A stretch of DNA of 64,000 bases, from the NCBI GenBank assembly GCA_902775485.1, contig CACYMJ010000003.1, forward strand, positions 1-64,000, in the 5' to 3' direction. Each line of letters starts with the position of its first letter. Positions within the stretch are counted from its first letter, which is position 1. Origin of the DNA: an uncultured Lachnospiraceae bacterium (GTDB taxonomy: Bacteria; Bacillota; Clostridia; Lachnospirales; Lachnospiraceae). The notes beneath the pieces were generated by a model, which saw only the letters and a program-made list of their open reading frames with translations, did not search any database and was not told the DNA's origin. A program made the translations under genes and the position numbers. Of the stretch, positions 1 to 64,000 are shown one piece after another.

Positions 1-1
1 T

Positions 2-1285
2 TTTGAGAGAGAACTGGTCACGTGCAATGTGAATCCGGCGCATATGTATCAAAAGCGCTTAAAGAGCTGTCCTTGGTGTGAAGCAGACAGCAGGTATTCA
101 GCAATGATGAATCCACAGCCACAACCACAGCCACAGCTGATACAAAAGGCATTTACTGCACCGGTGGTTACTGCACCAACATCCAGTAACATAAATTCTT
201 CGGGGGGTGTTTTATCACAAACAAATACATTATCAGGAACACCATCAGGAATTCAAGCAGGTGCGCCTTCTTGGAAGCAAAAGGTTTCATCGGTCAGTAG
301 AGGAAACCGTCTAAACTGGATCAATGCTGCAGGGTGGATAACCTTTTTTGTTAGTGTTATAGCTGTATTTATGCCGTTGGTTCAAAATGGATCAATACAT
401 TTAGATGAAACAAACATTTATCAAATAAATGTGATTAGAAGTAGCATTATTGCTCTGATTGGAGTGGCGGCGCTTTGCTTTGCAAGCCATTATTCGCAAA
501 GTCCGGCAGCAATGCTTACCATTATTTTATCCGGAATATGGGGGCTGGTATTTTCAACAACTGCGGCGACCGTTAAATATACACAGATGGGTTTTAGTAA
601 GGTAAGTGCAGATGAAACATGGAAGATATTCGGAATATTTATCTTGTTATTTGCAGGTGCAATTGCAATTCCTTCGAAAATTGCATCTTTCTTGCGAACT
701 GGCAGAAGAACTCGACAAAAAGTAACAAGAGCTCAGATAAGACAACGTATTAAACCGTTCGAAGCAATATGCATTATAGTTATGGCATTTTCAAGTATCG
801 CATGTATAGCATTGATGTGGAGCTTGGAGACGTATTATCACATCGTTAGTAATTATAATTTAATTGCGATAGCGATATGGGTAATGCCAGTTATTATATT
901 CTTAATTGAATGTTATTGTTTATCAGGTAATTCGGAATTGACATACACATGGTTCTGCGCATCAATGACATCGTTTTTTACCTGTCTTGTTCTTTGGTGG
1001 GGAAAAGTCGGAGGTGCAGGAGCTATTTTTGGATGGTTGTTTTTGGCGATAGTTGCTTGTTTATTACTTATTTTCGTGGGATCTGAAGACATAGCAGGGC
1101 TTTTAGGCGGCTTTATGTTTTTTTCATTTTTCGTATTTTTTATTGTAGGTGCATATGCAGATCTGGAAATTATGAGCAAGGGACCGTCAGCGATAGGAAG
1201 TTTTACCCATTGGCTGATCGTGGGACCTGCAATTATCATTACACTGATATCCGCATACACAACGGTAAAAGAGTTATTCCTTTGA
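2..1285 (+). CDS. C-terminal part of a kinase-associated polytopic membrane protein (5' end outside window)
   Basis: The reading frame is open from base 2, so the gene starts upstream of the window. The first visible residues end in a zinc-knuckle-like motif, NPAHMYQK followed by SCPWCEAD, almost identical to the segment that follows the kinase domain in the next gene (NPIHMYRK, TCPWCEAD). I infer that the missing N-terminus is a COG4248/YegI-like kinase domain. A Pro/Gln-rich linker follows (about residues 40-50 of the visible part), then roughly nine hydrophobic segments, so the product sits in the membrane. The stop is 51 bases before the next gene's start, in the same direction. The base composition is AT-rich compared with DNA after 10.3 kb. 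The kinase assignment rests on the shared motif only; the membrane part has no recognised family. Confidence 0.7.
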   Translation, partial: FERELVTCNVNPAHMYQKRLKSCPWCEADSRYSAMMNPQPQPQPQLIQKAFTAPVVTAPTSSNINSSGGVLSQTNTLSGTPSGIQAGAPSWKQKVSSVSRGNRLNWINAAGWITFFVSVIAVFMPLVQNGSIHLDETNIYQINVIRSSIIALIGVAALCFASHYSQSPAAMLTIILSGIWGLVFSTTAATVKYTQMGFSKVSADETWKIFGIFILLFAGAIAIPSKIASFLRTGRRTRQKVTRAQIRQRIKPFEAICIIVMAFSSIACIALMWSLETYYHIVSNYNLIAIAIWVMPVIIFLIECYCLSGNSELTYTWFCASMTSFFTCLVLWWGKVGGAGAIFGWLFLAIVACLLLIFVGSEDIAGLLGGFMFFSFFVFFIVGAYADLEIMSKGPSAIGSFTHWLIVGPAIIITLISAYTTVKELFL

Positions 1286-1336
1286 TATAGATAAAGATAC
1301 TTAATGGAGGTTTTGGGTGATTCGAAGGAGGGAAAA

Positions 1337-3766
1337 ATGATTGTAACAGGACTGCATGGTGACGTATTTGATTTGGAGCAGAAACCTTTCAGTAGTGGCG
1401 GAGAGGGCGATATATTTGGCATTAAAGGAAATGGTGATAATGTTGTTAAAATCTATCATAAAGATAGAGTAACAACTGAACTCGAAGAAAAAATAAAATA
1501 CATGACGGAGAAGCAACCCAGTAGGAATGTTATAAATCAAGTGGCATGGCCGCTGGATGCGGTTTATGATCAACCAGGTATATTCTGTGGCTTTTTTATG
1601 CCGCGTCTAAATATAGATATTTCTTTAAGTGAAGTATACAAATACCCGCCGAAGACTTCTATAACGTATCAGCAAAAGATAATAATAGCAGAGAATATCT
1701 GTGCAGTAATAAGTGCAGTTCATGAGGCCGGCTATGTATTTGGGGATTTCAACCCGTTGAATATTGGGGTTAATGTAACTACGGGGAATGTGGCTTTTTT
1801 AGATACTGATAGTTATCACATTGTGTTAGGTGACCAAAGAGCATATAGATGTAAGGTCTGCTTAGATGGTTATGTAGCACCTGAACTGTTAAAAAAATGC
1901 GAATCATATAAGAAGGACGCATACGCCAATGCACCTCTGCCCACATTTACAAAAGAAACGGATAATTTCGCACTTGCAATTCATATCTTTAAATTATTGA
2001 TGAATGGATTTACCCCATTTAACGGTATAAAAGAAACGGATTCGATTTCTACAGGTTCGCCGGGACAAGGAAATCAAGCAATTAAACGTGATAGTTACTG
2101 TTTTAAGCCGGGGAATAAACCGCAGGCGGTTGCAGTTCCACCGTTAGATGTATTGCCGGAGGAAATTGCTGATCTATTCACGAGGGCATTCATGTTTGGA
2201 AAGCTTGATCCTTCACAAAGGCCTTCCGCAAGGGAATGGCATAAAGCGTTAAGTGATTATGCAAGTGATTTGATTGGATGCGCAAGGAATCCAATACATA
2301 TGTATCGGAAAGGACTGAGCACATGTCCGTGGTGTGAGGCTGATGAAAGATATGCAAATGCAACAGCTCCATCTCTTAAGCAGATATCATTTACGAATGT
2401 GCCAAATCCGGTTGTAGCACCTGTAGTAGCGCCTTCATCACCAAGCGGTAGTACTGTAATTAATAATGGCAACTCATACAGTACGTCAGCAACTTCTGCA
2501 ATAAAAAGCGGAATTGTAAGGGCGGGAAAATGGTTTGCCGGATTGCAGCGACAAACTAAGATTGCACTGTGTTCATCAGTGGGAGCCTTAATACTGATAG
2601 CTCTTTTGATAGGTGTATTCAATAACATAATAATTCCTAATGCGAAGTATAATTCTGCTCAAAAACTTCTTGAGGCGGAACAATACAGTGAAGCATATAA
2701 CGCTTTTATAGAGTTGGAAGGTTTTGAGGACAGTGTGGCTATGGCTAATAAAGCCAAACAGTTGGAGAATGATTCGACCCATTACAATAAAGCAATTTCT
2801 CTGTTGAATGAAAATAATAAAGAAAAGGCGTTAGAAGAATTCCAGCAAGCTAACGGATATAAGGATACCGATGAACAAATAGCGAGCATTACAGAAACTA
2901 TAAATTCTGAAAAGTACGAGCAGGCAGAACAGTTATTCAGCGATGGAAATTATGAAGAGGCTATAAAAATATACAATGAGATCGTTCAATATCGAGACAG
3001 TAAAGATAAGATAAGTAGCGCTACAGATTCGATTAATAAGGGAAAATATGCCGAGGCAGAAAGTTTTTTTTCTGAGGAAAGATATGACGAAGCAATTAAC
3101 GCTTTTTCTCAGATAAAAGATTACTCTGATAGCAGGGATAGAATTGCACAGATAGAAGATATAAAACTTGAAAATAAGTATAACGAAGCGGAAAGATGCA
3201 GGGAAAACGGCGAATATGATAAAGCAGTAGAAATATATAAAGCACTTGATACATATAAAGACAGTTCCGATAAGTACATGAGATCAATGTATGATTATGC
3301 TGTGTCAAATAAAACAGCAGAGGATGTTCAGACTCAAAAGTATTTGATGGAACTTAAAAAGGTAGGGTATGAGGACTCTCAAGCGATTTATGATTCGTTG
3401 TTCTATTATACAATTGATATTATAGTCAATAATTCACAGGATGATATATCCACAAATATGACAGAGTGTGATAACAATAACGATATTTATTTGCATTATA
3501 ATTTGCATTTTACAGGAGATGAATCTCTTGTTGGCGAAACAGATCATACAGTTCATTATGAAATCTGGGGATATGCGAGAGAAGGGTTTGGTTCAATAGA
3601 AAACGTCAGAACAGGATGGAATTGGATACGTCAAAAGATGGGAGACGGAAGAGGCGCGGCAGATTTGATTTTCAAATTATCATTAGATAATAACCCTAAG
3701 ATTTTTGAAAGGGATTTAGTAATATACTGGGTTGACGGATATACTGGCGAAAGAAGATATGATTAG
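1337..3766 (+). CDS. YegI-like (COG4248-type) protein kinase with zinc knuckle, one TM segment and TPR-like repeats
   Basis: An 809-residue protein. The ATG at 1337 is chosen because AAGGAGGG lies just upstream; the earlier ATG at 1304 has no such site. The N-terminal kinase fold has a glycine-rich loop (SSGGEGDIF, residues 19-27), the VVKIY lysine K38, a catalytic loop GDFNPLN with D137 and N142, and DTD (D156) in place of DFG, so catalysis is plausible. A CPWC zinc knuckle lies near residue 330, a low-complexity linker follows, and one membrane helix is near residues 410-430. Five repeats of about 40-45 residues (pattern YxxAxxLLxxxxYxEAxxxFxxLxxYxDS) occupy about 435-650, presumably outside the membrane. 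A C-terminal domain of about 150 residues is unrecognised. Its substrate is unknown. It follows a paralogue and precedes an MBL-fold gene in the same direction. Confidence 0.8.
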   Translation: MIVTGLHGDVFDLEQKPFSSGGEGDIFGIKGNGDNVVKIYHKDRVTTELEEKIKYMTEKQPSRNVINQVAWPLDAVYDQPGIFCGFFMPRLNIDISLSEVYKYPPKTSITYQQKIIIAENICAVISAVHEAGYVFGDFNPLNIGVNVTTGNVAFLDTDSYHIVLGDQRAYRCKVCLDGYVAPELLKKCESYKKDAYANAPLPTFTKETDNFALAIHIFKLLMNGFTPFNGIKETDSISTGSPGQGNQAIKRDSYCFKPGNKPQAVAVPPLDVLPEEIADLFTRAFMFGKLDPSQRPSAREWHKALSDYASDLIGCARNPIHMYRKGLSTCPWCEADERYANATAPSLKQISFTNVPNPVVAPVVAPSSPSGSTVINNGNSYSTSATSAIKSGIVRAGKWFAGLQRQTKIALCSSVGALILIALLIGVFNNIIIPNAKYNSAQKLLEAEQYSEAYNAFIELEGFEDSVAMANKAKQLENDSTHYNKAISLLNENNKEKALEEFQQANGYKDTDEQIASITETINSEKYEQAEQLFSDGNYEEAIKIYNEIVQYRDSKDKISSATDSINKGKYAEAESFFSEERYDEAINAFSQIKDYSDSRDRIAQIEDIKLENKYNEAERCRENGEYDKAVEIYKALDTYKDSSDKYMRSMYDYAVSNKTAEDVQTQKYLMELKKVGYEDSQAIYDSLFYYTIDIIVNNSQDDISTNMTECDNNNDIYLHYNLHFTGDESLVGETDHTVHYEIWGYAREGFGSIENVRTGWNWIRQKMGDGRGAADLIFKLSLDNNPKIFERDLVIYWVDGYTGERRYD

Positions 3767-3839
3767 AAATGTCAGTAATATGGAATAAAGATAAAATCAC
3801 ATTTTAGTGGTTGGAAATAAATGACAGGAGGGTGAAAAA

Positions 3840-5753
3840 GTGAGTGATTTAGGAATTAACGGTATGTATTTAGGCCATAGCGGGTTTGTTATTGAAACGC
3901 CTAATGCAACAATGCTTTTCGACTGGTATCAAGGAAAACTTCCTACGATTAGAAGTGAGAAGCCTCTTTGTGTGTTTGTGAGCCATATTCATTCTGATCA
4001 TTTTAATCCAGAGATCTTTAATCTTGTCGGAAATCATCCCAACTCGGAAATATATCTGGGGTATGATCATAGCGTACAATCATTTGATGAAATGTTATCC
4101 AATCTTCCAAAGGCTGTTCAAGATAAAATATGTTTTTTTGATGGAGAGCAAAAGCTAATTGTTGACATAGGAGAGACGGATATTATCGTCAATACACTAC
4201 GATCTACTGATATGGGCGTGGCTTTTTTGATTCATACAGATGATAAAACATATTTCCATGCCGGTGACTTGTTTCTTATGCAAACGGTCAGCAGAGCAAA
4301 CTATCTTGCACAGTACACGGATATGTTGATAAACCATCCCGACGAGCAAGTAATGGATTATGAGACATATTTGAAAGAATGTGAAACGGAGTTTAATAGT
4401 TTTACGGAACCATTAAGAGGAAAGACTATAGACTTTGCAATGATTCCGGTAGATCCGAGATTTGGAGATGTGGCGTACAAGACTGTTAAAAGATACATGA
4501 ATATAGCAGATATAAAATTCTGGTCGCCTATACATCTTTGGGGGAAATACGAATATGTTGATGAATTTTTGACTCATCATCCAGAGTATTCTTCTAATAT
4601 GATAGGTATCTCTTCCGCAAAAGGTATAAAAAAAGGAATTCAATTAAATGAGAGGTTTGTTTTGTTTGAAGAGAAATCCTTAAAAGAGGATTCAACTGAT
4701 ATATTGCAACAGCGAAATTGGAGCAAGAGCATAGAAAATGAAGAATCTGCTTGGGGACCGACTTCACGGGATACTTTTAAATGGGGTAATCCATCTGACT
4801 ATGTGGTGTTTAATTCCATGACTGATAATCCAAAGACAGGAGATGAAAGAAACTTTGTAAGGATACGTAAGTATTCGATGGATACCAAGTTCTCAGATAA
4901 AGTAGAATTAGAAGTAGGTGAAGAATACGAAGTGGCGGTATGGTTTGACAATAATGCAAAGCCTGAGCTGAATAAAAAAGAAAATGGTGGAGTTGGTATT
5001 GCTGAAAATGTCAGACTTCGTATAGAGTGTCCTGAAAAAGTTAAAGGGAAAACCAACGCTGTCATTAAAGGAATAATATCCTCCACCAACTCAAAGCCGG
5101 AAGAAATATGGGATACTGCATATGCATATACGGGATCAACAGTATTACTCAGATATGTGCCTAACTCTGCAATAATTCATAGTTTAGGAACTATAAATGG
5201 TCAGATTCTGTCATCTAAGTCGATGTTTGGAAAAGATGGCGTTAAATTGGGCTATTGGGAAGATTTATGGGGAACTGTCCCCGGTGGAAGTGAATATGCA
5301 GGATACATTACATTTCGCATGAAAGTCGATCAACCTGGATTTAAGCTTTCTTCTTTGGTATCCATAAAAGATAAAACAAATTATCAAAGAAGCATTGTTG
5401 CAAAACCGGGAGATATTTTAGAGTTTCAATTATCATATGAAAATACAGGAACAATAAATCAGAAAGCAATAAAAGCATATGATTATCTACCGGATGGACT
5501 GGTGTATATAAAAGGGTCAACGTCATTTGAAACAGTTTTTGGAGAAAACAAGACATCTGACAATCTGTTTAATGGAGGCATGAACCTTGGGGATTATGAG
5601 CCGGGGGATTGGGTTATAGTCAGATACCAAGTAAAGGTTGAGGATAATAAAAAGTATTTTCCAGAAGGGGATACAGTAATATACAATGATGCATCTATTG
5701 CGACAGCTAATGGAACAGGACGGAATATAGCGGAAATTATTGTTCGTAGATAA
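3840..5753 (+). CDS. Metallo-beta-lactamase-fold protein with C-terminal DUF11-like domain
   Basis: A 637-residue protein starting at GTG, with AGGAGG about ten bases upstream. The N-terminal half is an MBL fold of the UlaG-like type: the metal motif HIHSDH (H49, H51, D53, H54), a later FHAGDL metal/aspartate motif near residue 140, and PIHLWG near 230. About residues 350-500 are unassigned. The C-terminus (about 510-637) resembles DUF11 repeats found in surface or secreted proteins (a stretch with FQLSYENTGT and YDYLPDGL). There is no signal peptide, so an extracellular-type tail on an apparently cytoplasmic enzyme is odd. The gene lies between a kinase and a membrane protein in a co-directional set and probably shares their transcript. 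The substrate (small molecule or nucleic acid) cannot be told from the sequence. Confidence 0.75.
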   Translation: MSDLGINGMYLGHSGFVIETPNATMLFDWYQGKLPTIRSEKPLCVFVSHIHSDHFNPEIFNLVGNHPNSEIYLGYDHSVQSFDEMLSNLPKAVQDKICFFDGEQKLIVDIGETDIIVNTLRSTDMGVAFLIHTDDKTYFHAGDLFLMQTVSRANYLAQYTDMLINHPDEQVMDYETYLKECETEFNSFTEPLRGKTIDFAMIPVDPRFGDVAYKTVKRYMNIADIKFWSPIHLWGKYEYVDEFLTHHPEYSSNMIGISSAKGIKKGIQLNERFVLFEEKSLKEDSTDILQQRNWSKSIENEESAWGPTSRDTFKWGNPSDYVVFNSMTDNPKTGDERNFVRIRKYSMDTKFSDKVELEVGEEYEVAVWFDNNAKPELNKKENGGVGIAENVRLRIECPEKVKGKTNAVIKGIISSTNSKPEEIWDTAYAYTGSTVLLRYVPNSAIIHSLGTINGQILSSKSMFGKDGVKLGYWEDLWGTVPGGSEYAGYITFRMKVDQPGFKLSSLVSIKDKTNYQRSIVAKPGDILEFQLSYENTGTINQKAIKAYDYLPDGLVYIKGSTSFETVFGENKTSDNLFNGGMNLGDYEPGDWVIVRYQVKVEDNKKYFPEGDTVIYNDASIATANGTGRNIAEIIVRR

Positions 5754-5767
5754 TACAGAATTGCTCC

Positions 5768-6850
5768 ATGAAGGCGGATATGAAACGCATTGTTATTAGT
5801 GGTTTTAGTGAAAAAATACGTAATTGGATTCTTATAACCAAAATAGAAGGATTCTGCCATAGACATAGCTTATTCTTAAGAAAAACTTTCTATATTGTTG
5901 GGACGTTAGCTATTGTGTTCAGCTGTATAGAGGTACCCAGAGAAATATATAGAATGGTTCGGTCTCATGAGTATTATAGCAATCTTGATAATGAGAATTA
6001 CTGGCCTGTGCAAGATTATGATGGGAATAATGTGAATATATTTGAATATGAGCATTATTTAGAAAGCTGCGGTGCGACGGACATTATAAAAGGTTATTAT
6101 TACAAAGACAATGGGAATACTGCCATTTGTTACGATTATAATGTCGGAAATGTAAGATTCGTTTTAGATAATGTAATAACGCCGGACTACCTAAGCACGT
6201 ATAATAGTGGGTCACGTAGGATTCTTGTACAAAGCAGGCTGTCTGTTTATGATGGCAACTACACCTATATAACGGATTATGTGGCGGGTGAGAACTATGT
6301 GATGGATTATCGTAGTCCCATGTGGGTGGAAAAAAGAGTATTTGAATCGCTTCGCACAATTATGGATCGTTTGCGAGATGATGCGTATAAATACTCTGAG
6401 TGTCCGTTTGATGATATGGACATACCTCATTATGTAGAGGATGTAAATGGTAATCATAGATGGCATCAAACCCTTTTTGATGTTGATGAAATATCCGATG
6501 CATCAGCAGATAATAAAACGATTATACCAGACAATGAATATACAAATGCAGATACTGGGTGGCCTGGATATTATGCTTTGGAAAATGGAAATTATATCGA
6601 GGTGTTCGATACTTATTCGGACGGCACCATTTATTTTGGAATGTCAACAATGAGCGCAGCGGGTGATGAATTTATTTACAATGAGTATACTGTGCCGTTT
6701 AATGACACTGATACGAAAGAGATTCAGATAGAATACCAGTCAGGCATATACGAAATTTTCAAATTAGAGGATGATGGGATATCGGTATCATTGAGTAATG
6801 GTATGCCGGGGGCAAATAATGGCTTTTATAAGAGGACGGCATCTTATTAG
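5768..6850 (+). CDS. Membrane-anchored protein of unknown function
   Basis: About 360 residues. A single hydrophobic segment lies near residues 38-58 (around the stretch FYIVGTLAIVFSC), with a basic N-terminus before it. The rest is a soluble domain rich in Asp, Tyr and Asn, predicted outside the cytoplasm. No catalytic motif or family is recognised. The start is uncertain: ATG 5768 and ATG 5780 are both possible, the second having AAGGCGG a few bases upstream. It lies 14 bases after the MBL-fold gene and 14 before the PolC-like gene, so translation coupling in one operon is likely. The codon and base composition is AT-rich like its neighbours. Confidence 0.6.
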   Translation: MKADMKRIVISGFSEKIRNWILITKIEGFCHRHSLFLRKTFYIVGTLAIVFSCIEVPREIYRMVRSHEYYSNLDNENYWPVQDYDGNNVNIFEYEHYLESCGATDIIKGYYYKDNGNTAICYDYNVGNVRFVLDNVITPDYLSTYNSGSRRILVQSRLSVYDGNYTYITDYVAGENYVMDYRSPMWVEKRVFESLRTIMDRLRDDAYKYSECPFDDMDIPHYVEDVNGNHRWHQTLFDVDEISDASADNKTIIPDNEYTNADTGWPGYYALENGNYIEVFDTYSDGTIYFGMSTMSAAGDEFIYNEYTVPFNDTDTKEIQIEYQSGIYEIFKLEDDGISVSLSNGMPGANNGFYKRTASY

Positions 6851-6864
6851 GAGGAGACGTGGGT

Positions 6865-8196
6865 ATGTATGTAACACGGATTCAGGAAGCAGATAAGAAA
6901 CTTCGGGATAGGTGTATGGCATCGGCGAAAAGATTATATGGAGAGAATCTCCCGGATATTGTTAAAGTAAGATTGGACAGAGAGCTTTTAGCTATATCTC
7001 AGTGTAACCATGCCACTCATTATATTATTGCTGCTGCAATGGCGGATTGTTCGTTGTACAAAGGCTGCCATATCACAACACGGGGAACAATAGGCTCATC
7101 ATTGGTTGCGTTTTTCTCGGGTATAACAGAGATAAATCCTTTAGAGGCACATTATCGGTGCCCGTCATGTCATTATTTTGAATTATCAGAGAATAAGAGT
7201 GAATACGATTATGTGACGGGATATGATTTGCCGGAGAAAAAATGCCCTGTATGCGGAAAACTTCTCATTGGTGATGGGGCGAATATAATGTCCGAAATGT
7301 CGATGGGAACGGATATGAGACGTGAGCCAGATGTTATTATGAATTTCTCTCCAGAGGTTATTCAAGATGTTATCGACGCATTAAGAGAGATGTTTGGCAA
7401 AGACAATGTAATAGGTGCGGGCGTTTCGGTAAATGCTGAAGATGGGACAAGGAAGACGGGCGTTCATCCTGGTGGGATCTTTATTGTCCCGGCACAAGTT
7501 GAGATAAGTGATATAACTGGTCTGCGAAATGATGTTCGGGATGATGGGATTCATCTCATGGTTACAGAGAGACATTATCGTGATATGGAAAAATACTTGA
7601 AAAAGTATGATGTTCTTCCAAAGCCGGAGCTGGGTGTTCTCCATGAAATGGAAATTACAACAGGAGTTCCGGTTAAGTCCATATCAATGCATGAAAGTGA
7701 GTTATTTGACATTGATAATACGGACGAGAAGAATAGTTTTCTTATTGACGGGCCGGATTGGAAGGCATTTGGTATAGTACATCCACAAGGCTTTATAGAT
7801 ATGGTCAGAATGTTCGGTCTTGCTCATACCGATTTCTTTGATGGAAATGGTGATATAAGTGCAGAAAACATACTGGAAGCTAAGAGGCATGGGATATACT
7901 GTCGTGACGATATTTTGGAGACTTTGCTCCGTAAGGGCTGCGATATTCATACATCATATACTATAATGAACAGCATAAGTCGAGGAAAAGGTGTAGATGA
8001 AACGGCGGAAAAGACGATGCATGGCTGTGGTATGTCCGATGATTACGTTGGATTCTGTAAACGGATCAAATATCTTTTCCCACGCTCTATGATGGCTTCA
8101 TACGCATTAGTAAACTGGCGCATGGCTTTCTATAAAGCAAATTATCCGCAGGAGTTTGAGAAGGTAATGTCAGCGTGGAATCGAAAAGAGGAATAA
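6865..8196 (+). CDS. Free-standing PolC-type DNA polymerase III core homologue, probably catalytically impaired
   Basis: A 443-residue protein. ATG 6865 is preferred to GTG 6859 because GGAGGAG lies eight bases upstream of the ATG. It matches only the polymerase core of the replicative PolC (normally about 1,400 residues): the SRGSVGSS motif appears as TRGTIGSS, a four-Cys zinc site is present (C99, C102, C127, C130), and HPGG, RKGKG-like (SRGKG) and FPKAHAAAY-like (FPRSMMASY) motifs follow in PolC order. The PHP, OB and exonuclease parts are absent and the fingers are shortened. The palm motif PDIDLNFS reads PDVIMNFS, keeping D156 but replacing the second aspartate with I158; the third catalytic Asp (KLDILG in PolC) is probably D249 (KYDVLP). 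Polymerisation is therefore doubtful. It is the last well-formed gene of the kinase/MBL set. A regulatory or DNA-binding role is inference. Confidence 0.75.
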   Translation: MYVTRIQEADKKLRDRCMASAKRLYGENLPDIVKVRLDRELLAISQCNHATHYIIAAAMADCSLYKGCHITTRGTIGSSLVAFFSGITEINPLEAHYRCPSCHYFELSENKSEYDYVTGYDLPEKKCPVCGKLLIGDGANIMSEMSMGTDMRREPDVIMNFSPEVIQDVIDALREMFGKDNVIGAGVSVNAEDGTRKTGVHPGGIFIVPAQVEISDITGLRNDVRDDGIHLMVTERHYRDMEKYLKKYDVLPKPELGVLHEMEITTGVPVKSISMHESELFDIDNTDEKNSFLIDGPDWKAFGIVHPQGFIDMVRMFGLAHTDFFDGNGDISAENILEAKRHGIYCRDDILETLLRKGCDIHTSYTIMNSISRGKGVDETAEKTMHGCGMSDDYVGFCKRIKYLFPRSMMASYALVNWRMAFYKANYPQEFEKVMSAWNRKEE

Positions 8197-8334
8197 AACC
8201 GAATTGTCGTATGGCGTGCTATTAGGAGAATATATAGTGGATGAAAGAAAAAGACTCACAGATGATAGCTTAAAGTTATCTGTTGATGAAGCATAAAAAA
8301 ATTTCAAAGAGCAGGCAGCAATTATAGGCGTGGT
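8197..8334 (+). other. Short AT-rich gap with a 19-codon open frame
   Basis: A 19-codon frame opens at GTG 8236 behind TAGGAG and ends at TAA 8295. Its start (VDERKRLTDD) resembles the first residues of small mobile-element proteins, so it may be a truncated remnant, but it is too short to assign. No terminator or promoter stands out. Confidence 0.3.
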
Positions 8335-8982
8335 ATGCTTACCGATAATGAATGTTGGAGTTGGATGCATAGTACATTTATAGAGCATTTTTATGACCTT
8401 CTTAGGAATAACGGTTTGAGAACAAACCTGAATTCAAAAAGTTGGCTTCGTTTTCTTGACGACTACGCCCTTTGGTCTGGAAATGGTACTCCGTGCAGTT
8501 TGATTGAGGAACCGTGGCTTTTAGATGATAATCTTGATGACCATTACGAGGATAAGTTTTGGCTTGCTGCTATTCGACCTGCTCGAGGGTATGGTGCGAC
8601 TTCCTCCGCTTTTGTTTTTGAAAATGAGGCTTCGATTCATGATAAATCGCAGTTTTTCAAGCTCATGGAAGCATTTCGCATTACAACGGAATATTTTGAG
8701 CCTCTTCCAGAGGGAATCATTGCACCTGACAAGCATTGGACGCATACCTATACCGGAGGATGTACATATGTCATAGGATATAATTGTGTGGATGATGGCG
8801 GACTCCTCGCTGAATCTGATCCTGTTGGGAAAACGTATATCTTAAATAATGACCTTGGATTAAAAGCTGTCGTTACAATAACAGAGGACAGAAGAAAACA
8901 GGATCGTGGTCAAATGGATTATGATGACTTCTATCCTATGGGGGAATATCTTTCAGAAGGTAATATTGAAGGATATGGATGA
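8335..8982 (+). CDS. Hypothetical protein
   Basis: A 215-residue frame with no recognised family. It is acidic and rich in Trp and Tyr, with no membrane segment or signal peptide. No convincing ribosome site precedes ATG 8335 and no better start exists before the upstream in-frame stop at 8287, so the 5' end may be damaged or the gene may be poorly translated. It lies between the PolC-like gene and mobile-element debris, and its base composition matches the AT-rich island. It may be mobile-element cargo. Confidence 0.45.
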   Translation: MLTDNECWSWMHSTFIEHFYDLLRNNGLRTNLNSKSWLRFLDDYALWSGNGTPCSLIEEPWLLDDNLDDHYEDKFWLAAIRPARGYGATSSAFVFENEASIHDKSQFFKLMEAFRITTEYFEPLPEGIIAPDKHWTHTYTGGCTYVIGYNCVDDGGLLAESDPVGKTYILNNDLGLKAVVTITEDRRKQDRGQMDYDDFYPMGEYLSEGNIEGYG

Positions 8983-8983
8983 T

Positions 8984-9214
8984 ATGAAAGGTGATAGCGA
9001 AAGCTATCTACCCGCGGAGTACGTCAGGAGAGGTATATATGGCTTCCTACAGGTTTTGATGAGTAAAAACATTGAGAACGCAGAGATTTCGGATGAAGTG
9101 TTAGAGGATGAAGACTATTTTGAGAGTTCTGATGAAATAACAGGGGATAAAGATCAAGCGGGAAAAGATAGAGGATTATATATCCCAGATAGGAAATCCA
9201 TATTGCTATCTTGA
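8984..9214 (+). CDS. Small hypothetical mobile-element protein (possibly chimeric)
   Basis: A 76-residue frame, very acidic in its second half (EISDEVLEDEDYFESSDE). ATG 8984 has GAAGG about eleven bases upstream; ATG 8975 is an in-frame alternative. Its last residues are read over, in another frame, a DUF6870-like coding remnant, which suggests that the natural C-terminus was lost in a rearrangement. The context (upstream of a serine recombinase) points to a decayed integrative element. Confidence 0.4.
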   Translation: MKGDSESYLPAEYVRRGIYGFLQVLMSKNIENAEISDEVLEDEDYFESSDEITGDKDQAGKDRGLYIPDRKSILLS

Positions 9215-9299
9215 CGGTAAAACGGTGGTGAAGATCAGCTTTGCCAATACGGATCGGACGATTGAGAACTGCATCCATGCATATTTGAGCGGAATCTGA
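9141..9299 (+). pseudogene. DUF6870-like fragment without a usable start codon
   Basis: An open stretch after the in-frame TAA at 9138 ends at TGA 9297. It encodes a C-terminus with QIGNPYCY and VVKISFAN followed by a TIENCI-type tail, which I recognise from the DUF6870 proteins commonly found near clostridial serine recombinases. The expected start (before EDYISQ) is ATA and no ATG or GTG precedes it in frame. It overlaps the preceding small gene in another frame. I regard it as a remnant. Confidence 0.45.
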
Positions 9300-9470
9300 A
9301 AAATCAGATTGAAAAAGGGCTTGCGTTATGTTATCCTAAAGGCGGTCAAAGAAATAGTGAATACAGTTACAGAACCGTGCCGGATATATTGGTGCGGAAT
9401 CCTGTAGGCGTGCGCCTCGGTTTTTCTGGTTTGAGATTTTAGCAAACAGCAGAGAAACGGAGGTATTTTT
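9300..9470. other. Intergenic stretch upstream of the recombinase
   Basis: No gene is recognised. The only clear element is the ribosome site CGGAGG at 9460-9465 before the recombinase start. It is probably the leader of the mobile element. Confidence 0.3.
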
Positions 9471-10178
9471 ATGTCTGAAAGAGTTTACCGGACAGCCATC
9501 TATGCAAGGTTGTCCAAAGAAGATGGAGACAAGGCAGAGAGTAACAGCATAGTAAGCCAGAAGTCCATGTGCGAGGAGTACATCGCAAAACACAGCGACC
9601 TTGAACTGGTTGAGACATTCGTTGATGACGGATACAGCGGAGTTGACTTCAACAGACCTGATTTCAGACGGATGGAAGAAGCAGTGCGGGAAAAACGCAT
9701 TGATGCCATTGTCTGCAAGGATCTTAGCCGATTTTCAAGGAATTACATTGAGGGCGGCAGGTATCTGGAGAAGATATTTCCGGCATTTGGCATTCGTTTT
9801 ATCGCAATCAATGACGGATATGATACCCTGACCGGAGATCCCTCGTCGGATTCCTTTATCATCCCATTTAAGAACCTCATAAATGATACCTATTGCAAGA
9901 ATATATCCGTGAAAATACGGACCAACCTTGATGTTAAGCGTCGCAAGGGTGAGTATGTGGGTTCTTATGCTCCCTATGGATATATGAAGAATCCAAAGGA
10001 TAAGAACAGGCTGATCGTAGATGAATATGCCGGGGATATTGTAGCATACTGCGGTGACCGCTATGCGCGGCTTGCCCATAACGGATGGGTACAGAAGGCA
10101 ATAAGCAACAAGAGATTAGCCGATTTTGGACTAATCTCTATGCTGGACTACTACACCGTAAGGTGTGTTACTTGTTAA
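9471..10178 (+). pseudogene. Large serine recombinase truncated and fused to a group II intron RT C-terminus
   Basis: The frame starts at ATG 9471 behind CGGAGG. About the first 190 residues are a serine recombinase: the resolvase catalytic domain (YARLSKED with the nucleophilic Ser, DDGYSG, KDLSRFSRNY) and the beginning of the recombinase domain (APYGYMKNP, DEYAGDIV). After about base 10040 the residues change to the C-terminal end of a group II intron reverse transcriptase (pattern SNKRLADFGLISMLDYY), which then stops and runs into intron RNA domains V/VI. The DNA-binding half of the recombinase (some 300 residues) is missing and does not resume downstream. It cannot be a working integrase. 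Either an intron inserted here and lost its body, or a deletion joined two elements. Confidence 0.7.
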
Positions 10179-10185
10179 GTTGATT

Positions 10186-10257
10186 GAACCGCCGTATACC
10201 GAACGGTACGTACGGTGGTGTGAGAGGTCGGCGGTCACTGACCGCCTCCTACTCGAT
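10186..10257 (+). ncRNA. Group II intron domains V-VI and 3' splice end (remnant)
   Basis: Directly after the RT-like stop lies a domain V hairpin (ACCGCCGTA pairing with TACGGTGGT, with an inner TACC/GGTA stem). It is followed by a domain VI-like hairpin (GAGAGG ... CCTACTC with a bulged A as branch-point candidate, enclosing GGCGGTC/GACCGCC) and an end at ACTCGAT. The order RT stop, domain V, domain VI is that of bacterial group II introns. The 5' part of the intron is absent, so it cannot splice. It marks the right edge of the AT-rich island. Confidence 0.65.
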
Positions 10258-10373
10258 CGCCCGGATATCTTAATCTTTTTTTAATCTTTTCTCAAGGATG
10301 CATTAATACACAGACAGTATACTCCGTACTGTTGTAAGGATTCCATCAAAAAAGATTTTAATAAAAATACCAC

Positions 10374-10404
10374 TTGACACATTATACTATGCGATATATA
10401 GTAT
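10374..10404 (+). promoter_or_regulatory. Promoter of the padR operon with overlapping PadR-type operator
   Basis: TTGACA (10374-10379), a 17-base spacer and TATAGT (10397-10402). A perfect inverted repeat, ATACTAT (10384-10390) and ATAGTAT (10398-10404) with a seven-base centre, covers the spacer and the -10 box. PadR repressors typically bind such ATAC/GTAT palindromes, so autorepression of the six-gene operon is inferred. Confidence 0.7.
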
Positions 10405-10457
10405 CACGTGTAGGAGGGTATTATGGGTAACGTAGTAACCGGAAAGGAGAGGAAAGG

Positions 10458-10781
10458 ATGGAATCACAATTCAGACGCGGAATCCTTGATGCGTGCGTCC
10501 TGGCGGTCCTTGAAAGAGGAGAATCGTACGGATACCAGATGGTCAAGGATATAAACGAATTCATTCCGATCACGGAATCGACTCTGTATCCCATACTGAA
10601 AAGACTTGAGGGCGGACAGATGCTCACGGTTTTTTCACAGGAACATAACGGGAGACTTCGAAAGTATTACAAGATCACCGATAAGGGATGCGATCATATC
10701 ACGGAACTTTTAAAGGAATGGGAAGAGATAGTAAAGATTTACCGTTATATCACAGAGGCGAGGGAGAAGAAGGATGAGTAG
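10458..10781 (+). CDS. PadR family transcriptional regulator
   Basis: A 107-residue single-domain winged-helix protein. It has the PadR pattern: RRGILDACVLAVL, GESYGYQMV, ESTLYPILKRLE and a C-terminal GRLRKYYKIT wing. An AGGAGAGG-type ribosome site precedes ATG 10458. It overlaps the DUF1700 gene by eight bases and is the first gene of the operon. Members of this class sense envelope stress or drugs and repress adjacent transporters. The palindrome over its own -10 box fits autoregulation. The ligand is unknown. Confidence 0.9.
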   Translation: MESQFRRGILDACVLAVLERGESYGYQMVKDINEFIPITESTLYPILKRLEGGQMLTVFSQEHNGRLRKYYKITDKGCDHITELLKEWEEIVKIYRYITEAREKKDE

Positions 10782-11382
10782 AGAAGAATATTTAAACGAG
10801 CTTAAGGATAAGCTTACCGAAAATAATATCCCGGGTGTCGATTCGATGATCGAATTTTATGACGAAGCGATCGCAGACCGTATCGAAGACGGAATGAGTG
10901 AAGAAGATGCGGTAGCTGCAATGGAAGATACCGATTCGATCGTAAGAGGAGCCAAGCTCGACAAGCCGCTTGCAACACTTGTGGCGGACAGGGTCAAGGA
11001 AAAGCATAAAGAGGCCAGCACAAGCGGACACGGAACATTATTTGTAGTACTTGCGATCGTTGGATTTCCGATCTGGTTACCGCTGCTTATCGCTTTTACA
11101 GCGATCATCTTCAGCTTATATGTTTCGCTTTGGGCCATAGTCATATCGATCTATGCAGTGGAGCTTTCATTTGCGGTCGGAGCCGTGGTATCGCTTCTCG
11201 GGTGCGCAACATTTGTCATGGGACATATCCCGTTCGCAACGGCCCTTGCACTTTTGGGTTCAGCCGGGATCCTCGGAGGACTTGCGATCCTGTTGTGGAA
11301 ACCGATAGTGGCGATCACAAAATGGATGATCGATCTTATAAAGATGATATTCAGAGGTATAAAGAGTTTATTTGTCAAATGA
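10774..11382 (+). CDS. DUF1700 (HAAS-type) membrane protein
   Basis: A 202-residue protein. The N-terminus (MSREEYLNELKDKL, IEFYDEAIADR, GMSEEDAVAAM) is the helical HAAS/DUF1700 domain that normally accompanies PadR regulators. The C-terminal half has three to four hydrophobic helices (about residues 85-180) and ends in a basic tail. Such proteins are thought to act with the neighbouring PadR and DUF4097 proteins in sensing membrane stress. It overlaps padR by eight bases. Confidence 0.85.
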   Translation: MSREEYLNELKDKLTENNIPGVDSMIEFYDEAIADRIEDGMSEEDAVAAMEDTDSIVRGAKLDKPLATLVADRVKEKHKEASTSGHGTLFVVLAIVGFPIWLPLLIAFTAIIFSLYVSLWAIVISIYAVELSFAVGAVVSLLGCATFVMGHIPFATALALLGSAGILGGLAILLWKPIVAITKWMIDLIKMIFRGIKSLFVK

Positions 11383-11404
11383 TGAAAGATAGGAGACCAG
11401 GAAA

Positions 11405-12145
11405 ATGAGTAAGATGACAACGATAGCATTGATATCGGTAGGTGCGGGTGTTCTGTTATGCCTTCTGTCCTATTTGCTCGTCGGAGGAAAATGGACCGGA
11501 TACAATTCGCGTGGGAACGAATACGTACAGATGGACTATGAGAGCAGCACCGGTATAAAAGAGGTCAGTATAGATGAGACAGCCAATACCGTGATCCTGC
11601 AGTCGGACGATACGGACAGGGTGCTTATCGAGTATTACGATGATCCCGATAAGCCGGAATACGTGATCAAAGAGGAAAACGGAAAGCTTAAATTTGAGAA
11701 AAAAAGCAGGAATTCATTTAAGCTGTTTAACATCGATTTTTCCCGCAGGGATATAACGGTCACGATCCCGAAGGATTACAAGGGAGAACTTGAGGTGGAT
11801 CTTACATCCGGAGAGATAGAAGCTAAGGATGTGACTGCATCGGATATCAAAATGGATAATACGACGGGAAGCATCAAACTTGAAAATGTAAGGAGTCTCG
11901 GTGATATCAAGGTCGAGAACACAACCGGTGAGATAGTGTTTGAAAACCTGAAGTCCGGAGGCGATATCAAGCTCGAGAATACTACAGGCAGCATTGAGGG
12001 AACGATAGAGGGAAGCAAAGACGATTACAGCATAAAAACCGAAGTGACAACGGGTGACTGTAACCTTTCCGACTCGAAGGGCGGCAGTAAAAAACTTGAT
12101 GTCGAGATCACGACCGGAAATATCGAGATAGAATTTACCAAGTGA
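11405..12145 (+). CDS. DUF4097 (adhesin-like beta-repeat) membrane-anchored protein
   Basis: A 246-residue protein with one N-terminal membrane segment (about residues 8-27), followed by an extracytoplasmic repeat domain. The short repeats (DNTTGSIKLENV, ENTTGEIVFENL, ENTTGSIEG, VTTGDCNLSD, ITTGNIEIEF) are the hallmark of DUF4097, a right-handed beta-solenoid. A ribosome site (AGGAGACCAGG) lies just upstream. It is the third gene of the PadR operon, between DUF1700 and the efflux adaptor, and may act as the envelope-side partner of DUF1700. Confidence 0.85.
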   Translation: MSKMTTIALISVGAGVLLCLLSYLLVGGKWTGYNSRGNEYVQMDYESSTGIKEVSIDETANTVILQSDDTDRVLIEYYDDPDKPEYVIKEENGKLKFEKKSRNSFKLFNIDFSRRDITVTIPKDYKGELEVDLTSGEIEAKDVTASDIKMDNTTGSIKLENVRSLGDIKVENTTGEIVFENLKSGGDIKLENTTGSIEGTIEGSKDDYSIKTEVTTGDCNLSDSKGGSKKLDVEITTGNIEIEFTK

Positions 12146-12164
12146 AAAGGAAACTGAGGAGATT

Positions 12165-13547
12165 ATGAAACACAAGAAACTGTTGATCGGAACATGTGCG
12201 GCTCTTGCCGCTGCGGTAGGATTTGTGTCGGTAAATGCATCTGCGGCGGCAGCGATACAAACAGCAACGGTATCAAACGGGCAGCTTGACTGCGAGCTTG
12301 AGCTTAACGGAAAGGTTGAGAGCCTTAATGAAAAAAAGTACTATTCGAACATTGCCGGAAGCATAGCAACGGTCCATGTAAGAGAAGGGGATCTTGTTAA
12401 AAAAGGCGATCTGCTGATCTCATATGATATGGAAAAGATATCGATGGAGCAGATGCTCGCCGAACTTGATGCGGCAGCCGATCAGGGATTATACGATGAT
12501 TCGAAACAGTACGGATCACGTGTCGCCGGACTGTACGGAGAGGCAAAGAATACTCTTCCGGAGCTTGAACAGCAGATACAGACGACTGAGGCAGTTATGA
12601 TCATGACGCAGCAGGCGCTTGATAAGAGAAGGACCGAACTGTCTCAGCAGGGTGCCTGCCTTAAGGCTGATCTTGCGGGCTGTACGACAGGCGAGGGAGA
12701 TGATCCGTATGAGGTGGAGAAGGCGCGCTCAAATATCGAAAAACAGATCGCGCAGAATGCACACGATCAGCAATACGATCCCGAGATCATAAAAAAACAG
12801 GACGAGCTGCAGTTTCTCAATTATCTCATGACCACGTATAAGGAAAAAAAGTCGGTCATGGAAAGCCAGAAGGCACAGACACAGCTCAGCCTTCAGACGC
12901 AGGGCGCTAAGGACCGGCTTGAGGCCGAAAAAGCCGCCGATGAGATCGTAAACGGGAAAAGGACGAGCGACCTTGAGGCTGCGTCTGATGGGATAAGGGC
13001 CGATCTTGACGGGGTCGTAACGAAGATATCGGTATCGGAAGGATGCAGCGTATCGGAGGGGGCCGAGCTTATAACCATCGAGTCGGTGGCAGATACCGCA
13101 GTTGTATGTTACGTCAATAAATACGACATCATAAATATCGAGGAAGGCCAGAGCGCGACCGCGCACATCAAGAACAAGGATTATGAGTGCCGCGTTTCAA
13201 GGATAGAGAAGAAGACGAGCGATGACGGCGCAACTCCCGGTATCAGAGTTGAACTTGAGATATTAAAACCCGATGATTCGATCATACTCGGGATTGAAGC
13301 CAAGGCATATATAAGGACCGCAATGCTCGCATATGCACTGCTTGTTCCGACCGATGCCGTCTGTTCGGATGACGATGGTGATTATGTTTTTGTCATAAAC
13401 GAAGACCGGGCATTTAAGAGAAATATCGTAACAGGTGTTTCAAACGATGAGATGACTGAGATAACGGAGGGCCTTTCGGCAGGCGAGATCATAGGATGGG
13501 ATGATGAGAGCGAGCTTACCGACGGACAGAAAGTAAAGGTTAAGTAG
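12165..13547 (+). CDS. HlyD/MacA-like efflux periplasmic-adaptor-type subunit
   Basis: A 460-residue secreted or anchored protein. A signal or anchor helix at about residues 5-30 is followed by a biotinyl-lipoyl half (GSIATVHVREGDLVKKGDLL), a long coiled-coil hairpin (about 100-270), the second lipoyl half (ADLDGVVTKISVSEGCSV), a beta-barrel and a C-terminal LVPTDAV/VTGVSNDEMTEI domain typical of MacA-like adaptors. With the following ATPase and FtsX-like permease it forms a MacAB-type exporter, here in a Gram-positive setting where the adaptor stands on the cell surface. The exported substrate is unknown. Confidence 0.85.
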   Translation: MKHKKLLIGTCAALAAAVGFVSVNASAAAAIQTATVSNGQLDCELELNGKVESLNEKKYYSNIAGSIATVHVREGDLVKKGDLLISYDMEKISMEQMLAELDAAADQGLYDDSKQYGSRVAGLYGEAKNTLPELEQQIQTTEAVMIMTQQALDKRRTELSQQGACLKADLAGCTTGEGDDPYEVEKARSNIEKQIAQNAHDQQYDPEIIKKQDELQFLNYLMTTYKEKKSVMESQKAQTQLSLQTQGAKDRLEAEKAADEIVNGKRTSDLEAASDGIRADLDGVVTKISVSEGCSVSEGAELITIESVADTAVVCYVNKYDIINIEEGQSATAHIKNKDYECRVSRIEKKTSDDGATPGIRVELEILKPDDSIILGIEAKAYIRTAMLAYALLVPTDAVCSDDDGDYVFVINEDRAFKRNIVTGVSNDEMTEITEGLSAGEIIGWDDESELTDGQKVKVK

Positions 13548-13548
13548 A

Positions 13549-14373
13549 TTGGAAAATACCGTTTCGGAAAAAAAGAGGATAATCCACACAAAGGATCTGT
13601 GTAAATCATTTACGACCGGAGGCGTTGAACAGCAGGTATTAAAGGATCTTGATATGGAGATCTACAAGGGCGATTTTACCGTGATAATGGGCAACTCCGG
13701 TTCGGGAAAGAGTACGCTGCTGTATGCACTTTCCGGAATGGACCGCCCGAGCATGGGAGCGATCGAATATGAAACAGCGGATGAGGAGACTACAAAGATC
13801 ACCGGGTTTAATAACGATCAGCTTGCAAGATTCCGACGGGATCATGTCGGGTTCGTGTTCCAGCAGAACTACTTAAATGACAGCATGAGCGCACTTGATA
13901 ACGTTATGGTCGTCGGACTTTTGAAGCATTCGAACCGCAGGGAGCTTGCCGCAAAGGCAAAGGAGCTGCTTGAGCGTGTTGAGATAACCGAGGGTGACTG
14001 GGACAAGTTTCCGACGCAGATGTCGGGCGGAATGCAGCAGAGGGTTGCCGTTGTCCGCGGAGTTATCAACAGCCCCGAAGTATTGTTTGCCGATGAACCG
14101 ACGGGAGCCCTTAATTCGCAAAACACGGAGAATGTTCTGAATATCATGTCGGATCTGAATGCGGAAGGCCAGAGCATAGTGATGGTCACGCATACACTTG
14201 CGGCCGCCGAGAGGGGAAACCGCATAATATATCTTGCGGACGGTGTCATTTCCGATGAACTTGATCTGGGACCTTATGTCGGAAACTATAAGGACGAGTC
14301 CAATCCGAAGATCGATGAGGCAAAACAGCGCCACAAAAAACTCAAGGATTTCCTGATGGATTGCGGGTGGTAG
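13549..14373 (+). CDS. MacB/LolD-type ABC transporter ATP-binding protein
   Basis: A 274-residue ATPase starting at TTG 13549, one base after the adaptor stop. Walker A is GNSGSGKST (about residues 50-58), the Q-loop is VFQQNYLND, the signature is MSGGMQQRVAVVRG, Walker B is VLFADEPTGALNS, and the H-loop is MVTHT. The C-terminal 40 residues (ending KKLKDFLMDCGW) extend beyond the usual domain. It powers the permease encoded next. Confidence 0.9.
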   Translation: MENTVSEKKRIIHTKDLCKSFTTGGVEQQVLKDLDMEIYKGDFTVIMGNSGSGKSTLLYALSGMDRPSMGAIEYETADEETTKITGFNNDQLARFRRDHVGFVFQQNYLNDSMSALDNVMVVGLLKHSNRRELAAKAKELLERVEITEGDWDKFPTQMSGGMQQRVAVVRGVINSPEVLFADEPTGALNSQNTENVLNIMSDLNAEGQSIVMVTHTLAAAERGNRIIYLADGVISDELDLGPYVGNYKDESNPKIDEAKQRHKKLKDFLMDCGW

Positions 14374-14374
14374 T

Positions 14375-16756
14375 ATGTACCGGTTTTTTTTCATGGCAAA
14401 AAACAACATAAAAAAGCAGAAAGGCGATATGTTCACGTTCTTCATTCTGACGCTTATCGCATCGGCACTGATATTCATCAGTGCTTCTTTTCTGGTCGGG
14501 ACCGGCAGGGTCGTCGATACGAACATGAAAAGCATCAGGGCTGCGGATATACTGGTTCTCATTTCGGCGGACGAGCGTGCCGAAACAAAGCTTGCCGAGA
14601 TCATAAAGGGCAATCCTGACATGACCGGTTACGAAGCCACAAAATATCTGAACACCAATGCCAAATACCGTCACAAGGGCGAGAAGAACTGGACGGAATA
14701 CTCGTTTCACTTTGCATCATACGAAGATGACAGAAAGATACAGATGTGTTCGGCGCAAACAGGCAGGCTTCACGGCAATCAGGCAGTGATCCCCGTATCG
14801 CTCTCGCCTTCATACAGGATCGGCGATACGATGGAGATAAAGATCGGCGACAACATATACCGCATAAAGGTCGCCGGTTACAATGAGGATAATATATTCT
14901 GTTCCCCGATGAACATGGGAACTTATCTTATATACATATCGGAAAAAATGTATAACGACATGGAATTTGAGAACAAAACAAAAGCATTTCCATGTAAACT
15001 TATCAAGACAAATCTGACAAAGAGCGCAAAAAACTCGGGTAAGGACGGAAATGCATTTGCGGATGATCTGTTCAATGAGTTCAATGACTGGTATATAGCA
15101 TACTGTAAGGCGCATCCGGAGTATTCTTTGTCAAGCCTTAACTTTCTTCCGGCCGATCTGATGAAGACGGCATCGCTCATACTGCCGATGCTGTTTATAG
15201 CGATAGTTCTTGTATTTGCCGTGATAATGTTTGTGATCGCGATGGTGATAATACATTTTTCCGTTAAGAATTTCATTATGCTGAATATGAAGAATACGGG
15301 AATAATGGAGGCTTCCGGTTATACGGTAAGAGAGCTTGTGATGATCCTGCTAATGCAGCTCCTGCTCGTTGCAAGCCTCGGATGTATCGCGGGTCTTATA
15401 GCAGGTGCGCTCCTGCTCGATCCGGCCGGTGCGATAATACTTGCAACCCTGGGGCTTAGCTGGAACCAAAGCGTGGACATTGTTGTCGCGGTATCCGTAT
15501 TTGCCGGGATATGCCTGATCGTAATTGCTCTTACTCTCGTGCTGGGAAGAGAGTATTCCAAAACAACGGTTCTTTCGGCACTGCATGGCGGAAATACCGT
15601 AACATCCGTAAGGCATAACACATTTGCATTTGAACATTCGCCGCTTCCCATACCGTTAACGCTTGCCTGCAAGGATACATTCGGAAAGTTTTCCGCCAAG
15701 CTCGGTATCATATTTATCATGATGATACTTACGATCTCGACGGTCGTCGGATTCGGAATGGTCGATTCATATACAAGGGATGATGCCGCACTTCTTAACA
15801 TGGCGGGAATGTTTCAATGCGATGCCGTTGTTGACGGAAATGAAACAATGATGAAAAATATCGAAGCCATGAGCAGCGTTGATTCCGTGTATGCTGACAC
15901 ATGGTATGCGTTTAACTATACTGTCGGAAAGAGGATCTCGAGCATAACGACAAGAGCGTTTACCGATACATCGCATATTAAGGGAGGCGCCATCCTTGAA
16001 GGCGGCTGGCCGCAAAGCCCTGACGAAATAATGCTTGCAAGTGCCGCCGCGGATACGCTTGGCGCCGGATTCGGTGATAAGGTCACGATCAAAAACAGCG
16101 GCAAGGAGGAGAGCTTCCGGGTCTGCGGAATATGCCAGACGATGAACAATATGGGAATGATGGCATACATCACAACGGAAGGATACGGGCGTGTTGCACC
16201 TCCCGTTGACGAATACAGCATCTGGATCAATCTGAAAAAGGGAAAAACATTTGATGAGTTCAAGCAGGAATTTGAGGATGAGTATCCCGATGTTGAAGTT
16301 ACCGATTATATCGAAGCTGCCAGAAGTACGACAGGCGTCGTATCGGCGGGCATGAAGGCGGTTGCCCTGTTTATCGCGGCACTGACCGTACTGATCGTTG
16401 CATTTGTCGAGTCGTTGATCGTGCGCGCACAGATAACGCGCGAGTGGAGAAATCTCGGCGTATCAAAGGCGCTCGGATTTACTTCGGGGCAGCTTATCCG
16501 GCAAATCATGCTTTCAAATATGCCGTCGATACTCATCGGAGTAACGATAGGACTTATCGTATCGCCGGTATCCGGGGCAAATCTGATGAAGTCCGCATTT
16601 GCGATATTCGGGTTCAGAAAAGCGATATTTACGGTCCTTCCGTCATCATATGCACTGACCGCGATGATCATCATAACGATAGCGATGTCTACGGCCGCAT
16701 TCCTCGGACGGCGCATAAAGGTACTCGAACCGGTCAACATGATCACCGAGGAATGA
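14375..16756 (+). CDS. FtsX-like ABC transporter permease
   Basis: A 793-residue membrane protein. It has an N-terminal membrane helix, an extracellular domain (about 45-260), three FtsX-type helices (about 270-390), a helix near 435, a second extracellular domain (about 470-640) and three C-terminal helices (about 655-780). This duplicated FtsX layout matches permeases that pair with MacB-like ATPases. It starts one base after the ATPase stop and is the last gene of the PadR operon. The gene before S20 ends without an obvious strong terminator. Confidence 0.85.
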   Translation: MYRFFFMAKNNIKKQKGDMFTFFILTLIASALIFISASFLVGTGRVVDTNMKSIRAADILVLISADERAETKLAEIIKGNPDMTGYEATKYLNTNAKYRHKGEKNWTEYSFHFASYEDDRKIQMCSAQTGRLHGNQAVIPVSLSPSYRIGDTMEIKIGDNIYRIKVAGYNEDNIFCSPMNMGTYLIYISEKMYNDMEFENKTKAFPCKLIKTNLTKSAKNSGKDGNAFADDLFNEFNDWYIAYCKAHPEYSLSSLNFLPADLMKTASLILPMLFIAIVLVFAVIMFVIAMVIIHFSVKNFIMLNMKNTGIMEASGYTVRELVMILLMQLLLVASLGCIAGLIAGALLLDPAGAIILATLGLSWNQSVDIVVAVSVFAGICLIVIALTLVLGREYSKTTVLSALHGGNTVTSVRHNTFAFEHSPLPIPLTLACKDTFGKFSAKLGIIFIMMILTISTVVGFGMVDSYTRDDAALLNMAGMFQCDAVVDGNETMMKNIEAMSSVDSVYADTWYAFNYTVGKRISSITTRAFTDTSHIKGGAILEGGWPQSPDEIMLASAAADTLGAGFGDKVTIKNSGKEESFRVCGICQTMNNMGMMAYITTEGYGRVAPPVDEYSIWINLKKGKTFDEFKQEFEDEYPDVEVTDYIEAARSTTGVVSAGMKAVALFIAALTVLIVAFVESLIVRAQITREWRNLGVSKALGFTSGQLIRQIMLSNMPSILIGVTIGLIVSPVSGANLMKSAFAIFGFRKAIFTVLPSSYALTAMIIITIAMSTAAFLGRRIKVLEPVNMITEE

Positions 16757-16786
16757 TATTTACGCAAAAAAAACGGTAAAAGTCTA

Positions 16787-16856
16787 TTGACATAAACAGA
16801 CAATACGCATAAAATGTACGAGTATGTTCGTAAAGACTTTTCGTGTCTCGTCTTTA
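16787..16856 (+). promoter_or_regulatory. rpsT promoter and leader hairpin
   Basis: TTGACA (16787-16792), 17-base spacer, TAAAAT (16810-16815). The short leader contains a hairpin (TAAAGAC 16831-16837 pairing with GTCTTTA 16850-16856) ahead of the AGGAGG site. S20 leaders are often autoregulated by the protein; that is inference here. Confidence 0.7.
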
Positions 16857-16895
16857 TGAGCATCATAAGATATTTGTCAGACAGGAGGTGTTATC

Positions 16896-17159
16896 GTGGC
16901 AAACATTAAATCTGCAAAGAAGAGAATTCTTGTTATCAACGCCAGGACAGAGCGCAATAAAGCCGTAAGGTCCAGGGTTAAGACATATGTTAAGAAGGTA
17001 TACCAGACTATCGAAGCAGGTGACAAGGATGCAGCGGCTGAAGCATTAAGAGTTGCAACCGGCGAACTTAACAGAGCTTGTTCAAAGGGTATCTACCACA
17101 AGAATACAGTATCAAGAAAGATTTCACGTCTGGCTGCTGCTGTGAATAAAATGGCTTAA
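16896..17159 (+). CDS. rpsT: 30S ribosomal protein S20
   Basis: An 87-residue, strongly basic protein with the S20 signature (MANIKSAKKRI, NKAVRSRVKTYVKK, KGIYHKNTVSRKISRLA). GTG start with ACAGGAGG eight bases upstream. It binds the 5' domain of 16S rRNA in the small subunit. The length equals the family's usual 85-90 residues. It has its own promoter and a terminator before lepA. Confidence 0.97.
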   Translation: MANIKSAKKRILVINARTERNKAVRSRVKTYVKKVYQTIEAGDKDAAAEALRVATGELNRACSKGIYHKNTVSRKISRLAAAVNKMA

Positions 17160-17182
17160 TTGTCAAATTATACTATAGTACT

Positions 17183-17224
17183 TAAAGGAGATGCCTATAC
17201 CGTCATGTAGGTATTTCCTTTTTG
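17183..17224 (+). terminator. Terminator-like hairpin between rpsT and lepA
   Basis: AAAGGAGATGCCTA pairs with TAGGTATTTCCTTT (two G-U pairs) and is followed by a T-rich run. The left arm contains the only good Shine-Dalgarno sequence (AAAGGAG) upstream of lepA. Confidence 0.7.
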
Positions 17225-17232
17225 CTTTATAA

Positions 17233-19044
17233 ATGCAAATGGATCAGAATCATATTCGTAATTTCTGCATTATCGCACATATCGATCATGGTAAATCCAC
17301 TCTTGCAGACCGTATCATAGAAAAAACCGGTCTGCTTACTTCGCGTGAGATGCAGGAGCAGGTCCTTGACAACATGGACCTTGAAAGAGAGAGAGGCATC
17401 ACGATAAAATCGCAGGCCGTCCGCACGATATACAAGGCAAAGGACGGTCAGGAGTATACGTTCAATCTCATCGATACACCGGGGCATGTTGATTTTAACT
17501 ATGAGGTTTCAAGATCTCTTGCGGCATGCGACGGTGCCATTCTTGTAGTCGATGCTGCGCAGGGTATCGAAGCACAGACGCTTGCAAACGTTTATCTTGC
17601 TCTCGACCACGATCTGGATGTATTTCCCGTTATCAATAAAATAGATCTTCCTTCGGCCGAACCGGAAAGGGTCATACATGAGATCGAGGATGTTATCGGT
17701 ATCGAGGCCATGGATGCTCCGAGGATCTCTGCGAAGCTCGGTATAGGGATCGATGACGTTCTTGAAGCCGTAGTCAACAAGATCCCCGCGCCTTCGGGGG
17801 ATGCAGAAAAACCGCTCAAAGCGCTGATCTTTGATTCGATATACGATCCGTACAAAGGCGTCATCGTATTTTTCAGGATGATGGACGGAAGAGTGACGCG
17901 CGGCACAAAAGTGCGCATGATGGCGACAGGAGCGACGGCGGAGGTCGTAGAGGTCGGAACGTTCGGCGCAGGGCAGTTCATTCCGTGTGACGAACTGACT
18001 GCCGGTATGGTAGGTTATCTTACCGCATCGATCAAAAATGTCAGGGATACGATGGTCGGTGATACGATCACCGATGATGAGATGCCGTGTGATATGGCGC
18101 TTCCCGGATACAAGAAGGTACAGTCCATGGTTTTCTGCGGAGTGTATCCTTCCGACGGAGCCAGATATCCGGATCTTCGTGATGCGCTTGAAAAGCTCCA
18201 GCTTAACGACGCATCGCTGAACTATGAACCCGAGACGAGCATAGCGCTCGGATTCGGTTTCCGATGCGGATTCCTGGGTCTTTTGCATCTTGAGATAATA
18301 CAGGAGCGGCTTGAGAGGGAGTACAATCTCGATCTGGTCACTACAGCTCCTTCTGTTGTATATAAGGTATACAAGACAAACGGTGAAGTGATCGATCTTA
18401 CGAATCCGACGAACCTGCCTGATCCTTCGGAGATCGAGCATATGGAAGAGCCTATAGTGTCTGCGGAGATAATGGTCACGAAAGATTTTGTCGGCCCGAT
18501 CATGGATCTGTGCCAGACAAGGCGCGGACGCTATCTGTCAATGGAATATATCGAGGAGAGCCGTGCACTCCTTAAGTACGAGCTTCCTCTTAACGAGATC
18601 ATATACGATTTCTTTGATGCGTTAAAATCCCGCTCGCGCGGATATGCATCGTTTGATTATGAATTAAAGGGCTATGAGCCTTCCAAACTTGTCAAGCTCG
18701 ATATCCTCGTCAACCGTGAAGAGGTCGATGCCCTTTCGTTCATAGTTCACGCAGACAGTGCATATGAACGCGGCAGGAAGATGTGCGAAAAGCTTAAGGA
18801 TGAGATCCCGAGGCACTTATTCGAGATCCCGATCCAGGCCGCCGTGGGCGGCAAGATCATCGCCAGGGAGACCGTAAAGGCAATGCGCAAAGATGTGCTT
18901 GCAAAGTGTTACGGCGGTGATATCACCCGTAAGAAGAAACTTCTTGAAAAGCAGAAAGAGGGTAAAAAACGTATGCGCCAGATCGGAAACGTTGAGATAC
19001 CGCAGAAAGCTTTCATGAGTGTACTGAAACTGTCAGAGGATTAA
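17233..19044 (+). CDS. lepA: Elongation factor 4 (LepA GTPase)
   Basis: A 603-residue translational GTPase, normal length. G1 is AHIDHGKST (residues 15-23); the G2 region ([13 protein letters not shown]), G3 DTPGH and G4 NKID follow. The LepA-specific C-terminus is present ([27 protein letters not shown], the [20 protein letters not shown] tail). It remodels stalled ribosomes and may promote back-translocation. The start is ATG 17233 or ATG 17239; neither has a Shine-Dalgarno sequence in place, because the upstream AAAGGAG lies 40 bases away inside the terminator hairpin. hemW follows one base after the stop, the common lepA-hemW order. Confidence 0.95.
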
Positions 19045-19045
19045 A

Positions 19046-20176
19046 ATGCAGATATACATACATATTCCGTTCTGTGCCCGGAAATGCAATTACTGTGATT
19101 TTCTCTCCGGCCCTGCTGATGCACAGGTACAGGAGATGTACGTCAATGCCCTGATGCATGAGATCAGGGGACGTTCTTCGAGTGTCGGAAGGAATGAAAA
19201 GATCACGAGCATATACTTCGGAGGCGGTACCCCGAGCATATTGTCCGCAAAACAGCTCGGAGATATTTACGCGACCGTTACCCAGGAATACTCCGTTGCG
19301 GATGACGCCGAGATCACGATCGAGGTCAATCCGAAGAGTGCAGACAGAGACAAACTGCACTTCTTGCGGGGGATGGGTTTTAACAGACTTTCGATAGGCA
19401 TGCAGTCAACCCATCAAAGCGAACTTGAGATGCTCGGCAGGATACATACGTACGACGATTTTCTTGAGTGTTTCATAAATGCAAGAGATGCCGGGATCAA
19501 AAACATCAACGTTGATATAATGACGGCCATTCCCGGACAGACCGAGCAGATGCTCGAGGCAACACTGAACAAAGTCATAGATCTCGATCCGGAGCACATA
19601 AGCACATACAGTCTTTCGATAGAACATGGAACACCGTTTTATGAGCAGTTCGGCGATATCGAAGGTCCGGTTGTCGGCGAGGAGACGGAGAGAAAACTGT
19701 ACTGGCTGACCGTTGATATGTTAAAGGCAAAGGGCTACCGGCATTATGAGATATCAAATTTCGCCAAGCCCGGATTTGAGAGCAGACACAATACCGGCTA
19801 CTGGAGAAGGAACAGATATCTCGGAATGGGACTGGGTGCGAGCTCATACCTTCCCGGTGCGGGAGGATTCGAGCGGTGCCGCAATACAACCAGCCTTGAG
19901 ACGTATCTGCAAAATCCCATGACGCGGGAGGAGAGCTCCGTACTTACGCGCCAGGAGATGATAGAAGAGGCGATGTATCTCGGACTGCGTCTTATGGACG
20001 GAGTGGATACACAGGCTTTCGAGAATGAATTCGGCGTCAGCGTCCGAAGCATTTATGCCGATGTTATAGATGATCTTGCTGCGCAGGGACTTGTGTACGA
20101 AGGTGCGAGCAGCCTGTCGCTTACGGATCTCGGACTTGATTACGGAAACCACGTGTTTGCGAAATTCCTGAAGTGA
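19046..20176 (+). CDS. hemW: Radical SAM heme chaperone HemW
   Basis: A 376-residue radical SAM protein. The CxxxCxxC cluster motif is C10, C14, C17 (CARKCNYCDF). YFGGGTPS, EVNPKS, RLSIGMQS and STYSLSIEHGTPF are HemW-type motifs, and a C-terminal HemN-type domain is present. Annotated in older genomes as oxygen-independent coproporphyrinogen oxidase, but the lepA linkage and motifs fit HemW, which inserts heme into proteins. It is co-transcribed with lepA. Confidence 0.92.
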   Translation: MQIYIHIPFCARKCNYCDFLSGPADAQVQEMYVNALMHEIRGRSSSVGRNEKITSIYFGGGTPSILSAKQLGDIYATVTQEYSVADDAEITIEVNPKSADRDKLHFLRGMGFNRLSIGMQSTHQSELEMLGRIHTYDDFLECFINARDAGIKNINVDIMTAIPGQTEQMLEATLNKVIDLDPEHISTYSLSIEHGTPFYEQFGDIEGPVVGEETERKLYWLTVDMLKAKGYRHYEISNFAKPGFESRHNTGYWRRNRYLGMGLGASSYLPGAGGFERCRNTTSLETYLQNPMTREESSVLTRQEMIEEAMYLGLRLMDGVDTQAFENEFGVSVRSIYADVIDDLAAQGLVYEGASSLSLTDLGLDYGNHVFAKFLK

Positions 20177-20177
20177 T

Positions 20178-21437
20178 ATGAAATATTTAAAAGGATTGAA
20201 AATCTCAGAGCTGTACTATCCGCTTGTGGTGATCGCTTATTTTGCAACGCTCCTTTTTGCTCAGGCAAGACCGGGCGTTATCGGAGCTGTTCTGATGGCG
20301 GCCGTTATCGCACAGCTCTTTATCGAAAAGCAGGTAAGGCTTACGGGCATTGCGGATGTGATGGCCCTTGCTTTTTTTTCATATCAGGTCATATCGGTCA
20401 TATGGCTGCTTTTGGGAGGTTATCCTTTTTCGGTCTTTGCAAATGAGTTCGTATCTTCAACCCTTCCGATGGTATTCTATTTTGCGGGAAAGAGCGCGGG
20501 GGATTCTCCCGCGAAATGGTATCGCTCCTACATTCTGTCCATGCTCATACTCGGTGGTTTGGGACTGCTCCTTTATATATGGGCTCCGCAGTTTTATATC
20601 ACATGGTCGTATGACTGGAGCTACATATCAAAGGCGGATGCGGCGACGATGCGCGTACGCATGAACTCCGTTGTCGGAAGCACATGCCTTAGCTTTTTGA
20701 TGGTGGCGGGAATGCTCGTTGGAGCATATTTTCTCGGAAACGATGAAAAAAATGCCCGGGGCCCGGAGGCTGATGATGACGGGAGAGCATCACGAAAGGG
20801 TCCGGGAAATATTGTATATGCCGTTGTCTCGATAGCAGCATGCCTTCTTTTTGCGATACTGGCAAATCAGAGAAGCGGACTTGTAGCCGCCATCCTTGTC
20901 ATACTGTATGTTAACTATCTTCTGTTTTTCCAGCTTCATGTGATCCCGAAAAAGTATCTCAGATATGAGATATTGATCGTGGTGATCGCTCTTGGTGCAA
21001 TAAGCATCATAAACTTTGATTACATACTGAAGTTCTGGTACAGGATAATCTCGCTTCCGGGCGCGGTATCCGAGCGCAGTGAACAGTGGGTCGCTGCCGT
21101 GAACAACATGTACAGTTTCTGGACGGGAAACGGCCTCGGAGCAAACGGCCATCGTGCGCTTGGCATTGAAGGGGCTCATGTCATAGCGGACGGAGGACTC
21201 GTAAAAATGTACTGCGAGAACGGGATATTCGGATTTTCCCTATGGGTATATCTGATGTATCTTCTGCTCTCGAAGGGTGTAAAAAACATCAGGGAGCATT
21301 ATGTCGAGGTCGGGATACTGGCCATAGGAATACTTCAGTCGATAGGTTCAAACATGCTCGCATTTCAGATATGCGCACCGGTTTTCTGGTTTGCCGCAGG
21401 AAGGATAGCATATGATAAATGTGATCGAATATCTTGA
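20178..21437 (+). CDS. O-antigen ligase/polymerase-like membrane protein
   Basis: A 419-residue polytopic protein with about 10-12 membrane helices. The largest outside loop near the C-terminus contains GNGLGANGHRAL and CENGIFGFSLW, the pattern of the Wzy/WaaL (O-antigen ligase) superfamily, and a helix contains NQRSGLVAA. In this setting it may join or polymerise a lipid-linked glycan. It starts one base after hemW and overlaps the adenylation gene by 26 bases, so it heads the Dlt-like locus. The acceptor glycan is unknown. Confidence 0.75.
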   Translation: MKYLKGLKISELYYPLVVIAYFATLLFAQARPGVIGAVLMAAVIAQLFIEKQVRLTGIADVMALAFFSYQVISVIWLLLGGYPFSVFANEFVSSTLPMVFYFAGKSAGDSPAKWYRSYILSMLILGGLGLLLYIWAPQFYITWSYDWSYISKADAATMRVRMNSVVGSTCLSFLMVAGMLVGAYFLGNDEKNARGPEADDDGRASRKGPGNIVYAVVSIAACLLFAILANQRSGLVAAILVILYVNYLLFFQLHVIPKKYLRYEILIVVIALGAISIINFDYILKFWYRIISLPGAVSERSEQWVAAVNNMYSFWTGNGLGANGHRALGIEGAHVIADGGLVKMYCENGIFGFSLWVYLMYLLLSKGVKNIREHYVEVGILAIGILQSIGSNMLAFQICAPVFWFAAGRIAYDKCDRIS

Positions 21438-22932
21438 GAGAAGTGCAAAAAGGTTTCCGGACAAAACCGCGTTCGCGGATCCCGACGGTAAGATCTCATA
21501 TTCCGAACTGCAAAGCCGCGCAAGACTTGCCGGATCGTATTTTTTAAGACGCGGAATCCTCCCGGGAAGTGCGGTCACATTTTATACGGAAAAGAGCGTA
21601 AAGGCGGCGGCTGTGATGCTCGGTGCGGTTTATGCCAACGCTTTTTACAGTTTTATAGATATCAGACAGACACCCGGCAGAACTCAGGCAATGCTTGACC
21701 GACTCGATCCTTTCGTTATCGTTACCGACGAAGAAAATCTGGAGCAGATCAGGGGGATATATAAAGGACGCTGTAAGATCGTTACCGTCGATGAGCTGAT
21801 CGAAAAGGCTAAAGAGGAAAAAGAGGATGAAGCGCTGCTTGCAAAGGCACGCAGGGATTTTTACGATACACAGATACTGTATGTGAACTTTACGAGCGGA
21901 AGTACGGGAGTTCCAAAGGGAGTGGCCGTATCTCACAGATCGGTGATCGATTTTATCACACAGCTTACGGGGATCTTCGGGATAGACGAGACGGACGTGA
22001 TCGCAAACCAGGCACCGTTTGATTTTGATGTATCGGTCAAGGATTTTTACTCGGGACTGGCGGTCGGAGCGAGCGTATGGCTCATTCCGAGGGAGTATTT
22101 TTCCAATCCGACCGTTCTTATGGATTATCTGTGCGAAAGCCGTGCGACGACGCTCATATGGGCCGTGTCGGCCATGTGCTTTGTGTCGATAATGAACGGC
22201 TTTGAGTATAAGACGCCGTCGGGTATCAGGCGCGTGATGTTTTCCGGTGAGATAATGCCGGTAAAGCAGCTGAAAAAATGGCAGACGTACCTTCCGGACG
22301 CGATGTTCGTCAATCTGTACGGGCCTACGGAGATAACGTGCAACTGCACATATTACATACTTGACCGTGAGTTTGAAAAGGACGAGATCATTCCGATAGG
22401 GATACCGTTTCCGAATGAGAAGGTTTTTCTGCTTGATGAGGATGACCGTCAGGTGACCGAAACCGGAAAAGAGGGTGAGATCTGCGTAGCCGGAACATGC
22501 CTTGCACTCGGTTATTACAAGGATCCCGAAAAAACCGCAGCGGCATTCTGCCCCAATCCGCTTAATACCGCCACGCGTGAGATCATGTACAGGACAGGGG
22601 ATCTTGGAATGATCGGCGAAGACGGAAATCTTATCTATACATCACGCAAAGATTTCCAGATCAAGCATATGGGACAGAGGATAGAACTCGGTGATATCGA
22701 GGCTTCGGCAATGTCATGCGACGGCGTTGACAGAGCCTGTGCGATATATGATATGAAAAAGAAGAAGATCATATTGTTCTACACGGGGCAGACCGAAAAG
22801 GACGATGTTGGAAAAATGCTCGGCGATGCACTTCCGCCGTTTATGATGCCGGGTAAGACCGTAAAACTTGAATCGTTCCCGATGAACAAGAACGGAAAGA
22901 TCGACAGGCATGCTCTTGAGGAAATGAAATGA
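21412..22932 (+). CDS. DltA-like amino acid adenylation enzyme
   Basis: A 506-residue stand-alone AMP-binding enzyme, similar in length to DltA. Core motifs: A3 FTSGSTGVPKG (about residue 160), A5 NLYGPTEITCNC, A7 YRTGDLG, A8 MGQRIELGDIE and A10 NKNGKIDR with catalytic K496. It should activate an amino or aryl acid as adenylate and load it on the carrier protein encoded downstream. It starts inside the preceding gene, with AGGAAGGA upstream, and overlaps the decarboxylase by four bases. The substrate cannot be read by eye. D-Ala, Glu or another decarboxylatable amino acid are candidates, the last favoured by the neighbour. Confidence 0.85.
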   Translation: MINVIEYLERSAKRFPDKTAFADPDGKISYSELQSRARLAGSYFLRRGILPGSAVTFYTEKSVKAAAVMLGAVYANAFYSFIDIRQTPGRTQAMLDRLDPFVIVTDEENLEQIRGIYKGRCKIVTVDELIEKAKEEKEDEALLAKARRDFYDTQILYVNFTSGSTGVPKGVAVSHRSVIDFITQLTGIFGIDETDVIANQAPFDFDVSVKDFYSGLAVGASVWLIPREYFSNPTVLMDYLCESRATTLIWAVSAMCFVSIMNGFEYKTPSGIRRVMFSGEIMPVKQLKKWQTYLPDAMFVNLYGPTEITCNCTYYILDREFEKDEIIPIGIPFPNEKVFLLDEDDRQVTETGKEGEICVAGTCLALGYYKDPEKTAAAFCPNPLNTATREIMYRTGDLGMIGEDGNLIYTSRKDFQIKHMGQRIELGDIEASAMSCDGVDRACAIYDMKKKKIILFYTGQTEKDDVGKMLGDALPPFMMPGKTVKLESFPMNKNGKIDRHALEEMK

Positions 22933-24134
22933 TAAAAGTTGACGAACTTATAAAAGCAGCAAACGAATATGATACACCGACATATGTTTTCGATGAGCAG
23001 GAGGCTGTAGAGCGCGCAAAAAAGATACGCGACATATTAAATGACGGAGGAAAAGGGTGCAGGGTAAACCTTTGCTATTCGATCAAGGCAAATCCTTTCC
23101 TGATAAGTGCGCTCACCGGTGTCGTCGACAGTTTTGAGGTGTGCAGCCCGGGCGAACTTGAGATATGCAGGATGCTTTCCGTTCCCGGAAAAATGATCAT
23201 TTACTCCGGCGTGCACAAGGAGATCGAAGATACGACAGAGGCCGTAAAATACGGGGCCGGCATACTTACCGCGGAATCGGTGCGCCAGTATGAGATCATA
23301 TGCAGATCAGCCGATGCATGTCAAAAGAGCGTAAAGGTCATATTAAGGCTCAATTCCAAGAGCCAGTTCGGGATGTCGGTTGAGGATATAGAGCATATCC
23401 TTAGGATAAGGCAGGAGAATAAAAACGTTGAGATAACAGGGATCCACTATTTTGCCGGAACGCAGCGGACGAAGCTCAAAAGACAGAAGGAAGAGCTTAA
23501 CATGCTAAAAGAGACTATCGGCCGTCTGGAAAAATCCTACGATATCAGTTTGCCGTGGCTTGAATACGGTCCCGGATTTGCCTATCCCTATTTTGAAGGT
23601 GAGGCAGGCGATACGCTCGAGCCGGCAAGAGGGCTTGCCGAAAATATACAAAATATCGCAAAAGATCATGACGTTACCGTTGAGATGGGCCGTTTTCTTG
23701 CCAGCAGCTGCGGATATTATCTGACCCGCATATGCGATATCAAAAGAGCGGATGACCATAACTGGTGTATAATCGACGGCGGTATCAATCACGTGAACTA
23801 TTACGGGCAGATGATGGGACTGAAGATACCGAGGATAACGCATGTATCCAAAGGCGCTGTCGTACCGCGTGACGAAAACGCGCAGGAGGGATATACGCTC
23901 TGCGGATCGCTTTGTACAACGGCTGATGTGCTGGTCCGCGATCTGAAGCTTGCAAATGCCGAAACAGGAGATCTTCTGATATTTGCGGATATAGGCGCGT
24001 ATTCGGTGACCGAGGGCATATACCTTTTCCTCGGACGAGACATGCCGAAGATTGTGATGTATAATAACGGACAGACAAAGCTTGTACGCGATACCGTAAA
24101 CACATGGAGACTTAATACCGGATCGGAAGGTTAG
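22929..24134 (+). CDS. PLP-dependent fold-III decarboxylase (DapDC/BtrK-like)
   Basis: A 401-residue enzyme. PLP lysine K53 lies in CYSIKANP. HYFAGTQ, YGPGFAYPYF (phosphate-binding glycine loop) and EMGRFLASSCG follow. CGSLCTTADVL supplies the decarboxylase cysteine C329, and ADIGAYSVTEG ends the fold. This cysteine motif separates it from alanine racemases. Relatives include diaminopimelate/ornithine decarboxylases and BtrK, which decarboxylates an amino acid attached to an acyl carrier protein. The overlap with an adenylation gene and the adjacent carrier-protein remnant suggest a carrier-bound substrate; that is inference. SD GAGG precedes the ATG. Confidence 0.8.
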   Translation: MIKVDELIKAANEYDTPTYVFDEQEAVERAKKIRDILNDGGKGCRVNLCYSIKANPFLISALTGVVDSFEVCSPGELEICRMLSVPGKMIIYSGVHKEIEDTTEAVKYGAGILTAESVRQYEIICRSADACQKSVKVILRLNSKSQFGMSVEDIEHILRIRQENKNVEITGIHYFAGTQRTKLKRQKEELNMLKETIGRLEKSYDISLPWLEYGPGFAYPYFEGEAGDTLEPARGLAENIQNIAKDHDVTVEMGRFLASSCGYYLTRICDIKRADDHNWCIIDGGINHVNYYGQMMGLKIPRITHVSKGAVVPRDENAQEGYTLCGSLCTTADVLVRDLKLANAETGDLLIFADIGAYSVTEGIYLFLGRDMPKIVMYNNGQTKLVRDTVNTWRLNTGSEG

Positions 24135-24161
24135 GATCACGCATATAACGGAGGAAACAAA

Positions 24162-24351
24162 ATGGAAGAGCTTCTCGAACTTTTAAAAGACGTAAGGGAC
24201 CGATGACAAGATTCTCACGTCGTTTGATATCATTCAGATCATAAGTGCCATAGACGAGGAATACGATGTTGCGATCCCCGCAACGCAGATAATCCCCGCT
24301 AATTTTAACAGTGCGAAGGCGATATACGATATGATACAGTCTTTACTGTAA
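24162..24351 (+). pseudogene. Disrupted acyl carrier protein (DltC-like)
   Basis: The start is intact: CGGAGG, ATG 24162, then MEELLELLKDVRDR and TGA at 24204. From 24196 on, one base out of phase, the rest of a carrier protein is readable: DDKILTSFDIIQIIS and DVAIPATQIIPANF, ending at TAA 24349. The phosphopantetheine serine is the codon at 24220. Only about 58 bases separate the ATG from this serine, against some 100 in a normal carrier protein, so roughly 40-50 bases are missing as well as the phase. The second part has no start codon and TAA 24193 lies before it in frame. Unless the sequence is wrong, the carrier is inactive. The 3' end overlaps the convergent SGNH gene by nine bases. Confidence 0.75.
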
Positions 24352-25248
24352 TCTTTCGATCAGCTTTTCGGTAAATGCGCTCCGGCCTTTTTGTGACATG
24401 TGTCCCATGTCTTCAAAAAAGTCGGGGTTTTTATTATCAAAATCGATATCCGAGGCGAGTATGTAACCGGCGCCTTCTTCATCGAGCAGACCGATGTAGT
24501 ATTCCAGATATTTTTTATAGACGGGATCATCGGACAGTCTGTAGTAGTGCGGGCTTTCAAGAAAGACAAAACGCTGGCCTCTTTCGCGGCATTTTCTTAT
24601 CAGGAGGCGGGCGGCATCTTCCTGGACAGGGTTGATTGCGGCATCGCTTATGTCAAACTTTTCGTTCTCGAGAAAATCCCTGCCTGATGAAGGTGTATCT
24701 TCATTTTTTGCACCCTTTTCATAACGTGTGGCATAGAACGGTTCGGTAAGAGGATATGTTGCCAGATCGTCAAATCCGGATGTTACAAAGTATTCCCAAA
24801 ACACTGAAAAACCGGTATTTTGGGATCTTGCGAGCTGATCCCACAGCGCAAGCTTTCCCTGCCAGGAAAGGTCGAAGATTATCCTCGAATCCGAAAGCTT
24901 AACATCTTCCGTGAGCATCAGAGGGTCGAGCTCGAACACCATAATACCATACTTATTATCCGACCTGGCGGCTATCTCATCATATTCTACCGGAACGGCT
25001 GCGAGCTGGTTTCCGCCGTAGGCGAGAATGTAATCCCTGCCGTCGAATCTTTTATCGAGAATACCGATGTCAAGATTGCTCCGGAATGTCGATGAGCCGA
25101 TGAACAGTACATCCAGATCCCCGGAGTCGATTGCGTTTTTGATGCCGCGGTTTCCTATGGGGATACGGCATGAGAATACGTTTTTGCATATCACCAGTGA
25201 TGCGGTAATGAGTAATGCGGTTGTAAGAGTGATGATTATCTTTTTCAT
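24343..25248 (-). CDS. DltD-like SGNH-fold membrane-anchored protein
   Basis: A 301-residue protein with one N-terminal membrane segment (about residues 3-22) and an extracytoplasmic SGNH-like domain: FIGSSTFRSN supplies the Ser, and FEDMGHMSQKG near the C-terminus the Asp/His pair. VFLESPHYYRLS resembles the DltD core. In the Dlt pathway DltD hands the acyl group from the MBOAT protein to the acceptor polymer. It lies 15 bases after the MBOAT gene on the same strand and converges on the carrier-protein remnant. No clear ribosome site precedes the ATG. Confidence 0.75.
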   Translation of the reverse strand: MKKIIITLTTALLITASLVICKNVFSCRIPIGNRGIKNAIDSGDLDVLFIGSSTFRSNLDIGILDKRFDGRDYILAYGGNQLAAVPVEYDEIAARSDNKYGIMVFELDPLMLTEDVKLSDSRIIFDLSWQGKLALWDQLARSQNTGFSVFWEYFVTSGFDDLATYPLTEPFYATRYEKGAKNEDTPSSGRDFLENEKFDISDAAINPVQEDAARLLIRKCRERGQRFVFLESPHYYRLSDDPVYKKYLEYYIGLLDEEGAGYILASDIDFDNKNPDFFEDMGHMSQKGRSAFTEKLIERLQ

Positions 25249-25263
25249 TTCGTGTTTTGTTAT

Positions 25264-26691
25264 TTAAAACTGCTGGTACATAAAGTTTGACTGCCCCATG
25301 ACACCAAACAGCGCCATACATACGAGCATGATAAGCGCATACAGATATCGGTGTTTCGTAAACGCATCCGTTCGTATCTCTTTTAACAGCTCAACCGTAA
25401 ACAGTCCGCCGATAAATACGATAAGCAGTATAACGCTTGCCAGAGCCTGATTCCCGTTTCCGAACGGAACAAGAGAAGCGGATACGGAGGCGGTATTTAT
25501 CCTCGTGTCGGTGAAGATCTTTTTGTAAACGGTAAAGGCATCGCCCATCGTGTGGGCGCGGAACATCACTTCGCCGAGCAGTACGATGACAAACGTGCGC
25601 ACTGTCTGGAAGATGATTATAAAGATGTTTTTGTCATTCCATCCGATCTTCGGCTTGAGATTTTTAAAAAAGTTCATCGTTGTGAACGAGATGAGCATGA
25701 CTATGGCAAAGTATACGCCCCAGCAAAGGTACACGGCCTCTGCACCGTGCCATATGCCGGTTACGATCCAGACGATGATCAGCGGAAAGATCGTGCGGAT
25801 CGTGCCCTTTTTTGCTTTCGGAAAGATACGGTACATGACCTTTGATACGCTTCTGTTCCAGTTCGAAGTTACAGCCGGCAGCATCAGGTGTTCCTTGAAC
25901 CATTCATTCAGCGATATGTGCCAGCGCCTCCAGTATTCCTGAATATTACGCGAGAAATACGGACGCATGAAGTTCTCGGTCAGTTTTATGCCGAGAAGCT
26001 GCGATATGCCGCATGCAATGTCCATATAGCCGGAAAAATCGGCATACAGTTCAACGGCATAAAAGAATACTGCGATGATCAGCGTAAGGCCGTTATATGA
26101 GGATACGGAGGAAAATACCGTATCAACATAATACGTAAGCCTCCCGGCGATGACGAGCTTTTTGAACAGCCCCTTGATGATCCGGTAGCCGCCGTATTTG
26201 ATGTTGTTAAGATCGAACGGATGATAGGTGATCAGCCGCTCCTTCATATCCCGGTATGTTCCGATGGGACCCTCGGTGATCTGAGGGAAGTACGTGATAA
26301 AGAGTGCGTAGTGCAGAAGGTTTTGCTCACTGTCTGTCTTTTTCGAATAACAGTCATGTGCGTAACCGAGCGTCATGAATGTATAGAAGGATATACCGAG
26401 CGGAATGATAAGATCGTGAAGGCCGAAATGAACTCCGTAACGGAAGAAAACGAGTATCGCAAGATTGATGACAAGAGTCATGATCCACCGGATCTTTGTC
26501 GGCTGTCTCATCAGGACCCAGGTGCATACGGTGGATGCGGCTATGAAAACAACATTCAAAGGATGCGCCCACATATAGAAGATAAGTGAAAAGACGAGCA
26601 GGACGCCCCACTGCGCTTTTTCGGGCACGAGATAGTACAGCATAAGAAGCACTGTCATGAATATAATAAATGTCAGTGATATCAAACTCAT
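25264..26691 (-). CDS. MBOAT O-acyltransferase (AlgI/DltB-like)
   Basis: A 475-residue protein from ATG 26691 (TTG at 26721 is an in-frame alternative; MSLISLTF is the usual AlgI-type start). About ten or eleven membrane helices. Family motifs: YFPQITEGPI, WRRWHISLNEWFKEH, and the catalytic histidine in GIWHGA. It would move the activated acyl group across the membrane for transfer by the DltD-like partner. The MBOAT and SGNH genes lie on the strand opposite the adenylation, decarboxylase and carrier genes, unlike the single dlt operon. It is divergent from the c-di-GMP phosphodiesterase gene. Confidence 0.88.
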   Translation of the reverse strand: MSLISLTFIIFMTVLLMLYYLVPEKAQWGVLLVFSLIFYMWAHPLNVVFIAASTVCTWVLMRQPTKIRWIMTLVINLAILVFFRYGVHFGLHDLIIPLGISFYTFMTLGYAHDCYSKKTDSEQNLLHYALFITYFPQITEGPIGTYRDMKERLITYHPFDLNNIKYGGYRIIKGLFKKLVIAGRLTYYVDTVFSSVSSYNGLTLIIAVFFYAVELYADFSGYMDIACGISQLLGIKLTENFMRPYFSRNIQEYWRRWHISLNEWFKEHLMLPAVTSNWNRSVSKVMYRIFPKAKKGTIRTIFPLIIVWIVTGIWHGAEAVYLCWGVYFAIVMLISFTTMNFFKNLKPKIGWNDKNIFIIIFQTVRTFVIVLLGEVMFRAHTMGDAFTVYKKIFTDTRINTASVSASLVPFGNGNQALASVILLIVFIGGLFTVELLKEIRTDAFTKHRYLYALIMLVCMALFGVMGQSNFMYQQF

Positions 26692-26792
26692 AAACGTTAT
26701 TATATCAATAAAGACAACCAAAAAACAGTAGCATATTTTTGACGGATTTAGTATAATTATTCATACGTAAAAATATGTTCTCGGGAGAGAAA

Positions 26793-29700
26793 ATGCACCG
26801 TTTCAGCGAAAATCTGTTCCAAAATGCGATAGACCTTAACGACACCATTGTATTTGAGTACAATGCTGTTGATGATGTCATCACCTTTTCGGACAATATC
26901 AAAAAATATATCCCCATCCCGGTCAGACTGTCGGCTTTCGTCGAAAAAATGGGATATCTGGGGAAGATATATGATGGCGACATTGAAAAGGCCATTTCGT
27001 TTTTTACCCTTAGCGACAATAATGACAAGGTACGTATGGAATACATACGTTTTCTCGATTTTGCCGGTGAATACTGCTGGTATCAGCTGAAGGGACGCCT
27101 TGAGACCGATGATAACGACAGGGTTACGAGCGTATACGGAACCCTTGCTTACGTTGACGATGAGACAAAGCATCAGGAGGAGGAAAAATCCCTGGCGCAC
27201 GATCCGCTCACAAAGCTTCTGGCTGCGGATGCTTTCGGTATCGAGGTTGATGCGTATCTCGAAGAGATGCCCGCTGATGTCATGCCGAACATGATGATCG
27301 TGGATCTTGATGATTTTGCCTCCTGGGCCGACATGTACAATGAGGTCAACGCCGACGGGGCACTGATAGAGATCGGACGGATCCTTCGGCGCGCTTTTCG
27401 CGGATCGGATGTTATAGGACGTATTGACGTTGACCGGTTCGGGATCATGATGAAGGGTGTCAGATCCACCAACATACTCCTGGAGCGGGCCGCGTACATA
27501 AGGCAGACGGTTAAGGATGTATGGAGCGATTTTGAGAACAACGGATTTGTTACCGTCAGTATCGGTATCGCTGCGATGCACGGCAAGGAGGCAACGCGCG
27601 ACCGCCTGATGGCCAGGGCGCTTTCGGCTCTTAACGATGCCAAGAACGGCGGCAAGGACAATTACGTTTTATATACGAGCGATATGGAGAGGCTCGATAC
27701 ATCGGTTAATCCGATACTGTCCACGAAGGAGATGGAGATGATCCGCAATATTCTCGATCCGATGCGTTCGTGGGCATATGCGGTCGACGACAATTACCGG
27801 CTGCTGTACAGAAACGAGGCACTCGAGACGAGGCTCGGAAATAAATGCGAAGGCATGTGCTATGCCCTGATCAAGGGTTTTGCTGAGCCGTGTAATGACT
27901 GCCCGGTGCGTCAGATGGATGTGAGCCGGAATTCCTATGACGGAAATGTATATTCGCCGTCACTGCGATCCGCGGTCCCGACGCGTGTCAACCGCATCAC
28001 GATGCGAAACGGCAAGAGCGTATATCTGCTGGCGTCCATCAAGGAGGACATAGAGAATCAGGTTGCCGCGATGAACGAGAGCGAGAACCGCACAAAGGAA
28101 TCTCTTGTCCGCATGATGGATATCATCTGGGATATCAATCTTACAAAGAACACATGCATCAGGTTAAAGGAACAGAACATCAAGAGCTTTATCGATGTCC
28201 GTATAGAGAATTACAAAAAGCTGTGTGAACGTTTTGCCAAAGAGATAGTGCATCCCGAGGACCAGTCGAAGTTTCTCGAGGCAACGGATCACAGGATGAT
28301 CAAGCAGAATGCTTTTTCGGGCAACCGGATGATGTGTACCGAGGTGAGATTATCAAATCTTTCCGGAGATTACATATGGTACGGTATGTATACGGTCGTG
28401 CTTTATGACCCGAATGAGACGGATGAGTCGGGAAGCCGTCCCGATGAGCGCGTGATGATAGTCTGTCTGAATCTTGACGATTACAAGAAGCGCTCCCTCG
28501 AAGCCGTAGAGACCAAGATCAAGTACGAGATCATGCATGAGAAGAGCAGCATCCTCAAGGATATGGCGCTTAACTACGAGCGCTATGAGAATGTCAATGA
28601 CATGATCGGAATACTCGTATACGAATACACCGTTTCCGATAAGAGTTATTATCTGTGCTCGAATTTCGAAGATGTATTTGAGATCGACAGGAGCAAACTG
28701 AAGGATGAGTGGGCACTGATCTCATCGCTGAAGGTTCATGAGGACGATCGCGAGATGTTTGACAAGTTCCTTGAGAACGCCAAAACTTCCGCCATGATCC
28801 AGAGAACAACCGCAAGGCTGTATAACAGGTACGGAGTTCCCATCTGGTATACGATAGTCCTGCAGACACTGCGCGGTCTTAACAATATGCCGGTAAGGTA
28901 TCTCGGAACGCTCCAGAATGTCAATGTTGAGATGAAGATAAAGGCCGAGATGGAATACCGTGCGGATTACGATTCCATGACCGGACTTTATAATTCGGAG
29001 ACCTTCTACAAGAAGGCTGCGGACATTATGGGAGATAATCCGGATGACAAGTTTGTCATCATCTCGATAGATGTTGACAGGTTCCGCCTGATCAACGACA
29101 GGTACGGCATAGAAGCAGGAAACAGAACGCTTGAGACCGTGGGAAAGATGATACGGGAAGTATCTCCGAAGGGATCGATCGCCAAGCGTTACCAGGGTGA
29201 TGTTTTCTCGGTACTTATCAAATACAATACCGATCAGGACCTTGTAAAATATATGTCAAAACTGTCGACCGAGGTAAGGGATGCAAGAGTGGTTCCGATG
29301 GCAATATCTCTTACATACGGTATATATAAGGTCGGAGACCGCGAGATCCCGGTCAGACTGATGTGTGATCGCGCCCGTGCCGTTAAGAAGCAGGTCAAGG
29401 GCAACGCACTTACCAACTATGCCGTATATGATGACGTTATCAGGCTCAAGATGCGTGAGCAGGCAGAGATAGAAGAAGAGATGAACATGGCTCTTTCGAA
29501 CAACGAGTTCGTAATGTTCCTTCAGCCACAGATCGATCTTACAACGAGGAAGATATGCGGTGCCGAGGCTCTGGTCAGATGGAAGCATCCGATAAAGGGA
29601 ATACTCGTTCCTGCCCAGTTCCTTGCGCTTTTTGAGAGCAACGGGTTCATAACGAAGATGGATATGTATATCTGGGAGGTTGCCTGCCAGTATGCAAAAC

Positions 29701-30224
29701 AGCTTCAGGAGCGGGGAATACTCCTTCCGATATCGGTAAATATATCAAGAGTCCATATAGGCAATACCAATCTGTCCGACATTTTCCTCGGACTTGTCAG
29801 AAAGTACGACATAGAGCCCAAATATCTTGAACTTGAGATAACCGAAAATCTTTTCATCGAAGATGTCGAGGAACTGTTCAATGAAATGGCAGCACTTAAA
29901 AAGTGCGGGTTCAATATAATGATGGACGATTTCGGAAGCGGATATTCGTCACTTAACATGCTCCGCTCGGCTCCCGTTGATACGCTTAAGATCGACAGAT
30001 TTTTCCTTGATGAGATAATGTCGACCGACAGAGGAAAGATAATCGTTGAAGCATCGGTGCGCATGGCAAAGCAGCTCGGGCTGGCTGTGATCGCGGAAGG
30101 TGTTGAAACGCAGGAGCAGCTTGATTTTCTTGCCCAGATAAACTGTGATATAGTACAGGGATATTATTATTCCAGACCGGTCCCCGTTGATGAATTTGAA
30201 GTATTTATGGAGAAATACCGATGA
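26793..30224 (+). CDS. PAS-GGDEF-PAS-GGDEF-EAL protein, probable c-di-GMP phosphodiesterase
   Basis: About 1,143 residues from ATG 26793 (GGGAGAG upstream; ATG 26775 is weaker). An N-terminal PAS-like domain is followed by a first GGDEF fold (about 120-280) whose active motif reads RIDVDRF, PAS-like modules (about 320-720), and a second GGDEF fold (about 730-880) reading YQGDVF. Neither should make c-di-GMP. The C-terminal EAL domain (about 890-1,143) is intact: GAEALVRW, SVNISR, EITEN, DDFGSGYSS, KIDRFF, AEGVETQEQ. No membrane helix is present, so it is cytosolic. The next gene overlaps by four bases. The degenerate GGDEF folds may sense GTP or c-di-GMP; that is inference. Confidence 0.88.
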   Translation: MHRFSENLFQNAIDLNDTIVFEYNAVDDVITFSDNIKKYIPIPVRLSAFVEKMGYLGKIYDGDIEKAISFFTLSDNNDKVRMEYIRFLDFAGEYCWYQLKGRLETDDNDRVTSVYGTLAYVDDETKHQEEEKSLAHDPLTKLLAADAFGIEVDAYLEEMPADVMPNMMIVDLDDFASWADMYNEVNADGALIEIGRILRRAFRGSDVIGRIDVDRFGIMMKGVRSTNILLERAAYIRQTVKDVWSDFENNGFVTVSIGIAAMHGKEATRDRLMARALSALNDAKNGGKDNYVLYTSDMERLDTSVNPILSTKEMEMIRNILDPMRSWAYAVDDNYRLLYRNEALETRLGNKCEGMCYALIKGFAEPCNDCPVRQMDVSRNSYDGNVYSPSLRSAVPTRVNRITMRNGKSVYLLASIKEDIENQVAAMNESENRTKESLVRMMDIIWDINLTKNTCIRLKEQNIKSFIDVRIENYKKLCERFAKEIVHPEDQSKFLEATDHRMIKQNAFSGNRMMCTEVRLSNLSGDYIWYGMYTVVLYDPNETDESGSRPDERVMIVCLNLDDYKKRSLEAVETKIKYEIMHEKSSILKDMALNYERYENVNDMIGILVYEYTVSDKSYYLCSNFEDVFEIDRSKLKDEWALISSLKVHEDDREMFDKFLENAKTSAMIQRTTARLYNRYGVPIWYTIVLQTLRGLNNMPVRYLGTLQNVNVEMKIKAEMEYRADYDSMTGLYNSETFYKKAADIMGDNPDDKFVIISIDVDRFRLINDRYGIEAGNRTLETVGKMIREVSPKGSIAKRYQGDVFSVLIKYNTDQDLVKYMSKLSTEVRDARVVPMAISLTYGIYKVGDREIPVRLMCDRARAVKKQVKGNALTNYAVYDDVIRLKMREQAEIEEEMNMALSNNEFVMFLQPQIDLTTRKICGAEALVRWKHPIKGILVPAQFLALFESNGFITKMDMYIWEVACQYAKQLQERGILLPISVNISRVHIGNTNLSDIFLGLVRKYDIEPKYLELEITENLFIEDVEELFNEMAALKKCGFNIMMDDFGSGYSSLNMLRSAPVDTLKIDRFFLDEIMSTDRGKIIVEASVRMAKQLGLAVIAEGVETQEQLDFLAQINCDIVQGYYYSRPVPVDEFEVFMEKYR

Positions 30225-31366
30225 AATTTGTTAAGACCGCAGATCTGAAGATCGGAATGAGGCTTGCAAAGCCCATCTACAACAACAAGGGAGTCCTGCT
30301 GTATGACCGCAATTCAAAACTGACACAGCAGGGCATAGAAAGTGTGCGCAATTTCAAACTGATCGGGATATATATCCTTGAACCGGCAGAACCGCTTCCG
30401 CCCCAGACAGAGGAGGATGTTGAGTTCGAGAAGTTCCAGATGGTCAATGTGTTTGCCGTTGAAGAGGAGCTCAAATCCATACTTGAAAAGGGCAAGAACA
30501 ACAGGATATACAGTTTTGCGGAAAATATAATCCGTGCATACGGAAGACTCGATCATAAGATCAATTTCCTGCAGAACCTTCGAAGCAAGGAGGATTTCGT
30601 ATATAAGCATTCGCTTAACGTTGCCATCCTTGCAGCCATGATATGCCATAACATGAACGTTCGGAAAGAGGATATGACAGAGATCGTTGTATGTGCGATA
30701 CTGCATGACATCGGAAAGCTCAACGCCGATCCCGAACTTCTCGTTAAGGATGATATAACCGATGAGGAGACGCTTGAGCTTCGCGCGGCGGAGTATCAGG
30801 GCATCTCGATAATCGAGTCCGTATTCGCATCCTCCCCCAACATAAAGCGTGTCATCACACAGGCTTATAAACGTCTTGATGCGTATTACAAAGGCGAAGA
30901 GGTGGATACGAACCAGAAGATGGTCATAGGTGCGAAGGTATTGTGTGTCGCGGAAGAATATGACCGTACGACTGCCATAAACAGCGCAGGCGAGCCCCAG
31001 TCGGAGCTTGAGAGCCTGCGTACGATGCTCAACAATCCCGAATACTTTGATAAGGATGCTGTAAATGCTCTCCTGTCGAGTATCAATCTGTTAAACCAGG
31101 GTGTCAGTGTGGAACTGTCGACCGGAGAGAAGGCACTCGTTATCTCTCCCAATGACCGTGATGTTTTCAGACCCATGGTTCTGTGCTTCTCGACAAATAC
31201 CGTAATCGACCTTGCGATGACGGCACTTTACAACGACATCGAGATCGTCGATATCATGAAGACATATGATAACAGATACAAAATGGAAATGGGGCCCGAC
31301 GGGGTACCGCGTGTCAGCACAAACAGTGATGGCGGCGAAAGCTCCGAGAGCACCGAAAGTATTTAA
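30221..31366 (+). CDS. Degenerate HD-GYP domain protein
   Basis: A 381-residue protein. Residues 1-50 form the N-terminal domain often found before HD-GYP (LKIGMRLAKPIYNNKGVLL). The HD part is present: HSLNVAILAAMI (about residue 129) and ILHDIGKL (about 161). The HHE..DGxGYP motif is replaced by AYKRLDAYYKGEE, so at least one metal ligand set and the GYP loop are lost. Phosphodiesterase activity is doubtful; c-di-GMP binding or partner control is possible. Translation is coupled to the EAL gene (ATGA overlap), suggesting a regulatory pair. Confidence 0.75.
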   Translation: MKFVKTADLKIGMRLAKPIYNNKGVLLYDRNSKLTQQGIESVRNFKLIGIYILEPAEPLPPQTEEDVEFEKFQMVNVFAVEEELKSILEKGKNNRIYSFAENIIRAYGRLDHKINFLQNLRSKEDFVYKHSLNVAILAAMICHNMNVRKEDMTEIVVCAILHDIGKLNADPELLVKDDITDEETLELRAAEYQGISIIESVFASSPNIKRVITQAYKRLDAYYKGEEVDTNQKMVIGAKVLCVAEEYDRTTAINSAGEPQSELESLRTMLNNPEYFDKDAVNALLSSINLLNQGVSVELSTGEKALVISPNDRDVFRPMVLCFSTNTVIDLAMTALYNDIEIVDIMKTYDNRYKMEMGPDGVPRVSTNSDGGESSESTESI

Positions 31367-31395
31367 TCAACCGGATATACTTTTGCATTTTTTTT
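31356..31395 (+). terminator. Possible terminator after the EAL/HD-GYP pair
   Basis: AAAGTAT (31356-31362) pairs with ATACTTT (31377-31383), followed by a T-rich tract (a run of T after TTTTGCA). The left arm overlaps the stop codon region. Confidence 0.45.
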
Positions 31396-31534
31396 ACATA
31401 TGATCACGGATCCTGATCATTCGATCATCACCGGCTGATCCCGAACAGACAATATGATAACCGGGGGTTGTCACAACGATTGTTGTGGCTTATTTGTCGT
31501 TGTGTTTTTTTGTTTACGAGGAGGAATAACACTT

Positions 31535-33049
31535 ATGTTCTGTTCGGTATTATCAGGAGGCATTCGCGGGATCGAAAGCTTTCCGGTAAATGTTGAGACC
31601 GATATATCCCCGGGGCTTCCGGGATTTGAGATAGTGGGGTATGTCGGAGGAGAGGTAAAAGAGGCAAAGGACAGGGTACGGACGGCCCTGAAAAATTCCG
31701 GGTACAGCCTGCCCGTGGCCAGGATAACGGTCAACCTATCGCCGGGAGATATCAGGAAATCGGGAACGGCGTTCGACCTGCCGGTGGCACTGTCGGTCCT
31801 GGCGTGCATGAAAGTGATAAGTGCCGAAAAACTTGAGGGGATATTCGCAGCCGGTGAGCTCTCGCTTTCGGGTCATGTGTGCTCGACAAAGGGGATACTC
31901 CCGATGATCATGATGGCCAAAGAGGCCGGCGTCAAAAGATGCATCATACCCTCGTCCGACTCTGGCGAGGGTAGTGTGGTCGAAGATATTGACGTATTTT
32001 GCGTATCATCCCTGTCTGAGGCGGTGGAGTTCGTTACCGGAAAAAAGAAGATCGCACCGCTTGAGAGCAGGCTTTGCAGCGAACTTGGCACACCGTTTGA
32101 TTATGAAAATGATTTTTCCCGTATCAGGGGACAGAGAACAGCCAGAAGAGGAGCGGAGATCGCCGCAGCAGGTTTACATAATATTCTGATGATGGGGCCT
32201 CCGGGTGCGGGGAAAACTCTGATAGCAAAGTGCATCCCGTCCATCATGCCGCCGATGTCTGAGGAAGAGTGTCTGGAAGTGTCGGCCGTTTACAGCGTAA
32301 GAGGAGCTCTGACAAAGGAAGAACCGCTTGTGATCAGAAGGCCTTTTGTATCCGCCCACAGCTCATCCACTGACATTTCCCTTGTAGGAGGCGGCGCGAT
32401 CCCCCGCCCCGGAGCCGTAAGCCTTGCACATAAAGGCGTGCTGTTTCTCGATGAGATCCCGGAGTTTTCAAGGCGTGCGCTCGAATCCCTGCGGCAGCCG
32501 CTTGAGGATGGGGTCGTACACATCACAAGAAACAGGGATATATGCACTTTTCCGGCGGATTTTATGCTCGTGGCCGCCATGAACCCGTGCCCGTGCGGGA
32601 ACTATCCCGACCTTAACAGATGTACGTGCGACAGCACAAAGCGGGCGCGGTATATGTCAAAGATATCCGGGCCTTTTATGGACAGGATGGATATATGCAT
32701 ACTTGCCGAGCGCGTCTCGCCGTTTGATATCCAGTCAGGGGATCCGGTCGAGGATTCAAAGACGATACGGGAGCGGGTCATGACTGCACATGAGATACAA
32801 AAGAGAAGATTTGCGGGTCTGAAGATTTCATTTAACTCGCAGATGGGAAACAGGGAGATAGAAAGGTTCTGCCGCCTCGGCGATAAGGAACTTACTCTTA
32901 TGAAAGACCTGTCCTCAAAGCATGAGATGAGCGCAAGGACATACTACCGCATACTGCGTCTTGCAAGGACGATAGCGGATCTTGCCGGGACAGAGGGTAT
33001 CACCGAGGAAGCATTGTGTGAAGCAGTCAGGCTGAAGGCAGGTTTTTGA
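31535..33049 (+). CDS. comM: ComM/YifB family Mg-chelatase-like AAA ATPase
   Basis: A 504-residue protein. ATG 31535 is preceded by GAGGAGG. The N-terminal Lon-protease-like domain (GLPGFEIVGY, RVRTALKNSGY, NLSPGDIRKSGTAFDLP) is followed by an AAA+ domain with Walker A GPPGAGKT, Walker B VLFLDEIPEFSR, AAMNPCPCGNYPD and a sensor-2 C-terminus. ComM is a branch-migration helicase that helps integrate incoming DNA. It precedes dprA by 46 bases, the usual competence pairing. Confidence 0.93.
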   Translation: MFCSVLSGGIRGIESFPVNVETDISPGLPGFEIVGYVGGEVKEAKDRVRTALKNSGYSLPVARITVNLSPGDIRKSGTAFDLPVALSVLACMKVISAEKLEGIFAAGELSLSGHVCSTKGILPMIMMAKEAGVKRCIIPSSDSGEGSVVEDIDVFCVSSLSEAVEFVTGKKKIAPLESRLCSELGTPFDYENDFSRIRGQRTARRGAEIAAAGLHNILMMGPPGAGKTLIAKCIPSIMPPMSEEECLEVSAVYSVRGALTKEEPLVIRRPFVSAHSSSTDISLVGGGAIPRPGAVSLAHKGVLFLDEIPEFSRRALESLRQPLEDGVVHITRNRDICTFPADFMLVAAMNPCPCGNYPDLNRCTCDSTKRARYMSKISGPFMDRMDICILAERVSPFDIQSGDPVEDSKTIRERVMTAHEIQKRRFAGLKISFNSQMGNREIERFCRLGDKELTLMKDLSSKHEMSARTYYRILRLARTIADLAGTEGITEEALCEAVRLKAGF

Positions 33050-33095
33050 GAACAGGACCTGTTTGGTTAACATAATATTTAGACAGGAGGAGAAC

Positions 33096-34226
33096 ATGAC
33101 AGATCAAAGAATATACGATTACTGGGCAGCAACGCTCCAGGACGGCTATATAGGAAACATCATACAGATCGTTGAGCGTGCCGGAGGAGCACGTGTACTT
33201 TATGAAATGAGCAGACAGGAGATGACAAAAAGACTGGGGATAAGCGAAAAACTGGCGGCATATATCGAAGATAACAGGGTGCCTTACGAATGCCTCGAAA
33301 AAGAGTATGCAAGAGCGGGCCTCGCAGGAATTAGTTATGTCAACCATACCGACAGGGATTTTCCCGAGAAGCTGAAGAACATCCCGTCGTGTCCGTACGG
33401 CCTGTTCGTCAAGGGAAGACTGCCCGATCCGCTCAAACCGTCTGTTGCCCTGATCGGAGCGAGAGAGTGTTCGGAGTACGGCCGGCTGATGGCAGAGTAT
33501 TTCGGAAACAGACTGGCAAAGGAAGGTGTTCAGATAATAAGCGGCATGGCGTGGGGAATAGACGGATGGGCGCAGAAAGCGGCACTGGATGCGGGCGGGA
33601 GATCGTTCGGAGTTCTCGGGTGCGGGCCTGACATCGTGTATCCGTCCGCTAACCGGAGCCTGTACAACAGACTGTGTGAAGACGGTAACGGGATAATAAG
33701 TGAGTATGCACCCCAAACTCCTGCCAGACCCCGGGGATTTCCGCCGAGAAACAGGATAATATCTGCATTGTGTGATGTGCTTGTCGTTGTGGAGGCCAGG
33801 AAAAAAAGCGGCACGCTCATAACCGTTGATATGGCGATAGACCAGGGGCGCACGGTAATGGTCGTTCCGGGAAGGCTTACCGATGATCTGAGCGCAGGAT
33901 GTCTCAATCTTCTGTATCAGGGAGCGCTTGTCGCAACGGGAGTGGATGCCGTGCTCGAACAGCTTAACATAAAACGACAGATGAGCATTTCCGACATACG
34001 GGAATACAAAACCGAAAAAGAGCCGGAAGACCTTCTGCCTGCAGAGTTTATGCGGATCGAGGAAGTGCTGACGCTTGATCCGCAGAGCATCGGACAGATC
34101 GCATCGAAAGCAGGCGTTTCGGAGAGCGAAGCGATGATCATTTTGACAAAGCTAGAGTTACAGGGAATCTCGAAGGAGATGTTCCCCGGATTTTTCGTAA
34201 AAATAATTAAAAAACTTTTATGTTAA
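33096..34226 (+). CDS. dprA: DNA-processing protein DprA
   Basis: A 376-residue protein from ATG 33096 (GGAGGAG upstream). A helix-hairpin-helix/SAM-like N-terminus is followed by the Rossmann core: IGARECSEYGR, SGMAWGIDGWAQ, GCGPDIVYP, PRGFPPRNRIISAL, GTLITVDMAIDQGR. A C-terminal winged-helix DML1-like domain (QIASKAGVSESEAM) is present. It loads RecA on incoming single-stranded DNA. In many Firmicutes dprA is directly followed by topA; here topA lies 25 kb further on. Confidence 0.94.
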   Translation: MTDQRIYDYWAATLQDGYIGNIIQIVERAGGARVLYEMSRQEMTKRLGISEKLAAYIEDNRVPYECLEKEYARAGLAGISYVNHTDRDFPEKLKNIPSCPYGLFVKGRLPDPLKPSVALIGARECSEYGRLMAEYFGNRLAKEGVQIISGMAWGIDGWAQKAALDAGGRSFGVLGCGPDIVYPSANRSLYNRLCEDGNGIISEYAPQTPARPRGFPPRNRIISALCDVLVVVEARKKSGTLITVDMAIDQGRTVMVVPGRLTDDLSAGCLNLLYQGALVATGVDAVLEQLNIKRQMSISDIREYKTEKEPEDLLPAEFMRIEEVLTLDPQSIGQIASKAGVSESEAMIILTKLELQGISKEMFPGFFVKIIKKLLC

Positions 34227-34229
34227 CCG

Positions 34230-34258
34230 TTGCGGTTGCATATGTTATATGCTAGAAT
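34230..34258 (+). promoter_or_regulatory. Promoter for the zinc-ribbon/sortase/EPS genes
   Basis: TTGCGG (34230-34235), 17-base spacer, TAGAAT (34253-34258), 22 bases before the zinc-ribbon gene start. It could drive the long co-directional run to the sugar transferase. Confidence 0.5.
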
Positions 34259-34279
34259 ATCTAGTTGCGAGGGGAAATT

Positions 34280-34789
34280 ATGCACATCGGATGCTGTGAA
34301 AACTGTAGATATCTGGATCTGTACGAGACCGTGACAAAAGGATGTCCCAGATGCGGCGGGCGGATGGTCACACTCGGCATAGAATCGGCCCACTGGAACA
34401 GCATGAGCGAAGAGGCAAGAGCCGAGATCATATCAGAAAGATTCCCCACACTTGAAGAACTGTTCGCGCAGCCGGTAAAGGGCCATGAACCGGAAGAGCC
34501 GGAGGATGAGCCGGTCGAGGAACACGACTTCGTTTATGTATGCTACAAATGCAATACAGTTGCGGCTCATGACGGACAACAGGAAGGCTATTACTGTCCG
34601 GAATGCGGATCGGACATGGTCGCTGTGGGATATACGACAGACAAGTGGGCAGACCTTACCAAGGAAGAAAAGAGACGGATCGCCGAAGATGCCAAGATAA
34701 GCCATATGGTTTCCGCGATCAAGGAAGCCTCATATGAAGAAAACGAGGGTGTGAGCACACCTAAGATAATAAATGTAGTAAAGAACTGA
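34280..34789 (+). CDS. Tandem zinc-ribbon protein
   Basis: A 169-residue cytoplasmic protein starting at ATG 34280 behind GAGGGG. Two related modules each contain a CxxC...CxxC ribbon followed by a W-containing helix: CCENC...CPRCGG...HWNSMSEEAR and CYKC...CPECGS...KWADLTKEEKR. An acidic linker joins them (PEEPEDEP). The internal duplication is clear. Such proteins are common and uncharacterised in Lachnospiraceae. A nucleic-acid or protein-binding role is conceivable but not shown. It is the first gene after dprA and lies seven bases before the sortase-like gene. Confidence 0.7.
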   Translation: MHIGCCENCRYLDLYETVTKGCPRCGGRMVTLGIESAHWNSMSEEARAEIISERFPTLEELFAQPVKGHEPEEPEDEPVEEHDFVYVCYKCNTVAAHDGQQEGYYCPECGSDMVAVGYTTDKWADLTKEEKRRIAEDAKISHMVSAIKEASYEENEGVSTPKIINVVKN

Positions 34790-34796
34790 CAGCGGG

Positions 34797-35672
34797 ATGA
34801 AAAAGGCATTTATCACCACACTGACCGTTTCGGTCATTGCGATCACCGCGCTGGTGATCGTAACAGTATACCTTCTGAAAAGGGACATCACCATCGGATC
34901 CGCCACGGAAGCGGCAGGGTCGCCTGAAGCAGCCGATACGGTGAGCGTGGCAAAAGAAGAGGACCTATCCGGCACAGCGGATGATAAAAGCCCGGATCCT
35001 GACACGATAGATTTTGACATTGCGGCAAAATCCGATAACCGGGTGCGACCCGAAGGCTGGTACGGCACCCTGGAAAGCAGCGGGCCCGTCGAGAACGCGA
35101 AGGATCTTACACAGTTTCAAAACGAATGCCCGGATGTTTATGCGAGGATCGAGATCCCGGGAACCGATATAGACTATCCGATAGCATATTGCGAGGATGC
35201 ACGGGAACCGTTCTGGTTTTCACATGACATTCACGGCAATCCGAGCGATGCGGGAATGATAATAACCGATTCGCTCAACAGTACCGATTTTTCCGACCCT
35301 GTAACGCTCATATACGGACGTAATCCCGACGATGATACTATGTTCGCACAGCTTCATGCATTCAGGGATGCCGGATTTTTTGACGAACACGATCATATTG
35401 ACATATATATGCCTGATGCGCAGCTGATATACAGGATATATTCGTGTTATATCGCGCCTTCGGATCACATATTCGCAAGCTATGATTTTACCAATCCGGA
35501 CGATTTTACGGCATATTTTGAGTCAACCCTGCAGGTCAGGGATCTTTCGATGAATATAAGGGAAGAGGCAAAGCCCGTTGTCGGGGATCATGTGATAGTG
35601 CTTGTTACGCATTGTGCGGATGAAGACAGGAGACTGCTCGTTACGGCAGTTCTTGATGAAGTCAGATATTAA
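34797..35672 (+). CDS. Class B sortase-like protein lacking the catalytic histidine
   Basis: A 291-residue protein with an N-terminal membrane anchor (about residues 5-27), a low-complexity stalk and a sortase B-like domain (CPDVYARIEIPGTDIDYPI, GMIITDSLNSTDF, TMFAQLHAF). The usual LIYGHN reads LIYGRN, so the catalytic His is R175. The TLxTC box reads LVTHC: C273 is kept, a His (H272) now precedes it, and R278/R279 follow. Normal sortase transpeptidation needs His, Cys and Arg, so the protein is either inactive or uses an unusual arrangement. It lies just upstream of an LCP gene with an overlap-like spacing of ten bases. Confidence 0.8.
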   Translation: MKKAFITTLTVSVIAITALVIVTVYLLKRDITIGSATEAAGSPEAADTVSVAKEEDLSGTADDKSPDPDTIDFDIAAKSDNRVRPEGWYGTLESSGPVENAKDLTQFQNECPDVYARIEIPGTDIDYPIAYCEDAREPFWFSHDIHGNPSDAGMIITDSLNSTDFSDPVTLIYGRNPDDDTMFAQLHAFRDAGFFDEHDHIDIYMPDAQLIYRIYSCYIAPSDHIFASYDFTNPDDFTAYFESTLQVRDLSMNIREEAKPVVGDHVIVLVTHCADEDRRLLVTAVLDEVRY

Positions 35673-35682
35673 AGGGGAAACC

Positions 35683-36807
35683 GTGGCCGGAAACGATGAC
35701 GGAAAAAAGAGCATACCAGGATGGATCAAAGCGGTAATGATCACGATCTGCGCTGTTACTGTCGTGCTTCTTGTTGCACTTGCTTTTGTCGTGCATAAAT
35801 GGCAGCGTGCGACCGTATTGACGGCTGACATGTTCAGGGCAGGCGAGCAGGGCGGCATATCGGTGTACAAGGTAAACGAACTTGACGAAGCGAACGGAAG
35901 GGATACGGCCGACAAGTACAAGGACGGGACGACCATAACATGGGGCGGAAAGAAATACAGGTATAACGACAATCTGATCAATATACTCGTCATGGGTATC
36001 GACGATTACGGCCTCAAGGGAGGAGGCGGCGACGCCAATCCGTATCAGGCCGATACGATAGTACTCGGGACGGTCGATGCACTAAAGAAGACCGTAAGCT
36101 TTATGAGCATACCCAGAGACACCGTTACAACGATCAAGGTTCTGGATCTGAATGACGAGGTTGCAACAAAACGCAAAGGTCCCATCGCGATACAGCACAG
36201 TTTCGGATCCCAGGGAGACAAGACAAATGAAGCGGTCGCGCAGACGGTCAGCGATCTTTTGTACGGTGTTCCGATATACAGATACGTTGCGGTGGATATC
36301 TCAGCCATTCCCAACATTAACGACGAACTCGGCGGGATCAGCGTGGATATTACCGAGGATCTGACAAAATGGAATCCCGACATGAAGGAGGGGACAACGG
36401 ATTACCTTCTGAAGGGAAACGATGCGATCGTTTTTGTCGCACGCCGGGATACCGATATCGATGACAGTGCGATGGGAAGGATGAAGAGACAGGTCCAGTA
36501 CATGAAGAAACTCTTCCCGGCGCTGAAGGAAAAAACGAGGGGAAACCTGACGTTCCCGATAATGCTCTACAACAAGGAAGAGGGGAAGGTTTCAACAAAT
36601 CTTTCAATTGATGAGATGACGTATCTGGCCAAGATCATGCTCGATCTTGAAATGGACGAGAACAATATCGTTTCGGTCCCGGGGCAGATGGAGCATATAG
36701 AACCCGGACAGATCGAGGATTACGAATTCGAAATGGGATACATAGTTGATGAGGATGCACTCAAGCAGCTCGTTGTTGACAGATTTTACACTCTTATAGA
36801 GGAATGA
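35683..36807 (+). CDS. LytR-CpsA-Psr family glycopolymer transferase
   Basis: A 374-residue protein. GTG 35683 follows AAAGGGG. One membrane anchor (about residues 16-38) precedes an extracytoplasmic LCP domain: ILVMGIDDYG, ADTIVLGTVD, FMSIPRDT, AIQHSFG, ISAIPNINDELGGI, FVARRDTDIDDSAMGRMKRQ (the Arg residues that bind the lipid pyrophosphate). LCP enzymes attach lipid-linked glycopolymers to peptidoglycan or protein. With CpsB/C/D downstream it probably anchors the exopolysaccharide. Confidence 0.9.
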   Translation: MAGNDDGKKSIPGWIKAVMITICAVTVVLLVALAFVVHKWQRATVLTADMFRAGEQGGISVYKVNELDEANGRDTADKYKDGTTITWGGKKYRYNDNLINILVMGIDDYGLKGGGGDANPYQADTIVLGTVDALKKTVSFMSIPRDTVTTIKVLDLNDEVATKRKGPIAIQHSFGSQGDKTNEAVAQTVSDLLYGVPIYRYVAVDISAIPNINDELGGISVDITEDLTKWNPDMKEGTTDYLLKGNDAIVFVARRDTDIDDSAMGRMKRQVQYMKKLFPALKEKTRGNLTFPIMLYNKEEGKVSTNLSIDEMTYLAKIMLDLEMDENNIVSVPGQMEHIEPGQIEDYEFEMGYIVDEDALKQLVVDRFYTLIEE

Positions 36808-36838
36808 ACGGATAAACGTTTAATACAGGAGGATGAAA

Positions 36839-37339
36839 ATGAGAAAAATCAAATCATTGACCGCATGCGTGATCGTACTTGCCATGGCTTTCTCGACGGC
36901 CGTCATGGCTGCGCCGTCTCCGGCAGCAGGCGTGGTTGCCGTTGTCGTGCCCGGATCTGCGGCTGCAAAACCCGCAGAGGTTAAGGTACCTACGGAAGAG
37001 GAGATCAAGGCCATCACCGATTTTATCGCAAAGAATGCGGCCGCAACTGGAACGATACCCAGCGTAAAATCAACGATCGATATCGTTGCGCCCGCAGATT
37101 ATAAGGGAGGCAATGCTCCGATAGTGTTCGCAGTGGCAGGACTTCGTGACGGCGCGAAAAATGTTTTTGCATACATCCGTCTTAAGAACGGTAAGGTTCT
37201 GATCATACCCTGTGCCGTAAAGAACGGGTATGTCGGATTCTATGCTCCGGCATTCGGAACGATCTCGATCGTAGAGCATATTTCCGCTCCGACAGCTGCA
37301 GCCCCCGCAGGATCTGCCGTACCGGCAACGCTTCACTAA
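36839..37339 (+). CDS. Small secreted Ala/Pro/Val-rich protein of unknown function
   Basis: A 166-residue protein from ATG 36839, six bases after GGAGG (ATG 36833 is too close to it). A signal peptide with an AMA-like cleavage site (about residue 24) is followed by an alanine-rich segment, a compact 80-residue domain (about 50-145, ending FGTISIVEH) and an Ala/Pro-rich tail. No sortase motif or anchor is present. It lies between LCP and CpsB genes in the same direction, so a role in the cell wall or EPS layer is likely but unproven. Confidence 0.6.
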   Translation: MRKIKSLTACVIVLAMAFSTAVMAAPSPAAGVVAVVVPGSAAAKPAEVKVPTEEEIKAITDFIAKNAAATGTIPSVKSTIDIVAPADYKGGNAPIVFAVAGLRDGAKNVFAYIRLKNGKVLIIPCAVKNGYVGFYAPAFGTISIVEHISAPTAAAPAGSAVPATLH

Positions 37340-37348
37340 GGATACGAC

Positions 37349-38080
37349 ATGACCGGAATGACCGATATGCATTGCCACGTCCTGCCGGGCGTGGATGACG
37401 GTGCGCGTGATATTGACGAGGCTCTGGATATGCTTCAGATCATGTATGACGAAGGGATCAGAAGCGTTATCATGACACCGCATTATCACGGCGGTCATAT
37501 GGAGCCGGATGTCGAAACAATCCGGCTGCGGTTTAAGGAATTAAAAGAGGCGGCACAGGGGTACGACACTCTTGCCGCCATGGATCTGTATATAGGATGC
37601 GAGATATATTACTATCCGAGCGTTGTCGAGTGGCTTGATGAGGGACGGGTGCTGACGATGGCAGGCAGCAGGTATGTGCTGCTGGAATTCGGCTACTCAA
37701 GTGATGTGCGTAAAATCGCGGAGGGTGTATCAAGAGTTGCCGCATCGGGGTATTACCCGATAATCGCTCATATAGAAAGATACTCAAAGCTTGTCGGTGA
37801 TATGAACGCGGTTTATGACCTTACGGACCGCGGAGCATATATACAGATAAATACGGAGGCACTTTCCGCCGGATGGCGGATACGTTCGTTCGCAAGAAAA
37901 CTGCTTAAGAACGAACTGGTGCATTTCGTCGGAACGGATGCACATAACATGAGAGGAAGGATACCGCGGATGATGCGGGAATCCGAATATATCAGGCGCC
38001 GCTGCGGGGAAGAATACTGCAGGGAACTCTTTATTGAGAATCCCTCAAAGATAACGGCGTCCGGTTTGGAAGGCATTTAA
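37349..38080 (+). CDS. CpsB-type PHP-family tyrosine-protein phosphatase
   Basis: A 243-residue enzyme of the PHP fold with metal ligands DMHCHVLPGVDDGA, TPHYHGG, GCEIYYYP, AHIERY and FVGTDAHN. It dephosphorylates the BY-kinase CpsD encoded two genes on and so controls chain length. SD AAGGA precedes ATG 37349. A regular member in sequence and gene order. Confidence 0.9.
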   Translation: MTGMTDMHCHVLPGVDDGARDIDEALDMLQIMYDEGIRSVIMTPHYHGGHMEPDVETIRLRFKELKEAAQGYDTLAAMDLYIGCEIYYYPSVVEWLDEGRVLTMAGSRYVLLEFGYSSDVRKIAEGVSRVAASGYYPIIAHIERYSKLVGDMNAVYDLTDRGAYIQINTEALSAGWRIRSFARKLLKNELVHFVGTDAHNMRGRIPRMMRESEYIRRRCGEEYCRELFIENPSKITASGLEGI

Positions 38081-38097
38081 TATTAAGGGGAACAAAT

Positions 38098-39003
38098 ATG
38101 GATCCGAATCAGCGTTTCGTAAACGATGACAGGGATGAGATCGAGATAGACATACTCGAACTGTTCGGTGTTGTTTTATCGAAGATCTGGATAGTCATAG
38201 GCAGCGCCGTCCTCCTGGCGGCTGCCACATATCTGTTTTGTTTTTTTCTGGTAACTCCCAAGTATCAGTCCACAACAAAAATATACGTTATCAACAGGCA
38301 GAATTCCGAGGCTCTTACATACAGCGACCTTCAGTCCGGCACGCAGCTGACGAAGGACTATCAGGAACTTGTAACGAGCAGGCCTGTGCTTGAAGAGGTT
38401 AAAGCGGAACTCGGTCTTGATATCGAAAACGAAAAGTTCAAGAAAATGATAACAGTATCCGTACCGACGGACACGCGTATCGTATCGATAACGGCGGAGG
38501 ATCCCGACCCCTATATGGCAAGGGCTATCGCAGACAGAGTCAGGATAAGTGCCGCGGAACACATTGCGAACGTAATGAACACCGAGGCCGTAAACGTTGT
38601 CGAAGAGGCAAATCTGCCCACGGAGATCTCCAGTCCGAAGACGATAAGAAATACCGCGATAGGCGGCGTGGCCGGAGCGTTTATAGCGGTCATGATAATA
38701 ATCCTGATCTATATAATGGACGATACGATCAAGAATCCGGATGATGTGGAAAAATATCTGGGGCTGTCGGTCCTCGGTTCCATTCCCGTACTTGACGAGG
38801 AACTCGTCAGGAAAAGGTCCGGCAGGGGAAGGAAGAAAAAGAAGGGAAGTACGCATTCACATGTGGTCGCTACAGAGACTCTTTCGGATGCATCAAGGAT
38901 CGTAAGGGAAACAAAGGCCGCAAACACGGGTGTTGTTGATGAACTGACCGAACCGGCAGAGCTGTCCGGTGCGGGAAGGGAAAGAAGAGGTGACAGAACG
39001 TGA
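38098..39003 (+). CDS. CpsC-type chain-length determinant (Wzz domain), BY-kinase activator
   Basis: A 301-residue membrane protein. Two helices (about residues 32-55 and 188-210) bracket an extracytoplasmic Wzz domain (KYQSTTKIYVINRQ, LTKDYQELV, EEANLPTEISSPK before the second helix). The cytoplasmic tail (about 212-301), longer than usual and basic then acidic, should activate CpsD. It overlaps cpsD by four bases (GTGA). Confidence 0.88.
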   Translation: MDPNQRFVNDDRDEIEIDILELFGVVLSKIWIVIGSAVLLAAATYLFCFFLVTPKYQSTTKIYVINRQNSEALTYSDLQSGTQLTKDYQELVTSRPVLEEVKAELGLDIENEKFKKMITVSVPTDTRIVSITAEDPDPYMARAIADRVRISAAEHIANVMNTEAVNVVEEANLPTEISSPKTIRNTAIGGVAGAFIAVMIIILIYIMDDTIKNPDDVEKYLGLSVLGSIPVLDEELVRKRSGRGRKKKKGSTHSHVVATETLSDASRIVRETKAANTGVVDELTEPAELSGAGRERRGDRT

Positions 39004-39722
39004 GTAACGCAGCAGGTGACAATCGCAATCTGATCACGATCAATAAGCAGATAACGCTTGATTTCAGGCTCAGCGAAGCTTTCAAGACACTTCGTACAAA
39101 TATTGATTTTTGCGGAGACGATGTAAAAGCGATCGCTTTTACAAGCTGTGTTCCCGGAGAGGGAAAATCATCGGTCTCATTCAATCTTGCGATATCGATG
39201 ATAGAAGCCGGAAAAAGAGTTCTGTTCATAGATGCCGATATGAGAAAATCGGTGCTTAACGGACGTTATCAGATGTCAAAGACAACAGGCGGCCTGGCGC
39301 ATTATCTGGCAGGAAGAAAACCGCTTGAAGAGTGCATTTTCACAACGAACATACCGAGGCTCTTTCTGATCCCGACCGGAGCGGTACCGCCCAATCCGGC
39401 CGAACTGCTCGGAGTCAAGAGATTCGCCCATGCGATCGATACGTTAAAGGATCAGTTTGACTACATCATAATCGACACGCCTCCCCTCGGGAGCGTTATA
39501 GACAGTGCGATAGTCGCCAAACAGTGTGACGGAGTCGTACTTGTGATGGAGACCAAGACCATTGGACGAAACTTTGCCCAGCGTGTGATCGACCAGCTGA
39601 ACAAGGCTGAGTGCAACATACTCGGAGTGGTCCTTAATAAGGTTGAGATCGGCGGCAAGTATTACGGGAAGTATTACGGAAAATACTACGGAAAATATTA
39701 CGGCAGTTATTACGGAAAATGA
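39000..39722 (+). CDS. CpsD-type bacterial tyrosine kinase with repeated YYG tail
   Basis: A 240-residue kinase. Walker A PGEGKSS (about residue 53), Walker A' FIDADMRK, Walker B DYIIIDTPP. The last 21 residues are five KYYG/SYYG units encoded by a 12-base tandem repeat (39657-39716), giving ten tyrosines as the autophosphorylation cluster. Cycles of phosphorylation by CpsC/CpsD and removal by CpsB set export and chain length. GTG start behind AAGAGGTG. Confidence 0.92.
   Translation: MSNAAGDNRNLITINKQITLDFRLSEAFKTLRTNIDFCGDDVKAIAFTSCVPGEGKSSVSFNLAISMIEAGKRVLFIDADMRKSVLNGRYQMSKTTGGLAHYLAGRKPLEECIFTTNIPRLFLIPTGAVPPNPAELLGVKRFAHAIDTLKDQFDYIIIDTPPLGSVIDSAIVAKQCDGVVLVMETKTIGRNFAQRVIDQLNKAECNILGVVLNKVEIGGKYYGKYYGKYYGKYYGSYYGK
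39657..39716 (+). repeat. Five 12-base tandem repeats encoding the tyrosine cluster
   Basis: Units of the form AAG TAT TAC GGG, varying only at third positions, except the last, where AGT replaces Lys. Units lie at 39657, 39669, 39681, 39693 and 39705. Copy-number change would stay in frame and add or remove two tyrosines per unit. Confidence 0.85.
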
Positions 39723-39765
39723 TGCTGCCGATTGACAGTCGGATGCCATCAAGAGGATTTTGAGC

Positions 39766-41211
39766 ATGTATAAGAGATACCGTCAGGAGTGGACCAAACA
39801 TCTGGATTTTATCGTGATCGAAGAGATAAGCCTTCAGCTGGCTTATCTTGGTGCATTGTGGTTTAGGTTTGGCCGCATACCTTCGGAGGGCATGTACAAG
39901 GAACTTGGTTTTGTGCTGTTTCTGATCGATTTCGTTGTGGTAATGTCTTTGAACACGATGCATAATGTTCTAAAACGCGGGTTCTTCATGGAATTTGTCG
40001 AAACGGTAAAAAACTGCCTGTGCGTTTTTGCGATTGCGGTCGTGTTCATGTATGCGTTAAAAGTCAGTGAGGATTACTCGCGTATCCTGCTGTTCGTAAC
40101 GCTCATACTGCATATATGTCTGTCATATGTTCTGCGTATACTGTGGAAATTTGTACTGGCAAATACAAGGATCAACGAAGGATCAAAATATTCGATGCTG
40201 GCGGTTTTGGATCCTGCCATAGCCGAAGAGACTCTCGGACAGATCGCGAAAAATCACGGAGATATATACAGGATAGTCGGACTGGTCTTTACCAAAAAGG
40301 ACAAGCGTGAAGAGGTCTGCGGAATACCGGTGGTATGCGACATCGAGGAAGCATCCTCGTATGTGTGCAGAGAGTGGGTTGATTCGGTTTATATCGGATG
40401 CGAAAAGGTAACGCCGAGGATCGACCGGTTCATGGAAGACTGTCAGCAGATGACGGTCACTGTGCATTTTGCGGTGTCCGGTGTGCGGCATATGGGTTCG
40501 CATCCGTTCGGTAACAAGATCGCCGGGATAACTGTCCTGACATCCGCGGCAAGATACGCAACACCTTTCGAACATGCCCTAAAGCGGGGTGTAGATCTTA
40601 TCGGAGGCCTGGTAGGAAGCATTTTGGCTCTTATCATCATCGCCATAGTCGGTCCGATGATCAAAAAACAGTCACCGGGTCCGATACTGTATTCCCAGGA
40701 GAGGATAGGAAAGAACGGCAAAAAGTTCAAAATGTACAAGATTCGTTCCATGCACGTTAATGCCGATCAGATAAAGGAGCAGTATGCCGACAGAAACCGT
40801 AACAGTGACGGATATATGTTCAAGATGGATTTTGATCCGCGCGTCATCGGAAATACAGTGGATGCCGACGGTGTGCAGCACAGGGGTATAGGAGATTTTA
40901 TCAGAAGAAGGAGTCTTGACGAGTTCCCGCAGTTCTTTAACGTTCTTCTCGGACAGATGTCACTTGTTGGGACGCGTCCGCCGACAGTAGATGAATGGGA
41001 AAAATACAAGTTCCATCACCGTGCAAGGCTCGGATGCAAACCGGGACTTACCGGCATCTGGCAGACTTCGGGAAGATCGAAGATAACCGATTTTGAAGAA
41101 GTGGTCAAGCTTGATACAAAGTATATAACGGAGTGGTCGCTATCGATGGATATCAAGCTGATCCTCAAGACCGCACGCATGGTACTGGTCGGGGATGAAG
41201 GAGCTTTGTAA
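39766..41211 (+). CDS. Undecaprenyl-phosphate sugar phosphotransferase (WbaP-like)
   Basis: A 481-residue protein starting at ATG 39766 after AAGAGGA. Four to five N-terminal membrane helices (about 18-140), a nucleotide-binding-like CoA-binding domain (about 150-260), a fifth helix (about 285-305) and the catalytic bacterial sugar transferase domain: SPGPILYSQERIGKNGKKF, YKIRSMHVNAD, RRRSLDEFPQFFNVL, GTRPPTVDEWEKY, RLGCKPGLTGIWQTSGRS. It makes the first lipid-linked sugar for exopolysaccharide assembly. The usual glycosyltransferases do not follow, so they must lie elsewhere. Confidence 0.92.
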   Translation: MYKRYRQEWTKHLDFIVIEEISLQLAYLGALWFRFGRIPSEGMYKELGFVLFLIDFVVVMSLNTMHNVLKRGFFMEFVETVKNCLCVFAIAVVFMYALKVSEDYSRILLFVTLILHICLSYVLRILWKFVLANTRINEGSKYSMLAVLDPAIAEETLGQIAKNHGDIYRIVGLVFTKKDKREEVCGIPVVCDIEEASSYVCREWVDSVYIGCEKVTPRIDRFMEDCQQMTVTVHFAVSGVRHMGSHPFGNKIAGITVLTSAARYATPFEHALKRGVDLIGGLVGSILALIIIAIVGPMIKKQSPGPILYSQERIGKNGKKFKMYKIRSMHVNADQIKEQYADRNRNSDGYMFKMDFDPRVIGNTVDADGVQHRGIGDFIRRRSLDEFPQFFNVLLGQMSLVGTRPPTVDEWEKYKFHHRARLGCKPGLTGIWQTSGRSKITDFEEVVKLDTKYITEWSLSMDIKLILKTARMVLVGDEGAL

Positions 41212-41215
41212 TTTC

Positions 41216-41245
41216 TTGAGAAGTGCATACGGCGCATGATATAAT
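41216..41245 (+). promoter_or_regulatory. Promoter of the GH120 gene
   Basis: TTGAGA (41216-41221), 18-base spacer, extended TGa-TATAAT (-10 at 41240-41245), 52 bases before ATG 41297. It separates this gene from the EPS transcript. Confidence 0.6.
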
Positions 41246-41296
41246 TACGGTCAGATGATGCTGTTTTAGTATTATGTGATATTGGAGGGGTTATAC

Positions 41297-43291
41297 ATGA
41301 AATGGTATGTTGACCGGAACGCATGCGCAGGAGGAGACGGGAGCAGTGCGCACCCGTTTACAAAGATAAATCAGGCGGCATCTGCCGCTATGACCGGAGA
41401 TGAGATCATCGTCGCTCCGGGAATATACAGGGAAGACGTCAACCCGAAAAATGCGGGGAGCGTGCGCAAAAGGATAACATACAGATCCGAAAAGCGACGC
41501 GAAGCCGTGATAACCGGAGCCGACGTCTTTGACAGTTGGGAACGGTATAAGGACAACGTGTGGCTCCTTACGGTTCCCAATTCTTATTTCGGGGCATATA
41601 ATCCCTACACTACGCTTGTTGAGGGAGACTGGCTCGATATAACGGTGCCGGTCCATACCGGGGAAGTATTTATCAACGGACGAGCCATGTATGAAAAGGA
41701 TACGCTCGATAAGGTAATTGCGCCCGAGTATTACGATAATTCCTGGGACCGCGATTTTACGCTTCACACATGGTATACATGCCAGAATGATGAAAAAGAT
41801 GAGACGCTCATATATGCGAACTTCTGCGGCCTTGATCCCAATAAGGAGTGCACCGAGATCACGGTAAGGGCGCACTGCTTCTGGCCTGTTGCCGAGCATG
41901 TTGACTATATCACGCTTTCCGGTTTTACCGTTACAAAGGCCGCAACACAGTGGGCACCGCCTACAGCTCTTCAGGAGGGTATGATAGGTCCGCACTGGTC
42001 GAAGGGCTGGATAATCGAAGACTGTGAAGTGTCAGACAGCAAATGTGCGGGCATCTCACTCGGAAAATACAGACAGCAGCATAACGACAACAAGTGGAGT
42101 CACTATAAGTACAAGGACGGTGCGCAGACGCAGAGGGACTGTTCGCTTATCGCGCAGCTTGACGGCTGGAGCAGGGACACGATCGGATCGCATATCGTCA
42201 GAAACTGTGATATTCATGACTGCGGACAGACCGGCATCGTCGGAAACCTCGGATGCGTTTTTTCCGTAATAGAGAACAATCATATACATCACATCAACAA
42301 CAAGCGCGATCTTGCGGGGGCGGAGACGGGCGGAATCAAGTTCCATGCGGCTATCGACGTGATCATCAGGAACAATCATTTTCACGACAACGTAAGGGGC
42401 ATTTGGCTTGACTGGCAGTGTCAGGGAACGAGGGTTACGCAAAATCTGTTCCACGACAACTGCATGTCAAGAGATCATCTTCTTAAGGAAGAGTGCATGA
42501 GAGGCCTTGGAATGGGAGAGGATCTGTGGATCGAGATAGCGCACGGGCCGACTTTGGTCGATAACAACATAATGCTCTCGGAGCGCAGCATCAAGCTTCC
42601 GACACAGGGTGTAGCGTTTGTGCATAATCTGATCTGCGGTGCGATAGCTGCAGTCGGATGCGGAGTATGTAACGGTACCGAAAAGTATCCTTCGCCGAGA
42701 TATACACCGATCCATGCGCCTCACAGCACGAACATCACGGGATTCATGACGGTACTGCACGGTGATGTGAGATTTTACAACAACGTTTTTGTCCAGCAGA
42801 AGGTTCGCCCGGGCATGATCGAGGTGTGCAAAAACGGGGCCAATGAATGGGATGACGGCAATCTTGATGCCGGAACGTTTGTCTATAGCGGCTACATGAA
42901 GGAAGACGAGTGGAAGAGCCATTTTGAAGGATACTGCGGCGAGGGAGCCGAGGATACCCGAGACAAGTACTACATGCCGCTTCCTGTATGGACCGGCGGA
43001 AACGTTTTCTTTAACGGGGCAAAACCGTGCGATATCGAGGAAGACTACACGGAGGATACCGAGCATACGGTAAGCGTGAAACTTTGCGAAAAGGACGGAA
43101 AGTATACGGTCGAGACCGATATCATGAAGTATCTGCCAAAGGCAGGGATCATCACATCGGATACACTCGGAGAGGCATTTGAGCCCGAAGAGAGATTTGA
43201 AAATCCTGATGGCAGCACGATAATATTTGATACGGATATTTACGGAAATAAAAGAGACAAGACAGTAGTTGCGGGACCGTTTGCAATCTGA
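41297..43291 (+). CDS. GH120 family beta-xylosidase-like right-handed beta-helix enzyme
   Basis: A 664-residue protein from ATG 41297 behind GGAGGGG. It follows the GH120 (XylC) pattern along its length: GIYREDVNPK, KRITYRSEKRREAVITGAD, VPNSYFGAYNPY, DYITLSGFTV, GPHWSKGWIIEDCEV, HIVRNCDIHDCGQTGIVG. The nucleophile is predicted as D372 (GIWLDWQCQGT) and the acid/base as E413 (WIEIAHGP). These are 41 residues apart, against 23 in my recollection of XylC (D382, E405), because of an insertion between them. No signal peptide is present, so it acts on imported xylo-oligosaccharides in the cytoplasm. Confidence 0.87.
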   Translation: MKWYVDRNACAGGDGSSAHPFTKINQAASAAMTGDEIIVAPGIYREDVNPKNAGSVRKRITYRSEKRREAVITGADVFDSWERYKDNVWLLTVPNSYFGAYNPYTTLVEGDWLDITVPVHTGEVFINGRAMYEKDTLDKVIAPEYYDNSWDRDFTLHTWYTCQNDEKDETLIYANFCGLDPNKECTEITVRAHCFWPVAEHVDYITLSGFTVTKAATQWAPPTALQEGMIGPHWSKGWIIEDCEVSDSKCAGISLGKYRQQHNDNKWSHYKYKDGAQTQRDCSLIAQLDGWSRDTIGSHIVRNCDIHDCGQTGIVGNLGCVFSVIENNHIHHINNKRDLAGAETGGIKFHAAIDVIIRNNHFHDNVRGIWLDWQCQGTRVTQNLFHDNCMSRDHLLKEECMRGLGMGEDLWIEIAHGPTLVDNNIMLSERSIKLPTQGVAFVHNLICGAIAAVGCGVCNGTEKYPSPRYTPIHAPHSTNITGFMTVLHGDVRFYNNVFVQQKVRPGMIEVCKNGANEWDDGNLDAGTFVYSGYMKEDEWKSHFEGYCGEGAEDTRDKYYMPLPVWTGGNVFFNGAKPCDIEEDYTEDTEHTVSVKLCEKDGKYTVETDIMKYLPKAGIITSDTLGEAFEPEERFENPDGSTIIFDTDIYGNKRDKTVVAGPFAI

Positions 43292-43361
43292 CGGAAGTGC
43301 GGGCCGGCGTACCGGTAAAGGTACTGTAAAGTTTTCCATGAAAAACGAAGCGGAGGGAAGA

Positions 43362-44378
43362 ATGACATATCAGGAATTACTCGATAAAGCAAGAGCTGAT
43401 CTTAAGCCGCACTGCATGGCATGCGAGCAGTGTAACGGAAGGGCATGCGGTAATAAAATCCCGGGTCCGGGCTCGAAGGGTACGGGCGACGGTGCAGCGC
43501 GAAACTACGATGCCTGGAGGGAGATCCGCGTGAACATGGACACGATACATCCGCTTTTTGAGCCGGATACGGCATTCGATTTTTTCGGAATGAAGATGAA
43601 GTATCCGATCTTTGCGGGGCCTGTCGGTGCCGTGAACATGCATTACGGTGAAAAATACAATGACATCGAGTATAACAACATACTCGTTAAGGCTTGCGCG
43701 GATGCAGGAATAGCCGCGTTTACGGGAGACGGGATGAACGCAGAGGTCATGGTCGCAGCCACAAAGGCAATAGCCGCATGTGATGGCTATGGGATCCCGA
43801 CCGTAAAGCCGTGGGATGCAAATACACTCAAGGATAAGTTCGCTCTCGTTGCGCAGTCAAACTGCTCGGTAGTTGCGATGGATATTGATGCAGCGGGCCT
43901 TCCTTTCCTGAAAAACTGCGATCCGCCGGCAGGTGCAAAATCGACCGAAGAGCTTGCCGATATCATAAAGATGGCGGGAAAGCCGTTTATAGTAAAGGGG
44001 ATCATGACCGTACAGGGGGCGCTTAAGGCCAGGGAAGCCGGCGCAAAGGGAATAGTCGTATCCAACCACGGAGGACGTGTTCTCGACCAGTGCCCGGCGA
44101 CTGCAGAGGTTTTGTACGACATTGCCCAGGCTGTCGGAGATGATATGACGGTACTTGTTGACGGAGGTATCAGGAGCGGTGTTGATGTGTTCAAGGCCCT
44201 GGCACTCGGAGCCGATGCTGTGATAATCGCGCGGCCGTATGTGACGGCGGTTTACGGAGGCGCGGAAGAAGGCGTTACGCTTTATACCGAAAAGATCGGA
44301 GCAGAGCTTTCGGATACGATGAAGATGTGCGGCGCGGCGTCGCTTCCGGATATAACAGAAGGGATGATATGGTGGTAG
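43362..44378 (+). CDS. FMN-dependent alpha-hydroxyacid dehydrogenase/oxidase with Cys-rich N-terminus
   Basis: A 338-residue TIM-barrel flavoprotein from ATG 43362 (GGAGGGA upstream). The core motifs are VKGIMTVQGA (FMN Lys), VVSNHGGRVLDQ (active His and Arg) and VDGGIRSGVDVFKALALGAD. The N-terminus has CMACEQCNGRACG, a four-cysteine cluster found in anaerobe homologues that could bind a metal or Fe-S centre. It may oxidise lactate or a related 2-hydroxyacid. It overlaps the next dehydrogenase by a few bases, so the pair may interconvert a 2-hydroxyacid and a 2-oxoacid. Confidence 0.85.
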   Translation: MTYQELLDKARADLKPHCMACEQCNGRACGNKIPGPGSKGTGDGAARNYDAWREIRVNMDTIHPLFEPDTAFDFFGMKMKYPIFAGPVGAVNMHYGEKYNDIEYNNILVKACADAGIAAFTGDGMNAEVMVAATKAIAACDGYGIPTVKPWDANTLKDKFALVAQSNCSVVAMDIDAAGLPFLKNCDPPAGAKSTEELADIIKMAGKPFIVKGIMTVQGALKAREAGAKGIVVSNHGGRVLDQCPATAEVLYDIAQAVGDDMTVLVDGGIRSGVDVFKALALGADAVIIARPYVTAVYGGAEEGVTLYTEKIGAELSDTMKMCGAASLPDITEGMIWW

Positions 44379-44380
44379 AC

Positions 44381-45418
44381 ATGAAGACGAAGATAGCGTT
44401 TTTTGATGCAAAAGAATATGATATAGCCTCGTTTGAGAAGGCAAATTCAAACGGCGAATACGACATAAAGTTTTACGAGACGAAACTGTCGGAAGATACC
44501 GCGGATCTTGCAAAAGGTTACGATGTCGTCTGCGTGTTCGTTAACGATACCGTAAATGCGGCGGTCATTGACAAACTCGCAAACTACAATGTAAAGCTTG
44601 TGGCGCTTCGCTGTGCGGGATACAACAACGTTGACATCGAGCATGCATTCGGAAAGATCCATGTCGTAAGGGTTCCGGCATATTCGCCTTATGCGGTGGC
44701 GGAGCATGCAATGGCGCTCCTGCTTACAAGCATCAGGCGCATTCACAAGGCATATATCAGGACGAGGGATCATAATTTCAGCTTAAACGGTCTGACCGGA
44801 TTCGACCTGCACGGAAAGACGGTCGGCGTTGTCGGAACAGGTAAGATCGGAAGGATATTTACGGACATCTGTAAAGGTTTCAGAATGAACGTACTTGCAT
44901 ACGACAAGTTTCCGGCAAAGGACTCAGGACTGAATTATGTAAACCTCGATGAGATATGGGAAAGATCGGATATCATCTCCTTCCACTGCCCGCTTACCGA
45001 AGAGACGAAGCATATGGTCAATCCGGATACGATAGCAAAGATGAAGAAAGGCGTTGTGCTGATAAACACTTCACGTGGTGCGCTCATAGATTCCGAGGCG
45101 CTGCTTGAAGGTATAAAGGACAGACAGGTAGGGGCTGCGTGCCTTGATGTTTATGAAGAGGAATCCGATGTGTTCTTCCATGATTACAGCGGCCATATCA
45201 TCGCCGATGATACGCTTGCAAGGCTCATATCGATGCCCAACGTCATAGTCACGTCCCACCAGGCATTCCTGACGCAGGAAGCGCTTACGAACATCGCAGA
45301 TACAACGCTTAGCAATATTCGGCAGTATTTTGCGGACGGCAGGTGTGACAATGAGCTGTGCTATAAATGCGAGAAGGTCGGGAAGTGCCCGCAGGAGCAT
45401 AAAAAGCTCTGTTTTTAG
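44381..45418 (+). CDS. D-2-hydroxyacid dehydrogenase (D-lactate dehydrogenase-like)
   Basis: A 345-residue NAD enzyme. ATG 44381 gives the usual MKTKIAFFDAKEYD start; ATG 44369 is an in-frame alternative with a better ribosome site (GAAGGGA) that overlaps the upstream gene. Motifs: RCAGYNNVD, VGVVGTGKIGR (NAD), HCPLTEETKHMV, LINTSRGALID (catalytic Arg), ACLDVYEEE (Glu), TSHQAFLTQEA (His). The last 25 residues carry four cysteines (CDNELCYKCEKVGKCP...LCF), unlike typical D-LDH. The product is most simply D-lactate from pyruvate. Confidence 0.88.
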   Translation: MKTKIAFFDAKEYDIASFEKANSNGEYDIKFYETKLSEDTADLAKGYDVVCVFVNDTVNAAVIDKLANYNVKLVALRCAGYNNVDIEHAFGKIHVVRVPAYSPYAVAEHAMALLLTSIRRIHKAYIRTRDHNFSLNGLTGFDLHGKTVGVVGTGKIGRIFTDICKGFRMNVLAYDKFPAKDSGLNYVNLDEIWERSDIISFHCPLTEETKHMVNPDTIAKMKKGVVLINTSRGALIDSEALLEGIKDRQVGAACLDVYEEESDVFFHDYSGHIIADDTLARLISMPNVIVTSHQAFLTQEALTNIADTTLSNIRQYFADGRCDNELCYKCEKVGKCPQEHKKLCF

Positions 45419-45426
45419 AAATGTTG

Positions 45427-45463
45427 AGAGCCTTGGATCCGTGTGGGTTTGGGGCTCTGTTTA
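45427..45463 (+). terminator. Weak terminator after the D-hydroxyacid dehydrogenase
   Basis: AGAGCC (45427-45432) pairs with GGCTCT (45453-45458) over a 20-base loop, followed by GTTTATT. The stem is short and the T-tract poor. Confidence 0.35.
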
Positions 45464-45475
45464 TTGGTGTATATC

Positions 45476-45862
45476 ATGGATGAGATGAAACTATACGAAT
45501 ATGCCGCATCTTTGTGTGAGCAGGCCGAGGAAGAGACGGGTGTGCTTGAAGAGTTTTGGAACCGTATCAAGGCTTATCCCGAAATAATGAAGGAATTCGA
45601 CTATTACAGGGAGCATAATGATTTTCTGTGCGAGCTGAAGGTCGAAGGGATCACGGTTGCCGACATTCTTGTGTGGCAGATCGACAGGTTCAAGGCAGCA
45701 CTTGATGAGGGTAAGTTTGCGCTCAAATACAACGGCCCCCACATGGTGCTTGGTGCATTTTATACGATGGCGGATGTCATCGAGAATCCTGCCAAATACA
45801 CGAACCGCTTCCGCTCGGAGACTGGGAGCGATTACGAAGGTAAGAGCGGGTGCGTGGATTAG
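45476..45862 (+). CDS. Small hypothetical acidic helical protein
   Basis: About 128 residues. Largely helical and acidic, with a tract EEFWNRIKAYPEIMKEFDYYREHNDF and a W/F-rich middle. No signal peptide, membrane segment or recognised family. ATG 45476 and ATG 45485 are both possible and neither has a good ribosome site. It follows the dehydrogenase by 57 bases across a weak terminator. Confidence 0.5.
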   Translation: MDEMKLYEYAASLCEQAEEETGVLEEFWNRIKAYPEIMKEFDYYREHNDFLCELKVEGITVADILVWQIDRFKAALDEGKFALKYNGPHMVLGAFYTMADVIENPAKYTNRFRSETGSDYEGKSGCVD

Positions 45863-45890
45863 GTTAACTGTAAGGCTGCATGCTTTCCTG

Positions 45891-45919
45891 TTGACAAAGC
45901 ATATGAGGTGGTATATCCT
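45891..45919 (+). promoter_or_regulatory. Promoter upstream of the coiled-coil gene
   Basis: TTGACA (45891-45896), 17-base spacer, TATCCT (45914-45919), about 105 bases before the next start. The stretch 45863-46024 holds nothing else recognisable apart from AAGGAGG before the ATG. Confidence 0.5.
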
Positions 45920-46024
45920 TTTGATACGGTTAAACACGACATTTCTTGGAACAAATCCGGCGTCACATTTCGCCTTGTAATTCCAATGATGTGTAATCAG
46001 TTTAGTGGAAAGGAGGATGTGAGT

Positions 46025-46369
46025 ATGCATGTGACAGAAGAATTTGAAGACAGACTGGTTAATCGGATCGTAGAAGCGCTGGAGCCGAAATTTGAAGCGA
46101 TCGACAAAAGATTTGATGGTCATGACGAGAGATTTGATGGTATTGAATTAGAATTTGCTGCAATCCGGGTCGAGATGCAAAGTGAGTCAAACAGAATATG
46201 CGAAAAGATTGATAATCTGGACAGGCGAGTTGGAAGACTTGAAACTGTCGCCCAGGCAAACTGGAATGTTCCGGAAATCAATATCAGATTGGGTGCCGCT
46301 GAAGAAGTCATAAAAAACCATACAGATCAGATCAGTAATCTGAACAGACAACTTGGAATAGCCAATTGA
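46025..46369 (+). CDS. Small coiled-coil protein
   Basis: A 114-residue protein from ATG 46025 with AAGGAGG upstream. The whole chain has heptad-like spacing (FEDRLVNRIVEALEPKFEAID, repeated KRFDGHDERFDGIE, then IDNLDRRVGRLET). The duplication RFDGHD/RFDGIE resembles short phage or membrane-stress coiled-coil proteins, but no function is known. It has its own promoter and a strong terminator. Confidence 0.65.
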   Translation: MHVTEEFEDRLVNRIVEALEPKFEAIDKRFDGHDERFDGIELEFAAIRVEMQSESNRICEKIDNLDRRVGRLETVAQANWNVPEINIRLGAAEEVIKNHTDQISNLNRQLGIAN

Positions 46370-46376
46370 TAATTCA

Positions 46377-46419
46377 AACTCCCAAAGCAGATCGAGAGTG
46401 GTCGGTGCGGGAGTTTTTT
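46377..46419 (+). terminator. Rho-independent terminator
   Basis: AACTCCC (46377-46383) pairs perfectly with GGGAGTT (46409-46415), followed by six T. It closes the coiled-coil gene. Confidence 0.8.
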
Positions 46420-46702
46420 GTTAAAGAGATACATGTTTTATGCCGATATACAATAATGGAGACATTTATTACCGGCATGGATGCGTACAAGAGAAATTTG
46501 AGGCTGTCGCTGAAATGCGGCAGCAGTTTTTTATAGTAAAACAGACAACAGTATGTTGTACAAAGGCCCTAAGCAGTATACAATATAAGCAGGAAGTGGC
46601 TTATTTTATATATACACAAAACAATTGTATGCACGAGGGAATACGCATCCTCTTTTTAATTCGTTTCAGAGATGAACGCGCATATGATAATAAGGTCGGA
46701 AA
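46420..46702. other. Non-coding or decayed stretch
   Basis: No recognisable gene. A 92-codon frame from 46440 has no ribosome site and no family resemblance. The base composition is AT-rich and the following pseudogene suggests general decay here. Confidence 0.4.
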
Positions 46703-46996
46703 GGATTTATCAATATAGAAACAATCAAAAAGAAAGATAAGGTATTGGCAATAATAATTCGAAATGATCATCAGTGCGATGGCGTTGATTTCATCACTCC
46801 GGATGAGTATTCTCAGTAGTTGGCATATATGCATCATGAGATGTGTTTTGACATATACTGGGATGGAGCATGCAGCGCTGATAAGATAGTGGATTTTGCG
46901 CCTAAGGGTGTTCGGGGATTTGTTGTTGGAACTACGCTTCTTTTTGGCCATCGTCCATATACCGAAGCAATACAGAGAATCAGGAATCTTATTTAG
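46703..46996 (+). pseudogene. Relic joining a WbuC-like cupin N-terminus to a ribulose-phosphate 3-epimerase-like C-terminus
   Basis: In one frame the sequence reads DKVLAIIIRNDHQ, DGVDFITPDEYSQ, then TAG (46817-46819) where the family has a second Gln, then LAYMHHE. This is the N-terminus of small sugar-epimerase-cluster cupins (FFTPxxxSQQLAYM). The frame then changes character to DIYWDGACSADKIVDFAPKGVRGFVVGTTLLF, resembling the C-terminus of a ribulose-phosphate 3-epimerase, and stops at TAG 46994. An internal deletion has joined two neighbouring genes and a nonsense change lies before the joint. No start codon is evident. Confidence 0.5.
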
Positions 46997-47035
46997 AGCG
47001 AACGAAAGATAGTAAGACAAGATTATTCGAATATA

Positions 47036-48136
47036 ATGGCGGAATACATTTATATTGCCGGAGCAGCGTCCCGGGCGAGGACAACAAAAGAATATCTTGA
47101 GTATCTGAATCCTGAAATCAGGACTATAGCATATCTCGTTTCGCCTGAAATGACAGATAATGAGGACAGTGTTGACGGTGTCCCGGTCATAAAGATACAG
47201 GCAGGTGCGGACGTTGATACCGCCTGTAAGGTATATCTCGGAACCCGCGGTGTTAATCAAGGGAAGCTTGCAGGAGAACTTAGAGACATCGGATTTTCGG
47301 AAGAGTTGATAATCCCTGTTTCGGTTGAGCTTGATACGAAGCTTCGCAACGAATATGTGAAGAGGAAGTTTGCCGATGCGGGAAAATCATTCGTCAAGTT
47401 CAATGAGCATTCCCGAAGGAATGTCAATTCCGAAACAAGGGGACACTTAAGTGTATCCATATATATGGCATCCTCTGCTTTTGACGGAAAGCTTTCCGAT
47501 CCGTATGTTCCGCTTGCTGAGGAAAAGATATTGCTGGTCGGTACTGCGCTCACGGATAAGAGGCTGGGGGATGACGGTATATGCGATAACACAGGTGACA
47601 ACATATCCGATAAGAACAAGCAGTTCTGCGAACTTACCGGACTGTACTGGATATGGAAGAACACAAGTGAGGATATTGTCGGACTCGTTCACTACAGGAG
47701 ACATTTCCTGCTGCCGGAGAACTGGACGGAAATATTTGCATCTAACGAGGTTGACGTGATACTTCCGATACCGCTTTATGTTGCACCTTCCGTTGAAGAA
47801 AACTACAGGCAACGTCATGTTTCATCCGACTGGGATAATATGCTTGACTATCTGAAGGAACATTATCCGGAGGATTATGCCCCGGCATGTGTTTTTTTCA
47901 AAAACGGATTATACAGTCCCTGTAATATGCTAATCGCCAGAAAGCATGTTCTTGATGAACTGTGCAAGTGGATGTTTCCGATACTGTTTGCGATCGCCGA
48001 TAAAGGAGGCGTGCGTGATGATGCATATCAGAACCGATATCCGGGATTTGTTTCCGAACGTCTTATAACATACTTCTTTGAGAGCCGGCGCGACAGATAT
48101 AAGGTCGTGTATGCTGACAAAAATTTCCTGGCTTGA
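47036..48136 (+). CDS. DUF4422 capsular polysaccharide glycosyltransferase-like protein
   Basis: A 366-residue protein. About residues 165-366 match DUF4422: LLVGTALTDKRL, ISDKNKQFCELTGLYWIWKN, VGLVHYRRHFL, DVILPIPLYV, CNMLIARKHVLDELCKWMFPIL, PGFVSERLITYFF. The N-terminal 130 residues look like a small nucleotide-binding or PglD-like domain (YIYIAGAASRA). No ribosome site precedes ATG 47036 and the DNA upstream is decayed, so expression is uncertain. A sharp terminator follows. It is probably the survivor of a glycan cluster. Confidence 0.7.
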   Translation: MAEYIYIAGAASRARTTKEYLEYLNPEIRTIAYLVSPEMTDNEDSVDGVPVIKIQAGADVDTACKVYLGTRGVNQGKLAGELRDIGFSEELIIPVSVELDTKLRNEYVKRKFADAGKSFVKFNEHSRRNVNSETRGHLSVSIYMASSAFDGKLSDPYVPLAEEKILLVGTALTDKRLGDDGICDNTGDNISDKNKQFCELTGLYWIWKNTSEDIVGLVHYRRHFLLPENWTEIFASNEVDVILPIPLYVAPSVEENYRQRHVSSDWDNMLDYLKEHYPEDYAPACVFFKNGLYSPCNMLIARKHVLDELCKWMFPILFAIADKGGVRDDAYQNRYPGFVSERLITYFFESRRDRYKVVYADKNFLA

Positions 48137-48167
48137 AATTGTACTCCTGCGGGAGTACAATTTTTTT
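48136..48167 (+). terminator. Strong terminator ending at the start codon of the next gene
   Basis: AAATTGTACTCC (48136-48147) pairs perfectly with GGAGTACAATTT (48152-48163) over a four-base loop, followed by T to 48167. The next ATG is at 48168, leaving no room for a ribosome site. Confidence 0.85.
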
Positions 48168-48842
48168 ATGAAAGAGGTATTGTATCACGGATCGGATAAG
48201 ATCATAGAGGAGCCTAAATTCGGTTTCGGCAGGATAAACAACGACTACGGGTGTGGTTTCTACTGCACCGGTGATTTTGACCTTGCCGGTGAGTGGGCTG
48301 TGTCTCTGGACAGGGACGGGTATGTTAATGAGTATTCGCTCAATATGGAAGATCTTAGCGTGCTTGATCTTAACGGTCCGGAATACTGTATCTTGGACTG
48401 GCTCGTTATACTCCTTGAAAACAGGCGTTTTGATGTGCAGTCTGATTTCGGCAGTGAGGCTCAGCGGTATCTGAAGAATAATTTTAGCGTAGATTACAGA
48501 TCGTTTGACATTATAAGGGGATATCGGGCGGATGATTCATATTTTTCATTCGCTCAGGATTTTCTGAACAATACGATCTCGCTGACTACATTGGAAAAGG
48601 CGCTTAAGCTTGGCGGGCTCGGAGAACAGACTGTTCTTGTAAGCAATAGGGCTTTTGGACAAATAGATTTTGTAAGACATTACAAAGCGCAGACAGCAGG
48701 GTATTATCCCGCAAAAGAGAATAGGGATAACAGGGCAAGAGACGAATATCGCAGACTGAGAAACGAACCTTGGAGAAAAGGCGAGTTGTACTTGATGCAG
48801 ATTATTGACAGGGAGCTGAAACGTGATGATCTGTTCGTATAA
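48168..48842 (+). CDS. DUF3990 protein (ADP-ribosyltransferase-like)
   Basis: A 224-residue protein with the DUF3990 pattern: LYHGSDKIIEEPKFGFGR, then GCGFYCTGDFDLAGEWA (the conserved Y and W-A turn) and a C-terminal VSNRAFGQIDFVRHY. DUF3990 has been placed in the ART (ADP-ribosyltransferase) superfamily by published comparative analysis; activity is not shown here. It overlaps the next HTH gene, typical of a toxin/antitoxin-like or defence pair. The ATG touches a terminator and has no ribosome site. Confidence 0.75.
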   Translation: MKEVLYHGSDKIIEEPKFGFGRINNDYGCGFYCTGDFDLAGEWAVSLDRDGYVNEYSLNMEDLSVLDLNGPEYCILDWLVILLENRRFDVQSDFGSEAQRYLKNNFSVDYRSFDIIRGYRADDSYFSFAQDFLNNTISLTTLEKALKLGGLGEQTVLVSNRAFGQIDFVRHYKAQTAGYYPAKENRDNRARDEYRRLRNEPWRKGELYLMQIIDRELKRDDLFV

Positions 48843-49452
48843 TGAAAATCTTTTATATAAGGCACAGATATCCATGGCCCATATGCTTGATATTGCAGTG
48901 GGGTTATACGGTTATGACCTTGAGGAGTTCTATGATATGTTTCTTAGTTCCGACTATCCGGCACGTATTGAACGCGGGGAGTCTACGGTGATAGCAGGTA
49001 TGTCAGGACACGAGATGGCATATGACATTATAAGTGCTCACAGGGATATTGAACTGCGGGGAAATGATTTTACGGTTGACCGAAGCCCCGAGTATTGGAT
49101 TGGTTGGAGCCTGTCATATTACCAGTGGGTGAGTTTGAAGACCTTTAGGCGTATCAATGAACTTGTTTCTATTCCTTCGATGTACGGGATGTATCCTAAA
49201 TATCATGAGATGGATATATCTCAGTTCGTTGATCGTGTAAATGAGATCGATGAAGAACATAGTAAACAGGCCTTCAAGAGGCTGAGAAAGTATGCGGGTT
49301 TGAGTCAGAAGGAACTGGCTGACAAGGCCGGAATCCCTGTAAGAACGATACAGCAGTATGAGCAGGGGCAGAAGAACCTGGCACATGCGCGGGCAGATGT
49401 GGTTGTCAGGTTGAGCAAAGCGTTGTATTGTAATGTTGAGGATATTCTGTGA
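48826..49452 (+). CDS. XRE-family HTH protein paired with the DUF3990 gene
   Basis: A 208-residue protein. An N-terminal domain of about 140 residues has no recognised family. The C-terminal 60 residues are an XRE helix-turn-helix (LRKYAGLSQKELADKAGIPVRTIQQYEQGQKNL). Start ATG 48826 or GTG 48823; both overlap the DUF3990 gene by under 20 bases and follow GGGAG. HTH partners often carry the antitoxin or repressor role, so it may bind its own promoter and hold the ART in check. Function is inferred from the gene pairing. Confidence 0.75.
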   Translation: MICSYNENLLYKAQISMAHMLDIAVGLYGYDLEEFYDMFLSSDYPARIERGESTVIAGMSGHEMAYDIISAHRDIELRGNDFTVDRSPEYWIGWSLSYYQWVSLKTFRRINELVSIPSMYGMYPKYHEMDISQFVDRVNEIDEEHSKQAFKRLRKYAGLSQKELADKAGIPVRTIQQYEQGQKNLAHARADVVVRLSKALYCNVEDIL

Positions 49453-49486
49453 GCCGGTACAGATACGGAAATGGTAATTGCGATAT

Positions 49487-50536
49487 ATGAAAGCCTACGT
49501 AGTAACCGAAAATCAAAAACTTGAATACATCGATGTCAAAGATCCCTCGATAAAAGATGACGAGGTTCTCATAGGAGTTATGTCAACCGGAATCTGCGGA
49601 TCCGATATTCCGAGGATATATAACGGCGGTGCATATTTTTATCCGCTCATATGCGGACATGAGTTTTCGGGAGTTGTTCGGGAGTGCGGAAAAGATGTTG
49701 ATCCGGCGCTTAAGGGAAAGCGCGTCGGAGTATTTCCGCTTCTGCCGTGCCATAGATGCGATCAGTGCCTGAAGGGAAAGTTCGAGCTGTGCAGGAAGTA
49801 CGGATATCTCGGATCTAGGCAGGACGGCGGATTTGCGCAGTTTGTTGCGGTGCCGGCGTGGAATGTACTTGAGCTGCCTGATGATGCTGATTGTGATGCC
49901 AGTGCGATGATGGAGCCGATGTGTGTTGCGGTACACGCGATGAGGCGCGTTGATCCGGCAAAGGATGACAAAATAGTCGTATTCGGAGCGGGTACGATCG
50001 GACTCTTTCTGACAATGTTTCTGCTCGAGGCCGGATATGAGAATGTCTTTGTTGTCGGTAACAAGGAGCTTCAGAGGCAGAAAGCCATAGAACTCGGACT
50101 GGGAGCGGACGATTTTTGCGACAGCAGGAGCGTGGATGTATCCGAGTGGATCAGCGGAAAGACTGACAGTGCTGGTGCAAATGTGCTGTTTGAATGCGTC
50201 GGCAGGAACGATACGGTGAATCAGTGCCTTCAAAATGCTGCATATGAAGCGAAGGTCATGTTTGTCGGAAATCCCGCATCGGACATGAATATCAGTAAAG
50301 CGGACCACTGGCTCATATTGCGCCGCCAGCTGACTGTCACGGGCACATGGAATTCGTCATTTACGCATTCGGATGATGATGACTGGCATTATGTGCTCAA
50401 GCGTCTTAATGCCGGCAGGATAGATCCCGGAGTTTTAATAACGCACAGACTTCCGTTTGAAGAACTGGGGAGCGGGTTCGAGATGATGCGTGATAAGAGC
50501 GAGGAATTTGTGAAGGTTATGGGAGACCTTTCCTGA
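49487..50536 (+). CDS. Zinc-dependent medium-chain dehydrogenase (galactitol-1-phosphate 5-dehydrogenase-like)
   Basis: A 349-residue MDR enzyme from ATG 49487. Catalytic zinc ligands: TGICGSDIPRI (C) and CGHEFSG (H, E). Structural zinc ligands: LPCHRCDQCLKGKFELC. NAD site: VVFGAGTIGLFL. SMM-type MEPMCVAVHA and GTWNSSFTHSDDDDW are typical of the GatD group. The specific polyol substrate is not certain. It stands alone, with no polyol PTS genes nearby. Confidence 0.85.
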   Translation: MKAYVVTENQKLEYIDVKDPSIKDDEVLIGVMSTGICGSDIPRIYNGGAYFYPLICGHEFSGVVRECGKDVDPALKGKRVGVFPLLPCHRCDQCLKGKFELCRKYGYLGSRQDGGFAQFVAVPAWNVLELPDDADCDASAMMEPMCVAVHAMRRVDPAKDDKIVVFGAGTIGLFLTMFLLEAGYENVFVVGNKELQRQKAIELGLGADDFCDSRSVDVSEWISGKTDSAGANVLFECVGRNDTVNQCLQNAAYEAKVMFVGNPASDMNISKADHWLILRRQLTVTGTWNSSFTHSDDDDWHYVLKRLNAGRIDPGVLITHRLPFEELGSGFEMMRDKSEEFVKVMGDLS

Positions 50537-50601
50537 ACAGGTTCAAATGTGACGTATTGATAAGCTTTCAATAAAAACTATTTGCACATACTTTTCGAGA
50601 C

Positions 50602-50633
50602 AAAACGTACGTTATAGACATAACGTACGTTTT
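50602..50633 (+). promoter_or_regulatory. Perfect 14-base inverted repeat, probable operator of the antitoxin-like gene
   Basis: AAAACGTACGTTAT (50602-50615) and ATAACGTACGTTTT (50620-50633) are perfect complements over the spacer AGAC. It ends 32 bases before ATG 50666 with AAGGAGG between. This size and position fit an autoregulatory operator; the trailing T also makes it a possible terminator for the preceding gene. Confidence 0.6.
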
Positions 50634-50665
50634 TGCTATTCTTATATTAAGAAGGAGGATTTGGT

Positions 50666-51088
50666 ATGGATATATTAAATTCAACCGATGTCAGAAAGAA
50701 CTGGTCTGTTACCCTTGATTCAGTCATTCATGAAAGACCGGCATATATTAAAAGAACGAGAGATAATTTGGCACTCATCAATATGGACACGTTGGATGAG
50801 GTGCTGTCAGGGTACAGATTTTCTGTCCGCAAATATATAGAGGATGATGGGAGTACTACACTTTCTGCAGATAACATTGATATAGTTGTAAATGCAAAAG
50901 ATGAAAAAACGGCAAAAAAAGCACTTGCTGCAGATAAAAAAGAGTATGCTGAAGATTATTATGAGCATTTTGCAATCTGGAGCGTATCCCCCAATCGCAG
51001 ACATCATATCCCTTATATTCTCAAAGCTCTTTCACTTAATGAGAATGCCATTGAGGAGGAAATTGTATGCCGAAATGGAAAGAATTGA
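50666..51088 (+). CDS. Phd/YefM-like antitoxin candidate
   Basis: A 140-residue protein with AAGGAGG upstream of ATG 50666. The N-terminus (MDILNSTDVRKNWSVTLDSV, then RPAYIKRTRDNLALINMDTLDEVL) has the prevent-host-death fold pattern: short helix, strand and a KRxxxNLALI segment. The C-terminal half is not recognised and includes a charged helical stretch. It is preceded by a perfect palindrome, as in autoregulated antitoxins. Only a 22-codon toxin stub follows, so it is either an orphan or a relic. Confidence 0.6.
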   Translation: MDILNSTDVRKNWSVTLDSVIHERPAYIKRTRDNLALINMDTLDEVLSGYRFSVRKYIEDDGSTTLSADNIDIVVNAKDEKTAKKALAADKKEYAEDYYEHFAIWSVSPNRRHHIPYILKALSLNENAIEEEIVCRNGKN

Positions 51089-51135
51089 AAAAACAGTTAC
51101 AGGTATCACAGGAATATTTCAATAATCTGATCTGA
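51067..51135 (+). pseudogene. Truncated toxin-like open frame (22 codons)
   Basis: ATG 51067 follows GAGGAGG and overlaps the antitoxin-like gene. It begins MPKWKELKKQL, the usual start of HicA-like small toxins in Clostridia (MPKWKELK), and then stops at 51133 after NNLI. The rest of the toxin is not present downstream. A stub or remnant is the best reading. Confidence 0.4.
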
Positions 51136-51145
51136 TATTTCATCT

Positions 51146-51616
51146 TCAAATGATCATCTCCATCCCGACCTTCTGCGGGACGAATCCCATTTTTTCATAG
51201 AAGCTCATGGCGCCGGGATTGCATGACCAGACGTTGAGCGTGATGTTGTAAAATCCCTGAGCAAGTGCGTATGAGCGCACATGATCGAAGAGCATCTTTC
51301 CGATGTGTTGTCCGCGTGCGTTCTCATCAACACATATATCGTCAACATACAATGTCCTGATATCGGTCAGGACATTATTGTTTATTTCCTGTTTATGGAT
51401 GCAGAAAGCGTGGCCAAGTACTGCACCGTCATCATCGACGCATACGAAAACCGGCGACGAGTCATCTGCCAGTATCGCATCAAGCTCGGCGGCGTCATAT
51501 TTTGTCGCCGGACCCTTGAAAATATCGGGACGCCCCCTGTGGTGGACCATATCAACCTGAACGAGAAGTTCAAGTATTCCGGGAATATCATCTTTTTGTG
51601 CTCTTCGTACGATCAT
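51146..51616 (-). CDS. GNAT family N-acetyltransferase
   Basis: A 156-residue protein. ATG at 51616 is chosen because GAGGAG lies just upstream; a GTG at 51631 is weaker. GNAT motifs: YVDDICVDENARGQHIGKMLFDHV (acetyl-CoA loop R/QxxGxG/A-like) and NITLNVWSCNPGAMSFYEKMGF. The acceptor is unknown. It is divergent from the GGDEF gene and stands alone between an antitoxin relic and that operon. Confidence 0.85.
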   Translation of the reverse strand: MIVRRAQKDDIPGILELLVQVDMVHHRGRPDIFKGPATKYDAAELDAILADDSSPVFVCVDDDGAVLGHAFCIHKQEINNNVLTDIRTLYVDDICVDENARGQHIGKMLFDHVRSYALAQGFYNITLNVWSCNPGAMSFYEKMGFVPQKVGMEMII

Positions 51617-51721
51617 AACAGTGCTCCTCACAACGTATTATAACATGTTCAGCTATATGTGCTATACTTATAAATGCGATAACGTGGAACAGATATTCCA
51701 CTAACGTCCCGGAGGTTTTCA

Positions 51722-52705
51722 ATGAAGGATTTGACGGCATCGATCGATAATTCGATCCGTAGCCTGTTTCAGATGATAGCACTTGTAAGCGATGAGGACG
51801 GAAAGTGCAGCATCATCGATCATAACAGTGAACTTGCAAATATCGGTTTCGACGGCAGGAATGAGGAGAACACAGGACGGTTTGCGGCTCTTCGCAGAAG
51901 CCTTAAGAAGAACATATATCCGGAGGATCGGGGCGAATTTTCCGATTTTTTAGATCGCGATCTGTATGTGGAAAGGCTTTCGGAGCAGATATATCTGTCG
52001 ATGGAGTGCAGATTAAGGCATGCCGACGGTAAATACTACTGGTCCGAGATGATCATCTGCAACTCAACGGCAGAGGACAGCACGGAGGGCAATGACATCA
52101 TCTTTCTGATCCGTGACATCAATACAAGGAAAATGCAGGAGCTTGCCCGGGAAGCTGAGGATCAGGAGATCATAAGCGGCATGCGCTCTCAGTATGACGA
52201 ACTGTTTGAGGAGAACATGACGGACCAGCAGACCGGATGCTACAACCGCAAGGGCAAGATATATTATTTTGATATCGTAAACGATGAGGCAAAGGCAGAC
52301 AACTGCGATCTGTTTGTGTGCGTATCCGATCTTAACGGCCTGAAGCATTTGAACGATACATACGGACACGAGGCCGGAGACATTGCGATAAAGGCAGTTT
52401 CGGATGAACTGAAAAAGGCGGCGCCGACAGGCTCGAAGATCGTCAGGATAGGCGGAGACGAATTCCTTCTTTTCGCGGCGGTTGAAAAGGGAAGCAGCGA
52501 GCCTGATGAGTTCGGAGGAAAGGTTGATGCCGGTGTTGCAGAGTATAACAGGATTGCCGATAACGTATTTGACGTCGGCGTAAGTTACGGATGGATACTG
52601 CGTCCGCCCGTGGATGATATGGATCAGTTCGAGGAATATATTAAAGAAGCGGACGCTAAGATGTATGAGATGCGCATGCTGCGCGATGAATACAGGAGAG
52701 ATTAA
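51722..52705 (+). CDS. Diguanylate cyclase with N-terminal PAS domain
   Basis: A 327-residue cytosolic protein. CGGAGG precedes ATG 51722. A PAS-like domain (about 12-140, with YWSEMIICN and IRDINTRK) is followed by a coiled linker and a GGDEF domain (about 160-325). The catalytic motif RIGGDEF is canonical and SDLNGLKHLNDTYGH binds substrate and metal. No RxxD inhibitory site is seen five residues upstream. This is the only fully canonical GGDEF protein in the window. It is the first gene of an operon with a (p)ppGpp hydrolase and VanX. Confidence 0.88.
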   Translation: MKDLTASIDNSIRSLFQMIALVSDEDGKCSIIDHNSELANIGFDGRNEENTGRFAALRRSLKKNIYPEDRGEFSDFLDRDLYVERLSEQIYLSMECRLRHADGKYYWSEMIICNSTAEDSTEGNDIIFLIRDINTRKMQELAREAEDQEIISGMRSQYDELFEENMTDQQTGCYNRKGKIYYFDIVNDEAKADNCDLFVCVSDLNGLKHLNDTYGHEAGDIAIKAVSDELKKAAPTGSKIVRIGGDEFLLFAAVEKGSSEPDEFGGKVDAGVAEYNRIADNVFDVGVSYGWILRPPVDDMDQFEEYIKEADAKMYEMRMLRDEYRRD

Positions 52706-53347
52706 ATGCCGGAAGATGGCGGGATGAGAGATCATAACAGTGATGCTTTGCATGACGAAAAGAGGATGTATTCGTTCGTGGAAGAGTTTGCGCGCTCCAA
52801 AGGCCTTGAGCAGACGCTTCGCGCTCTGCCGTATGTCCTTAAGATGCACGAGGGACAGTACAGGAAAGGAAGCCGGGCGGTGCCTTATGTCGTTCACCCG
52901 CTTATGATGACATGCCATGCCATATCTCTCGGGCTGTCTGATGATGATCTGCTTTGTGCTGCACTTCTGCATGATGTGTGTGAGGACTGCAATGTTCCTG
53001 TGCAGGACCTTCCCGCAGGGGATGCCGTAAGGTCTGCCGTGGCACTTGTTACGAAGGATTTTGAAGCTCTCAGACGATCAGAGGATGAGCTTAAAGAATA
53101 CTACAGCAGGATATCGGAAAACAGGATCGCCTGCATGGTCAAAGTGCTCGACCGGTGTAATAACATATCGGGCATGGCCGCGGCCTTTTCAGCCGATAAG
53201 ATGAACGAATATATAGCCGAGACAGAGAAGTACATTTACCCTATGATGGATATGATCGCGGAAAAATATCCGGAGTATAAAAATGCGATCTTTCTTATCC
53301 GATACCATATGACAAGTGTTATCGAGACCGTAAAGCAGGGAATATGA
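52706..53347 (+). CDS. Small alarmone hydrolase (SpoT/MESH1-like HD domain)
   Basis: A 213-residue, hydrolase-only protein. HD motifs: GSRAVPYVVHPL (H), LLCAALLHDVCED (HD) and MVKVLDRCNNIS (conserved Asp), the pattern of the Rel/SpoT hydrolase. Synthetase, TGS and ACT domains are absent. It should degrade (p)ppGpp, but substrate choice within this family varies. It starts right after the GGDEF stop and ends one base before vanX. Confidence 0.82.
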   Translation: MPEDGGMRDHNSDALHDEKRMYSFVEEFARSKGLEQTLRALPYVLKMHEGQYRKGSRAVPYVVHPLMMTCHAISLGLSDDDLLCAALLHDVCEDCNVPVQDLPAGDAVRSAVALVTKDFEALRRSEDELKEYYSRISENRIACMVKVLDRCNNISGMAAAFSADKMNEYIAETEKYIYPMMDMIAEKYPEYKNAIFLIRYHMTSVIETVKQGI

Positions 53348-53348
53348 C

Positions 53349-53981
53349 ATGAAAAAAGACGTAAACGATGCATCCGGATTTGTTCTTCTTGCGGACTTTA
53401 TCCCCGCGATAGTTCAGGAGATCCGGTATTACACAACATATAATTTCGTCGGAGAGAGGATCGACGGCTACGAGGCTCCGGTGGCGCTTCTTAGCGTGGA
53501 AGCGGCAAGGGCACTCAGGAATGTGAGTAACCGTGCGAATGTCATGGGCTACAGGCTCAAGATCTTTGATGCTTACAGGCCGGTCTGTGCAGTCAAGCAT
53601 TTCGTGCTCTGGGGGATCGAGGATCTTGATCAGAAGACAAAACCGTTCTTTTACCCCGATCTTGAGAAACAGGAGCTTTTTAAAAGAGGCTATATCGCCG
53701 CGCAGTCAAGCCACAGCCGCGGGAGCACAGTTGATTTGACGCTTCTGGATATGAGTACGGGCATGGAGCTTGATATGGGAAGCCCGTTTGACTATTTTTC
53801 TGAAATCTCGCATCCGGATAATAAGGACATTACCGAACAGCAGTATGAGAACAGGATGATCCTTCGCAACCTTATGATGCAAAACGGCTTTCTGCCGATA
53901 GACTGCGAGTGGTGGCATTTTACGCTTAAGGATGAACCTTATCCGGACACATATTTCGAATTTCCGGTCACACTTATATGA
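53349..53981 (+). CDS. D-Ala-D-Ala dipeptidase, VanX/DdpX family
   Basis: A 210-residue zinc peptidase. KIFDAYRPV supplies the catalytic Arg, SSHSRGSTVDLTL the zinc His and Asp (about residues 120-127), and CEWWHF the catalytic Glu and zinc His (about 187-190). No signal peptide is present, so it acts in the cytoplasm. In the absence of VanA/VanH it more probably recycles D-Ala-D-Ala from the wall than gives vancomycin resistance. Same operon as the GGDEF and alarmone hydrolase genes. Confidence 0.88.
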   Translation: MKKDVNDASGFVLLADFIPAIVQEIRYYTTYNFVGERIDGYEAPVALLSVEAARALRNVSNRANVMGYRLKIFDAYRPVCAVKHFVLWGIEDLDQKTKPFFYPDLEKQELFKRGYIAAQSSHSRGSTVDLTLLDMSTGMELDMGSPFDYFSEISHPDNKDITEQQYENRMILRNLMMQNGFLPIDCEWWHFTLKDEPYPDTYFEFPVTLI

Positions 53982-54067
53982 TGATGGCATCAAAAGGTCA
54001 ATGAGCGATCAGGCTTTAGTGGACCGCTCTATGACATCTAAAGATTCAACCATGATAAGAATATATG

Positions 54068-54097
54068 AAAAACGGCCTTTTAGGGCCGTTTTTATTA
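54068..54097 (+). terminator. Terminator after the vanX operon
   Basis: AAAAACGGCC (54068-54077) pairs with GGCCGTTTTT (54084-54093) over six bases, followed by T-rich DNA. It works in either direction. Confidence 0.8.
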
Positions 54098-54172
54098 TTT
54101 TCGACTGACGGTCGAAAAAGTTGTTGACAAACAACCTGTTGAGGTTTAATATAAAAACCGACCGATAGTCGA
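54098..54172 (+). promoter_or_regulatory. TetR operon promoter flanked by two matching operators
   Basis: TTGACA (54124-54129), 17-base spacer, TAATAT (54147-54152). The pattern CGAC-N5-GTCG occurs at 54102-54114 (inside a longer TTTTCGAC/GTCGAAAA palindrome) and again at 54159-54171, one upstream of the -35 and one downstream of the -10. Two TetR dimers bound here would block or loop the promoter. Confidence 0.75.
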
Positions 54173-54183
54173 AAAAGGAGAAC

Positions 54184-54783
54184 ATGTTCATGAAAAAAGG
54201 GGAAAGACGTAAACAGGAACTTTTGCAGATAGCATACAGGATGTTCTTATCGAAGGGGTATGAGAACACGAGTGTTGATGAGATCATCGAGGAAGCCGGC
54301 ATTGCAAAGGGAACCTACTATTATTATTTTCCGAGCAAGGAGCAGACACTTGAGGAAGTGATCGACATGATGCTCGATAAGGAAGAGGAATATGCAAGAC
54401 GGATCCTTGAATCTGACCTGCCCATTTCTCAAAAACTGGTCGGTATCGTGGCATCGTTTCGCCCGGAGGCCGAGGAGATGACGATAAAGGACGCACTTCA
54501 TGAAGCGGCAAATATCGTGATGCACGATAAGATCAAACATAAACTTATGGACAGACTCATACCGCTTCTGGCTAAGGTCGGAAGGCAGGGTGTTGACGAG
54601 GGTGTGTTTGCATGTTCTGACATTGAGGAGCGTGTGAAGATGATCGTCATACTGTCGAATGAGGTTTTTGATTCGGGAGATTACAGCGAAGCCGACGTAA
54701 GGGTTTTTATCGATACTATCGAGCGGATAATGTATGCGCAGCCGGGATCGATGGCGTTTATCGCAGACCTTGTCAAGCGATGA
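54184..54783 (+). CDS. TetR family transcriptional regulator
   Basis: A 199-residue protein. The N-terminal HTH (RKQELLQIAYRMFLSKGYENTSVDEIIEEAGIAKGTYYYYFPSKEQTLEEV) is typical. The C-terminal ligand domain is not specific by eye. GGAG lies before ATG 54184 (ATG 54190 is in frame). It overlaps a weak upstream start of the CPBP gene and is likely to repress its own operon through the two operators. Confidence 0.9.
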   Translation: MFMKKGERRKQELLQIAYRMFLSKGYENTSVDEIIEEAGIAKGTYYYYFPSKEQTLEEVIDMMLDKEEEYARRILESDLPISQKLVGIVASFRPEAEEMTIKDALHEAANIVMHDKIKHKLMDRLIPLLAKVGRQGVDEGVFACSDIEERVKMIVILSNEVFDSGDYSEADVRVFIDTIERIMYAQPGSMAFIADLVKR

Positions 54784-54833
54784 TCGTGTCGGATACCGGC
54801 ACTATAAGACTGAATGATAACAGGAGGTTATAC

Positions 54834-55694
54834 ATGGAACACTACATATACAGACCAAAGAGATTTTACATAACCGTTCTTGCAACAACATGGGGTTTCT
54901 GGTTCCTGGCACTGGCATTTAAGGACAGGCCCATCATGTTTTTATTCATGCTGCTTGGCCTTATAATGCCTGCAACGGTCGCAGTAGTAACGATACTGAC
55001 ATCGGGAAACAAGATGCTAAAGGACGATCTTAAACGTAAGATCGTAGGAGCCTATCGCATAAGACCGGTGTATCTGCTGCTTGCGATCGCGGTATTTGCC
55101 GTCGCGGTCGCGGCCTCGATCGCAGTCTCGCTGCTGTTTGGAGGCTCACCCGATCAGTTCTCGTTCACCGAAGATTTTTCGTTTTCGATCGGAGGAACAT
55201 CAGCACTTCTTACGATAGTGCTCGCATCCGTTATCGAGGAACTCGGGTGGAGAGGATACGGCGAAGACTCCGTTGGACAGTATTGCAGCTGGTTTAAGGA
55301 ATCCCTTATATTTGCAACGATCTGGGCCGTCTGGCACGTGCCGCTTTTCTGGATCCCGGGTACATACCACTTCGGCCTGAAGGAGCTCGGGCCCATATAC
55401 ATGATCAATTTCCTGGTAAGCACGATACCGATGGATTTTATCCAGACATGGCTGTATGTCAAAAACAGACGAAGCATGCTGGCAACGATCATATTCCATC
55501 TGTTCATCAATATCTTCCAGGAGAAGGTCGCGATGACGCCCGAGACGAAGATAATAGAGACCGGTGTCATGACAGTGGTTGCGGCGGTCATCGTTATCAC
55601 AAATAAAAAGATGTTCTTCGAGACCGACCATATCGGAAGACTTCTGGAAATGCAGTCGGATGTATCGGGTTTAAAAGAGGAAGACGAAAGTTGA
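54834..55694 (+). CDS. CPBP family intramembrane glutamic protease
   Basis: A 286-residue membrane protein from ATG 54834 (AGGAGG upstream). About eight helices. CPBP motifs: VIEELGWRGYGED (EExxxR), TIWAVWHVPLFWIP (H) and a third at HLFINIFQE. Such proteins cleave membrane substrates or act as bacteriocin or MDR accessory factors. It overlaps the MFS gene by four bases and shares the TetR promoter. Confidence 0.85.
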   Translation: MEHYIYRPKRFYITVLATTWGFWFLALAFKDRPIMFLFMLLGLIMPATVAVVTILTSGNKMLKDDLKRKIVGAYRIRPVYLLLAIAVFAVAVAASIAVSLLFGGSPDQFSFTEDFSFSIGGTSALLTIVLASVIEELGWRGYGEDSVGQYCSWFKESLIFATIWAVWHVPLFWIPGTYHFGLKELGPIYMINFLVSTIPMDFIQTWLYVKNRRSMLATIIFHLFINIFQEKVAMTPETKIIETGVMTVVAAVIVITNKKMFFETDHIGRLLEMQSDVSGLKEEDES

Positions 55695-56914
55695 GTCGTA
55701 ATTTTAAAAAGTTCATGCTGCTTTGGAGCGGGGAGCTGATATCCTCGATCGGAGGAGGGCTGACTTCCTTTGGCCTCGGAGTATACATATTTAATAAAAC
55801 CGGAAGCGCAGCCGGCATGGCACTTGTAACGCTCCTCGGATTTCTGCCGACGCTTGTGCTCGGAGTGCCTGCCGGAGTGCTTGCCGACAGATATGACAGA
55901 AGACTATTGATGATGCTCGGCGACGGATGCTCGGCGCTTGGGATAATATACATACTCATCTGCATGCTCTCAGGCGGGGCAAGTCTTGCACAGATATGTA
56001 CGGGAGTGCTTGTAAGTTCGGTTTTCTCGGCTCTTCTTGAGCCGTCCTACAAGGCGACGATCACGGATCTTCTTACAAAGGAGGAATTCTCGAAAGCCAG
56101 CGGTCTTGTGTCGGTGGCGGGCAGTGCGAGATACCTGTTTTCGCCCGTTATCGCCGGCCTTCTTCTGGGCGTAGCCGATGTAAAGCTTCTTCTCATAATA
56201 GACATATGCACGTTCTTTTTGACCGTGGCCGGTGCGGCGATAGTAAGGAAAGGTACGCCGTCAAATGCAACTGAAGATAATGAATCTTTTATAAGAAGCC
56301 TGAAGGATGGATGGAAGATACTTACAGAAAAACACGGAGTGCTCATGCTCGTTATCGTCTCATCATTCATCACGCTTTTTATGGGAATGTTTCAGATACT
56401 GGCGGAGCCGTTCATACTTTCATTTTCCGATGCGACCACGCTCGGGATAGCGGAAACCGTATGTGCCAGCGGCATGCTTGTATCGGCAATATATCTTGGA
56501 ATGCGCGGCATTAAAAGCGGTTATGCGCTCAAAATGGCTATCGCGCTTTCGGCTGCGGGTCTTTTCATGATCGGTTTTGGGGCAACGCTTAACATAGTTG
56601 TCATAGCGGTGTTCGGCTTTCTGTTTTTCGCTTCGCTTCCGGTCGCAAATAACTGTCTTGACTATCTTGTGCGTACCAACATCCCGAATGATGCGCAGGG
56701 AAGGGCATGGGGTCTTATAGGTCTTATTTCCCAGCTCGGCTATGTTGTGGCATATGCGCTTTCCGGAGTTGCTGCCGATGCCATCGGAGAAGGTACCGCT
56801 CTTGGCGTCGGGAGAGGTGCTGCGATAGTGATAATCGCTTCGGGGATATGTCTTGCCCTGATCGCGATCAGCATCGCATTTATCAGGAGCATACGCTCGC
56901 TTGAAAGCGTATGA
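55691..56914 (+). CDS. MFS transporter (macrolide-efflux-like)
   Basis: A 407-residue, 12-helix MFS protein starting at TTG 55691 (overlap TTGA with the CPBP gene). Motif A-like GVPAGVLADRYDRRLLMMLGD, then a second half with ANNCLDYLVRTNIPNDAQGRAWG. The pattern fits the DHA3/macrolide efflux group. Together with the TetR regulator and the CPBP protein it forms a plausible drug- or peptide-response unit. Confidence 0.85.
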   Translation: MSRNFKKFMLLWSGELISSIGGGLTSFGLGVYIFNKTGSAAGMALVTLLGFLPTLVLGVPAGVLADRYDRRLLMMLGDGCSALGIIYILICMLSGGASLAQICTGVLVSSVFSALLEPSYKATITDLLTKEEFSKASGLVSVAGSARYLFSPVIAGLLLGVADVKLLLIIDICTFFLTVAGAAIVRKGTPSNATEDNESFIRSLKDGWKILTEKHGVLMLVIVSSFITLFMGMFQILAEPFILSFSDATTLGIAETVCASGMLVSAIYLGMRGIKSGYALKMAIALSAAGLFMIGFGATLNIVVIAVFGFLFFASLPVANNCLDYLVRTNIPNDAQGRAWGLIGLISQLGYVVAYALSGVAADAIGEGTALGVGRGAAIVIIASGICLALIAISIAFIRSIRSLESV

Positions 56915-56974
56915 GCAGGATCAGCCTGCAGAAACAGGCATCTGTATACGGAAGATAACCGGGAACAAATAAGA

Positions 56975-57003
56975 TTGACAATAGTCATCCGAGCGATAAT
57001 AAT
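56975..57003 (+). promoter_or_regulatory. Promoter of the membrane HD-GYP gene
   Basis: TTGACA (56975-56980) with AATAAT (56998-57003) at 17 bases. TATAGT follows further down at 57003-57008. It lies 22 bases before ATG 57026. No ribosome site stronger than GGAG (57013-57016) is seen. Confidence 0.5.
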
Positions 57004-57025
57004 ATAGTGGCTTGGAGATTATTGC

Positions 57026-59083
57026 ATGGATAATAATAAGAAAAAAGGCATAACAAAAAGGACGGTATATATGATACTGGTCCTTATCACATATGCAGCG
57101 GCATCCGGTTTTATCGCCATCATTGCCAGATCCCATGAAACGATCCCGTTTATGGGAGGACAGATCCCGATATCAATGTTTACGGGTGTTCTGTCTTCGC
57201 TTTCAAACATCTGTATCATTTTCCTGGTGGTTTTTTTTAGAAAACCCGGTTTTATCATCGCGCTAATACTTCTGCTCGTACAGTATCCCATGATGATCAT
57301 GAGTTATATCAGGGGAGGCAACGTTGCGCCTCTTACCGGACTGTTTTCCAACGCTTTTACGATCGCCGCGATCATACTTATATACAGAAGGAACAAGAAG
57401 ATCGTCCGCTATCAGAAGGATGAGGTCGATCATCTTCGTGAACAGCAGAGGGCCTCAAGGCGCCTGTTTGAACAGACGGCAACGGCTCTTGTAAATGCCA
57501 TCGATGCAAAGGATGCATACTCTCACGGTCATTCGATAAGAGTTGCGGATTATTCCGAGATGATCGCCAGGATCCTCGGAAAGGATGAGGAGGAGTGCAG
57601 AAAGATCTATTATTCGGCGCTTCTTCATGATGTGGGAAAGATCGGCATCCCGAATGCCATCATTAATAAGAGGGGAAAGCTTACACCCGAGGAATATGAT
57701 GTCATCAAGGAACATCCTGTAAAGGGAAATGCCATACTAAAGAGCATAGACGAATATCCCTATCTTTCGATAGGAGCTCTTTCACATCACGAGCGTTATG
57801 ACGGCAAGGGTTATCCGGAAGGGCTTAAGGGAGAGGATATCAATGAGATAGCCAGGATAATCGCGGTCGCCGATGCTTATGATGCAATGTCATCAAACAG
57901 AAGTTACAGGAATACGCTTCCCCAGCAGATAGTACGCGAAGAGATCGTTAAGGGTGCCGGTACGCAGTTCGATCCGCAGATCGCTGTTATCATGCAGGAA
58001 CTGATAGATGCCGACCCCGAATATACCATGCGGGAGCACAGCATTGTCAGTGAGCTCGGCGGCAGGAGTGAACTTGAATGCAGCGAGTACAGGAGCGACG
58101 TGTCTGACGGTATTCTTTTGACAAAGAATATCACAAGGATACATATGAGAGTCGTCAATGGTGTGAGTGATGGTGCAGGTGCATCCCTTATACTGTTTGA
58201 TTCGCTTGACGGCAGATATCATGAGGATGAAAAGACGGTTCGCGAACTCGTTTACTATGAGTATTGCGAGATAAATCTTGAGGGTGGCGCGGTCAATAAG
58301 GGTGCCAGGGTAATTGAAACATCCTCAGCCGCACTTGCGCCCGGTCAGCGTCCGAAGGGTACTTACGATATAGAAGCGGTCAAGTTCAAGGATCACGTGA
58401 GGATCATGATAGATGACAACGAAAAATCAACCGTGATCACCGTTGCGCTTCCGGACAGCTCCAGATTTGCATATATAGGAATGACCGGAAGGGACTGCCG
58501 AATAAGCGATGTTTCCATCATAAAGGATGAGAATGAGGTGGATGAAGGTTATATAGACAGGATCGCCGAAGAGATCAGTTATATCGATGGCCCAGAAGGA
58601 GATATCCCCAACGTACAGATCGACGGCCACAGGACCGCTTATTCACAGGGCATTAAACTGTCCGAAAAGATGAATATAACATTCCATTCAATGAGCCTGC
58701 CTACGGCACGCCTTGTATGGCATTGTCCTTATTTTCTCATATACACTTCCAATGACGGGAAGATAGGATCAAAAGGATACAGGGAATACGCGCTCATCCG
58801 CCTTGACGGGGAGAGCGCGGATACATATGCCGGTGCGAAGAACACGCTTGTCACCAAGGTAAATGAAGGCTTTACCGGCTGGGATGCCTGGAAGGAGAGC
58901 AACAAAAAAGGATTCGATGCTTCGGTGTCGATAACAAGGAGCGGCAATGAGATATTCTTTACCACGGAAAATCTCGGGGTCAGCGTAAGAAATGATACGA
59001 AGCTTGAGAATGCTCCCGGGGAAATATATGTTGCACTAACAGGCGACCAGTGCGCAGTTTCCGATATCAGAATAAACAATTGA
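57026..59083 (+). CDS. Membrane HD-GYP c-di-GMP phosphodiesterase with unusual C-terminal domain
   Basis: A 685-residue protein. Four membrane helices (about 13-125) are followed by a coiled linker and a canonical HD-GYP domain (about 145-310): HSIRVADYS, LLHDVGKIGIP, HHERYDGKGYPEG, ADAYDAMSSNR. These residues predict activity. The C-terminal 350 residues are a separate domain pair not recognised by eye, with a jelly-roll or concanavalin-like look (repeated strands ending FAYIGMTGRDCRISDVSI and YVALTGDQCAVSDIRI). The two matching endings suggest an internal duplication. Confidence 0.85.
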   Translation: MDNNKKKGITKRTVYMILVLITYAAASGFIAIIARSHETIPFMGGQIPISMFTGVLSSLSNICIIFLVVFFRKPGFIIALILLLVQYPMMIMSYIRGGNVAPLTGLFSNAFTIAAIILIYRRNKKIVRYQKDEVDHLREQQRASRRLFEQTATALVNAIDAKDAYSHGHSIRVADYSEMIARILGKDEEECRKIYYSALLHDVGKIGIPNAIINKRGKLTPEEYDVIKEHPVKGNAILKSIDEYPYLSIGALSHHERYDGKGYPEGLKGEDINEIARIIAVADAYDAMSSNRSYRNTLPQQIVREEIVKGAGTQFDPQIAVIMQELIDADPEYTMREHSIVSELGGRSELECSEYRSDVSDGILLTKNITRIHMRVVNGVSDGAGASLILFDSLDGRYHEDEKTVRELVYYEYCEINLEGGAVNKGARVIETSSAALAPGQRPKGTYDIEAVKFKDHVRIMIDDNEKSTVITVALPDSSRFAYIGMTGRDCRISDVSIIKDENEVDEGYIDRIAEEISYIDGPEGDIPNVQIDGHRTAYSQGIKLSEKMNITFHSMSLPTARLVWHCPYFLIYTSNDGKIGSKGYREYALIRLDGESADTYAGAKNTLVTKVNEGFTGWDAWKESNKKGFDASVSITRSGNEIFFTTENLGVSVRNDTKLENAPGEIYVALTGDQCAVSDIRINN

Positions 59084-59105
59084 TCGAATTTTCTGATAAT
59101 TCCCC

Positions 59106-59134
59106 TTGCTATCAAAAAAATTTTATTGTATAGT
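59106..59134 (+). promoter_or_regulatory. topA promoter
   Basis: TTGCTA (59106-59111), 17-base spacer rich in A/T, TATAGT (59129-59134). An inverted repeat CGGGAC/GTCCCG (59147-59162) follows in the leader. Confidence 0.65.
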
Positions 59135-59187
59135 ATGGCTTGCTGACGGGACGGTTGTCCCGATTATTATCATGGAGGCATTTACGG

Positions 59188-61263
59188 ATGGCAAAATATC
59201 TTGTCATAGTGGAATCACCTGCTAAGGTAAAAACTATCAAAAAATTTCTGGGACCGAACTACGAGGTCATGGCATCGATGGGACATGTACGCGACCTTCC
59301 CAAGAGCCAGATAGGCGTTAGCCCCGAAAACGATTTTGACCCCAAATACATTACAATAAGAGGAAAAGGCGATCTGATCGCATCACTCAGAAAGGAAGCC
59401 AAAAAGGCTGAGAAGATCTATCTTGCTACCGACCCGGACCGAGAGGGAGAGGCGATCAGCTGGCATCTTACATATGCATTAAAGCTTGAAGGCAAGAAGG
59501 TTTACAGGATCACCTTCAACGAGATCACGAAAAACGCGGTCAAGGAGTCGCTAAAACATCCCCGCGAGATCGATATGGATCTTGTTGATGCACAGCAGGC
59601 AAGAAGAGTACTCGATCGAATGGTCGGATACGGGATCTCTCCGGTGCTTTGGGCAAAGGTTAAAAGAGGACTGTCTGCGGGACGTGTGCAGTCCGTGGCA
59701 CTTAGGCTCATATGCGAGCGCGAGGATGAGATCGCAGCTTTTATTCCGGAAGAATACTGGACAGTTGATGCGCTCCTTAACGCCAAGGGTGAGAAGAAGC
59801 CGCTGACGGCGCATTTTACCGGAGATGAGAACGGTAAGATAACCATAGGATCCGAGAAGGAAAAAAACAGGATAGTAGATGAAGTAAAAAAGGAAACCTT
59901 TGAGATCCTCGAGGTCAAAAAGGGAGAGCGGGCCAGAAAGGCACCGCTTCCGTTCACTACGAGTACGCTTCAGCAGGAAGCAGGCAAGGTGCTTAACTTC
60001 TCGACACAGAAGACGATGCGTATCGCCCAGCAGTTATATGAAGGCATTGACATCAAGGGCGAGGGTACGATCGGTGTGATCACCTATCTTCGTACCGACA
60101 GTATCAGGATCGCAGATGAAGCGGTCGCTTCCGCAAAGGAATATATCACGGATAATTACGGAAAACAGTATGCCAGGGATGACGTTCCCGAACAGAAGGG
60201 AAAATCGTCCAAGAAGATACAGGATGCTCATGAAGCGATCCGTCCGACCGATATAGCAAGGACTCCCACGGCCATTAAGGATTCGCTCTCAAGAGACCAG
60301 TTAAGGCTTTATACACTCATATGGAACAGATATACGGCATGCAGAATGTCCGATGCGGCATACGCGACAACGAACGTCAAGATAGGTGCCGGAAAATACA
60401 GATTTTCCGTATCAGCCTCAAAGTGCACGTTTGACGGTTTCATGAAAGTGTATAAGGAAAGCGATGAGAAGGAAGTTACCGACAATGTTATCCTGACGGA
60501 TCTTGAAAAGGGAATGAAACTCTCGATCAAAGATATGGAAGATAAGCAGCATTTCACCCAGCCGCCCGCACACTTTACGGAAAGTTCGCTTGTAAAGGCT
60601 CTTGAAGAGCAGGGAATCGGAAGGCCGAGTACATATGCTCCGACGATCACAACAATCATCGCAAGAAGATATGTAATAAAGGAAGACCGGAATCTGTTCG
60701 TTACCGAAATGGGTGAGGCAGTAAACAAGATCATGAAGGAAGCTTTTCCGAGTATCGTTGATGTCCGGTTTACCGCCAATCTTGAGATGCTTCTCGATAA
60801 CGTCGAAGAAGGTGAGATCAACTGGAAGACGATCATCAGGAATTTTTATCCGGATCTTGAAAGCGCGGTAAAGACTGCGGAAGAGGAACTTGCCAAGGTT
60901 GAGATAAAGGATGAGGTATCCGACGTCAAGTGCGATCAGTGCGGACGGATGATGGTCATAAAATACGGACCTCACGGAAAATTCCTGGCATGTCCGGGCT
61001 TTCCCGAGTGCCGCAATACCAAGCCGTATCTTGAAAAGATCGGTGTTGCCTGTCCTGTCTGCGGCAAGGATATCGTGATACGCAAGACCAAGAAGGGACG
61101 TACGTTCTACGGCTGTGAATCAGGTGCCGACTGCACCTTCATGTCATGGCAAAGACCCGTCAACGTAAAGTGCGAAAAGTGCGGATCGCTGATGGTACGC
61201 AAAGGCAGCAAACTGATGTGCATGAATGAAGAATGTAAACACATTCAAGAGGACAACAGATGA
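59188..61263 (+). CDS. topA: DNA topoisomerase I
   Basis: A 691-residue type IA enzyme from ATG 59188 (GGAGG eight bases earlier). Toprim motifs MAKYLVIVESPAKVKTI and TDPDREGEAIS, the active-site tyrosine in ITYLRTDSIR (about residue 298), HEAIRPTD and three C-terminal zinc fingers (CDQCGRMM/CPGFPEC, CPVCGKD/CESGADC, CEKCGS/CMNEEC). It relaxes negative supercoils. The length is usual. It overlaps codY by four bases. Confidence 0.96.
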   Translation: MAKYLVIVESPAKVKTIKKFLGPNYEVMASMGHVRDLPKSQIGVSPENDFDPKYITIRGKGDLIASLRKEAKKAEKIYLATDPDREGEAISWHLTYALKLEGKKVYRITFNEITKNAVKESLKHPREIDMDLVDAQQARRVLDRMVGYGISPVLWAKVKRGLSAGRVQSVALRLICEREDEIAAFIPEEYWTVDALLNAKGEKKPLTAHFTGDENGKITIGSEKEKNRIVDEVKKETFEILEVKKGERARKAPLPFTTSTLQQEAGKVLNFSTQKTMRIAQQLYEGIDIKGEGTIGVITYLRTDSIRIADEAVASAKEYITDNYGKQYARDDVPEQKGKSSKKIQDAHEAIRPTDIARTPTAIKDSLSRDQLRLYTLIWNRYTACRMSDAAYATTNVKIGAGKYRFSVSASKCTFDGFMKVYKESDEKEVTDNVILTDLEKGMKLSIKDMEDKQHFTQPPAHFTESSLVKALEEQGIGRPSTYAPTITTIIARRYVIKEDRNLFVTEMGEAVNKIMKEAFPSIVDVRFTANLEMLLDNVEEGEINWKTIIRNFYPDLESAVKTAEEELAKVEIKDEVSDVKCDQCGRMMVIKYGPHGKFLACPGFPECRNTKPYLEKIGVACPVCGKDIVIRKTKKGRTFYGCESGADCTFMSWQRPVNVKCEKCGSLMVRKGSKLMCMNEECKHIQEDNR

Positions 61264-62039
61264 GTTCGGTAAGACTTCTCGACGATACACGTAAGATCAA
61301 TTCCATATTGCATCGCAAAAACAGCGGCAAGGTTGCGTTCAATGACATCTGCGACGCAATGAGGGCGGTACTGTCTTCAAACGTTCTGGTCATCTCCAAA
61401 AAGGGAAAGATCCTCGGGATGGGAACGAGCGGGGATTTTGACGCCATCGGAAAACTGTCCGATCTTAAGGTCTCACAGTTTATCGATTCGAGACTCAATT
61501 CAAGACTTGCGGATATTCTCTCCACAAAGGAGAGTGTCAACTTGGAGACGCTTGGCATTCCGGAAGATGAGAGCAGGGCATATCAGGCGATCATAACCCC
61601 GATCAATATAGCGGGACAGCGATACGGAACGCTTATCATATATAAGCCCAGAGAAGATGCTTATTCGATAGAGGATATCATCCTGACGGAATACGGCGCG
61701 ACCGTTGTCGGACTTGAAATGGTGCGTTCGGTGTCCGAAGAATCCGCGGAAGAGGACAGAAGGGCGCAGGGTGTACAGGCTGCACTCTCCACGCTTTCCG
61801 CATCGGAAACGGAAGCGGTCATCCATATATTCGATGAACTTTCCGGCCTTGAGGGAGTGCTTGTCGCAAGCCGTATAGCGGACCGTGAAGGCATAACGAG
61901 ATCCGTCATAGTCAATGCTCTTCGTAAACTTGAAAGCGCCGGCGTGATCGTTTCGAAATCATCCGGTATGAAGGGTACATATATAAAGGTCACCAACGAA
62001 CTCATCTATGATGAGATCGAGGAACTCAGGAAGAAATAG
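61260..62039 (+). CDS. codY: Global nutrient regulator CodY
   Basis: A 259-residue regulator. The N-terminal GAF domain (MSSVRLLDDTRKINSILHRK, VLVISKKGKILGMG) binds branched-chain amino acids. The linker runs about 165-190 and the winged HTH near the end reads VASRIADREGITRSVIVNALRKLESAGVIVSKSSGMKGTYIKV. GTP and Ile/Val/Leu set its activity. ATG 61260 overlaps the topA stop. The topA-codY order is normal for the group. Confidence 0.96.
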   Translation: MSSVRLLDDTRKINSILHRKNSGKVAFNDICDAMRAVLSSNVLVISKKGKILGMGTSGDFDAIGKLSDLKVSQFIDSRLNSRLADILSTKESVNLETLGIPEDESRAYQAIITPINIAGQRYGTLIIYKPREDAYSIEDIILTEYGATVVGLEMVRSVSEESAEEDRRAQGVQAALSTLSASETEAVIHIFDELSGLEGVLVASRIADREGITRSVIVNALRKLESAGVIVSKSSGMKGTYIKVTNELIYDEIEELRKK

Positions 62040-62053
62040 AACGGTAATCCGGT

Positions 62054-62890
62054 TTGAATAAAAAGATCAACAACGCAATGTCATATGCACTTGTCGCACT
62101 CGGTGCGATCCTTGCAAGCTTTTCGGTAGCATGCATTCTGCTTCCGAACGATGCTATTGATTACGGTACCGCGGGTATCGCGATCATTATAAGCAAGCTG
62201 ACGGATTTTAAACTTTCGGTGTGCGTGTTTGTTGTTTTTCTCCCGTTCATAATCGCCGGAGCATTTATGCTCGGAAAGCAGTTCGCCATTAAGGCGGCAT
62301 TCGGTTCACTTGTTTATACGGTCGGGATCGATGTGTTCGAAGAGATCAGTTTCGAACTCAATACCGAGCATTTTATAGCCGTTGCATTCGGCGGGGCGAT
62401 ACTCGGAGCCGGACTTGCACTCATACTGCGACAGGGCGGGTGTATCGACGGTTCGGAGATATTTGCAAACATAGTGATCAAGAAGATCTCCCAGCGCACC
62501 GGAAAAGATTTCAGTATGACATTTATTCTGATAGCATTCAATGCATGCGTGTATACGGCGGCTTTTTTCCTGATCAACCGTAATGCGGCACTCCTCAGCC
62601 TTCTTGTTTATGTTGTGGCATCTGCGGTGATAGACCACTTTACCGATCACTTCGAGGCTATCAAGCAGGTTACGATCATAACAAAGGATCCTGCACAGCT
62701 TGTCAAGTGTATCAAGGATGAGATGAACAAGACGTGTACGATCATGGATTCGTATGGTGCCATAAGCGGAGAGAACAAAACACTCATCTGTTATATTAAC
62801 TATTTCGAACTGTCAAAGATGAAGGAGATAATATCCCGTCATAAGGGTACCTTCAGCACGGTGACGACCATCGATGAGATATTGAGATAA
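62054..62890 (+). CDS. YitT family membrane protein (DUF2179 C-terminus)
   Basis: A 278-residue protein starting at TTG 62054. Five N-terminal membrane helices (about 1-200) belong to the YitT family and the C-terminal DUF2179 domain (VTIITKDPAQLVKCI, TIMDSYGAISGENKTLI) is a cytoplasmic ligand-binding-like module. Function is unclear in the literature. It lies 14 bases after codY. Confidence 0.85.
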   Translation: MNKKINNAMSYALVALGAILASFSVACILLPNDAIDYGTAGIAIIISKLTDFKLSVCVFVVFLPFIIAGAFMLGKQFAIKAAFGSLVYTVGIDVFEEISFELNTEHFIAVAFGGAILGAGLALILRQGGCIDGSEIFANIVIKKISQRTGKDFSMTFILIAFNACVYTAAFFLINRNAALLSLLVYVVASAVIDHFTDHFEAIKQVTIITKDPAQLVKCIKDEMNKTCTIMDSYGAISGENKTLICYINYFELSKMKEIISRHKGTFSTVTTIDEILR

Positions 62891-62894
62891 TCTT

Positions 62895-63950
62895 ATGGGT
62901 AAAAAGAAAAACGAGATATGGTCTGCGGTCGCACTGCTGCTTGCAACTCTTTCTATATGGGCGGTGGTACGTCAGGCGAAGAACTATTCTTTTGAAAACT
63001 TCAAAGAATTTTTCAGTAAATCCGATCCGTTCTGGGTCGCAATGGCGATACTGTGCATGATCGCTTTCATTCTGTTTGAGGGACTTGCCCTTCTCGGCGT
63101 ACTGAAGGCATTCGGATATAAAAGAAGTGTTAACAAAGGGATTGTGTATTCGGCGGCTGACATCTATTTTTCCGCGATCACTCCTTCCGCTACGGGGGGA
63201 CAGCCGGCCTGTGCATATTATATGATGGCAGACGGTGTTCCGGCTGCGGTAAGTGCGGTCGCACTGCTCCTTAACCTCGTGATGTATACCGCATCGATAA
63301 TGATGATCGGAATAATCGCGATCATCCTTCGACCGTCGATATTTATCAACTTCACACCGTTTTCAAAATTCCTGATCGTGCTCGGATATGTCATTCAGGG
63401 AACGTTGATCACGCTGATAATCCTTCTTATCAAGCGGGAGGATTGGGTTCACGCGATCGGAGTTTTTTTGATCAGGATACTTGATAAGATAAAGATCGTA
63501 AGGAATACGGAAAAGGTTCAGAAAAAACTGGACAGGATCACGAACGAGTACAGGGATTGTGCGGAGATGATCGACGGCCACCGTGGAATGCTGGTCAAGT
63601 GCTTTATATTCAATTTCCTCCAGCGCGCACTGCAGATATGCGTATCCGTGATGCTGTTTTTTGCCGGAGGCGGAGCGCTGTCGGGCGGCATAAGCATCTG
63701 GGTCACACACGCCTTTTCGGTTATCGGATCGAACAGTATTCCCATTCCCGGAGCGATGGGTGTTATCGACTATCTGCTTCTTGACGGCATGAAGGATCTG
63801 ATGGACGAACAGTCAGCGATCACGCTTGAGCTTGCCAGCCGCGGCATCTCGTTTTATGTCTGCGTGCTGACATGTATAGTAATTGTCATCATAGGACATT
63901 TCGCGATCAAACGAAGAACGATATCATTACAAAGTGAGGACGACGAATGA
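62895..63950 (+). CDS. Flippase-like/lysylphosphatidylglycerol-synthase transmembrane family protein
   Basis: A 351-residue membrane protein with about eight helices of the UPF0104/YbhN type. Motifs: SAITPSATGGQPACAYYM (conserved GG and P) and GGISIWVTHAFSVIGSNSIPIPGAMGVIDYLL (the conserved PGxxG-like helix). Related proteins move lipids or lipid-linked sugars. The adjacent CDP-alcohol phosphatidyltransferase fits a phospholipid task. The stop overlaps the next start by four bases. Confidence 0.85.
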   Translation: MGKKKNEIWSAVALLLATLSIWAVVRQAKNYSFENFKEFFSKSDPFWVAMAILCMIAFILFEGLALLGVLKAFGYKRSVNKGIVYSAADIYFSAITPSATGGQPACAYYMMADGVPAAVSAVALLLNLVMYTASIMMIGIIAIILRPSIFINFTPFSKFLIVLGYVIQGTLITLIILLIKREDWVHAIGVFLIRILDKIKIVRNTEKVQKKLDRITNEYRDCAEMIDGHRGMLVKCFIFNFLQRALQICVSVMLFFAGGGALSGGISIWVTHAFSVIGSNSIPIPGAMGVIDYLLLDGMKDLMDEQSAITLELASRGISFYVCVLTCIVIVIIGHFAIKRRTISLQSEDDE

Positions 63951-64000
63951 TAGGATATTATAATTACACGGTCATACTTACGTATCTGTCGCTTGTGTCG
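63947..64000 (+). CDS. CDP-alcohol phosphatidyltransferase, probably phosphatidylserine synthase (3' end outside window)
   Basis: Only 18 residues are visible. They read MIGYYNYTVILTYLSLVS, the usual start of clostridial CDP-diacylglycerol-serine O-phosphatidyltransferases. It overlaps the preceding gene by four bases and continues past the window. The assignment rests on this N-terminus and the lipid context. Confidence 0.55.
   Translation, partial: MIGYYNYTVILTYLSLVS

Follow-up and report, generated by a model that had tools for sequence, protein, structure and literature searches.

DNA polymerases of the C family are described, in the accessible parts of two surveys (PMC3919608, PMC12926913), as replicases or repair polymerases, and the same parts describe PolCs without the exonuclease insertion as well as inactive Y-family polymerases, among them ImuB, an inactive polymerase paralogue that acts together with DnaE2. 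A stand-alone, inactive PolC core is found neither in those parts of the surveys nor in searches of the open-access literature (subscription papers fell mostly outside the scope). A second system close to the locus presented here is the TerY-P triad, formed by a kinase, a vWA protein and a PP2C phosphatase, which the excerpts available of PMC11090510 and PMC4978471 associate with restriction and the processing of DNA. The locus holds a gene for a stand-alone PolC-like core of 443 residues, probably inactive, and a related short core is encoded among defence-type genes in another genus; part of the replication machinery thus seems to have been put to a different use. The reading that we prefer, with a probability of roughly 0.6, is that this protein is a PolC core with a broken active site, selected as a non-enzymatic part of a stress or defence island linked to phosphorylation and probably mobile.

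The window (the whole stretch of 64,000 nucleotides that was analysed) encodes this protein, hereafter P0001, at 6865..8196 of the forward strand, on which all the other features of the window operon also lie. The reading frame is intact up to the stop at 8196 and begins either at a GTG (6859) or at an ATG (6865), the latter located 14 bases past the stop of an upstream gene for a 360-aa protein and preceded by a ribosome site, AGGAGGAG, that overlaps this stop. Two NCBIfam PolC models match it with E-values of 1e-89 and 7e-88 (302 and 296 bits, below both of the full-length PolC cut-offs of 873 and 1043 bits), Pfam DNA_pol3_alpha with 2e-24, and the solved PolCs 3f2b and 9qpc with 5e-60 and 4e-54; the matches to PolC models and structures span nearly the full length of the protein. 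An earlier, sequence-only reading of this DNA had noticed PolC core motifs in order over 443 residues, with the exonuclease and PHP parts absent, and that description holds. Since the alignment to 9qpc comprises only residues 843-1321 of the 1474 in the chain, P0001 lacks the N-terminal, OB, PHP/exonuclease and C-terminal parts, and the alignment to 9qpc and 3f2b places its C-terminal end within the fingers, ahead of the tandem HhH part (domain order according to the accessible sections of PMC12592400 and PMC3919608). What is left amounts to about one third of the length of a PolC and is not encoded in a replication context.

Within this core, the zinc-site cysteines C99, C102, C127 and C130 (7159..7254) are all present, as the sequence-only reading had stated, and the third palm aspartate (LDILG in PolC; D249 here, 7609..7611), which we take to be catalytic, is kept. 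The change of the palm D-x-D to D156-V-I158 (7330..7338) is likewise borne out by the alignment, where the PDID of PolC reads PDVI, so that two of the three palm aspartates (D156 and D249) are retained and an isoleucine (I158) stands in place of the other. The polymerase catalytic residues of E. faecium PolC are D972 and D974 according to the available part of PMC12592400, and through a 22-residue numbering offset they would correspond to positions 156 and 158. The earlier description had missed a deletion at residues 186-196 (7420..7452): about 32-34 PolC residues are absent between G186 and R196, that is, between the palm halves, and because the palm of PolC is split by the thumb (accessible part of PMC12592400), the thumb of P0001 is gone. 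With thumb, HhH and OB parts all absent, the DNA-binding role initially proposed becomes less likely than supposed, and P0001 is unlikely either to bind DNA or to act as a polymerase. The loss of active-site residues is well supported, and a loss of catalysis in the cell would presumably go with it.

A structure model of P0001 (AlphaFold2, on a six-row alignment of P0001 and five PolCs) reached a pLDDT of 67.9 and a pTM of 0.71, with pLDDT below 50 at residues 73-75, 112-119, 144-152, 186-202, 221-232, 283-305 and 325-330; an earlier model from a three-row alignment had been poor (pLDDT 53.3). The later model fits PolC 3f2c with a TM score of 0.84 over the query, against 0.53-0.65 for DnaE structures. 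This agrees with the PolC palm/finger fold that had been predicted, as a consistency check and not as independent proof, since five of the six alignment rows are PolCs.

Is P0001 simply a fragment of the polymerase of its own host? The sequence-only reading, which had proposed a repurposed, perhaps inactive protein, had left room for a recent truncation of the resident polC and for the lack of homologues with the same limits in other genomes. The host has its PolC elsewhere, in an open frame of 1,529 aa on contig C18, and the identity of this PolC to P0001 is 41% and 29% over two stretches, which rules out a recent truncation, and another genus encodes a 404-aa orthologue (P0002, on contig C10 of genome G261), 45% identical to P0001, that agrees with it in both ends and in the internal deletion; the repurposing is thus well supported. 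P0002 has lost the zinc knuckle (three of the four cysteines), reads PEIV for PDID and YNLC for LDIL, which leaves none of the three palm aspartates (D>E, D>V, D>N), and has SARSG for GSRGS; because of the E, V and N at the aspartate positions and of SARSG, it seems unlikely to hold metal ions. Both proteins keep the fingers residues R347-D349 and also Y403, F405 and Y413, which by the 22-residue offset are the counterparts of Y1274, F1276 and Y1284, residues of PolC that move to take up an inhibitor (PMC12592400, in the part accessible).

An alignment of 43 PolC rows has 178 columns with an identity of 97% or more; P0001 keeps 91 of them (11 gaps) and P0002 64 (19 gaps), 54 are kept by both alike, and at 29 the two share the same new residue. 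For this count and for the first of the two trees given below, 43 of 48 PolC loci were used, the five with an incomplete frame or core being excluded. Over 387 aligned codons, the fraction that differs between the two genes is 0.41 at codon position 1, 0.31 at position 2 and 0.62 at position 3. Both real frames are open (0 stops), against a mean of 13.2 stops, with no stop-free run in 500, in a neutral simulation under a simple model at half the observed divergence of the pair, and maintenance of the reading frame is well supported. These figures bear on the idea that P0001 is a truncated, functionless duplicate, derived from either PolC or a plasmid polymerase, that is decaying and heading for loss. 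Very long branches, lost catalytic residues, a serine recombinase part 1.3 kb downstream and a patchy presence (in none of 36 other genomes of its own genus, bar a weak partial match of PolC strength) would be in line with decay, whereas an intact ORF with a ribosome site, an orthologue with identical ends and deletion, no stops where about 13 were expected, differences mostly at third codon positions and 29 identical new residues at PolC-conserved columns would not, and decay appears quite improbable. Two trees unite the pair in one clade (support 100/100), whose stem measures 10 changes per column in one tree and 6.5 in the other; the first tree places it inside the clostridial PolCs, with a long-branch warning, and the second leaves its attachment open.

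How widespread are such cores? Only two members of this short-core family, P0001 and P0002, were found, so that its conservation rests on one pair. Searches with a central fragment or a two-row alignment covered 392 genomes of the order, 2 of the G261 genus, 37 of the own genus, 397 of the family and 391 of the class (overlapping draws), and in them only the genome of the window (G000) and G261 score above the level of full PolCs. The other 17 of the 19 matching genomes in the order search gave E-values of 2e-11 to 8e-9, mostly from long PolC frames, although three frames of 526-930 aa are among their matches. Within the 37 genomes of the own genus, the short core is present in that of the window alone, the other 36 lacking it; the partial match mentioned above, from G651, has an E-value of 5.5e-11 and lies in an 874-aa frame. 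A full-query search of 299 family genomes placed only G261 above PolC level among the matches listed. By tblastn, P0001 matched 22 phage records (best 20 listed) and 19 plasmid records, and P0002 matched 89 (best 50) and 290 (best 40), respectively; the records listed are PolC- or DnaE-type where annotated or alignable, none exceeds about 32% identity, and a phage or plasmid gene family for the two cores, considered as a candidate, has no member among them. Scans of viral contigs with P0001 and with the two-row alignment gave no member either, which is weak evidence because the same scan also missed PolCs with PolC queries; a DNA pattern search of viral contigs returned three PolCs, which were confirmed. 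A scan of genome contigs gave three loci, one of them a DnaE and the others long PolCs of 1275 and 1438 aa.

The genes upstream of P0001 follow one another with gaps of 14-73 bases. They encode the C-terminal part of a kinase-type protein (29..1285; frame open to the contig start), a protein kinase with a CPWC motif, a hydrophobic stretch (by eye) and TPR repeats (1304..3766; Pfam score of 28.9 bits against a cut-off of 31.7), a fusion of an MBL-fold hydrolase, a rare domain of ~190 aa (residues ~301-497), for which the label WGP is coined here, and DUF11 (3840..5753), and the 360-aa protein (5768..6850), with no family match and a hydrophobic stretch near its N-terminus (by eye). Downstream, at a distance of 138 bases, there is a gene for a 215-aa protein (8335..8982) with no family match in the Pfam/NCBIfam scan. 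The WGP-encoding gene is therefore one gene away from that of P0001, not directly adjacent. No Pfam or NCBIfam model matches the WGP stretch, and when 200 family genomes were searched with the MBL protein (97 match at E<=1e-10), no match past residue 299 appeared outside the genome of the window among the matches listed. The WGP domain is also seen in hypothetical proteins of three actinobacterial plasmids. PADLOC gives no match for P0001 or for its MBL, 360-aa and 215-aa neighbours, and two marginal ones for the window kinase (E 0.0009 and 0.004). GC content is 36-42% in the operon and the first 10 kb, whereas the remainder of the window ranges over 42-52% and mostly over 46-51%. A 235-aa protein with a serine recombinase N-terminal domain is encoded at 9471-10178, 1.3 kb downstream of P0001, and its position near the GC boundary perhaps marks the edge of an island.

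This operon probably extends beyond the window. Contig C27 ends within a kinase N-terminus (50% identity, E 2e-12) and the window begins within a kinase C-terminus; because of this half kinase at each end, together with the low GC of both (37-43% at the C27 end near the window, mostly 46-51% beyond), the two probably adjoin, with ~250 residues absent between them. The operon would then continue into a TerY-P-like kinase/PP2C/vWA set on C27, whose genes encode a TraG/HerA-type ATPase, a kinase, a vWA protein, a PP2C phosphatase, a transglutaminase-like protein, Syd/SUKH-2 and a Tox-HNH-HHH nuclease. Those for vWA, PP2C and kinase lie together at 2447-5845 of the C27 stretch (L099), the kinase having a C-terminal Cys motif and a Pfam score below the cut-off of its model. 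PADLOC assigns no TerY-P name to these three proteins, and its release perhaps lacks such models. On the same contig, the Tox-HNH-HHH gene adjoins that of Syd/SUKH-2 as a pair of the toxin-immunity type (L099 195-1476).

In G261, the gene of P0002 stands directly before one for a WGP-domain protein (a lipoprotein by eye) whose WGP domain is 38% identical to that of the window over 193 aa, and a homologue of the window MBL protein (37% over 285 aa), with MORN repeats, is encoded ~21 kb away on the other strand. The sequence-only reading had proposed that P0001 works with the adjacent kinases and the MBL protein and that such cores would recur beside genes of this kind. This proposal is borne out in part: the MBL/WGP half finds an echo in the relatives near P0002 and the kinase half does not, as a search of G261 for relatives of the window kinase gives none at E<=0.001, and the recurrence is limited to two genomes. 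PP2C is present in the G261 stretch, and no vWA was seen among the proteins scanned there; within ~27 kb there are also three TIR proteins and a PDC-M12A/AbiLi-like ATPase, and GC content is 36-37% throughout. Directly upstream of P0002 lies the gene for a 262-aa FtsZ-like protein (L037 13216-14004, G261:C10), which matches Pfam Tubulin with an E-value of 3e-7 (31.4 bits, cut-off 33) and NCBIfam ftsZ with 7e-7, far under the cut-off. It is shorter than FtsZ and may, like the PolC core, be an essential machine in reduced form. The genome of the window (84% complete assembly) has no relative of it at E<=0.001, and the FtsZ-like protein was accordingly rejected as a partner common to both loci; in 260 family genomes, a draw evidently without G261, five weak matches (E 2e-5 to 9e-4) are probably FtsZ. 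Other observations on this contig are a 557-aa protein (L037 11505-13178) in which a repeat of ~110 aa occurs about three times and which has no family above cut-off, a single copy of that repeat at L037 4051-4524, and two pairs of similar frames, L037 19232-20029 with L038 6121-7077 (about 90% identical, ~7 kb apart) and L038 2581-3123 with 7153-7665, perhaps a recent duplication.

The palm of PolC has a Pol-beta-type fold. Could it, freed from the DNA-binding parts, act like a nucleotidyltransferase and make a nucleotide that signals to effectors of the TIR or CARF type? P0001 keeps D156 and D249, and the G261 stretch encodes, besides its TIR proteins, a protein with a Card1/CARF-PD-(D/E)xK-type nuclease part. 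P0002, with its E, V and N at the aspartates and SARSG for GSRGS, speaks against such a signal maker, and so do the CARF half of that nuclease, which is unmatched, and the window operon, in which Pfam finds no TIR or CARF protein and the better of the PADLOC matches (CARF-HEPN, E 0.0009, in the repeat region of the kinase) is marginal; the idea is very improbable. Some nucleotide-related activity of P0001 is formally possible, given that two aspartates and R347-D349, Y403, F405 and Y413 are kept.

The preferred reading, in which the core is coupled to the island as its bait or its sensor, is favoured because the loss of active-site residues, thumb, HhH and OB together with the upkeep of palm and fingers fits a binding protein better than an enzyme, and because the neighbours are signalling and hydrolase domains, located in G261 among defence-type genes. 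The palm/fingers scaffold would bind something that is normally met by the replicative polymerase, be it a hostile protein directed against PolC, a component protein of the replisome or a nucleotide. Altered binding would then be turned into a response by the MBL protein, the kinase and the phosphatase of the operon. A decoy or guard for anti-replisome proteins and a sensor of the replication or nucleotide state deserve about equal weight, and the binding role, the coupling to the kinase module and the mobility are inferred. Points against this reading are the restriction of the family to one pair, the two aspartates that P0001 keeps, the kinase that is not common to G261, the gene that stands between P0001 and WGP, the PADLOC scan in which P0001 and its MBL, 360-aa and 215-aa neighbours stay without a match, and the link to C27, which comes from two half kinases. 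In a more specific form, the dead PolC core, joined in G261 by the FtsZ-like GTPase remnant, would be an 'integrated decoy' for phage or competitor proteins that attack essential machines of the host, and the alarm would be raised by the kinase/phosphatase, the MBL protein and proteins of the TIR type. Its appeal as bait comes from the remnant directly upstream of P0002, which puts two essential machines, both reduced, side by side; this is a single case, and the form is rather doubtful. If the cores do act as baits or sensors, they would show that the replication fork is a target which bacteria watch over, and a dead copy could be used to fish for anti-replisome proteins. The pair also frames a simple question: does the dead core bind a partner of live PolC?

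Compared with known systems, P0001 shares with PolC (PRK00448; 3f2b, 9qpc) the palm/fingers sequence over nearly all its 443 residues, the zinc cysteines, the order of motifs and the modelled fold, and differs from it in the absence of the N-terminal, OB, PHP, exonuclease, thumb and HhH parts and in the replaced second palm aspartate. A PolC-like protein annotated as hypothetical is encoded by plasmid p3 of Cetobacterium somerae (WP_330112558, 914 aa, L036 3768-6512). It is PolC-related, lacks the HhH end, stops no more than about 30 residues from where the short cores end, shares with them an EIIxDVV-like stretch (by eye) and, like P0002, has no zinc cysteines; a clade of this protein with P0001 and P0002, a grouping chosen after inspecting the alignment, is not rejected by the AU test (p-AU 0.46). 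The view that PolC does not occur as a short paralogue has to be qualified accordingly, although this protein keeps all three aspartates (PDLD, LDIL), the thumb and a long N-terminal part, has helicase genes in the same stretch and gives the impression of a distinct type of plasmid replicase. These likenesses would suit an accessory or mobile-element polymerase derived from such a replicase, which still makes or recently made nucleic acid. However, the short cores have neither thumb nor N-terminal part, their aspartates number two in P0001 and none in P0002, and no helicase or replicase gene is found among the neighbours scanned in the window and G261, though C27 has its TraG/HerA-type ATPase. 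As an account of present function this is improbable, and it may instead describe the origin of the cores.

ImuB and other inactive Y-family polymerases resemble P0001 as polymerase paralogues that have lost catalytic residues and are kept for another role; ImuB belongs to another polymerase family and, as far as the excerpts on it go, is located in DnaE2 cassettes. It also offers a precedent (PMC3919608 and PMC12926913, in their accessible parts) for a dominant-negative regulator that would slow the PolC or replisome of the host under stress, and P0001 keeps much of the palm/fingers sequence. With the N-terminal, OB and HhH/C-terminal parts absent, however, competition with PolC would need the palm/fingers surface alone; this alternative seems unlikely. 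TerY-P triad islands, reportedly described by Anantharaman et al. in 2012, resemble contig C27, which has vWA, PP2C and a Cys-motif kinase side by side, together with Tox-HNH and a TraG/HerA-type ATPase; the present island, provided that C27 and the window adjoin, differs from them in also encoding the PolC-like protein, the MBL-WGP-DUF11 fusion and two more kinase-type genes.
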